Below are positions 1 to 40,897 of a stretch of DNA of 40,897 bases, piece after piece. Under the pieces are notes generated by a model. The model did no database searches. It was given only the letters and a program-made list of their open reading frames with translations, and was not told the DNA's origin. This DNA is from Polaribacter sp. Its GTDB lineage: Bacteria; Bacteroidota; Bacteroidia; Flavobacteriales; Flavobacteriaceae. The number at the start of each line of letters is the position of its first letter. Position 1 is the stretch's first letter. The stretch lies in assembly GCA_020631275.1 (NCBI GenBank), contig JAHDHO010000006.1, positions 1 through 40,897 on the forward strand, read 5' to 3'. The translations under genes and the position numbers were made by a program.

Positions 1-1
1 A

Positions 2-187
2 AATATAGGTTATAATGAAGCCATGAAAAGAGGTAGAGCGCAAGATAAAGCATTGTTAAATTTAATTGCAGACGATACAATTCATACGCATTTAGATATG
101 ACAAAAGAAGAATTAAAAGTTATTCTAGAGAAAGTTATAATAGAAACAAATACTATTTTACAAGAAGATAAAATTGCAGGAATGTAA
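2..187 (+). CDS. 3' end of an unidentified CDS truncated by the window edge (…GYNEAMKRGRAQDKALLNLIADDTIHTHLDMTKEELKVILEKVIIETNTILQEDKIAGM*)
   Basis: Open frame from the window edge to TAA at 185-187; codon usage consistent with coding; family not recognised. Confidence 0.6.
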   Translation, partial: NIGYNEAMKRGRAQDKALLNLIADDTIHTHLDMTKEELKVILEKVIIETNTILQEDKIAGM

Positions 188-194
188 TTTTTTT

Positions 195-281
195 GAAGCT
201 ATTCCTGCTTTTCGCACTCGCTTTTTTTATTCAGAAAAGAATAAAAAAGAGCTCAAACAAATGCTACAATCAGGGCTAAAC
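195..281 (-). repeat. Interspersed structured element, copy C (subtype B; core GTTTAGCCCTGATTG … hairpin … GAAAAGCAGGAATAGCTTC on minus strand)
   Basis: Shares GTTTAGCCCTGATTG and GAAAAGCAGGAA(A)TAGCTTC with the copy at 4221-4295; internal hairpin TTTTTTATTC/GAATAAAAAA. Confidence 0.65.
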
Positions 282-334
282 CAATTCATAAAAGCAATTA
301 ATTAGAAGTAACAAATAGCATTTTTATAAAGTAA

Positions 335-853
335 ATGAAAAAATATATTGTTTTACTAAGAGGAATTAATGTGTCAGGAAGAAACAAAATTCCAATGGCA
401 GAACTTCGTGATTTATTAAACAATTTAGGTTTTAAAAATGTACAAACATATATTCAAAGCGGAAACATTATTTTAGAATCAATAGAAGGTAAATCTATAA
501 CTTGTAATAAAATTAAAGAAGGAATTCAAACCAAATTTGGTTTAGATATTCCTGTAATTGCAAGAACAATTCCCGAATGGAAAAAAGCAATTGCTAAATA
601 CCCTTTTCCAACAGACAACACCAAAATAGTTGCGTTTGTTTTCTTAAACAGAAAAGTATATGAAACAAAAATTGAAGTAAAAGATTCTAGTAACGATAAA
701 TATTTAATAGATAATGATATGGTTTATATTTATTGTGAAACAGGTTTTGCAAAAACAAAACTATCTAATCATTTATTCGAAAGAAAATTGAATGTTACCG
801 CAACAACTAGAAATTATAATACAATATTAAAATTATTAGAACTGTCAAAATAA
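335..853 (+). CDS. DUF1697 family protein
   Basis: N-terminus MKKYIVLLRGINVSGRNKIPMAELR is typical of DUF1697. Confidence 0.85.
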   Translation: MKKYIVLLRGINVSGRNKIPMAELRDLLNNLGFKNVQTYIQSGNIILESIEGKSITCNKIKEGIQTKFGLDIPVIARTIPEWKKAIAKYPFPTDNTKIVAFVFLNRKVYETKIEVKDSSNDKYLIDNDMVYIYCETGFAKTKLSNHLFERKLNVTATTRNYNTILKLLELSK

Positions 854-859
854 AAGAAT

Positions 860-1264
860 ATGTTAGAAAAAAAAGTAACACCAAGAGGCGCTTATCCACA
901 TGTAAAAGTTGTTGGAGATTTTATTTTCGTTTCAGGAACAAGTTCTAGAAGAGCAGATAATTCTATAGCAGGAGTAGATATTATAGACGAAATGGGAACA
1001 AAATATCTAAATGCAGAAACACAAACAAGAGAAGTTTTAAAAAATATTGATAAAAATTTACAAACTGTTGGCGCAAGTATAAAAGATGTAGTTGATGTTT
1101 CTACCTTTTTAGTAAATATGAATGATTTTGCAGGCTATAATAAAGCATATGCAGAATTTTTTGATAAAGAAACTGGCCCTACAAGAACCACAGTTGCAGT
1201 GCATCAATTACCACATCCAGATTTAGTGGTAGAGATTAAAGTAACGGCTTATAAAAAACAATAG
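860..1264 (+). CDS. RidA family protein, likely 2-aminomuconate deaminase of the kynurenine pathway
   Basis: RidA/YjgF fold motifs ([33 protein letters not shown]); context with HAO/ACMSD/ALDH. Confidence 0.8.
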
Positions 1265-1657
1265 ATGTTTAAATTAAAAACAAGTCTCAATATAAGAAAG
1301 TTCGCTTTTTGTTTTTTAATAATTAGCTTTTACTCTTGTAAACCAAAAACTGCGCTTCCTGATCCTTTAGAAGCAGGCTGGAAAGGAAAAAAGGTTTGTG
1401 AAGTTTTGCAAGATAGTGCAGAGTTAAGAGTGTTAAAATGTACGTTTGCTCCTGGAGTTGGTCACGAAGAACATTACCATAAAAAACACTTTGGCTATAC
1501 GCTTGTTGGAAGTAAGTTTAAAATAAAAGACGCTAAAGGAGTAAGAGAGGTAGATGTACCAACAGGGTATAGTTTTTCAAATGAAGAAAGAACATCGCAC
1601 GAAGTGTTAAATATTGGTAATGAAACTGCCGTATTTTTAATTATTGAACCTAAATAG
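1265..1657 (+). CDS. Cupin-domain (lipo)protein
   Basis: Signal/lipobox-like N-terminus (FLIISFYSCKP), cupin motif GVGHEEHYHKKHFGYTLVG. Confidence 0.65.
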   Translation: MFKLKTSLNIRKFAFCFLIISFYSCKPKTALPDPLEAGWKGKKVCEVLQDSAELRVLKCTFAPGVGHEEHYHKKHFGYTLVGSKFKIKDAKGVREVDVPTGYSFSNEERTSHEVLNIGNETAVFLIIEPK

Positions 1658-1670
1658 ATTTAAATATATA

Positions 1671-3113
1671 TTGAAAATCCAAAACTACATAAACGGAAAA
1701 TTTGAAGATCCAATAAAGGGAGGATATATTGATAACTACAATCCATCAATAGGAGAAATCTACGGACAAATTCCAAATTCTTCGAAAGAAGATGTAGAAA
1801 AAGCTTTTGAAGCTGCGGCAAATGCATTTCCTAGTTGGTCTAACACAACATTAGCAACAAGAAGTAAAATCTTGTCTAAAATTGCAGAATTAATAAAAGG
1901 AAAATTAGATTTTTTAGCAGAAGCAGAATCTAAAGATAATGGTAAGCCAATTAGTTTAGCAAAAGCAATAGATATACCAAGAGCTGCAGCAAATTTTCAG
2001 TTTTATGCAAATGCAATAACACAGTTTTCATCTGAAGCACATGAAAGTGTTGGTTTAAATGCAGTGAATTTTACTTTACGACAACCAATAGGAGTAGTCG
2101 GTTGTATTTCTCCATGGAATTTACCATTGTATTTATTCACATGGAAAATTGCTCCTGCAATTGCAGCAGGAAATTGTGTGGTTGCAAAACCAAGTGAAAT
2201 TACGCCAATGACAGCGTATTTATTAGGCGAAATTTGTAACGAAGCTGGTCTACCAAAAGGCGTTTTAAATATTGTACACGGTTTAGGAACTTCAACAGGG
2301 CAAGCAATTGTAGAACATCCGAATATAAAAGCGATTTCATTTACTGGAGGAACTAAAACAGGAGCTCATATTGCTAGAGTTGCGGCACCAATGTTTAAAA
2401 AGTTATCTTTAGAATTAGGAGGAAAAAATCCAAATATCATTTTTGCAGATTGCGATTATGAGAAGATGTTAGAAACTACAGTTCGCTCTTCATTTGCAAA
2501 TCAAGGTCAAATTTGTTTATGCGGAAGTAGAATTTTAGTAGAAGAAAAAATTTACGAGAAGTTTAAGAAAGATTTTATTAAAAAAGTATCTAAATTAAAA
2601 GTCGGAAATCCATCTGAAGAAAACACAGATATTGGCGCTTTGGTTTCGAGAGAACATTTAGAAAAAGTAAAAAGTTATATTGATATTGCTGAACAAGAAA
2701 ACGCAAAAATTCTTTTTGGCGGAAATAAAGTTGAAATAAAAAATTTCGAAAATGGTTATTATTTGCAACCCACAATTATTGAGGTTGCAGACAATAATTG
2801 CAGATTGAATCAAGAAGAAGTTTTTGGTCCTGTTGTAACAATTATGTCATTTAAAACAGATGAAGAAGCACTGTATTTAGCTAATGATGTAAAATATGGA
2901 TTATCTGCTACTATATGGACAAATAATTTAAACAGAACCATGCAGTTTTCTAAACAATTACACACAGGAATTGTTTGGGTAAATACTTGGTTAATGAGGG
3001 ATTTAAGAACACCTTTTGGTGGCGCAAAAGACAGTGGAGTAGGAAGAGAAGGAGGCTTTGAAGCATTGCGTTTTTTTACAGAGCCAAAAAACGTTTGTAT
3101 TAGTTATGAATAA
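1671..3113 (+). CDS. Aldehyde dehydrogenase, probable 2-aminomuconic/2-hydroxymuconic semialdehyde dehydrogenase
   Basis: ALDH motifs (SFTGGTKTG, LELGGKNPNIIF, FANQGQICLCGSR, EVFGPVV); probable TTG start at 1671 (MKIQNYINGKF); ORF track extends to TTG 1644. Confidence 0.85.
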   Translation: MKIQNYINGKFEDPIKGGYIDNYNPSIGEIYGQIPNSSKEDVEKAFEAAANAFPSWSNTTLATRSKILSKIAELIKGKLDFLAEAESKDNGKPISLAKAIDIPRAAANFQFYANAITQFSSEAHESVGLNAVNFTLRQPIGVVGCISPWNLPLYLFTWKIAPAIAAGNCVVAKPSEITPMTAYLLGEICNEAGLPKGVLNIVHGLGTSTGQAIVEHPNIKAISFTGGTKTGAHIARVAAPMFKKLSLELGGKNPNIIFADCDYEKMLETTVRSSFANQGQICLCGSRILVEEKIYEKFKKDFIKKVSKLKVGNPSEENTDIGALVSREHLEKVKSYIDIAEQENAKILFGGNKVEIKNFENGYYLQPTIIEVADNNCRLNQEEVFGPVVTIMSFKTDEEALYLANDVKYGLSATIWTNNLNRTMQFSKQLHTGIVWVNTWLMRDLRTPFGGAKDSGVGREGGFEALRFFTEPKNVCISYE

Positions 3114-3324
3114 AGAAATACGAGAAAAAATAATAGAAGTTTGTAATGATAAAATTGCTAAAAAAGGAGAAAATGTAGGTTTGTCTTTCTATGCATTTTT
3201 CAAAAATAAAAATGAGAATCCGAAATTGTTAATGGAAGTTGCAAAATGGTGGATTGAAACACACGAATTAGATCATTTTGAAAAGGCTGTGAAGATTAAA
3301 CAAATGATTATTGAAAATAAATAA
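3106..3324 (+). CDS. Small conserved protein, possibly DUF6500-like
   Basis: ATG at 3106 (MNKEIREKIIEVCNDKIAKKGENVGLSFYAFFKNKNENPKLLMEVAKWW); ORF-track start at 3058 lies inside the ALDH gene. Confidence 0.6.
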   Translation: MNKEIREKIIEVCNDKIAKKGENVGLSFYAFFKNKNENPKLLMEVAKWWIETHELDHFEKAVKIKQMIIENK

Positions 3325-3335
3325 GTAAGTAAGAA

Positions 3336-4112
3336 ATGAACCTAAATATACAAAATAAAAATGCACTAGTTTGTGGTAGCACACAAGGAATAGGGAAAGC
3401 AACAGCAATTCTTTTAGCAAAAGAAGGAGTAAATATTACGCTTGTTGCTAGAAATGAAGAAAAATTAAAAGCTGTTTTATCAGAATTACCAAATAACAAT
3501 CAGAATCATAATTATTTGGTGGCAGATTTTTCTAAACCAGAAGAGTTGCAAAAAGCATTAGATACATCAGATTTAAAATTTCATATTTTAGTGAATAATA
3601 CTGGTGGTCCAAAAGGAGGCGAATTATTATCTGCAACTTCTACAGAGTTAATAAACGCATTTCAAATGCATATTGTTTGCAATCAAATTTTGGTGCAAGC
3701 AGTAGTTCCGTTTATGAAATCAGAAAAATTTGGAAGAATTATTAATGTAATTTCAACATCTGTAAAAGAACCAATTCCTGGTTTAGGAGTTTCTAATACC
3801 ATAAGAAATGCAGTTGGTAATTGGGCAAAAACGTTGGCTACAGAATTAGGGCAATTTAAAATTACAGTAAATAATGTGTTGCCTGGTTTTACAGATACTG
3901 CACGTTTAGATCAAATTATTACTATGAAGGCTAACCAAGCAAATACAACTGACGAAAATATTGTGAATCAGTTAAAAAGTTATGTGCCTGCAAGTCGTTT
4001 TGCAAAACCAGAAGAAACAGCCGCTGCAATAACTTTTTTAGCTAGTGAACAAGCAGGTTATATAAACGGAATTAATTTGCCTGTTGATGGTGGAAGAACT
4101 AAATCTTTGTAA
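3336..4112 (+). CDS. SDR family oxidoreductase
   Basis: Rossmann GSTQGIGKATA, NNTGGP, C-terminal LPVDGGRTKSL. Confidence 0.85.
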   Translation: MNLNIQNKNALVCGSTQGIGKATAILLAKEGVNITLVARNEEKLKAVLSELPNNNQNHNYLVADFSKPEELQKALDTSDLKFHILVNNTGGPKGGELLSATSTELINAFQMHIVCNQILVQAVVPFMKSEKFGRIINVISTSVKEPIPGLGVSNTIRNAVGNWAKTLATELGQFKITVNNVLPGFTDTARLDQIITMKANQANTTDENIVNQLKSYVPASRFAKPEETAAAITFLASEQAGYINGINLPVDGGRTKSL

Positions 4113-4128
4113 ATTTATACAGAATCTT

Positions 4129-4207
4129 GCGTTAGGGATTGAAGCGACATCCTTTTATGAAGAATGAATAAAAGATACAGCGAAAAGCCCGACCTTTAGG
4201 GAACGCC
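4129..4207 (+). repeat. Interspersed structured element, copy A (subtype A; GCGTTAGGGATTGAAGCGACATCC … GATACAGCGAAAAGCCCGACCTTTAGGGAACGCC)
   Basis: Terminal GCGTT/AACGC pairing, GGG/CCC pairing, central CTTTTAT/ATAAAAG hairpin, CC-TTTA-GG minihairpin; inverted homology to 4221-4295. Confidence 0.7.
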
Positions 4208-4220
4208 AAAATAGTTATAA

Positions 4221-4295
4221 GAAGCTATTTCCTGCTTTTCACTATATCTTTTTTCAGAAAAAGAAAAAAGGATGCCGTTTCAATCAGGGCTAAAC
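4221..4295 (-). repeat. Interspersed structured element, copy B (subtype B), inverted relative to copy A
   Basis: Minus strand GTTTAGCCCTGATTGAAACGGCATCCTTTTTTC…GAAAAAAGATATAGTGAAAAGCAGGAAATAGCTTC; shares GATTGAA, CATCC and GATAYAGYGAAAAGC with copy A. Confidence 0.7.
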
Positions 4296-4411
4296 TTGTT
4301 TGCAGAATTTAGTAATTAAAAGCAAACAAAAAGAGATTTTAAAAAAACATTAAAAATAAGTAATTTTAAAGTCAAACAATCAATACATCCAATAATCTAA
4401 AAATCAATAAA

Positions 4412-4936
4412 ATGAATTTAGTACAACCTATAAATTTTAAAAAATGGATTGATGAACATCGTCATTTATTAAAACCACCTGTTGGTAATAAACAAGTTTG
4501 GGATAATGGCGAATATATAGTAATGGTTGTTGGTGGGCCAAATAGTAGAAAAGACTATCATTACAATGAAACTCCAGAGTTTTTCTATCAATTAGAAGGA
4601 GATATGATTTTAAAAATTATAGATTCTGATGGAAAACAAATTGATGTTGAAATTAATGAAGGTGATATTTATTTATTACCAGGTAAAGTTCCACATTCAC
4701 CACAAAGAAAAGAAAATACTGTTGGTTTGGTTATAGAATATCCGCGTTCTGAAGGAATGTTAGATGCTTTAGAATGGTATTGCGAAAATTGTGGAAACCA
4801 ATTGTATAGAGAAGAATTTCCTTTGGATAATATTGAGACTGATATGCCAGTAATTTTCGATAAATACTATTCTGATAAAGAAAAATGTACCTGTAGTAAT
4901 TGTGGTACTGTAATGCAACCACCAAATAAAATATAG
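4412..4936 (+). CDS. nbaC: 3-hydroxyanthranilate 3,4-dioxygenase
   Basis: PINFKKWIDEHRHLLKPPVGNKQVW, cupin core, C-terminal CENCGN…CTCSNCGTVM two-CxxC iron site typical of the bacterial enzyme. Confidence 0.93.
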   Translation: MNLVQPINFKKWIDEHRHLLKPPVGNKQVWDNGEYIVMVVGGPNSRKDYHYNETPEFFYQLEGDMILKIIDSDGKQIDVEINEGDIYLLPGKVPHSPQRKENTVGLVIEYPRSEGMLDALEWYCENCGNQLYREEFPLDNIETDMPVIFDKYYSDKEKCTCSNCGTVMQPPNKI

Positions 4937-4939
4937 TAA

Positions 4940-6022
4940 ATGAAACGCAAATTACGTATTAACGGTCATTCTCATTTATTACCTTACCCAGAAGAAATTC
5001 CTGAATTTATGAAGGAAAAGGAAATTTTTTGGGTAGATGATGAGCGTAAACATATGTTACAAAAAGGTTGGCGAAGACCCGTAACAGATTCTAGTTTTTT
5101 CTTAGACGAAAAACTACTTTGGATGGAGAAAAACAAGATAGATCATGCAGTTGTTCTAAATCTCTCTCAATTATATGGTAATGGTTTGCGTTTAGAAGAA
5201 ATGAAAAAAGCGTTGCGTTTTCAAAACGATTTTAACGCAAAAGTACAAAGAGAGCATCCTTCTAAATTTACTTGCGGATTTGTAGTACACCCAGGATTTA
5301 TATACGGAGCTTTAGATGAAATGAAACGTTGTGTAGAAGAATTAGATTTAAAAGTTTTGTGTTTACCAACACATTTTATGGATTCTATTGGGCAATGGCG
5401 TTGTGTTTTTGATGAAGAAAACGATCGAATTTTCGAGTTAGCAGATAAATACAAACTGGCAATAGAAATTCATCCTTATGATGGTGATAAGATGATTAAA
5501 TTAGAAAACACAAATTGGCGTTTTCATTTAATTTGGATGCTGGCACAATGCGGAGATGCTTATCATTTCTATACTTTAAATGGTATGCAAGAACGTTTTA
5601 AAAATATTAGAACTTGTTTTGCTCATGGTGGGCAATTGGCACAAATGAATTTGGGTAGAAGAATTCAAGGTTTTGACGGAAGACCAGATTTGTTCGAAGG
5701 CAAAACGCATCCTAGAAAAGCAGTAGGGCATAAAAACATATTTTTTGATACACTTGTACACGATACGGATTCTCTAAAGTTAATGTTTAAAAGACAAGGA
5801 ACTAATCAAGTTTTAATGGGCTTAGACGATCCTTATCCTTTAGGTGAAATGGAAAGTGATAAACAATCATCATATCCTGGTAAAATATTAGATTTAGCAA
5901 TAGAACAAGAAATAATCTCTGAAAGTGAAAAAGAAGAAATTTGGGAAGACAATGTTTTACAATGGCTTTTTGGAGACAATGAAAAAGCGAAACAAGACTT
6001 AATAAATAAAATAATAGGGTAA
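4940..6022 (+). CDS. Amidohydrolase, 2-amino-3-carboxymuconate-6-semialdehyde decarboxylase-like
   Basis: HSHLLP metal motif, EIHPYD, CFAHGGQLAQ, MGLDDPYPLG; directly follows HAO. Confidence 0.85.
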   Translation: MKRKLRINGHSHLLPYPEEIPEFMKEKEIFWVDDERKHMLQKGWRRPVTDSSFFLDEKLLWMEKNKIDHAVVLNLSQLYGNGLRLEEMKKALRFQNDFNAKVQREHPSKFTCGFVVHPGFIYGALDEMKRCVEELDLKVLCLPTHFMDSIGQWRCVFDEENDRIFELADKYKLAIEIHPYDGDKMIKLENTNWRFHLIWMLAQCGDAYHFYTLNGMQERFKNIRTCFAHGGQLAQMNLGRRIQGFDGRPDLFEGKTHPRKAVGHKNIFFDTLVHDTDSLKLMFKRQGTNQVLMGLDDPYPLGEMESDKQSSYPGKILDLAIEQEIISESEKEEIWEDNVLQWLFGDNEKAKQDLINKIIG

Positions 6023-6441
6023 TGTCTAAATGGTTACTTAGAAAAGCTTCTGGATCTAGAGCTAAGTTTAAAGAAACCGGAGATTTTTCGAGTAGAAGAG
6101 GAGGTAAGTATTCAAATTTAGAAGATTTACCTACAAAAGAATCTATGCAAGGTAAAAACTCTAAAAAAACATATTTAGATACAACTTTGGTGAATAGGTG
6201 GTTACAATCTAAAATAAACCAAGATTTTGATGAGGTTTATTCGGAGTTTTTAACTCGTATTCAACCAAAATATTTAGATGCTTACAGACACTGTATTTAT
6301 GAGTATTTAGAGCCCAAAAAGTCTGTAGTAATTGAAGGAAAAACTATTTATGGCACTTTTTATGATGCAAAAATAAAATTACCAAACGGTAAAAAGAAAT
6401 TGTATGTAGACCCAGAATCTAATAAAATTAAAAAGGCATAA
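6022..6441 (+). CDS. Conserved hypothetical basic protein (139 aa)
   Basis: ATG overlaps the preceding stop; no family recognised. Confidence 0.6.
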   Translation: MSKWLLRKASGSRAKFKETGDFSSRRGGKYSNLEDLPTKESMQGKNSKKTYLDTTLVNRWLQSKINQDFDEVYSEFLTRIQPKYLDAYRHCIYEYLEPKKSVVIEGKTIYGTFYDAKIKLPNGKKKLYVDPESNKIKKA

Positions 6442-6471
6442 AAAAAACTTGAGATAATTCTCAAGTTTTTT
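6442..6471. terminator. Bidirectional rho-independent terminator
   Basis: AAAAAACTTGAGA-TAAT-TCTCAAGTTTTTT between convergent genes. Confidence 0.8.
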
Positions 6472-6491
6472 ATTATCAATAAAAAATTATC

Positions 6492-7112
6492 TTATTCACA
6501 TTGTTTTAAAACTTCTTCCGCTCTATTTTGCATAAACTTCGGATAAAATTCAATTTCAATTTTTTCTTTTTTTCCCAATTCAATGGCTCTTTTAATTTCT
6601 GAACAATATGGCTTTGTAGATTTGCCAAAATATTTTGCAGTTCCCATATTCCATTCTGCATTTCCTAAAATTACCCTTGGGTTATTTGGCGCAATTTGTA
6701 GTGCTTTAGCATATAGTTGATTTGTTTTACCAGATAAAGTCATTCCGTATTTTTGACCATCAAAAGCTATATAACCTAAATTTAAAAATGCCTGTGTAAT
6801 TAATATTTCTGGGTTGTTTTCTGAGTTTGCTCTTGCAATATCTAAAAATTCTTGTGCTTTTGTTAATTTAGCTTTTAAAGCTGTTTCATCTTTTAAACCA
6901 AAACTACTTAATATTTCTACAGTTGCAGTGTAATATGCAGGCAACCATTTTGTAGGTTCTGCTTTAGAAATTCTTTCAAATAATTGAGAGCTTTCTGTCA
7001 TTTTACCTTGTTCCCAAAGAGAAAACGCTTTTTGCATTCCTTTTTGGTATTTTGTTTGTGCGGCAATTCCTGTCGCAATGAAAATTGCGATAATTAAAAT
7101 AGATTTTTTCAT
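6492..7112 (-). CDS. Secreted TPR-type protein
   Basis: Signal peptide MKKSILIIAIFIATGIAAQ; TPR-like repeats. Confidence 0.7.
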   Translation of the reverse strand: MKKSILIIAIFIATGIAAQTKYQKGMQKAFSLWEQGKMTESSQLFERISKAEPTKWLPAYYTATVEILSSFGLKDETALKAKLTKAQEFLDIARANSENNPEILITQAFLNLGYIAFDGQKYGMTLSGKTNQLYAKALQIAPNNPRVILGNAEWNMGTAKYFGKSTKPYCSEIKRAIELGKKEKIEIEFYPKFMQNRAEEVLKQCE

Positions 7113-7143
7113 TTTAAAAAAGTTTTTGTGGTTTGGTTAATTT

Positions 7144-7563
7144 TTAGATTTCGATGTGTATTGTTTTATCTTTAGAAAGTATAAATTTTGCATCGCTGTA
7201 TTTTGGTGGTCCCATAAATCCTGTAGCGTTATTAGAGCAACCATAATCCTCTTTTGGTATTCCTAAAAAATTGGTATCCATTTTTTTATTATTATTTTCA
7301 TCATGTACAAAAGAAACGGCATATTCTCCTTTTGGCAAATCTTTAAAAATAACTACAGATTTTTTGTTTTTTATTTTAGCAAGACTTCCTTTAAATTGTT
7401 TCTTTAGAAAAAGTTCTTTCTTATTGTAAAGTCCTACCATTAAAGTTCCCTTATCAGAATTTAAACCAGAAATATTAATAGTTAAATTTACTATTGTTTC
7501 TTGTGCTTTTGTAGTTGATAAACCAGTAAAAAGAAGCACGATTATTACAAGAATGTTTTTCAT
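7144..7563 (-). CDS. DUF2141 domain-containing protein
   Basis: LTINISGLNSDKGTLMVGLYNKKE…VSFVHDENNNKKMDTNFLGIPKEDYGCSNNATGFMGPPKY is characteristic. Confidence 0.88.
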   Translation of the reverse strand: MKNILVIIVLLFTGLSTTKAQETIVNLTINISGLNSDKGTLMVGLYNKKELFLKKQFKGSLAKIKNKKSVVIFKDLPKGEYAVSFVHDENNNKKMDTNFLGIPKEDYGCSNNATGFMGPPKYSDAKFILSKDKTIHIEI

Positions 7564-7630
7564 AATGTTTTTTTAATTTGTTTAATACTGTAAATATCGA
7601 ATGTTTTTTCTACTTTAAAACAAGAAACAT

Positions 7631-7661
7631 ACCGAATTGTTGTTTTTAATAACCGAATTGT
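7631..7661 (-). promoter_or_regulatory. Direct-repeat operator candidate (ACAATTCGGT x2, 21-bp period) upstream of the DUF2141 gene
   Basis: accgaattgt at 7631-7640 and 7652-7661; 68 bp from the start codon. Confidence 0.5.
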
Positions 7662-7666
7662 AATTT

Positions 7667-9823
7667 TTATAAATTATCTAATTGATTTGTATTTTTGTTA
7701 TTACTAATAGTCCAGAAGAAACCTACAAAAAAGAAACGATCTGTATTTGGTATAATTGCTTGCCTGTTAAAGTTTCCGTTTGGTTCTGGTGTGTTTTTGT
7801 AATTATAACCAAATACATTTTGAGTACCTAGAACATTGTTTACAGAAAAGTAAAGTATCTTTTGTTGATCTATTAAGTACGCCCAGTTTACACTTAAAGA
7901 GTTGTAGTTTTTTGTTTTGTTATTAAGAAAACCAATTTCATTAGGGTTTGTATAATTTCTTCCAGAAGCAAAATTGTAAGTAAAACCAAGTTGACTTTTC
8001 CAGCTTTCTACCCAATGTTTGGCTACTAAAGACAAATTATGTTTAGATGCAAAACTTGGTGTTGCCGCTGTTGGATAATTTCTATAATCTCTTTCTGTAT
8101 CTAAATAAGAGTATGAAACCCAATAATCTGTATTTTTAATTTTTCTATTTTGTCGCCAAAATACATCAAAACCTTTGGCGTAACCATTACCGTTATTGTT
8201 ATAATTGCTAGAAAATGTTGCTGTATTTCCATCAAATTTAACAAGATTATTATAGTCTTTTAAATATGCTTCAATTCTAAATATTTGTCCTTGTTTTGTA
8301 GCTTGATAGTTGGCAATTAAATGCGATGTGTTTTCTGCTTTAAAATTTTGATTGAATTTTAAATAATCATTTTTTGGGTTTTGGTAAAACTGTCCGTAGG
8401 CTAAAGAAAATTGAGAGTTGTTGCTTATTTTATGCGCCACAGAAATTCTAGGAGAAACGGTAAATTGATTTAAAAGCTCAGAATTTTCTAATCTCAACCC
8501 AACTTTTGCAGCTAAACTTTTAGAAAAGAATATGTCTGTTTCTACAAAAGAGGCAAAAATATTATTGTCAAAATCAAATTCATAAAGATTGTTAGTGTTA
8601 GAAATGTAATCTTCATTAAAATTTGTAATAAAATACTCAGATCCAAAACTTAATTTAAAACGATTAGAAAACCTTTTTCTTAATTTCAACTTAACATGCA
8701 TAGAGTTTTCATTGTCTAAAACTGTATCATCAAAAATGTTTACATCAGAATAATCGTTGGTAAAACTTAACCCAGTTTCTAGTCTCCAATTGTTTTCAAA
8801 TTTATTTTTATACGAAGCATTAAAGTATAAGTTTCTGTTTTTTAGTCCAAATTGAAATCCGTTTTCGAAGTTTATATCCTCTTGAATTAAATCGAAAGTA
8901 GTATAATTAAAAGCGCCATATAATTTTAGTAAAGATTCATTTTTAAACTTATGTCTGTATACCATTTCTCCGCTTAAAGATTGCACAGGCTTATTCCAAG
9001 TATTTCTATCTGGAAAAGCTTCTTGATAAGGAGCTAAATTTATATAAGAAGCGTTTATGCTAAAAGAATTACTACCCCAAATTTGTGTGTTACCAACACC
9101 TAGACCCAATGTCATAAAAGATAAATCGGTTTTTTCTTCTATAGGTTCATCAATAGTATTTAATTGTAAAACACTAGACAGAGCTTGTCCGTATTCCGCA
9201 GAATATCCTCCTGTAGAAAAAGAGATTCCTTTAAATAAAAACGGAGAAAATCTACCTCTGGTAGGAATGTTTCTAGCCGCCGGAGCATATGGCGTAAATA
9301 CACGCATTCCGTCTATAAAAATCTGAGTTTCTTCTGCTTCGCCACCACGCACAAATAATCTTCCATCTTCATCTACGGTAGAGGTGCCAGGTAAAGTTTG
9401 TAAAGCTCCCATAACATCGCCCAAAGCACTGGCAGTTGTAACAATATCTAACGGTTTTAATACAGTAACTTTTGCTTTTTCTCCGGCTTCAAAAGTTCCG
9501 GCATTAATTACAACAGCATCTAGCGAATTTACATCTTCTCTTAGTTTTACCTTTAAATTTTTTAACGAAGTAATATTAGCAGTTTTAATAAATGTTTCAA
9601 AGGAAATATAAGAAATAACAATTGTTTGGTTTCCTTTTTCTGATGTAAGGAAAGAAAATTCTCCTTTTTCATTGGTAGAAGAACCGTCATAAGTTCCGTC
9701 TAAATACACATTAGCGCCTTCAATAGGAATATTTTTAGAATCTGTAACTTTACCAGAAATGGTTGTTTGGGCAAATAATGATATTTGACTAATTGTAAGT
9801 AGTAAAAATAATATGCGTTTCAT
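7667..9823 (-). CDS. TonB-dependent receptor with CarboxypepD_reg-like domain
   Basis: TTISGKVTDSKNIPIEGANVYLDG, plug domain (LFVRGGEAEETQIFIDGMRV), beta-barrel C-terminus. Confidence 0.9.
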   Translation of the reverse strand: MKRILFLLLTISQISLFAQTTISGKVTDSKNIPIEGANVYLDGTYDGSSTNEKGEFSFLTSEKGNQTIVISYISFETFIKTANITSLKNLKVKLREDVNSLDAVVINAGTFEAGEKAKVTVLKPLDIVTTASALGDVMGALQTLPGTSTVDEDGRLFVRGGEAEETQIFIDGMRVFTPYAPAARNIPTRGRFSPFLFKGISFSTGGYSAEYGQALSSVLQLNTIDEPIEEKTDLSFMTLGLGVGNTQIWGSNSFSINASYINLAPYQEAFPDRNTWNKPVQSLSGEMVYRHKFKNESLLKLYGAFNYTTFDLIQEDINFENGFQFGLKNRNLYFNASYKNKFENNWRLETGLSFTNDYSDVNIFDDTVLDNENSMHVKLKLRKRFSNRFKLSFGSEYFITNFNEDYISNTNNLYEFDFDNNIFASFVETDIFFSKSLAAKVGLRLENSELLNQFTVSPRISVAHKISNNSQFSLAYGQFYQNPKNDYLKFNQNFKAENTSHLIANYQATKQGQIFRIEAYLKDYNNLVKFDGNTATFSSNYNNNGNGYAKGFDVFWRQNRKIKNTDYWVSYSYLDTERDYRNYPTAATPSFASKHNLSLVAKHWVESWKSQLGFTYNFASGRNYTNPNEIGFLNNKTKNYNSLSVNWAYLIDQQKILYFSVNNVLGTQNVFGYNYKNTPEPNGNFNRQAIIPNTDRFFFVGFFWTISNNKNTNQLDNL

Positions 9824-9921
9824 CTGTTTGGTTTTTTTTGATGATACAAAGATGAAACCATATCAATCTTAAAAATAAAAACAAGTACCGAGTTGTAATT
9901 TTTAATTGATGAACCGTAATA

Positions 9922-10839
9922 TTATTTAATAGGAATACATAAATCTACAATAAACTTGTTTTCTGGATGTTCTGCAGCATTGTTGTAATAGATTTCAAAA
10001 GGATCTGTATTAGATTTTTCGTAACCATTTTTTACCATAAATGCAAATGATGCTTCCCAAGCTTGCTGAAATTGATGAGGTGCAATTTCTAACCTAGAAA
10101 CAATACATTTTGTTGGACTTAAAATTCTAAGGTCAATTTCTCCATCTAAATCAATCGGATCATTTAAAACCATACAAGCGCTCATTCTAAGGTTATTTGG
10201 GTCTGTAATTTTAGGACTATCGTGATAAATTGTTACCATTCTAGTTTCATTATTTATCAATCCTTTTGGCGTTGCCCATTTAACCAATCTATTATATACA
10301 CTGCCAATGGCTTCCATTTTTCCTTTATAAGAAATGTAAGCTAAATCTAATCGTGGTATTTTTTTAATTTCTGGTGATGTTTTCATTTTTAACCAATTTA
10401 AGGTGTTATTTAGATTGCAAATATATTGCTCAAAAGTAACAGTTACTTTTCCAATCTTGCTTTCTGTTTTGTTGATTTGACTAAACTTATAAACACTTTC
10501 GGTTTTAAATTTTTTTGGCGAAATTCCGTAGAAATTTTTAAATGATTTAGAGAAAGGAGATAAACTGTCAAAACCAACATTTATGGCAACATCTGTAATA
10601 CTTTTTTCTTTTTGATGAATTAAAATTGAAGCCGCTTTTTCAATTCGATATCTATTTATAAAATTTTGCAAAGTTTCGCCGACAATAATTTTAAATAATC
10701 TATGAAAATGAAAAGGAGAAGAATGTACTTCTTTAGAAATAATTTCTAAAGACAGTTTTTCTGATAAATTATTTTCTATAAATACTATAGCTTTATTTAA
10801 ACGAACAATATTATGATTTGCTATTTTGCCTGAATTCAT
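9922..10839 (-). CDS. AraC family regulator with GyrI-like effector domain
   Basis: AraC HTH (SSPFHFHRLFKIIVGETLQNFINRYRIEKA, VGFDSLSPFSKSFKNFYGISPKKFK) plus GyrI-like C-terminus. Confidence 0.9.
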   Translation of the reverse strand: MNSGKIANHNIVRLNKAIVFIENNLSEKLSLEIISKEVHSSPFHFHRLFKIIVGETLQNFINRYRIEKAASILIHQKEKSITDVAINVGFDSLSPFSKSFKNFYGISPKKFKTESVYKFSQINKTESKIGKVTVTFEQYICNLNNTLNWLKMKTSPEIKKIPRLDLAYISYKGKMEAIGSVYNRLVKWATPKGLINNETRMVTIYHDSPKITDPNNLRMSACMVLNDPIDLDGEIDLRILSPTKCIVSRLEIAPHQFQQAWEASFAFMVKNGYEKSNTDPFEIYYNNAAEHPENKFIVDLCIPIK

Positions 10840-11188
10840 GTTGTTTTTTCTGAAGAATATAAAACGTAATTCCGCCGGTAAAATAAAGAATAATATCTAT
10901 AAAATCTTTGGTATATCTTGCTATAAATTTAGGAAAAACAAACTCGAACAAGACACTATATAGCACGCACAAATATAAAATTATTGGCAAACTTAACTTA
11001 TAATTTGGATCATTTCTAGACCATTTAAGTACAATTAAACAACAATATAATACAATGGGAATTATCAAAAAATCATTTAAATAAAAACGAATTATATTTG
11101 GTAATGGAATAGCAAAATATTGTAAAAAATAAACAGAAGTACCTGTTATTAAGGAAAAAAGAAAATAATAAAACAATATTTTTTTCAT
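10811..11188 (-). CDS. Small integral membrane protein, unknown function
   Basis: Hydrophobic segments; start at MKKILFYY preferred over the ORF-track start. Confidence 0.6.
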   Translation of the reverse strand: MKKILFYYFLFSLITGTSVYFLQYFAIPLPNIIRFYLNDFLIIPIVLYCCLIVLKWSRNDPNYKLSLPIILYLCVLYSVLFEFVFPKFIARYTKDFIDIILYFTGGITFYILQKKQHEFRQNSKS

Positions 11189-11189
11189 A

Positions 11190-11498
11190 CTAACCAGCAG
11201 CAACCATTGCTATAAACCAAGCTAAACCTGCACCAATTAAACTAACAATTGTAATTACAGAATATAACATCCAACCGAATATTCTATAAAAAATATTAGA
11301 GTGATTTTTAAGCCTTTCTGCTAAGTTAGGATTCTCTTTTTCGTAAATTACTTTTTCTATTTCTTTTTGTTCTACAGCTTGTTTTTTTAATTCTCTCTTT
11401 TTCTGATGAGAAATTAAGGTGTTGCAATTTTTACAATATTCTCTATTTGTATTAAATACACCACAATTAGGGCATTTTACGATTCTTTTAGAAGCCAT
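11190..11498 (-). CDS. Zinc-ribbon membrane-anchored hypothetical protein
   Basis: CPNCGVFNTNREYCKNC; C-terminal TM helix. Confidence 0.7.
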   Translation of the reverse strand: MASKRIVKCPNCGVFNTNREYCKNCNTLISHQKKRELKKQAVEQKEIEKVIYEKENPNLAERLKNHSNIFYRIFGWMLYSVITIVSLIGAGLAWFIAMVAAG

Positions 11499-11500
11499 AA

Positions 11501-12796
11501 TTATTCTTTAAAAGAGTAAAAATTTTTATTTTTAAAAGGTCTTATTATTAAGCGAGTTTCTCTATCGAAACGAATATAATTATACACCCAATTTAAAAAA
11601 ACAATGGCTCTATTTCTAAACCCAATTAAAGAAAAAAGATGAACAAACATCCAAACAAACCAAGCAAAAACACCTTGAAATTTCCATTTTGGTAAATCTA
11701 CAACAGCCTTATTTCTTCCAATAGTAGCCATCGAACCTTTATCGTTGTATACAAATGGTTTTAACTCTTTATTAAATAATTTAGCAATAATATTTTTGGC
11801 AACTAAATTACCTTGTTGTATTGCAGGTTGCGCCATCATAGGATGTCCGTACGGATTTTTGTCATTAGACATACAAGCAACGTCTCCAATAGCATAAATG
11901 TTAGTATAATTTAAAACCTGATTGTATTCGTTTACTTTAATTCTTGCGGCTCTTTCAATTACACATTCTGCTTCTAAACCATCAATAGTTTGTCCTTTTA
12001 CACCAGCAGCCCAAATTACGGTTTCTGCTTTAAAATGATCTTCTCCGTTCGTGGTTACAGTTTTACCATCGTAATCTAAAACTCGTAAATTTTTCCAAAC
12101 ATTAACGCCCAACTTTATTAAAAAATCTTCTGCTTTTTCAGAAGCTTGGGCACTCATTCCTTTTAAAATTTCACCAGAACTTTGTATTAAATTTATTTGC
12201 ATTTGACGTATGTCTAAGTCTGGATAATCTTTAGGTAAAATTCCTTTTTTCATTTCTGCCAAAGCACCAGCCAACTCAACACCTGTTGGTCCGCCACCAA
12301 CAATTACAAAATTCATTAAAGCTTTTCTTTCTTCGTAATTAGATGTTAAAAGTGCTTCTTCAAAGTTTTCTAAGATTAAACTTCTAATGTTTAAAGATTG
12401 AGGTACAGATTTCATTTCCATTGCATATTTTTGGATGTTGGTATTACCAAAAAAGTTAGTTGTAGAACCTGTTGCAATAATTAATTCGTCGTATTCTAAA
12501 TTGCCTATAGAAGTTTCTATAGTGTTTTTGTCTGTATCTATTTTATCTACCTCTGCCAATCTAAAATAGAAATTGTCTACATCATTAAAACGTTTTCTTA
12601 ACGGAAACGCAATAGAATCTGGCTCTAAACCACCAGTAGCTACTTGATATAATAAAGGTTGAAAAGTATGATAATTGTGTTTATCTATTAGCACAACTTG
12701 TAACTCTTGTTTTTCTAGTCCTTTTGCTGCAGCTAAACCTGCAAAACCGCCACCAATAATTACAACTCTTGGAAAACTAGTTTGTGGTATGTTCAT
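11501..12796 (-). CDS. ndh: Type II NADH dehydrogenase / NAD(P)/FAD-dependent oxidoreductase
   Basis: RVVIIGGGFAGLAAAKGLEKQ, HTFQPLLYQVATGGLEPDSIAFPLR, VIVGGGPTGVELAGALAE. Confidence 0.9.
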   Translation of the reverse strand: MNIPQTSFPRVVIIGGGFAGLAAAKGLEKQELQVVLIDKHNYHTFQPLLYQVATGGLEPDSIAFPLRKRFNDVDNFYFRLAEVDKIDTDKNTIETSIGNLEYDELIIATGSTTNFFGNTNIQKYAMEMKSVPQSLNIRSLILENFEEALLTSNYEERKALMNFVIVGGGPTGVELAGALAEMKKGILPKDYPDLDIRQMQINLIQSSGEILKGMSAQASEKAEDFLIKLGVNVWKNLRVLDYDGKTVTTNGEDHFKAETVIWAAGVKGQTIDGLEAECVIERAARIKVNEYNQVLNYTNIYAIGDVACMSNDKNPYGHPMMAQPAIQQGNLVAKNIIAKLFNKELKPFVYNDKGSMATIGRNKAVVDLPKWKFQGVFAWFVWMFVHLFSLIGFRNRAIVFLNWVYNYIRFDRETRLIIRPFKNKNFYSFKE

Positions 12797-12860
12797 ATTG
12801 ATGTTAAAACTTTTAGATTTTATATTGAGAAAAACAAATTTACAGAAAACAGATGATTTC

Positions 12861-13385
12861 TTATTTGAATCTTCTTTTTATTTCTGATAGAGCTAGGTTA
12901 GAATTGATAAAATCTGAAATAATTTTCACTCTCAGAATTTCAATATCATTGTCAAAATATTTTGCCCATTTATCATTCTTAAATAAATGCATTATTTGTT
13001 TGCTTCTTTTTTGAGCTTCGGATAAGGAAAATAAATAAAGAACTTCTTTCTCTTTTTTAGGACGAATTACAACTGTTTTTTTATCAAAATTCACATCAAT
13101 ATAAAAGTTTTTTTCTGATGAATTAATAGGGTAGAAGTCGTCCCATTTAGCAAAAGCAGTAACCGTATTCTGATTTTTATAATTTTTATTTGCAATCAAT
13201 TTCCATCTACAATTAGCAACTCTTCCCCAATGGTTTGATTTTCTATAAACACCTTCATCAGTATAAAAATACATACTATTCGATTTGCTAAGATAAACAG
13301 TCTTTTTTGGTAAATCGAAATCATCAATTTGTGTAAATTCACAAAAAGTATGTTTAAAAAAATTGCTTTTATTATAGGTTTTCAA
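12861..13385 (-). CDS. Hypothetical protein
   Basis: 174-aa open frame collinear with neighbours; no family recognised. Confidence 0.6.
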   Translation of the reverse strand: MKTYNKSNFFKHTFCEFTQIDDFDLPKKTVYLSKSNSMYFYTDEGVYRKSNHWGRVANCRWKLIANKNYKNQNTVTAFAKWDDFYPINSSEKNFYIDVNFDKKTVVIRPKKEKEVLYLFSLSEAQKRSKQIMHLFKNDKWAKYFDNDIEILRVKIISDFINSNLALSEIKRRFK

Positions 13386-13391
13386 TCGTAA

Positions 13392-14279
13392 TTATTTAAT
13401 CACTAATTTTCTAGAAGGTTCTCTGTAAAATCCGTTTACAATTATAGAGTCTTTTTTAAATTCTACGTTTGCAAAAGCAGATGTGTTTTCTGTATCTACC
13501 ATTCCTTTAAAGGTTAAATAATGCACGTTGTCTTTTAATTCATATGCTCCGGCATGATTATGACCGTTAAAGAAAAATTTTACATTGGCATAAGGTTTAA
13601 TTAGCGCTAAGAATTGTGTTCTATTCCAAATGTTATGTTGATCTATTGGAAAGATAGGGAAGTGGCAGTAAAACCCTACTTTTTCGTTGTTTTTTGTTGC
13701 AATATCTAATTCATTCTTAATCCAACTTAATTGTTTTAAACTTAATGCACCATTCCATTTTTTTACAAAAGGTAGGTTTTTATCCTTTAGTAAATTAAAA
13801 ATTGAGTCAGTTTGTCTTTTTTTATCCTTAGAAAGAGCGCCAAAAAAACTTAAATCATTACCGTCTAAAACAATAAATCGCCAACCGTTTTTTACGATAC
13901 TGTAATATCTGTTTTTTAAATTTAATTTTTTAATTACTTCTTTTTTCAAAGAATCTTTTACTTCAAAATCATGATTTCCTAAAACATGATATGTTTCTGA
14001 TTTTAATTTATGCCAAGTTGGTAAAATACTATCTAAGCTTTTAAAATCTTTGTCAATAAAATCACCTAAATGAATGGTGTAAAGTAAAGAATCTCTATTT
14101 AAAGTGGCTACAGCTTCTTTTAATCTTGTAGGTGCTTTTTTATAGTAGCGATCCCATTTTACATCACAATGGCAATATTGGCAGTCTGAAATTACACCAA
14201 TTTTGAAGTTAGTATTTTCTTCTTTCTGACAAGAAACAATACTGATTAGGAAAATGAATATGAAGAATACTTTTTTCAT
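13392..14279 (-). CDS. Metallophosphoesterase (calcineurin-like), lipoprotein signal
   Basis: IGVISDCQY, HLGDFID, LGNHDF, GHNHAGAY motifs; MKKVFFIFIFLISIVSCQ. Confidence 0.88.
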   Translation of the reverse strand: MKKVFFIFIFLISIVSCQKEENTNFKIGVISDCQYCHCDVKWDRYYKKAPTRLKEAVATLNRDSLLYTIHLGDFIDKDFKSLDSILPTWHKLKSETYHVLGNHDFEVKDSLKKEVIKKLNLKNRYYSIVKNGWRFIVLDGNDLSFFGALSKDKKRQTDSIFNLLKDKNLPFVKKWNGALSLKQLSWIKNELDIATKNNEKVGFYCHFPIFPIDQHNIWNRTQFLALIKPYANVKFFFNGHNHAGAYELKDNVHYLTFKGMVDTENTSAFANVEFKKDSIIVNGFYREPSRKLVIK

Positions 14280-14295
14280 AGTTGTATATTTTTTA

Positions 14296-14303
14296 CAAAT
14301 ATA
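14296..14303 (-). promoter_or_regulatory. Bacteroidetes -7 element TATATTTG for the metallophosphoesterase
   Basis: Minus strand TATATTTG 17 nt before the ATG. Confidence 0.45.
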
Positions 14304-14315
14304 TTACAATACAAA

Positions 14316-14345
14316 AAAACGCAATCAAATTAATGATTGCGTTTT
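14316..14345. terminator. Terminator downstream of the T9SS gene (AAAACGCAATCA-AATTAA-TGATTGCGTTTT)
   Basis: 12-bp perfect stem with U-runs; same sequence recurs at 20833-20862. Confidence 0.8.
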
Positions 14346-14372
14346 ATTGACTTTTTCTTTTTTTGGGGGATT

Positions 14373-16934
14373 TTATTCTTTTACAAATCTTTTTACTCCA
14401 ATATTATTACCTGTTGTTGTAATTTTTAAAAGGTAAATTCCGGTACTAAGTTTGCTAGTGGTTATTTTTTTTAGTCTGCTTAAAAGTACTTTTTGTCCTT
14501 GTAAATTATATACTTCAACTAGCTTTATATCTTCTTTTATCTTAATATTTAAAGTATTTATTGTTGGGTTTGGGTACACCGAAAATTCAATTTTATTTAT
14601 ATCATCTAATCCTGCTACAGCAGAAGCTCCAAACTCATAAGCTCCCAGATCTACAGTTGTATCAAATATTCTTGTATTACCAAGTATATCTGCGTTAATA
14701 TCTGCGGGTATTTTAGAGTTATCTCCCATATTTATAGCAGGAGAGTTTGCTTGTAAACTAAAAACTTTTGAGTTTTTAAATAAAGGGTCTGATGTTATAA
14801 TATTCTGTTTGTAAGTTACTTTAGAAAAATTATCAGAATCTAGACTATTACTCACAAGCATGTCTGTAACCGAAGGATAAGGTTCGTTGCCATTTCTACC
14901 TAGTACTGGTATAATATCACCATTTCCGTCTGTGTTATTCCAAAATATACTATTTGAGATATCTGTTTTAACAGTACCGCTTGATAACCCTACATTAATA
15001 ATTGGTAAATCATTACCAGCAGATGGTACTCTATCACCTGTATTGTTAGCAAATGTGTCATTTATAAATTTTGCATTTATTTTAGATGAAGCTCTATCAT
15101 TTCTAAACCAAATAACTCCAGAACCATTTACATTATCTGTAATATTGTTTACATAAAGAGAGTTTATACTCGTGAAATTTAATGTTTTACCAGTATTTGG
15201 TCTACAGTAAAAAACATTGGCAAAAGCACCTAAATTATTACCAAAAACTGAATTTGAAAATAGCACTGAAACATTAGAAGAACCATCGATAGCTTTTATA
15301 CTTCCGCCACGACTATTAGAATTGTTTAAAATATTACTATTATTTAAAACAAAGTTTTTTACAGAAGGTAAAAGTGTTATTGCGCTTCCTTCTTTTTCAA
15401 TTGCCGAGGGGCCGTTTCCAAATCCACCTTTAATTGTAAAACCATCTATTAAAACATCTTCTGCACTAACCTTTACAATATTGTAACTATTTTCTGCTAT
15501 AGTAGCGTTAGTAAATGTAATTGCACCAAAATCATCATTATTTAAATCTCCAGATAAAATTGTCGGGTTGTTTTCAACGTCTCTTTCTGAAATTAAGGTT
15601 TCTGTTCCATCAAAACCTCCATATAACTTTATACTGTTATTCGAAATTATGTTAAAAGATTTTGTTCTGTCAGAAGCGTCTGGTGTATACGTTCCTTTAG
15701 CAACCCAAATTTCTGTAGTTGAACTGCTAATATTTTCTAGAGCACTTTGTAAACTAATATTTGCATTTGCCCAAGAGCTTCCGTTTCCATTTACATTCGA
15801 CGAGTTTTTATCTACATAAATTATAGGTTGATTAGCAGGTTTAATTATTGTAAACTTCTTAACCGAGGCTTTTGTTCCGTCTGAGTAAATTATATAAATA
15901 GAGCCGTTTACTTTGTCTATGGTCATATTTATAAAAAAGTTAGAGCTGTTACTAATAATTGATGTGTTTGGTAAGTTAGACCAACTGCTTGTATTAGAAT
16001 TATAGCTTTGGAAAGAGATTTCTGCAGAATTTTTTTCTGCATACATGATATATAATTGATTATTTACAAAGTTTTTTCTGAATTGAACAATATCATTTAT
16101 GGCACCAATTCTTTTTACTTCGGATGTGTTATTATAGATTACTACCTCATTAACAGGTTCTGTCATACCACTTGTATTATTATATCTAGCAGATATATCG
16201 AAAGCAGCAACATAATCATTATCAGATATTCCAGAAATATTTTTTAGAGTTAATTCTGGGTTTCCTCTGTATGTATTTGGTCTAATTGTAAAGTCTGTTA
16301 CTCCATATCTCTCAACAGAAATTTTATGCATTTCCCATTCACTTCTTGTTTGATTTACTCTATTTGCGATATAAAACCTATTAAATGAATTAAAATCGAA
16401 CTTGTTTTCTGTACCAAAATATTTAGGAGCCGAATATTTGGTTATAGAACCCGATACTTTCTTTTCAACAACTACAAATCTATCATTGCTTTCATGTCCA
16501 GAAAATCGCATATCACCCGCTGCATTAAATTGAATTTGAACTTTATGGTTTTTAAGAGTAACATTATAATTCATTATCAAAGACCAAGATGTACCATTAA
16601 ATGTATAGGCATACAAAGTAGAATCTGTTGTGTCTCTATATGCAACTACTGGTTGATTGTTGATAGGATTAATGGCTAAAGCTATATTTATTGCATTTTC
16701 ACCTACCAATGTACCTTGAGAAACCCAATTCGTACCATCAAACTTTTTAACAGATATTTTACTAGAACTTAGCGGTTCTACAATAGCTACATATGGTTCA
16801 CCTGTTGATGGGTCTGTTGCTATGGCGCCATCAGAGGCAAAGTTGGTAAATTGTGTTGTACCAACTTGAGACCAGTTTTGTCCAAAAGTTGTTACCGTTA
16901 CAAATAACACAAATAATAGTAATTTTAATTTCAT
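14373..16934 (-). CDS. T9SS type A sorting-domain secreted protein with POMP-like beta-helix region
   Basis: Signal peptide; IYVDKNSSNVNGNGSSWANANISLQSAL…LYGGFDGTET; C-terminal VYPNPTINTLNIK…GIYLLKI. Confidence 0.88.
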   Translation of the reverse strand: MKLKLLLFVLFVTVTTFGQNWSQVGTTQFTNFASDGAIATDPSTGEPYVAIVEPLSSSKISVKKFDGTNWVSQGTLVGENAINIALAINPINNQPVVAYRDTTDSTLYAYTFNGTSWSLIMNYNVTLKNHKVQIQFNAAGDMRFSGHESNDRFVVVEKKVSGSITKYSAPKYFGTENKFDFNSFNRFYIANRVNQTRSEWEMHKISVERYGVTDFTIRPNTYRGNPELTLKNISGISDNDYVAAFDISARYNNTSGMTEPVNEVVIYNNTSEVKRIGAINDIVQFRKNFVNNQLYIMYAEKNSAEISFQSYNSNTSSWSNLPNTSIISNSSNFFINMTIDKVNGSIYIIYSDGTKASVKKFTIIKPANQPIIYVDKNSSNVNGNGSSWANANISLQSALENISSSTTEIWVAKGTYTPDASDRTKSFNIISNNSIKLYGGFDGTETLISERDVENNPTILSGDLNNDDFGAITFTNATIAENSYNIVKVSAEDVLIDGFTIKGGFGNGPSAIEKEGSAITLLPSVKNFVLNNSNILNNSNSRGGSIKAIDGSSNVSVLFSNSVFGNNLGAFANVFYCRPNTGKTLNFTSINSLYVNNITDNVNGSGVIWFRNDRASSKINAKFINDTFANNTGDRVPSAGNDLPIINVGLSSGTVKTDISNSIFWNNTDGNGDIIPVLGRNGNEPYPSVTDMLVSNSLDSDNFSKVTYKQNIITSDPLFKNSKVFSLQANSPAINMGDNSKIPADINADILGNTRIFDTTVDLGAYEFGASAVAGLDDINKIEFSVYPNPTINTLNIKIKEDIKLVEVYNLQGQKVLLSRLKKITTSKLSTGIYLLKITTTGNNIGVKRFVKE

Positions 16935-16995
16935 TTTTTCTTTTTTTAATTTGTTGATGTAAAAATGAAAAAAGTACTAGTTGTTAGAGTAAATT

Positions 16996-17030
16996 ATTTA
17001 GTGAACCGTTTAAAAAATTTAGTGAACCGT
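16996..17030 (-). promoter_or_regulatory. Direct-repeat LytTR-type operator candidate (ACGGTTCACTAAAT x2, 21-bp period)
   Basis: atttagtgaaccgt at 16996-17009 and 17017-17030; between the LytTR regulator gene and the T9SS gene start. Confidence 0.65.
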
Positions 17031-17046
17031 AAATTTTATTAAAGTG

Positions 17047-17799
17047 CTAAAATGTATTATTAACCATTTTTAAAAATGCATCTTTTCTATCTCTGGCAAT
17101 TGGTATGGTTCTTTTATTTTGCATAACAATGTGTATTCCGTCTTTTTTAATAAGTTCGTCCATAAATTTTAAATTAATTAAATAGGAACGATGAGGTTTG
17201 TAAAAAAGAGGTTTGTTTGCTAATTGATCTGTAAAATGTTTTAAAGTTTTACAAATGGTTTCTGATGAGCCATTAATCAAATGCACTTTAGTGTATACAC
17301 CATCTGCCTCAAAAAATAAAATTTTGTCATGCGATATAAACTTAATACCTCTGGGTAAGTCTAACGCAATTTTATTAAGTGCTAATTGCTGAAAAGATTT
17401 TTCTAAAGTTAGTATTTTATCTTTTACTGATAAGTTTTCTGATATTGCTTTTACTTTATTTACAGCAGATTTTAGTTCATCAGAATCTATAGGTTTAAGT
17501 AAATAATCTACGGCAGAAGTTTTAAACGCCTCAATTGCGTATTGATTATAGGCAGTTGTAAATACTATTTTAAAATCTATGGGTTCACCTTTAAAATAAT
17601 CTAAGATTTCTAAACCAGATTGTTGGGGCATTTCAATATCCAATAAAACGAGTTGAGGTTTTTTTGATTTTATGATGGATACACCTTCACTTAAATTAGA
17701 GGCTTGATAAATAGTATCTATACCATTGCATTCTTCTTCTAACAATGTGGCTAAAACATTTCTAGCATGGCTTTCATCATCTATTATTAAAACTTTCAT
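17047..17799 (-). CDS. LytTR-family response regulator
   Basis: REC domain (VLIIDDESHARN, LVLLDIEMPQQSGLEIL) plus LytTR domain (FFEADGVYTKVHLINGS…PHRSYLINLKFM). Confidence 0.93.
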   Translation of the reverse strand: MKVLIIDDESHARNVLATLLEEECNGIDTIYQASNLSEGVSIIKSKKPQLVLLDIEMPQQSGLEILDYFKGEPIDFKIVFTTAYNQYAIEAFKTSAVDYLLKPIDSDELKSAVNKVKAISENLSVKDKILTLEKSFQQLALNKIALDLPRGIKFISHDKILFFEADGVYTKVHLINGSSETICKTLKHFTDQLANKPLFYKPHRSYLINLKFMDELIKKDGIHIVMQNKRTIPIARDRKDAFLKMVNNTF

Positions 17800-17803
17800 A
17801 AAC

Positions 17804-20698
17804 TTATTGTATTGGTATTTTAAGTATTACTTTGGTGCCTTTTGGGTTACTAGCGTTGTCTAATTTATCTATAATTTCTATTTCTATCTTTTCTGAAGTT
17901 GTAGAGTTTATGAGATCTATTCTTTTTTGGTTTGCTTTTGTTGCAAAAGATTTAGGAAATTTAGTTCTATTCTTTATAATCTCAGAGGCGTTTCTGCCAA
18001 TTCCGTTATCATCAACAGTACAAATAATTTTTTTGTTTGTTGAATTCAATGAAAAATTTAAATTTAAAAGTTTACAACCATTTTTATGTAATAAGCCATG
18101 TTTTATGGCATTTTCTACATAAGGTTGAATAAATAAAGAAGGTACAAATATTGTTTTTGTGTTTACTTTATCATCTACAGAAATAGTAAAAATAAGTTCG
18201 TTATTAAATCTATCTTTTTCTAATTCTAAATAGAGTTTTAACGCTTTAATTTCTTTTTCTAGAGTAATATTTGTTTCTTGGCTGTGTTCTAAATAGGTTC
18301 TTATTAATCTAGAAAATTTAACTAAATACTGTCTAGCTAATTTTTTTTCGTTTAAAATGATGTAATCCTGAATAGAATTTAAAGCGTTAAATATAAAATG
18401 AGGATTCATTTGCGATCTAAGATTTTCTAATTGAGAAAAAACCAAAGCTTTACTAATTCTCTCTTTTTCTAATTCTTTTGCCTGCAATCTTTTTAACCTT
18501 TTTGTTTTTGTGTTTACATAAGTAATCGTTAGCAGTACAATTAAAAGCAAACCAATTAAAATAAACCACCATCTTTGATAAATTGGGGCAAGTACTTCAA
18601 AATTTAATTTTATTGTTTCCGAATAATTCTTACTAAATTTATTTTTTCCGCGTAATTGAAAGATATAACTACCTGGTGCTAAATTTATAAATTTAACAAA
18701 ATCTACTTCTTCCCTTAAAACCGTCCAATCTTTATCTTTTGCAAATTTATATTCATAAATAGTATGTTTAACAGATTGGAATTCTTTGGTGTTAAAACTT
18801 ATATCAATATTACTTTTATCGTAATTTAAAACATATTTTTTTTTAATTTCTACTGGTTTTTCTTGAATAGAAATCTTTGTAATATAAATAGATGGTGGCT
18901 TCTTCTGCTTAAAAATCTTAGTCTTATTAAAGCCATAAACACCTAAATTATTGGTGTATATTAAAAAATCATCTAAAATTTCTAAATCTTTAATTTTATA
19001 AGAGTTTATACCGTCTTGCTTGGTTAATACTTTTACTTCATTTAAGTTGCTATTATAATATTGCAAACCTTTATCTGTAGAAATCCACAAAACTTCATTA
19101 TCTGCAGTTATACAATTAATAACATTAGATGCAAGACCATTTTTTTCATTTAAATTATAGATAACTTTATTGTTTTGAATGCCTAAAATACCGTTATCAT
19201 ATGTTGCAACCCATATTAGCCCATTGTTTGTTTCTACAATATTAAAACCATAAATAGGTTTATTGTTATAAGTAATGTTTGGTTCTCTTAAATAATTTTC
19301 ATCATAAACTTTTAAACCTTCTACATCTGCTAAGAATATTTTTTTATTTAATTTAGAATAAATAGATTCGTGGGATCTAATATGACTAATTGCGTGACTC
19401 TTTTTAGAATGAATAACTTTTGTACCCGATGAAGAGCTAATAAGATACGTAGTGTCTTTAATAAAAGTTACAGATTTTATAGAACCGAATTTATTTAATT
19501 TTCTTTTTTGATTAGAATTACCAAAATAAACTAAATTTTGATAGTCGGATAAGTACAGAAGTGTGTTGTTGTTTTTATTATAGCTTAAAGCTCTTATTGG
19601 AGTTTTATCTGTAACTAAATTTTTATGTAGCTTATTTGTTTTAATATTTAGTTCTAATAACTCTCCATTTCTTTTGGCTAAATAACAAATAGAATCGTTT
19701 TTTTTCTCTATAATTTGTACGTTTTTAAAAGTGTTATATTGCTTTAGATTTTTATTAGGTATTACAAACACACCATTCTTTAATGTAGCTACCCAAATGA
19801 TATTATTTTTATCTTCAATAATATCGGTTATCATTTTATCTTTTAAAAAATGAGTCTTAAGAATTAATTGGCCTTGATTAAATTCTGTAATAAAAATTCC
19901 TTTATTAGTTGCTATGTATAATTGATTATTGATAATTGTTATTCTATCAATTTTAGAGTTTTTTAATTTTGGTGGAAGTTTAATTTGAGTTGTAGATTTA
20001 CGTTCTATATCTAAAGAAACTAATAGCGACTTGTTTAAGATGTTGTCTTTAAAAGCAATTAATACATTATTGTTATGTATTGTAAAATGAGAAAAATATG
20101 TGAGTTTTTCTTTGTTCTTTAATTTAAATTTAGATTTTTTAAACAGAGTATCTAACAATACAACGTTATTATCTCTATTTAAAAAAAGGTACTTGTTGGG
20201 CAATGTAATCCCTATGCTAGTAGTATTTGCTTTACTAAAAATAGATTCTCTCTTTTTTGTATTGATATTTATACAAACAATATTGTCTCGCTGCCTTATT
20301 AACAATTTTTTATTAAAGAAGTTATAGTCTGCAAGTTGACCTTTTAATTCTTTTTGATAATCGTTAAATAAAACAAGTTTATCATTTTCTACATAAAAAA
20401 ATTGGCCTGCAATATTATTACACCAAATTCTTCCTTTCGAATCAATTTTTAGGTTAAAAAGAGATCTTCCTTTTTTATCTGGATGAGAGAATTGCTTAAA
20501 TACTTTTCCGTCATATCTATGCAGCCCTTTATCTGAAGCGAACCAAATAAAACCATCTTCATCTTCTATCATAGAATAAAATTCTATGTCTGGTAAACCA
20601 TCTTTATCTGTTAAATGTATAGATACTGGTTCTTGTGCGTTACTAGAAATAGCATTACAAAAAATAAGAAATAAATATAAAATTCTTAGTAATTTCAA
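17804..20698 (-). CDS. Two-component sensor: propeller domain, Y_Y_Y, LytS-type histidine kinase
   Basis: EDEDGFIWFASDKGLHRYDG, repeated IWVAT blades, LRSQMNPHFIFNALNSIQDYI, PSLFIQPYVENAIKHG. Confidence 0.93.
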   Translation of the reverse strand: MKLLRILYLFLIFCNAISSNAQEPVSIHLTDKDGLPDIEFYSMIEDEDGFIWFASDKGLHRYDGKVFKQFSHPDKKGRSLFNLKIDSKGRIWCNNIAGQFFYVENDKLVLFNDYQKELKGQLADYNFFNKKLLIRQRDNIVCININTKKRESIFSKANTTSIGITLPNKYLFLNRDNNVVLLDTLFKKSKFKLKNKEKLTYFSHFTIHNNNVLIAFKDNILNKSLLVSLDIERKSTTQIKLPPKLKNSKIDRITIINNQLYIATNKGIFITEFNQGQLILKTHFLKDKMITDIIEDKNNIIWVATLKNGVFVIPNKNLKQYNTFKNVQIIEKKNDSICYLAKRNGELLELNIKTNKLHKNLVTDKTPIRALSYNKNNNTLLYLSDYQNLVYFGNSNQKRKLNKFGSIKSVTFIKDTTYLISSSSGTKVIHSKKSHAISHIRSHESIYSKLNKKIFLADVEGLKVYDENYLREPNITYNNKPIYGFNIVETNNGLIWVATYDNGILGIQNNKVIYNLNEKNGLASNVINCITADNEVLWISTDKGLQYYNSNLNEVKVLTKQDGINSYKIKDLEILDDFLIYTNNLGVYGFNKTKIFKQKKPPSIYITKISIQEKPVEIKKKYVLNYDKSNIDISFNTKEFQSVKHTIYEYKFAKDKDWTVLREEVDFVKFINLAPGSYIFQLRGKNKFSKNYSETIKLNFEVLAPIYQRWWFILIGLLLIVLLTITYVNTKTKRLKRLQAKELEKERISKALVFSQLENLRSQMNPHFIFNALNSIQDYIILNEKKLARQYLVKFSRLIRTYLEHSQETNITLEKEIKALKLYLELEKDRFNNELIFTISVDDKVNTKTIFVPSLFIQPYVENAIKHGLLHKNGCKLLNLNFSLNSTNKKIICTVDDNGIGRNASEIIKNRTKFPKSFATKANQKRIDLINSTTSEKIEIEIIDKLDNASNPKGTKVILKIPIQ

Positions 20699-20753
20699 TA
20701 GGGTTTAAATTTGGTTATAAATTTACTAATTTAAATACTTTAGTTTTCAATTT

Positions 20754-20766
20754 TTTAGTGAAGCGT
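20754..20766 (-). promoter_or_regulatory. Single LytTR-type half-site (ACGCTTCACTAAA) upstream of the histidine kinase gene
   Basis: 12/13 match to the 13-mer at 16997-17009; 56 bp before the start codon. Confidence 0.4.
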
Positions 20767-20832
20767 TTATTTCTTGTAATGAATAGTTCTTTGTATTAAA
20801 TTAATTATTTGTAGCGAGTTTATCACAAAGAA

Positions 20833-20862
20833 AAAACGCAATCAAATTAATGATTGCGTTTT
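20833..20862. terminator. Terminator downstream of dnaK, identical to that at 14316-14345
   Basis: AAAACGCAATCA-AATTAA-TGATTGCGTTTT. Confidence 0.8.
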
Positions 20863-20939
20863 CATATATTTAAAAAATATAATTTTCTTTTTTTAAAGAT
20901 GCTAAAATTACATTAGCATAAGCGTTTTATTTTATCAGC

Positions 20940-22847
20940 TTACTTAACTTCTTCGAAGTCTACATCTTCTACGTTGTCACCTTGATCTGCATTACCAGCT
21001 TCTGGTTGACCTTGTTGTGCACCTGCATCTGCGCCACCTGCAGCTTGTTCTGCAGCATACATTTCTTCAGAGGCAACTTTCCAAGCTTCATTAATCTTTT
21101 CCATAGCAGCGTCAATTTGTGCTAAGTCTTTAGATTCATGAGCAGCTTTTAATTCTACTAAAGCAGCTTCAATTGGTCCTTTTTTATCATCAGATAATTT
21201 ATCACCAAATTCTTTTAATTGCTTTTCTGTTTGAAAGATCATAGAGTCAGCTCCATTTACTTTTTCTGCAGTTTCTTTAGCAGCTTTATCAGCCTCTGCA
21301 TTTGCTTCTGCGTCTTGTCTCATTTTCTCGATTTCTTCTTCAGATAAACCAGAAGAAGCTTCGATTCTAATTTCGTGAGATTTGTTTGTTCCTTTATCTA
21401 AAGCAGAAACTTTAATAATACCATTGGCATCAATGTCAAAAGTAACTTCAATTTGCGGTACACCTCTTTGCGCTGGTGGTAAACCATCTAAATGGAAACG
21501 ACCAATTGTATTGTTATCTGCTGCCATTGCTCTTTCACCTTGTAAAACGTGAATTTCTACAGATGGTTGATTATCTACAGCAGTAGAGAATACTTGAGAT
21601 TTTTTTGTAGGAATAGTTGTGTTTGCATCTATTAATTTAGTGAAAACATTCCCCATTGTTTCGATACCTAAAGATAAAGGTGTAACATCTAATAATAATA
21701 CATCTTTAACATCTCCAGATAAAACTCCACCTTGTATTGCAGCTCCTAAAGAAACAACCTCATCTGGGTTTACACCTTTACTTGGCGCTTTACCAAAGAA
21801 TTTTTCTACAGCTTCTTGTATTGCAGGTATTCTAGTAGAACCACCAACTAAAATAATTTCATCTATTTCAGAAGTTGATAAATCAGCATTTTTTAATGCA
21901 GTTTTACATGGCTCAATAGTTCTTTTAATTAAATCATCAATTAACTGCTCAAATTTAGATCTGCTTAAAGTTCTAACTAAGTGTTTTGGTCCGCTTGCTG
22001 TTGCTGTAATATACGGTAAGTTAATTTCTGTTGAAGCAGAAGAAGATAATTCAATCTTCGCTTTTTCTGCAGCTTCTTTTAAACGCTGTAAAGCCATCGG
22101 ATCTGTAGTTAAATCCATGTTTTCATCAGCTTTAAATTCTGCAGCTAACCAATCTATAATTTTAGCATCAACATCATCTCCACCTAAGTGAGTATCACCA
22201 TCAGTAGCTAAAACTTCAAAAACTCCGTCTCCTAATTCTAAGATAGATACATCATGTGTACCACCACCAAAATCAAAAACAACAATTTTTTTATCATCAT
22301 TTGCTTTGTCCATACCATAAGCTAATGCAGCAGCGGTAGGCTCGTTAATAATTCTTTCTACTTTTAAACCAGCAATTTCTCCTGCTTCTTTAGTAGCTTG
22401 TCTTTGTGCATCGTTAAAATATGCAGGTACTGTAATTACAGCCGAAGTTACATCAGATCCTAAATAATCTTCAGCAGTTTTTTTCATTTTTTGAAGCACC
22501 ATTGCAGAAATTTCTTGAGGTGTATATAAACGACCATCAATATCTACTCTAGGTGTATCATTATCACCTTTTACTACTTTATAAGGTACTCTTTTAACTT
22601 CGTTAGAAGATTCAGAAAATTTATTACCCATAAAACGTTTGATAGAAGAAACAGTTTTAGTTGGGTTTGTTACTGCTTGTCTTTTTGCAGGGTCACCAAT
22701 TTTACGTTCTCCTCCTTCTACAAAGGCAACAATAGATGGTGTAGTTCTTTTTCCTTCAGCATTAGGAATTACAACTGGCTCATTTCCTTCCATTACAGAA
22801 ACACAAGAGTTTGTTGTTCCTAAATCGATTCCAATTATTTTACTCAT
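20940..22847 (-). CDS. dnaK: Molecular chaperone DnaK
   Basis: [47 protein letters not shown]-terminal EDVDFEEVK. Confidence 0.99.
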
Positions 22848-22898
22848 AATAATTATTTTATATTAATTTTTTAAATTCAATTTTACATTCACACTATA

Positions 22899-22916
22899 GT
22901 CAAAGGGTGTGCCAAC
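22899..22916 (-). promoter_or_regulatory. Sigma54-like promoter (GTTGGCACACCCTTTGAC, GG-N10-GA) upstream of dnaK
   Basis: Minus strand TTGGCAC-ACCC-TTTGA; upstream TGTCA-type repeats at 22935-22982. Confidence 0.5.
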
Positions 22917-23086
22917 TAGTTTTTTCTTATTAAATGTCAGTTTTTTTTAAAAATGACGAATTATTTATGTGACATTATGACATAAATTGCGTCTAATTTA
23001 TTGAACACAAAGAATATTTGAATACAATTTTAAATTCCTTATATTTGGATAGTTCAATTAATTTTTTAAAAAATAAACAAAAAATC

Positions 23087-23428
23087 ATGAGTAAATTTGA
23101 CGAGAAAGTAGCACAGTATTCTAAGTTTATGGACGAAAAAGGTCTAAGTTATGATGCTGATTTATTAAAAGCGGTAACTAAAGGTTTAGGACCATCTATT
23201 TATAAAAGAGATGCAGAAACTGTCTCTGGTTCTGATGCAAAAGAATTATTAACTGTTAAGAAAAATTTCTTAATGAAGAAGTTAGGTTTAGAAGATGGAC
23301 CAAAATTGGACGAAGCTATTGCTAAAGTTGTAGATGCAATTGGTAAATCTGAAAGAAATAAATACAGAGCAGTTGTTTACTATATGTTAGCTAAAGAGTT
23401 TAATAAAGAGTCTGTTTACGGAATGTAG
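23087..23428 (+). CDS. DUF2853 family protein
   Basis: MSKFDEKVAQYSKFMDEKGLSYDADLLKAVTKGLGPSIYKRDAETVS; ATG at 23087 preferred over the track start at 23018. Confidence 0.85.
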   Translation: MSKFDEKVAQYSKFMDEKGLSYDADLLKAVTKGLGPSIYKRDAETVSGSDAKELLTVKKNFLMKKLGLEDGPKLDEAIAKVVDAIGKSERNKYRAVVYYMLAKEFNKESVYGM

Positions 23429-23451
23429 AAATATATCTTTTTAAATTATAT

Positions 23452-23483
23452 AAAAAAATCCAACTCATTGAGTTGGATTTTTT
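23452..23483. terminator. Rho-independent terminator
   Basis: AAAAAATCCAACTCA/TGAGTTGGATTTTTT. Confidence 0.8.
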
Positions 23484-23517
23484 ACATTTACAGCATATTT
23501 ATTAATCATTTTTACGA

Positions 23518-24942
23518 ATGTCGCAATTTATTAGTGTTTTTGATATGTTAAAGATTGGCGTTGGCCCATCTAGTTCACATACATTGGGTCCTTGGCGTGC
23601 TGCAGAACAGTGGGTTAAAACGTTAAGAGAGCATAATCTTTTAGAAAAGTTAGATGCTGTAAAAGTAGATTTGTACGGTTCTTTATCTTTAACAGGTAAA
23701 GGGCATGCTACAGATTTGGCAATTTTATTAGGTTTAAGTGAAGCAGACCCTGAGTATATACCAATAGAAGACGTTTTTATAATTGTTGATAGAATTAACA
23801 CGCAAGAAGAACTCTATTTTAAAGGAGGAAAAACAATACCTTTTTATAAAGATTCTATTGTTTTTAATAGAGATTTCTTACCATTTCATTCAAATGGTTT
23901 AACTTTTCGAGGTTTTTGTAAAGGTGAAGAAATTTCAACAGAAACTTATTTTTCTATTGGTGGCGGTTTTATTGTTCAAGAAAATGATCATTTAGAAGAA
24001 GAAATTGAAATCAATAAAAAGAATTTTCCGTATCCAATAAATAGAGCAATACAGTTAGAAGAATATTGTGAAAAAGAAAATTTATTAATTTCTGATATTG
24101 TTTTTAAAAATGAATTAGAAATAAATTCCGCAGAAAAAATTGATGCAGAATTGTCTAGAATTTGGGATACAATGCTAGAGTGCATGTATATTGGTTGTCA
24201 TACAGAAGGTACCTTACCTGGGGGTTTAAATGTAAAGAGAAGAGCCTTTGGTACGCATCAAAAATTAATAAAAGATGCAACCTACAAAAACCCGAAAGAA
24301 TGGGTTAAGGCAATTAGAAGTACAGAAGTAAAATTTAGAGAAATCTTAAAATGGGTAAGCTGTTTTGCATTATCTGTTAACGAAGTAAATGCTTCTTTAG
24401 GAAGGGTAGTTACAGCGCCAACAAACGGAAGCGCAGGTGTTATTCCGGCAGTATTGATGTATTATTTGGTTATAGAAAATCATGAAGCAGATTTTAAACA
24501 AATTAAACAATTCTTATTAACTGCTGGTGAAATTGGTAGTATTTTTAAGAAAAATGCTACAATTTCTGCGGCAATGGGTGGTTGTCAGGCAGAAATTGGC
24601 GTTTCATCTGCAATGGCAGCCGGTGCATTAACAGAATTATTGGGTGGTACACCTGCTCAATGTCTATCTGCAGCAGAAATAGCAATGGAGCATCACTTGG
24701 GTTTAACATGCGATCCTATTGGTGGTTTGGTACAAGTACCTTGCATAGAACGTAATTCGATGGGCGCAATAAAAGCGATTCATGCAGCAGAAATTGCCCT
24801 AGAAACCAATCCTAAAGAATCTTTAGTACATTTAGATAAAGTAATCGATACCATGTGGGAAACTGCAAAAGATATGAATAAGAACTACAAAGAAACATCT
24901 GAAGGTGGTTTGGCTGTAACAGTTAGAATGGTAGATTGTTAA
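23518..24942 (+). CDS. sdaA: L-serine ammonia-lyase (iron-sulfur type)
   Basis: SVFDMLKIGVGPSSSHTLGPWRAAEQW, GCQAEIGVSSAMAAGAL, CDPIGGLVQVPCIERN. Confidence 0.97.
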   Translation: MSQFISVFDMLKIGVGPSSSHTLGPWRAAEQWVKTLREHNLLEKLDAVKVDLYGSLSLTGKGHATDLAILLGLSEADPEYIPIEDVFIIVDRINTQEELYFKGGKTIPFYKDSIVFNRDFLPFHSNGLTFRGFCKGEEISTETYFSIGGGFIVQENDHLEEEIEINKKNFPYPINRAIQLEEYCEKENLLISDIVFKNELEINSAEKIDAELSRIWDTMLECMYIGCHTEGTLPGGLNVKRRAFGTHQKLIKDATYKNPKEWVKAIRSTEVKFREILKWVSCFALSVNEVNASLGRVVTAPTNGSAGVIPAVLMYYLVIENHEADFKQIKQFLLTAGEIGSIFKKNATISAAMGGCQAEIGVSSAMAAGALTELLGGTPAQCLSAAEIAMEHHLGLTCDPIGGLVQVPCIERNSMGAIKAIHAAEIALETNPKESLVHLDKVIDTMWETAKDMNKNYKETSEGGLAVTVRMVDC

Positions 24943-25313
24943 TTTTTAGGAGTATTTAATTTTTTATCAATAAAATAAGAAATTAAAACTCCTAAAAAGT
25001 AAGCTAAAAGGTCTAAACAATCAAAAGTTGCGCCTAAAACAGTAACCGCTATTTTGTTATTTTGTAAACCAATAATTTCTATCAATTTTAAGAATTGGAA
25101 AAACTCTATGGTAAATGAGAATATTAAAACGGCCGTAGCTAATTTTATTGAGCTACCCTTATAAAATATTCTACAAAAAGCAAACAGTAAAACAGTTACC
25201 AATGCATCGCCTATAAAAGGTCTTATAAATTGGTCTCTTACAAATAAAGCAATAAAGACCTCTATAAAAAGTATCAGTAAAAAGATTAAAAGATATTTTT
25301 TATTGACTTGCAT
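24939..25313 (-). CDS. DUF2809 domain-containing membrane protein
   Basis: FIRPFIGDALVTVLLFAFCR, GATFDCLDLLAYFLGVLISY. Confidence 0.85.
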   Translation of the reverse strand: MQVNKKYLLIFLLILFIEVFIALFVRDQFIRPFIGDALVTVLLFAFCRIFYKGSSIKLATAVLIFSFTIEFFQFLKLIEIIGLQNNKIAVTVLGATFDCLDLLAYFLGVLISYFIDKKLNTPKN

Positions 25314-26071
25314 TATCTTGTAAATACCAAATCGTTACCAGAAGACATCTCTTCAGAAAAACGATATTTATCAACATTAAAGCCTTTTAAACCTTCTATA
25401 GTTTTAACATCGTTTTCTATAATATAACGTACCATTAAACCACGGGCTTTTTTGGCATACGTCATAATTGTTTTATACTGTCCGTTTTTAAAGTCTTTAA
25501 AAACAGGCGTTATCATTGGCGCTTTTAATGTCTTTTTTGGTAATGCTTTAAAATATTCTGAGCTTGCCAAATTTACAAGTAATTCATTATCAGTTAATTC
25601 GTTATTAAGAGAATCTGCTAAATCATTACCCCAAAACTTATACAAATTTTCTGTTTTGCCTACTTTTAATCTTGTTCCCATTTCTAAGCGATATGGTTGA
25701 ATTAAATCTAAAGGTTTTAGTAAACCATACAAGCCAGAAAGAATTCTAAGTTTTTCTTGCATCACAGGTATTTTATCTTCTTTTAAAGTTGTTACATCAA
25801 TTCCTTGAAAAACGGCTCCGGTAAAAGAATAAATAGCTTGTTTGGCATTCTCTTTTGTAAAAGGAGTGCTCCAGGCTTGATTTCTATCATAATTAAGCGC
25901 AGCTAAATCATCAGAAATTTTCATTAATTCTGATAATTTATTTTTAGAAATTGATTTTAATTTTTTGTTCAATTTTTCAGATTTATCTAAAAAACGTGGT
26001 TGTGTAAAGATTTCTGTAGATGCTTTGCTTTCAAAATCTAAAGACTTTGCTGGTGATATTATGATTTTCAT
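25313..26071 (-). CDS. yaaA: Peroxide stress protein YaaA
   Basis: MKIIISPAKSLDFES, LSGLYGLLKPLDLIQPYRLEMGTRL, KRARG-like KKARGLMVRYI. Confidence 0.95.
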   Translation of the reverse strand: MKIIISPAKSLDFESKASTEIFTQPRFLDKSEKLNKKLKSISKNKLSELMKISDDLAALNYDRNQAWSTPFTKENAKQAIYSFTGAVFQGIDVTTLKEDKIPVMQEKLRILSGLYGLLKPLDLIQPYRLEMGTRLKVGKTENLYKFWGNDLADSLNNELTDNELLVNLASSEYFKALPKKTLKAPMITPVFKDFKNGQYKTIMTYAKKARGLMVRYIIENDVKTIEGLKGFNVDKYRFSEEMSSGNDLVFTR

Positions 26072-26220
26072 TTTTATTTAAAATTGAAAAATTAGACATG
26101 TAATTTTGTTTGATAAAAATACAAATGATTGTCTATAAAATAGTACTAAATATGTAGTAAATTTTGATGTTTGTATCGATAAAATTTATTTATCTTCACA
26201 AAGAAAATTTATGATTTTTA

Positions 26221-27342
26221 ATGATAAAAATTAGAGAGAAATTTCAATACAGAGAATCACGCTTTTATAAGTATGTAAAAAGCCACCAAAAATATGCTCC
26301 GGTATTTTTTTTTATGGGTGGATTTATTTGGGATTCTTTAACGCTGGGAAGAATTGATAGATTGTATGATATTGTAATCTTATGTACATATATTACACTT
26401 TTAACAGTAAGTATTTATGTTTACAACTTAGTTGATGGAGAAAAATGGAATAACACCTTTTTTAGAAAATATGAAGCTTATTTACCGTTAGCGATTCAGT
26501 TTTTTCTGGGAGGATTAACAAGTGCTTATGTTATATATTTCTCTAGAAGTGTTTCCTTATCAAAAACGGCATCTTTCTTTCTCATTTTACTCTTTTTATT
26601 ATTTGCAAACGAATTTTTTAAGAAAAGAGTTTCTAATAAATACTTGCAGTTTGGCGCTTATTATTTTGTGAATTTTACTTTTTTAAGTTTTTTTATTCCG
26701 GTAGTTTTAAAGGAAATGAGCACAGAAATATTTTTAATTTCTGGTTTAATAAGTTTAGTTTCTACATTTTTATTAATAATTCTTGTTTATCGAAATAGTT
26801 ATTCTACAAGAGTAGAAATGGTAAAATGGAAAATGATTGGGTTAATTTTTAGTATTTATCTATTAATCAATACTTTTTATTATTTCAGACTGATTCCGCC
26901 TGTTCCTTTAGCACTAGATAAAGGTGTGGTAGCTCATAATATTAAAATAGAGTCGGGTAAGTACAAGGTTTCTTACGAAGTAGATGATTGGTATATTTTT
27001 TGGCGAGATCATAAAATAGATTTTAATAGAACTATTAATAAACCCGTTTATATTTTTACTTCAATATTTGCACCTACAGATCTAAAAAAGAAAATATACC
27101 ATCAATGGAAAAGGTATAATGAAACTACCAACAGTTGGCAGAACCTAGATAAAATAGGTTTTGAAATTACCGGAGGAAGAGACAGTGGTTATAGAGGTTA
27201 TAGTTATAAAAATAACGTAAATGATGGTATGTGGAAGGTAGAGGTAGTTACAGAAGAAGATTTGGTTTTAGGTGTGGTAGATTTTAATATAAAGACAGGT
27301 AAATCTTCAAGAAAAACCAACTTAAAAGTTAGAGAATTTTAA
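26221..27342 (+). CDS. DUF2914 domain-containing membrane protein
   Basis: Multiple TM helices, then YHQWKRYNETTNSWQNLDKIGFEITGGRDSGYRGYSYKNNVNDGMWKVEV. Confidence 0.8.
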   Translation: MIKIREKFQYRESRFYKYVKSHQKYAPVFFFMGGFIWDSLTLGRIDRLYDIVILCTYITLLTVSIYVYNLVDGEKWNNTFFRKYEAYLPLAIQFFLGGLTSAYVIYFSRSVSLSKTASFFLILLFLLFANEFFKKRVSNKYLQFGAYYFVNFTFLSFFIPVVLKEMSTEIFLISGLISLVSTFLLIILVYRNSYSTRVEMVKWKMIGLIFSIYLLINTFYYFRLIPPVPLALDKGVVAHNIKIESGKYKVSYEVDDWYIFWRDHKIDFNRTINKPVYIFTSIFAPTDLKKKIYHQWKRYNETTNSWQNLDKIGFEITGGRDSGYRGYSYKNNVNDGMWKVEVVTEEDLVLGVVDFNIKTGKSSRKTNLKVREF

Positions 27343-27462
27343 AACGATCTAGGTTGTAGATTTTATATCTATTTAGAAATTCTTATTTTTAACAAATCAT
27401 TCAAATTCATTCAACTTTATAGATTTAAAACAAATCATTTTAAATCTTGAAATACTTCAATC

Positions 27463-28791
27463 ATGAAAAAAATTACAACACTATTATTCTTATTTGTTTC
27501 AGTAGCACTTGCAGCACAAACAGATGCCAAAATTTACGATATTATTAATGCTGTTTCTGCGGATAGAATTAAAGCTGATGTTAAAAGGTTAACAGAGTTT
27601 GGTACTCGTAACACATTCTCTGATACTATTTCTAATACACGAGGTATCGGAGCCGCAAGAAGATGGATAAAATCTGAATTTGAATCTATTTCTAAAGATT
27701 GTAACAATTGCATTAATGTGTTTTATCAGAAAGATTTTGTAACAAAAAAAGGAAATGGAAGAGTACCACATGATGCTTGGGTTGTAAATGTTGTTGCAGT
27801 TCAAAAAGGAACAAAATATCCAAACAAATATGTAATTATGAGTGGTGATATCGATTCTAGAGCTAGCAATACAATGGATTTTACAACGGATGCACCCGGA
27901 GCAAATGACAACGCATCTGGTATGGCAGGAACTATTGAAGCGGCAAGGGTTTTAAGTAAATATAAATTTGAAAGTAGTATTATTTATGTTGGTCTTTCTG
28001 GCGAAGAACAAGGTCTTTTTGGAGGTGCAGGTTTGGCCAAATATGTAAAAGAAAATAATTGGGATATTATTGGGGTTTTAAATAATGATATGATTGGTAA
28101 TATCGTAGGAGTTGATGGAGTAATTGACAACAGGTCTTTTAGAATTTTTTCTGAACCAGTACCAGCAAATGAATCAGAAAGAAAAAGAAGAATGAGGCGT
28201 TTTTATGGTGGAGAAGTAGACGGTATTTCTAGACAATTAGCAAGATATATTCATAAAAATGTAAAAACATATATGCCAGAAATGAATCCGATGATGATTT
28301 ACAGATTAGATAGATTTGGAAGAGGTGGACATCATAGACCTTTTAACGATTTAGGTTTTGCCGGAATTAGAATTATGGAAGCTCATGAAAATTATACACA
28401 ACAGCACCAAGATATTAGAACCGAAAACGGAATTAATTACGGTGATACTTTTGAGCACGTTAATTTTCCGTATGCAAAAAAATTAACCGCTGTAAATGCA
28501 ATTAATTTAGCAAGTTTAGCTTGGGCTCCAGAAGCACCCAAAGAAGTTGCCATTGGCGGAATAGTTCAAGCTAGTGCAAAATTAAAATGGAGCAAAGTAG
28601 AAGGGGCTAAAGGCTACAAAATTTATTGGAGAGACACAACATCGCCAACTTGGGATTATTCTAGATATGTAGAAACAACAGAATTTACTTTAGACGGTAT
28701 TGTTATAGATAATTTCTTTTTTGGTGTATCTGCCGTAAGCGAAAACGGGCACGAAAGTGTTGTTGTTTTTCCGAATAAAATATGGAGATAA
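27463..28791 (+). CDS. M28 family metallopeptidase
   Basis: Signal peptide; YVIMSGDIDSR, PGANDNASGMAGTIEAARVL, GLSGEEQGLFGG, NDMIGN. Confidence 0.92.
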   Translation: MKKITTLLFLFVSVALAAQTDAKIYDIINAVSADRIKADVKRLTEFGTRNTFSDTISNTRGIGAARRWIKSEFESISKDCNNCINVFYQKDFVTKKGNGRVPHDAWVVNVVAVQKGTKYPNKYVIMSGDIDSRASNTMDFTTDAPGANDNASGMAGTIEAARVLSKYKFESSIIYVGLSGEEQGLFGGAGLAKYVKENNWDIIGVLNNDMIGNIVGVDGVIDNRSFRIFSEPVPANESERKRRMRRFYGGEVDGISRQLARYIHKNVKTYMPEMNPMMIYRLDRFGRGGHHRPFNDLGFAGIRIMEAHENYTQQHQDIRTENGINYGDTFEHVNFPYAKKLTAVNAINLASLAWAPEAPKEVAIGGIVQASAKLKWSKVEGAKGYKIYWRDTTSPTWDYSRYVETTEFTLDGIVIDNFFFGVSAVSENGHESVVVFPNKIWR

Positions 28792-28792
28792 A

Positions 28793-29584
28793 GTGATTTT
28801 AAGAATTTTAATTATCAGTTTCCTATTTGTTTCTTGTTCAGAAGCATATAAAAAACCGAACTATGTTAAATTCAATATAACTTCAGATTCAATATTTGTT
28901 ACTACTAAAAATAAAAATGTTTCTAATATATTTATTAAAATAATAGATAATAATACTACTGAACGGTTTGTAGATATAGATAAATTGGACGAAAAAGTTC
29001 TATTAAAATTTAATAAGTCTATTGTTGATACAAATTATATATTAGAGAATTATAAATTTTATGGTTATTATGGTGTTTCTAATTTAAAGAGATATGATAC
29101 ACTCTATAATTATCAATTGCCATTTTTAAAGGGTAAACGATATAGAGTACTTCAGGCAAATTTTGGTAGTTTTTCACATTATAAAATTACTTCTAAATAT
29201 GCTTTAGATTTTAAGATGAACATTGGTGAAGAAGTTTGTGCAATTAGAGACGCTATTGTAGTAGATGTAAAAAATCATTTCGAAAAAAATGGTACAAGTA
29301 AAAAGTATTTAAACAAAGCAAATATTGTTTTTGCTATGCATAATGATGGTACTTATGTTCAATATGCGCACTTTAAGAAAAATGGAGTGTTGGTTAAAAA
29401 AGGGGATTCGATTAAAAAAGGTCAAATTATTGGTTATTCTGGTAATACAGGTTTTTCTTCAGAACCGCATTTGCATTTCACTATTTATAAGCCAACAAAA
29501 AATGGTTTGGTTTCAATTCCTTTTACCTTAAACGCTGTTCCTTCTGTTAATTATAAAAAAGGTATGTATGCAAAAAACAACTAA
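28793..29584 (+). CDS. M23 family metallopeptidase lipoprotein (probable GTG start)
   Basis: Lipobox FLFVSCSE; QYAHFKKNGVLVKKGDSIKKGQIIGYSGNTGFSSEPHLHFTIY. Confidence 0.88.
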   Translation: MILRILIISFLFVSCSEAYKKPNYVKFNITSDSIFVTTKNKNVSNIFIKIIDNNTTERFVDIDKLDEKVLLKFNKSIVDTNYILENYKFYGYYGVSNLKRYDTLYNYQLPFLKGKRYRVLQANFGSFSHYKITSKYALDFKMNIGEEVCAIRDAIVVDVKNHFEKNGTSKKYLNKANIVFAMHNDGTYVQYAHFKKNGVLVKKGDSIKKGQIIGYSGNTGFSSEPHLHFTIYKPTKNGLVSIPFTLNAVPSVNYKKGMYAKNN

Positions 29585-30149
29585 GCCAGAATTATATTTT
29601 AAAAACGATGTAGAGTGGAGGAATTGGCTGGCAGATAATCATCAAAAACAGCAAGGTGTTTATTTAATTTTTTATAAAGTTGAAAATGAAGAAGCATCTA
29701 TGCGATGGGAAGAAGCGGTAAAAGTAGCGATATGTTTTGGTTGGATAGATTCTACTATTAAAAGCTTAGGAAACGGAAAAAGAAGACAATATTTTTGTAA
29801 ACGAAACCTTAAAAGTGTTTGGAGTGCTTTAAACAAAAAATATGTAAAAGAGTTAATTTCTAATAACTTAATGCATAAAAGTGGTTTAGAAATAATTGAT
29901 ATTGGAAAGAAAAATGGTTCTTGGAATGCTTTAGATAAAGTTGAAAAAGGTATTATTCCAGATGATTTACAAATTTAGTTTAATAAAAATAAAACAGCTT
30001 TTGATAACTTTAATAATTTTGCACCAAGTTATAGAAAAAGCTTTTTGTATTGGTTAAACCAAGCAAAAAGAAAGAATACTAAAGAAAAAAGAATTGCAGA
30101 AATAATATCTCTTTGCGAAAAAAATATTAAATCTAGAGGAAATTGGTAA
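29568..30149 (+). pseudogene. YdeI-like (OmpD-associated family) gene interrupted by an in-frame TAG at 29976-29978
   Basis: Frame continues past TAG as FNKNKTAFDNFNNFAPSYRKSFLYWLNQAKRKNTKEKRIAEIISLCEKNIKSRGNW*, the expected family C-terminus. Confidence 0.8.
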
Positions 30150-30150
30150 T

Positions 30151-30639
30151 ATGCAAACTGAAAAACTTAAGTTAGTACACACAAATATTCGTAACATAAT
30201 TATACCTAATTCGGTTTATAAACCCTTTGTAGATAAATTAAAGAATCGTGTTAAGGTAGCATTAGTTTTTAATAATATTCAACTTAATTTTTACGCTGCA
30301 ATAAAAAAAGACAAAATTTCTGGGGATTATAAAATGATGCTTAGTAAACAGAAACAAAAAGAATTGGGATTGTCTTTAGGAGATGAGTTTTACATTCAAC
30401 TTTTTCAAGATACTTCTAAATATGGTGTAGAAATGCCAGAAGAACTAGAAGCTGTTTTAATGAGTGATTTTGATGCTAATCAAATTTTTGAAAGTTTTAC
30501 AGCTGGTAAAAAAAGAAGTATAATCTACGGAGTGCTTCGTTATAAAACGAGTCAACAAAAAATTGATAAATCTTTGATTATGTGCGAAAATTTAAAGCGC
30601 GGAAATCATGAGCCAATTAAAATGTTTAAGTTAGATTAA
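30151..30639 (+). CDS. DUF1905/YdeI-like family protein
   Basis: VKVALVFNNIQLNFYAAIKK…LGLSLGDEFYIQL, C-terminal YdeI-type helices. Confidence 0.7.
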   Translation: MQTEKLKLVHTNIRNIIIPNSVYKPFVDKLKNRVKVALVFNNIQLNFYAAIKKDKISGDYKMMLSKQKQKELGLSLGDEFYIQLFQDTSKYGVEMPEELEAVLMSDFDANQIFESFTAGKKRSIIYGVLRYKTSQQKIDKSLIMCENLKRGNHEPIKMFKLD

Positions 30640-30642
30640 AAA

Positions 30643-30668
30643 AAAAGAAGCGATTTCTCGCTTCTTTT
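30643..30668. terminator. Bidirectional terminator
   Basis: AAAAGAAGCGA-TTTC-TCGCTTCTTTT. Confidence 0.75.
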
Positions 30669-30673
30669 AATTT

Positions 30674-32140
30674 TTACAAACCACTTATAAAGTTACCGTA
30701 AGGATCTTTAAATTGTGTACCTTCAGTAAATCTGTGTTTGCTAAGTTTATTATATTCTACCAAAGCCCACAGCACAAATTCTTTCATAAAATAAGTGTCT
30801 GTTTCATTTATGTTTGGTTGATACTTTGTAATCAACTTTTGCAACGGTTCTATTTTATCTAATTCTTTTTTATATTGCTTATCAGTATAATCATCTAATA
30901 ATTCAAAATCAGTATCAACATTAAAAAACCAAGAAACAATGGTGTCATAAGGAGATTCTTCTTCTTGTTTTTCCAATTTTTTAATTTCAGGAAAATAATC
31001 AGGAAAGAGATTTTTGATAGCAGTTTTTATTAATTTTTCTGCAACCACATGTGCGCCCTCTTGTTCACCTTCATAAACCAATTCTACTTTACCAGTAATA
31101 GCAGGTATTATTCCGTCAAAATCACTTAAACGAATCATTGTTTTAGAGTCGCCAGATATAATTGCTCTTCTTTCGGCTGTACTTAGTAAGTTTTCGAAAG
31201 CAGAAATACTTAACCTAGCACTTACACCACTTTTAGCATCGATGTATTCACTATCTCTAGCTTCGAAAACAATTTGTTCTAATAAATCCTTTGCCAACTC
31301 AGGCACTTCTATAAATTCTTTTTGCGATGCAACTTTATTTGCTTCTTGCGCAGTAATTATTTTAGCTGTTTCTATATCTGCAGGATAATGTGTAAGAATT
31401 TGAGAGCCAATTCTATCTTTTAAAGGTGTAACAATACTACCTCTGTTTGTATAATCTTCTGGATTTGCAGTAAATACAAATTGCATATCTAAAGGCAATC
31501 TTAATTTAAAACCACGAATTTGAATATCTCCTACTTGTAAAATATTAAACAAAGCCACTTGTATTCTTGCTTGTAAATCTGGCAATTCATTAATTACAAA
31601 AATACATCTGTTTGCTCTTGGTATCATTCCATAATGAATTACTCTGTCATCAGCATAACTCAATTTTAAATTTGCCGCTTTTATAGGGTCTACATCACCA
31701 ATAATATCGGCTACAGTAACATCTGGCGTTGCTAATTTTTCTGCAAAACGTTCGTTTCTATGCAACCAAAATATAGGGGTGTCATCTCCTTTGTCTTTAA
31801 TTAATTCTATTGCAAATCTCGATATTGGATTCAAGGGATCGTCATTAATTTCAGAACCTTTTACAACCGGAATGTATTCGTCTAACAATGTTAACATCAA
31901 TCTTGCCAATCTTGTTTTTGCTTGCCCACGTAAACCTAATAAATTGATGTTATGTTTACTTAAGATCGCTCTTTCTAATTCTGGTATTACAGTATTCTCG
32001 TAACCATGTACGCCTTTAAAAACCGTTTCTTTATTCATCATTTTACTGATGAGGTTTTCTCTTAATTCGTCTTTTATTGATTTAGATTCGTATCCAGATT
32101 TTTTTAAATCTCCTAATGTATTTATGCCGCTTATATCCAT
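30674..32140 (-). CDS. MoxR/magnesium-chelatase-like AAA+ ATPase
   Basis: LLGLRGQAKTRLARLM Walker A, IFVINELPDLQARIQVALFNILQ, FTANPEDYTNRG. Confidence 0.9.
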   Translation of the reverse strand: MDISGINTLGDLKKSGYESKSIKDELRENLISKMMNKETVFKGVHGYENTVIPELERAILSKHNINLLGLRGQAKTRLARLMLTLLDEYIPVVKGSEINDDPLNPISRFAIELIKDKGDDTPIFWLHRNERFAEKLATPDVTVADIIGDVDPIKAANLKLSYADDRVIHYGMIPRANRCIFVINELPDLQARIQVALFNILQVGDIQIRGFKLRLPLDMQFVFTANPEDYTNRGSIVTPLKDRIGSQILTHYPADIETAKIITAQEANKVASQKEFIEVPELAKDLLEQIVFEARDSEYIDAKSGVSARLSISAFENLLSTAERRAIISGDSKTMIRLSDFDGIIPAITGKVELVYEGEQEGAHVVAEKLIKTAIKNLFPDYFPEIKKLEKQEEESPYDTIVSWFFNVDTDFELLDDYTDKQYKKELDKIEPLQKLITKYQPNINETDTYFMKEFVLWALVEYNKLSKHRFTEGTQFKDPYGNFISGL

Positions 32141-32217
32141 TTGATTTTTCTTTTAGCTATTCTCTTTCGCTTGCAGTAATAAAATTTTTATGTTTCTGTT
32201 TTTACTACTTGTGTTAT

Positions 32218-33348
32218 TTATCCTTTAATTCGTTTTTTTCTATTGGTTTCGTAGTCTTCAAAAATCATTTCTCCTAAACCTTTTAAACCTGTATAAAATG
32301 CTTTTCCTTGATTTGCTTGCGTAAATGCTCTAACAAACTGCATTAAATAAGGGTCTTGTGCAATCATAAAGGTTGTAATAGGAATATGTAATTTTCTAGC
32401 TTGTTGCGCCATTGCATAACATTTGTTTACAATGTATTTATCTAAACCATTACTGTTTTTATAATATTGACCATCGGGTAAACGCAAGCAACTTGGTTTA
32501 CCGTCTGTAATCATAAATATTTGTTTGTTGGTGTTTCTTTTTCTCCTTAACAAATCCATAGCTAAATTTAATCCTGCAACAGTATTTGTGTGATAAGGAC
32601 CAACCTGTAAGTAGGGTAAATCTTTTATTTTAATAGACCAAGCATCATTACCAAAAACGATAATATCTAAAGTATCTTTTGGGTATCTTGTTGTAATTAA
32701 TTCAGCCAAAGCCATGGCAACTTTCTTTGCAGGCGTAATTCTGTCTTCACCATATAAAATCATCGAATGGCTAATGTCTATCATTAAAACCGTACTCATT
32801 TGACTTTTATGCAGTGTTTCTTCAACCACCAAATCATTTTCTGTTAAATTAAAATCGCTAATTCCGTTATTTACTTGAGCGTTTCTAATACTCTCTGTCA
32901 TAGAAACTTTGTCAAGGGCGTCTCCAAATTGGTATGCTCTAAAGTCTCCAGTATGTTCATCTCCAATACCAGGTGATTTACTTTTATGATTACCTGAACC
33001 ACTTCTTTTAATTTTACCAAAAATATGATTTAATGCTTGTTGACGAATAGCACGTTCTGTTTTGGCAGTAATTTTTGTGCCACCAACTCCGTTACCATCA
33101 ATTTCTTCTTTGATATAGCCTTTCTTTTTTAAGTCTTCAACAAAATCATCTATAGTATAATTTTCATCAGTTAATTTATACTCTATATCCAAAGATCTTA
33201 ACCAATCGATGGCTTCTTCAAAATCACCAGAAGTATGTGTAATTAGTTCTTTAAATATTTCGAAAAGTTTTTCAAAAGGAGAAATGTTTTCTGCTTCGTA
33301 AGATTTAAAAACAAATCCTTTTCTTATTTTATTTTTTTTCATCATCAT
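32218..33348 (-). CDS. VWA domain-containing protein, partner of the MoxR ATPase
   Basis: MIDISHSMILYGEDRITPAKKVAMALAELI, IFMITDGKPSC. Confidence 0.9.
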   Translation of the reverse strand: MMMKKNKIRKGFVFKSYEAENISPFEKLFEIFKELITHTSGDFEEAIDWLRSLDIEYKLTDENYTIDDFVEDLKKKGYIKEEIDGNGVGGTKITAKTERAIRQQALNHIFGKIKRSGSGNHKSKSPGIGDEHTGDFRAYQFGDALDKVSMTESIRNAQVNNGISDFNLTENDLVVEETLHKSQMSTVLMIDISHSMILYGEDRITPAKKVAMALAELITTRYPKDTLDIIVFGNDAWSIKIKDLPYLQVGPYHTNTVAGLNLAMDLLRRKRNTNKQIFMITDGKPSCLRLPDGQYYKNSNGLDKYIVNKCYAMAQQARKLHIPITTFMIAQDPYLMQFVRAFTQANQGKAFYTGLKGLGEMIFEDYETNRKKRIKG

Positions 33349-33444
33349 AAAAATACAACATTAAGTTTTTGTAATTCTTTCTAAAAAGTTAATATAAAAA
33401 CATCATTGTTTTACAAAAATACAAAAAGATTAAACAAAATTATA

Positions 33445-33452
33445 TATATTTG
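33445..33452 (+). promoter_or_regulatory. Bacteroidetes -7 element TATATTTG four nt before an ATG (near-leaderless start)
   Basis: TATATTTG-tcgt-ATG. Confidence 0.5.
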
Positions 33453-33456
33453 TCGT

Positions 33457-34332
33457 ATGTCTACAATATTAATTACAGGAGGAACAGGTTTAGTTGGTAG
33501 TAAGTTAACAGAGTTATTGTTAGCGAACAAGCATGAAGTTAGGATTCTTAGTAGAAAGCCTTCTGCAAATAATGAATATAAGTGGGATGTATCGAATAAG
33601 TATATTGATGAAAACGCATTAACTGGTGTAGATTATATTATACATTTAGCAGGTGCTGGTATTGCAGATAAAAGATGGACAGATGAAAGAAAACAGATTA
33701 TTATTGATAGTAGGGTAGAGACTGCAAATTTACTTTTTGATAAAGTAAAAAAATTAGATATTCAATTAAAAGGATTCATTTCTGCTTCTGGCAGTAATTA
33801 TTACGGAGCCAAAACTGTAGATAAAATATTTAAAGAAGAAGACTCTGCCGGCAATGATTTTTTAGGAAAGGTTTGTTTACATTGGGAAAATGCTGCAAAT
33901 AAATTTAAAGAATTAAATGTATCTGTTACAATTTTAAGAACAGGTATTGTATTATCTAGCAAAGGTGGTGCATTAGAAAAAATGAAAACGCCTATAATTT
34001 CTCCATTAGGATCGGGAAACCAGTACATGCCATGGATTCATATAGAAGATTTATGTTATTTATATATAAAAGCAGTAGAACAAGATTTTTCAGGTGTCTT
34101 TAATGCAGTTTCACCAGAATCTCACACAAGTAAATCTTTTTCAAAAATATTGGCAAAGTCTGTGAATAGACCTTATTTACCTATTGCCGTACCTGGTTTT
34201 TTATTAAAATTAATTTTTGGTGAATTGGCTGTGATTCTTTTAAAAGGTAGTCGATTATCTTCTAATAAAGTTTTAAAATATGGTTTTAGATATCAATTTG
34301 AAAGTTTAGAAAAAGCATTACATAAAATTTAA
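33457..34332 (+). CDS. TIGR01777-type NAD-dependent epimerase/oxidoreductase
   Basis: MSTILITGGTGLVGSKLTELLL, HLAGAGIADKRWTDERK, PWIHIEDL; ATG 33457 preferred over track start 33406. Confidence 0.9.
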   Translation: MSTILITGGTGLVGSKLTELLLANKHEVRILSRKPSANNEYKWDVSNKYIDENALTGVDYIIHLAGAGIADKRWTDERKQIIIDSRVETANLLFDKVKKLDIQLKGFISASGSNYYGAKTVDKIFKEEDSAGNDFLGKVCLHWENAANKFKELNVSVTILRTGIVLSSKGGALEKMKTPIISPLGSGNQYMPWIHIEDLCYLYIKAVEQDFSGVFNAVSPESHTSKSFSKILAKSVNRPYLPIAVPGFLLKLIFGELAVILLKGSRLSSNKVLKYGFRYQFESLEKALHKI

Positions 34333-34425
34333 TAAAAAGTACTTAATACTTATTGGTATTAAGTAAGTGCTATCATATTTAAAGTGTTTGGGGGAATGCT
34401 TTGAATGTTGTAGTTTAAAAATGAT

Positions 34426-34451
34426 AAAGACGAACTTAGGGGTTCGTCTTT
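34426..34451. terminator. Hairpin AAAGACGAAC-TTAGGG-GTTCGTCTTT
   Basis: 10-bp perfect stem followed by a T-rich tract; 3' of the TIGR01777 gene. Confidence 0.6.
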
Positions 34452-34665
34452 ATTTGTTTTTAATAACTTATAAAATAATTGGGGGCTTACTTTATAAACT
34501 ATAAAATCTAGGGGAATTGAGAATAACGAAGTTAGGGCTTCGTTTAAACCTCTAGTCAAACATGGGGGTATAGAGTTTTTTTGTATTAATTTATTGATTA
34601 TATGTATATTGTTTTTCTATGGTGTAAAATTATTACAGATTCTTCAATCAAAAAATAATTATGAT

Positions 34666-34705
34666 AAACGAAAACGTTTTCGTCTTATCAAAAACGTTTT
34701 CGTTT
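34666..34705. promoter_or_regulatory. Double palindrome: AAACGAAAACGTTTT-N10-AAAACGTTTTCGTTT
   Basis: 15-bp perfect inverted repeat; each arm contains the palindrome AAAACGTTTT; centres 20 bp apart. Confidence 0.7.
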
Positions 34706-34886
34706 TCTATTTTATGGTACTTAAGTAGGTGATTTTTAATTTGTTCTAAGTATTTTATACAGGAAAAACACCCTGAAATTTGTGTTTTTTTCAGTAATAA
34801 GTATTTTTTAAAAGAATATTTAAATTTTCTTATCAATATTTTACTAATTTGATTGTATTAAATATTTTAAATTATCAAACAATAAA

Positions 34887-34912
34887 AAAGACGAACTAAA
34901 TAGTTCGTCTTT
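34887..34912. terminator. Hairpin AAAGACGAACTA-AA-TAGTTCGTCTTT
   Basis: 12-bp perfect stem flanked by U-runs in both directions; shares stem with 34426-34451. Confidence 0.75.
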
Positions 34913-34977
34913 CTTTTTATGATTTTAAAAGTATCTGGGGTTAATTAGACTTTTAAAAAATCATGTATAAAATTGTA

Positions 34978-35139
34978 TTAAAAGTTAGAACCAGGAGATT
35001 CTGGTGGTGGCGATTGAGCTTGTGCTTTTTGTGGATTAAGAATCATATAGGTTCCTAAAGCAGTTAAAGCTGCATATTTACCGTAATTACCAATTTTTTT
35101 TATGGCTTCTTTTCTTGTAATGTCTTTGTTGTTTTCCAT
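34978..35139 (-). CDS. 53-aa small protein with Tat-signal-like N-terminus and Pro-rich tail
   Basis: MENNKDITRKEAIKKIGNYGKYAALTALGTYMILNPQKAQAQSPPPESPGSNF*; below the ORF-track length cutoff; 20 nt behind the T9SS gene on the same strand. Confidence 0.8.
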   Translation of the reverse strand: MENNKDITRKEAIKKIGNYGKYAALTALGTYMILNPQKAQAQSPPPESPGSNF

Positions 35140-35159
35140 TATTATTGAATGTATAGGGA

Positions 35160-38100
35160 TTATTCTAAAATTATTTTTTTTGTAATATTATTTGTGCTAC
35201 TCTTTATCTGTAAAAGATAAACTCCTTTAGATAACTTAGGTAGTTTAATTTCTGATGTACCGTTAGAAGCAAAGTTTGTTTTGAATACTTTACTACCAAG
35301 AATAGAAACTATAGATAAATTAATATCAGTATTAACAATACCTTTTATAATTACTTTACTTTTAGAACTATAAATAGATACATTATCTATAGCTTCTGTT
35401 TCTGTAGCCAATACTTTAGCTCTTGTGTGTAAGTAAAAATTTCCAGTTCCGTTTAAATCGTCTTCTAAAACAATTTTATAGTTGTTATTACTATCACTTA
35501 ATTTTGTAAATGTATTTTTAGATTTATCTTCTAAATAAACATTTAAACCTGTAGGTAAGTTTTTAATCTCTGTAGAAAATTCAATTTCAGAACCAGATTT
35601 TGCATTAATTCCTATAGGTATAATCATAGCTTCATGATTACTATTTGGTAGCGATTGAATACTTAATTTCTTCTCGTTTGATTTAGAAACTAATCCACTA
35701 AAAACTTGAAAATTAGAACTAACTCCACTAAATATTTCTCCGTCATATCCATTATCAAAACCTGTAGTTGTACCATCAATATAATAGATTTCTGTAAATT
35801 TAATGTTAGTACCATCTGTAATATTCAGTTTAATTTCTGGTCTATCAGACTTTAAGAAAGTATCTGTATTTTGGTGGCTTTGTGAAGCTGCAGAAAAATT
35901 AATATCATTTGTATTTTCTACCTCAACAAAAAATGCTTGCCCTGGTGCAATTTCGAAATTTTGTACAGTTACTCTTGTGTCATAGTCACCTAAACCTCCA
36001 TTTAAGTTTTGATTCCATACCCATAAAGTTTGTGTTTTTAAACTTTTACCTACACCAGAGTTTTGAGTTAAAAAGTCTGCACTGTTTAAATAAGAAGTAT
36101 AAGGGTTTGCCATTAAGTTGAAAGAGTTTGTGCCTTGCGTTACCTCTTTTACAACATTTCCTGTATTTAATGTTCCTGTAAATGCTAGCGTGCCATTTGA
36201 TGTTAATCTAGTGGTAAAACCTTTTCCTGATTCTAATACATCTACAGTATCATCACCATTAATTTCATCTACTTGACCAACTTTATAATAAGCCCATCTT
36301 AAAGAGTTAGGTCTTGAATTATCAAAAGGAGCTAAAGCTATATTTCTATCAGTTCCAGAACCAGACCCTTTTGCGATACTAGGATGATTATTTACAAAAT
36401 TTACAACTGTTTGCCCAGACAGAGGAGATCCTATTAAAAACCACTTATTTCCATCAATATTTCTGTTGTAAACTAAGTTACCTGTAGCTGTACCATTTAC
36501 AATTAAAGATGCTCCTGTTTCTAAAGTAAAATTACCTGTATTTATTAAATTACCTCCTACTGTTAAAGATTTGCTAGAGTTTATAATAAGGTTACCTTCC
36601 ACACTAAGGTCTTTAATAGATTTTTGATTACCATCTAAATAAGCTGTATTTCCAGAAGGAATCAAAACATTGTCTGTAGCTAAAGGTTCTCTATTTAAGC
36701 TCCAATTAGAAGCTATAGACCAATTACCAGAAGTACCTGTGAACTCGTTAGTAACTTCATCTGTATTAATGGTAATTTCTGTTTCTTTTTTATAAAAACT
36801 ACCTACGTTTGGCGCAGTATATGCAATTGTGTATGTTCCTGGTGTCGAAACGGCAACATTAATCTCTCCGGTAGTAGTGTTTAAGGCTAAACCAGAAGTA
36901 GAAGAAAATTCTCCACCCGAAATTCCTTGTATGGTTGGGGTTGTATTAACTCCGTTGATAGAGTAGCTTGTGTTATCATAAGAAAAATCAGAAAAATCAT
37001 TATAATGTAAATTGATGAATTTTTCTAACACTTTAGCGTAATCTCTAGAAAAATAAGGAATTGTAGCGCTTCTAGAATCTGAGACACCGTATGTAGAAGT
37101 ATATGCACTTCCTAAGTCTCTAACTCTTCTATTAACTTCAGTCATAATACCATCAATAGTACCACCACCGCCATTTACAGTTCCGCCACCACCTACAACG
37201 GTGTTTGCATTACTTGTACTACCAGATCCGTGTCTAATATTACTATAATAATCTCCTGCGAAATAAGAATTATTACCAGGATTTGTATCATCACAAGAAC
37301 CTTGCCCACCATCACCAATATGACTTGGTACAGTTCTATAACCTTCTGTTCTTCCGCATCCAGCGTGTCCTAGAGAAGCATATTCAGAACCTCCAGTAAC
37401 TTGCATTAAACCTCCAAAACTTTCAGATCCTCTAATTAGATCTTCAAAAGTTAAATTTTGTAAATTGTTTTCAATTAAGTTTTTAATAGTAACTCTTGCT
37501 AATTCTGCAGCATTTGTTGATGTGTTGTTTAAATTTTCATCAAAAGAACTACTAGGTAAATTATAACCTGCTTCTATTCTAGGTATCGAGTGACTTTGTC
37601 CGTGTAAATCTATATACAAACCTTTACCAAACTTAGTATTGACATCTGCACTAGCTTGGTCAATAAAACCATGATAAGCATCAAAATACTCATCTGCACT
37701 GCTGTTACCACACGTTGCAACACTTTTTGTTCTGTTAGGATCTAGTTTATTTCTTCTAAGATTATTGATGATGATATAAGGATAAACTCCAAATTCATCA
37801 AAACATTTCTTTTGTATTTCTCTTATTAAAATGTCTGTATTATCATCCATTTCACCTGTACCACAACTTCTAGTAGTTAATTCTCCGCCGGTAAGTCTAC
37901 CACCATGAGGAGCCGAAATTATTACAGGCATTGTACCCGGAATGTATTCTATATATTTCTTAGAAGTATTATGGTATTGTGATGTAGCAAAATTAATTGT
38001 AATATTTTGTTGCGAACTACTTTGATCTGGATTTGTGGTAGTATATGTAATCGTGTGGGTGTCTATAGTAGATTCTGATAAATCGATAACACCAGTTGTA

Positions 38101-38645
38101 GCATTGATTACCAAACCTGCTGTTCCTGTAAAAGTACCACCTGTTTCTCCTGTAATTGTTGGAGTAGGGTCGGCATCTGAAATTGAATAACTACTATTTG
38201 CATATGTAAATGATGCATCATCTAAACCAATATCGAACGAAAAGTCAAATTGAATAGGTGTGTTAGCAGAAGCATTATTAGAGAAATCTCCATTGAAATT
38301 AAAAGCTTCGCTACCGTTTACAAAAACTTTACCGTAGGGTCCGGTTCCGTTCCAATCATCACCATATTGGTCATAAACTCTTATGGTATAATTTCCGTTA
38401 GGAAGGTTTACAACAGATGAGTTTTGATTTAGAAAACTTGTGTTTGCTCCATTGCCAAAATTATCATCAATTGATAAAACAACTTGATTAGATGAATTGA
38501 TAATCTCCATTTTATTTTCGCCTGAATAACTTGGCCAGTTTACGTTTAAGTAAACACTGTTTTGCGAAAAGAAATTTAATGCTTGTGAAAAAATAATTAA
38601 GACAAGAAGATGTCTTAAAAAATTAGGGGTAATTTTTTTAGTCAT
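35160..38645 (-). CDS. T9SS-secreted multidomain protein with N-formylglutamate amidohydrolase-like domain
   Basis: MPVIISAPHGGRLTGGELTTRSCGTGEMDDNTDILIREI…KGLYIDLHGQSH; C-terminal sorting domain GVYLLQIKSSTNNITKKIILE. Confidence 0.8.
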   Translation of the reverse strand: MTKKITPNFLRHLLVLIIFSQALNFFSQNSVYLNVNWPSYSGENKMEIINSSNQVVLSIDDNFGNGANTSFLNQNSSVVNLPNGNYTIRVYDQYGDDWNGTGPYGKVFVNGSEAFNFNGDFSNNASANTPIQFDFSFDIGLDDASFTYANSSYSISDADPTPTITGETGGTFTGTAGLVINATTGVIDLSESTIDTHTITYTTTNPDQSSSQQNITINFATSQYHNTSKKYIEYIPGTMPVIISAPHGGRLTGGELTTRSCGTGEMDDNTDILIREIQKKCFDEFGVYPYIIINNLRRNKLDPNRTKSVATCGNSSADEYFDAYHGFIDQASADVNTKFGKGLYIDLHGQSHSIPRIEAGYNLPSSSFDENLNNTSTNAAELARVTIKNLIENNLQNLTFEDLIRGSESFGGLMQVTGGSEYASLGHAGCGRTEGYRTVPSHIGDGGQGSCDDTNPGNNSYFAGDYYSNIRHGSGSTSNANTVVGGGGTVNGGGGTIDGIMTEVNRRVRDLGSAYTSTYGVSDSRSATIPYFSRDYAKVLEKFINLHYNDFSDFSYDNTSYSINGVNTTPTIQGISGGEFSSTSGLALNTTTGEINVAVSTPGTYTIAYTAPNVGSFYKKETEITINTDEVTNEFTGTSGNWSIASNWSLNREPLATDNVLIPSGNTAYLDGNQKSIKDLSVEGNLIINSSKSLTVGGNLINTGNFTLETGASLIVNGTATGNLVYNRNIDGNKWFLIGSPLSGQTVVNFVNNHPSIAKGSGSGTDRNIALAPFDNSRPNSLRWAYYKVGQVDEINGDDTVDVLESGKGFTTRLTSNGTLAFTGTLNTGNVVKEVTQGTNSFNLMANPYTSYLNSADFLTQNSGVGKSLKTQTLWVWNQNLNGGLGDYDTRVTVQNFEIAPGQAFFVEVENTNDINFSAASQSHQNTDTFLKSDRPEIKLNITDGTNIKFTEIYYIDGTTTGFDNGYDGEIFSGVSSNFQVFSGLVSKSNEKKLSIQSLPNSNHEAMIIPIGINAKSGSEIEFSTEIKNLPTGLNVYLEDKSKNTFTKLSDSNNNYKIVLEDDLNGTGNFYLHTRAKVLATETEAIDNVSIYSSKSKVIIKGIVNTDINLSIVSILGSKVFKTNFASNGTSEIKLPKLSKGVYLLQIKSSTNNITKKIILE

Positions 38646-38687
38646 TTATTAGGGGTAAAAAAGGTTAATTAAAACTAATGTCAGAGC

Positions 38688-38720
38688 AAAAAAAAGGCTG
38701 TTAACATAATTTTAACAGCC
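38688..38720 (-). terminator. Terminator of the yceI-like gene
   Basis: Minus strand GGCTGTTA-loop-TAACAGCC followed by T9. Confidence 0.8.
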
Positions 38721-38757
38721 AAATATAATATTTTTTTTGAATTATTGTAATATAATT

Positions 38758-39372
38758 CTAGAATTTTGTGGTGATATTTAAAGCAACTTCGCTCCAAGTT
38801 TTAGAAATTCCGTCAGAACCAGTATGTAAAGCTTCACAAACTTTATTTAAAGAAGCTAAAGCATCTAATGCATTCCAATTACTAACGTCCATTTTACCAC
38901 TCATGGCAAACGTATTGTTTACAATTGTGTATTTGAAAGGTACTTTTTTAGATACACCGTTCATCTTAATCGTTGCACTACCAATAGAATCATTTTCTAT
39001 GTTTAGTTTTCCTGATAGTAATTTTGTATCAGACATTACTCCGAAAAAGAACTTCTGAATTTTATAATCTCTACTAGAATCTTTTGTAAAAATACTACTT
39101 ACAGGAATCGAAAATTCGGTATTATTAATTGCTTCTTTAATCGTTTCTCCAGAACCACCAGAAATGATATCTACTTGTCTAAATTGCCCACCAACTGGTG
39201 TTTTTTCTGTAAATTTATAAGCAGTAAAGTTAATTTCACTTTCAGCTTTTTTTAGTGAAAACTTAGCATTGTCTTCTTTTTGTTCTGTTTTAGATGCAGT
39301 TTTATCTGATTTACAAGAGATAAAACTGATGTTTGTTGCAACTAATAATAATAAAATAAATGCTTTTTTCAT
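38758..39372 (-). CDS. YceI family lipoprotein
   Basis: Lipobox SFISCKS; AESEINFTAYKFTEKTPVGGQFRQVDI. Confidence 0.88.
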   Translation of the reverse strand: MKKAFILLLLVATNISFISCKSDKTASKTEQKEDNAKFSLKKAESEINFTAYKFTEKTPVGGQFRQVDIISGGSGETIKEAINNTEFSIPVSSIFTKDSSRDYKIQKFFFGVMSDTKLLSGKLNIENDSIGSATIKMNGVSKKVPFKYTIVNNTFAMSGKMDVSNWNALDALASLNKVCEALHTGSDGISKTWSEVALNITTKF

Positions 39373-39641
39373 TTTGATTGTTGTTTATTTAATACTGTAT
39401 TTGCTAATTTTATATACTCTTTTTTTGCTTCTTCAGAAGACATGTCTTTTAATTGCATCCAAGCATTTAGTTTAAATGCGTTTCTTACATTTAAATCGTT
39501 TTCATAAGGTAAATTACTGCCATAATTAGCTTGTTTGTAATATGCATAAAATTTAAGCATAATGTCTGGTGTAACTGCTTCTTTAAGCTCAGATATTTTA
39601 ATGAAAGCTTCTTTAAACGCTATGTCTAAATCAGTATTCAT
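39369..39641 (-). CDS. Acyl-CoA-binding protein
   Basis: LDIAFKEAFIKISELK…LKFYAYYKQANYGS…FKLNAWMQLKDMSSEEAKKEYIKL. Confidence 0.92.
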   Translation of the reverse strand: MNTDLDIAFKEAFIKISELKEAVTPDIMLKFYAYYKQANYGSNLPYENDLNVRNAFKLNAWMQLKDMSSEEAKKEYIKLANTVLNKQQSK

Positions 39642-39645
39642 ATAT

Positions 39646-40302
39646 TTATTTTCTTGCTACAATTTGTGTACCTCCCTTTACTTTATCGCCTAACTTTACA
39701 GCCAATTCTGTACCTAGCGGTAAATATAAATCTACTCTAGATCCAAATTTAATAAAACCTGCATCTGTACCTTGTATAACTTCTTCACCTTCTTTGGCGT
39801 AGTTTACAATTCTTTTAGCTAGTGCACCGGCAATCTGTCTGTATAAAACCTCACCCATTACGCCGTTTTCTATAACCACAGTTGTTCTTTCATTTTCTGT
39901 AGAAGCTTTTGGGTGCCATGCAACTAAGTATTTACCCGGATGATATTTGCTGTATTTAATAATACCGCTCATCGCATACCTAGTAACATGTACATTTATT
40001 GGAGACATAAAGATTGATACTTGTAATCTTTTATCTTTAAAATATTCTGGCTCTTCAACTTCTTCTATCACAACAACTTTACCATCAACTGGTGCAATTA
40101 TTGTTCTTTCATCTAAAGTTGTAACCCTCTTAGGGTTTCTAAAAAATTGCAATACTGTAAAAAGTAGTATTAAAATGACTACTTGAATTACTTTTACAAG
40201 CCAAATAATTTCTATAAATCTATCTGCTAATAAAATACCAGCTATAGATAAAATAAAAGCAATTACAATAATTTTATACCCTTCTTTATGAAAACGAATC
40301 AT
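39646..40302 (-). CDS. psd: Phosphatidylserine decarboxylase family protein
   Basis: FFRNPKR, IIAPVDGKVVVIEEV, ISIFMSP-like VSIFMSPINVHVTR, IKFGSRVDLYLP. Confidence 0.93.
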   Translation of the reverse strand: MIRFHKEGYKIIVIAFILSIAGILLADRFIEIIWLVKVIQVVILILLFTVLQFFRNPKRVTTLDERTIIAPVDGKVVVIEEVEEPEYFKDKRLQVSIFMSPINVHVTRYAMSGIIKYSKYHPGKYLVAWHPKASTENERTTVVIENGVMGEVLYRQIAGALAKRIVNYAKEGEEVIQGTDAGFIKFGSRVDLYLPLGTELAVKLGDKVKGGTQIVARK

Positions 40303-40304
40303 AC

Positions 40305-40897
40305 TTAAATAATAAAGTTAATATACAAATATACAAACGGAGCCGCAAATAATAAACTATCAAGCCTATCTAAAATACCTCCATGACCTGGCATAATGTT
40401 ACCACTGTCTTTAATTTTTGCTTGTCTTTTCAATTTAGATTCTACCAAATCTCCAATAGTTCCAATAACAGAAACAATTGTGGCAATTATAAACCAATTT
40501 AGCAAAGTTAAATCATTATTTAATCTACTAATAAAATATGCTGCTACTAAAGAAAATACAAAGCCACCTATAAAGCCTTCGATGGTTTTTTTAGGAGAAA
40601 CAGAAACAAACAATTTTGTTTTACCAAAATTTTTACCCACCAAGAAAGCGAAACTATCGTTTACCCAAATTAGTATTAAGATAGATATCATTATATAAGG
40701 TGTGTAGACTTCATTTACAAAAGGCAACAGAATTAAAAAACAAAAAGAAAAAATAAGATATCTAATTGTTAATCCAAGTTTGTCTCTTTCTGTCTTAAAT
40801 TTAATTTCTTTCTTTTTAAATAATTGAAAAATTAGAAACAATGAAGATGCAATATTTATAGCTAAAATAATATTGATGGCGTAATTGTAAGGTCTTT
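40305..40897 (-). CDS. cdsA: Phosphatidate cytidylyltransferase, 5' end beyond the window
   Basis: VSPKKTIEGFIGGF, DLVESKLKRQAKIKDSGNIMPGHGGILDRLDSLLFAAP; frame stays open to the window edge. Confidence 0.93.
   Translation of the reverse strand, partial: RPYNYAINIILAINIASSLFLIFQLFKKKEIKFKTERDKLGLTIRYLIFSFCFLILLPFVNEVYTPYIMISILILIWVNDSFAFLVGKNFGKTKLFVSVSPKKTIEGFIGGFVFSLVAAYFISRLNNDLTLLNWFIIATIVSVIGTIGDLVESKLKRQAKIKDSGNIMPGHGGILDRLDSLLFAAPFVYLYINFII

Follow-up and report, generated by a model that had tools for sequence, protein, structure and literature searches.

Flavo-1 copies between the SDR and HAO genes of a Polaribacter genome: placement at gene 3' ends and inner-module exchange in Tenacibaculum relatives

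The window, by which we mean the whole 40,897-nucleotide stretch of Polaribacter sp. DNA analysed here, carries a short-chain dehydrogenase/reductase (SDR) gene at 3336-4112 on the forward strand (Pfam adh_short_C2, E 2.8e-37) and a 3-hydroxyanthranilate 3,4-dioxygenase (HAO) gene at 4412-4936 on the same strand (Pfam 3-HAO, E 1.1e-58). Between them lies a pair of palindromic elements, anchored at the SDR stop codon (4110-4112) and bounded on its far side by the HAO gene. Copy A (4129-4207, + strand) starts 16 nt past the stop codon on the same strand as the SDR gene and, by its letters, its fold and a score of 50.1 bits against Rfam RF01705, has an outer part of type A (GCGTT...AACGC, with a CC-TTTA-GG minihairpin) around an inner part of module 1 (GACATCC/GATACAGC). 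Copy B (4222-4295, - strand; 73.3 bits) is antisense to the SDR gene and combines outer type B (AGCCCTG...CAGGAAATAGCT) with inner module 1, and it is adjoined at 4296-4312 (- strand) by an extension beyond the Rfam model, with the element-strand consensus NAGYTRGCAAACAAGT, that is kept in many type-B copies. When the whole window was scanned against Rfam, a third match was found at 197-281 on the - strand (45.7 bits), an antisense copy of outer type B with inner module 2. It lies 9 nt past the stop codon of a gene whose 3' end occupies 2-187 (+ strand; gene call and letters), probably kynurenine 3-monooxygenase, to judge from its similarity to a KMO-like reading frame ending in locus L051. 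The ortholog of this third copy in genome G029 (L151) has module 2 as well.

Both elements of the pair are members of the catalogued family Flavo-1, since the two covariance-model scores exceed the gathering score of 42 bits that sets membership in RF01705, and both matches cover the full length of the model. An earlier note on this DNA, made from the letters, had described copy A at 4129-4207 (+) and copy B at 4221-4295 (-), and its letters and positions proved correct, copy B running from about 4222. The stems that it named for copy A (GCGUU/AACGC, GGG/CCC and the central UUUUAU/AUAAAA hairpin) are all present in the predicted fold, as is the CC-UUUA-GG minihairpin or a variant thereof. Its view of a dispersed structured element with subtypes, scattered in flavobacterial genomes, was borne out by searches of relatives and of the own genome, where additional copies bring the number of Flavo-1 matches to 38, 24 of them above the cut-off. 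Its suggestion of an undescribed family falls, because both copies match an existing Rfam family; a match to a described family was what the note itself had said would tell against it, and Flavo-1 was the comparison that it had named.

The history of the SDR-HAO site was followed in Tenacibaculum and Polaribacter relatives collected via the HAO gene, in which copy B has orthologous sites at L188, L151 and L061. G001 and G029 have copy B as the only element, 7-10 nt past the SDR stop codon; the window and T. aquimarinum have copy A as well, between the stop codon and copy B; in T. haliotis, the two copies occur in reverse order; and in several relatives the SDR-HAO gap is narrow, at about 16-45 bp in three of them, and contains no Flavo-1 copy. 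The inverted pair is thus not a conserved unit, and at the window site copy B is probably the older element, with copy A a later addition on its SDR side. The inner module of copy B varies at this site as well: the copy of the window and that of G029 have module 1, those of G001 and T. aquimarinum have module 2, and this difference lies within HAO-side flanks that align at 81-91%.

Using inspection by eye and pattern matching, two outer types and three inner modules were recognised. Outer type A is GCGTTAGGG...CCCGACCTTTAGGGAACGCC and outer type B is TTTAGCCCTG...CAGGAAATAGCTTC, the latter with a conserved extension outside the Rfam model; inner module 1 is GRCATCC/GATAYA, module 2 is GTTTGAGCTC/GCGAGT and module 3 is GAAATCC/GATTG. 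Outer types and inner modules combine freely (A1 20, A2 7, A3 7, B1 57 and B2 12). The tips are variable, and other repeats can sit in them: long tips at L144 7893-8033, L159 7002-7145, L172 7000-7143 and L173 7002-7144 hold other dispersed palindromes (GATTGC...GCAATGACA and CTGAA...TTCAGCAT), so that these repeats appear to be nested in the hairpin loop.

The stability of single copies is unremarkable (RNA folding z-scores of -1.24 for A and -0.25 for B), and the structural case therefore rests on covariation. Sixty distinct module-1 cores, drawn from copies of both outer types, were compared with 500 shuffles. Standard pairs filled 99.6% of the pair cells against a shuffled mean of 86.3, the covariation score was 0.378 against a shuffled mean of 0.119 and was reached by none of the 500 shuffles, and the signal was destroyed when the pairing partners were slid. 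All four Watson-Crick types occur at two outer pairs, and two types each at the inner RY/RY pairs. The compensatory stem changes that had been read from copies A and B are therefore genuine. The further reading, selection on structure, is not established for an RNA, since in most cases the strand that Rfam models runs opposite to the transcript beside it. The wobble counts do not separate RNA from DNA either: among 240 variable cells the mismatches are three U.G and no A.C, and the G.U share is not below that of a terminator control from the same genomes (27/1651; p about 1).

The family is patchily distributed. Among Tenacibaculum relatives, Flavo-1 copies range from 0 to 136 per genome; with strict filters, which make the counts lower bounds, several nearly complete relatives in the genus have no copy, and others have dozens. 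In an even sample of the class, matches were found in 61 of 197 Bacteroidia genomes, and in none of 14 named control genomes. The 136 matches of G018 belong mostly to one near-identical subfamily, an almost uniform B2 form (L201-L230) that represents a recent burst of amplification. Several G018 copies are embedded in mosaics with other repeats, for example TCACTCGAACTGACAG and TTCTCGATAC. Copies also occur inside longer repeats elsewhere. In G181, two tandem 213-nt units with a spacing of 224 (L287 5676-6433) hold one Flavo-1 copy each and are interleaved with four copies of the CCCCTGTCAGGG palindrome, and a third Flavo-1 copy (L287 8140-8221) adjoins an Acido-Lenti-1 match. In G212 and G089 (L284, L285 and L286), Flavo-1 forms part of longer repeats, nearly identical to one another (TTACTTATTTTTTAGCTGCGTGAGG...CAACTTTGCCTTAATA), which recur at distances of several kb within the same contig. 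In G118 (L281 1-706), two 118-nt repeats 588 nt apart contain a copy each and share a non-standard outer arm, AAACCC...GGGTGAGCCCTCGCC, and a third copy ends another contig (L282); when an integron-cassette idea was considered for these 588-bp-spaced copies, the two 118-nt repeats were all that was found.

Placement was assessed relative to genes called with a purpose-written simple codon-usage caller. In a set of 14-kb tiles from five Tenacibaculum relatives and the own genome, the gene on the 3' side points into the element, so that the Rfam strand is antisense, in 57 of 66 type-B copies against 46% expected. These tiles were picked by score, and every copy of the complete genome G001 (n=63) was therefore examined. 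In this census, the effect was weaker but kept: all 63 copies are intergenic, 62 have a neighbouring gene on each side and in 50 of these the 3'-side gene runs into the element (p about 1e-6 for a departure from one half), and 51 of 63 are antisense if the one copy without a left neighbour is included. Particularly, placement within 15 nt of the 3'-side gene's stop codon is about four to five times above chance, with 12 of 35 type-B copies (p about 1e-6) and 5 of 20 type-A copies (p 0.008) against 6.6% for random placement, and not one of 55 copies comes that close to a start codon, where 12.3% were expected. The placement rule is not general, since G039, from another family, shows neither an orientation bias nor stop adjacency of its copies.

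Viewed in gene sense, the sites fall into two classes. In one, the stop codon is followed by about 8 T-rich bases and then GAAGCTATTTCC; in the other, a classical terminator with its T-tract is followed by GAAGC, and this second class is the more frequent in the young G018 subfamily. Where a copy is stop-proximal, the gene tends to have no other intrinsic terminator: one is present in 4 of 39 such genes against 137 of 437 other genes (p 0.005), a deficit that fits replacement of the terminator by the element or insertion in its place. Flavo-1 itself is not an ordinary intrinsic terminator, since in gene sense no U-tract was found past the hairpin, the T-tract lying upstream, between stop codon and hairpin. 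At the window site, no terminator-like site was found between 3900 and 4600.

The gap between stop codon and element allows a reading in terms of translation. In many type-B copies, 7-13 nt separate the stop codon from the TAGCT end, and a hairpin about 8-10 nt past the stop could face the ribosome, slow termination or recycling and so tune expression of the upstream gene; a precedent is given by E. coli REPs located no more than 15 nt past a stop codon, which are reported to act in this way in work cited in PMC12306157. We regard this as improbable for the family, since only about a third of the copies lie so close in the full G001 census and others sit behind a terminator.

A serious rival is offered by a purely selfish repeat of REP or MITE type, which would insert in T-tracts (terminator U-tracts or T-rich sequence after stop codons) and survive where it causes little damage, with no function for the host. 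The patchy copy numbers and the fresh burst in G018 speak for it, as do the T-run that precedes the element in nearly all gene-sense views, the terminator A-run present at G008 sites without the element, and the avoidance of start codons. However, of 437 genes that have no Flavo-1 copy only 60 show a T-run within 8 nt of the stop codon, and a T-tract target alone therefore does not give the stop adjacency; moreover, sites are common to several species, the arms covary and no engine of spread was found. On balance, we consider selfish spread without function possible but the less probable account.

Several candidates for such an engine were tried and rejected. A RAYT/Y1 transposase is missing from several high-copy genomes (no PF01797 match in G000, G001, G008, G021 and G029), and the lone gene beside a copy has its own palindrome. 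This gene, in G018 (L051 1263-1945), is RAYT-like by a match to NF047646 of 47.7 bits (below its cut-off of 80), carries CAGACCTCACAGGTTTTAAAAACCTGTGAGGTCT on both flanks and has inserted next to the HAO-locus copy of Flavo-1; it resembles a Tenacibaculum RAYT accompanied by a REP of its own. Reverse transcriptase shows no relation to copy number. A composite or autonomous transposon was discarded, since between neighbouring copies there are greA, tal, sucB, sucA and other housekeeping genes, as recognised by eye in their translations, and for carriage by plasmids or phages there were chance-level matches only and no recognisable copy. A clean empty site as proof of insertion was also sought. 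The one clean indel, of 152 bp between L182 and L195, directly abuts the stop codon; G000 has a copy at this site too, and a deletion in G021 therefore fits equally. No target-site duplication was seen in the empty-site comparisons, for which the relatives are few and 82-97% identical.

A further pattern concerns exchange at fixed sites. Orthologous copies were matched between whole genomes where the flanks to the left and right of the element could both be aligned; one site can yield several such pairs, which are then not independent. In all 53 comparisons, the outer type is identical, whereas the inner module differs in 16 (12 of 37 type-B and 4 of 16 type-A pairs), one apparent difference (L349 against L198) being of doubtful orthology, with nearest flanks that differ on both sides. 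The clearest exchange is seen between L196 in G021 and L348 in G001, where the flanks are 95-97% identical and the gene-side junction is exactly kept, and the far flank beside the element differs too; this pattern fits replacement or conversion from another copy better than point mutation. The inner arm pair and the tip are exchanged, the two arms at once, and pairing is therefore retained. From these comparisons we infer that gene conversion, or perhaps re-insertion, between dispersed copies is the mechanism of exchange.

These results also bear on what the family has been taken to be. Flavo-1 is already known, having stood in Rfam without a function since the 2010 survey, and its function is unpublished. 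Weinberg et al. (2010) classed it as a probable RNA, found in Bacteroidetes and not cis-regulatory (PMC2864571), a 2021 transcriptome study of F. psychrophilum found several matches in 5' transcribed regions and no real functional clues (PMC9723704), and a 2022 review counted it with the most abundant sRNA families of bacteria, with no function given (PMC9029176). An RNA acting in trans or in cis from the Rfam strand, in keeping with the Rfam label 'Gene; sRNA', would agree with the 2010 classification, with the matches in some 5' transcribed regions of F. psychrophilum and with the covariation-backed structure on that strand. However, the modelled strand is antisense to the incoming gene in 50 of 62 G001 copies, the F. 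psychrophilum matches lie in sense or antisense and many are outside transcribed regions (PMC9723704), and 0-136 copies per genome with shifting inner modules are unlike an sRNA gene. A trans-acting sRNA gene is thus unlikely, and we place RNA action from this strand as a whole among the most doubtful of the readings.

In Tenacibaculum, Flavo-1 copies are biased towards gene 3' ends and towards antisense orientation, and their inner modules are exchanged at fixed sites. We lean, with moderate confidence, towards Flavo-1 as a dispersed, extragenic, palindromic REP-like DNA element of about 70-150 bp, whose outer arms are fixed at the site, whose inner part is swapped and whose hairpin serves the 3' end of the upstream gene. 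E. coli REP elements block 3' exonucleases at mRNA ends. We infer the service to the upstream gene's 3' end: the hairpin could stand in for a terminator as a 3'-end element of that gene, or alternatively could block 3' exonucleases and so shield mRNA ends. A bolder version, which we offer as a rather unlikely speculation, is a system of modular gene-end palindromes in some Bacteroidota, where site-locked outer arms would be sockets for exchangeable inner hairpin cassettes, recombination would swap both arms, and the terminators of many housekeeping genes would have been replaced. Stop-codon placement and inner-module exchange together give the first testable hint of a role for Flavo-1. They suggest that the family has been mislabelled as an sRNA and belongs with gene 3' ends, and annotation pipelines may accordingly list, in a single genome, dozens of sRNA genes that do not exist, most of them opposite in strand to the neighbouring transcript.

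Compared with known systems, Flavo-1 shares features with several. With REP, BIME and REPIN elements and their RAYTs, it shares many intergenic palindromic copies, a preference for gene 3' ends, inverted neighbours and a patchy distribution, but it is longer and internally modular, several high-copy genomes are without a Y1 transposase, and by eye no GTAG or CGTC was seen at the hairpin foot, the ends being GCGTT...AACGCC in type A and AGCCC...TAGCT in type B. Like MITEs, it is short, non-coding and dispersed, with one subfamily recently amplified; on the other side, the few empty-site comparisons showed no target-site duplication, no related transposase was seen, and its internal helices covary. 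It resembles intrinsic (Rho-independent) terminators in placing a hairpin right behind the stop codon of genes that tend to lack another terminator, but its T-tract precedes the hairpin rather than trailing it. Finally, all three copies in the window agree with RF01705 in sequence and structure, above the gathering score and over the whole model. Whereas Rfam describes a single 76-position consensus of the type 'Gene; sRNA', the copies studied here comprise two outer types and three inner modules, have conserved flanks beyond the model, and in most cases are oriented against the gene beside them, in antisense.
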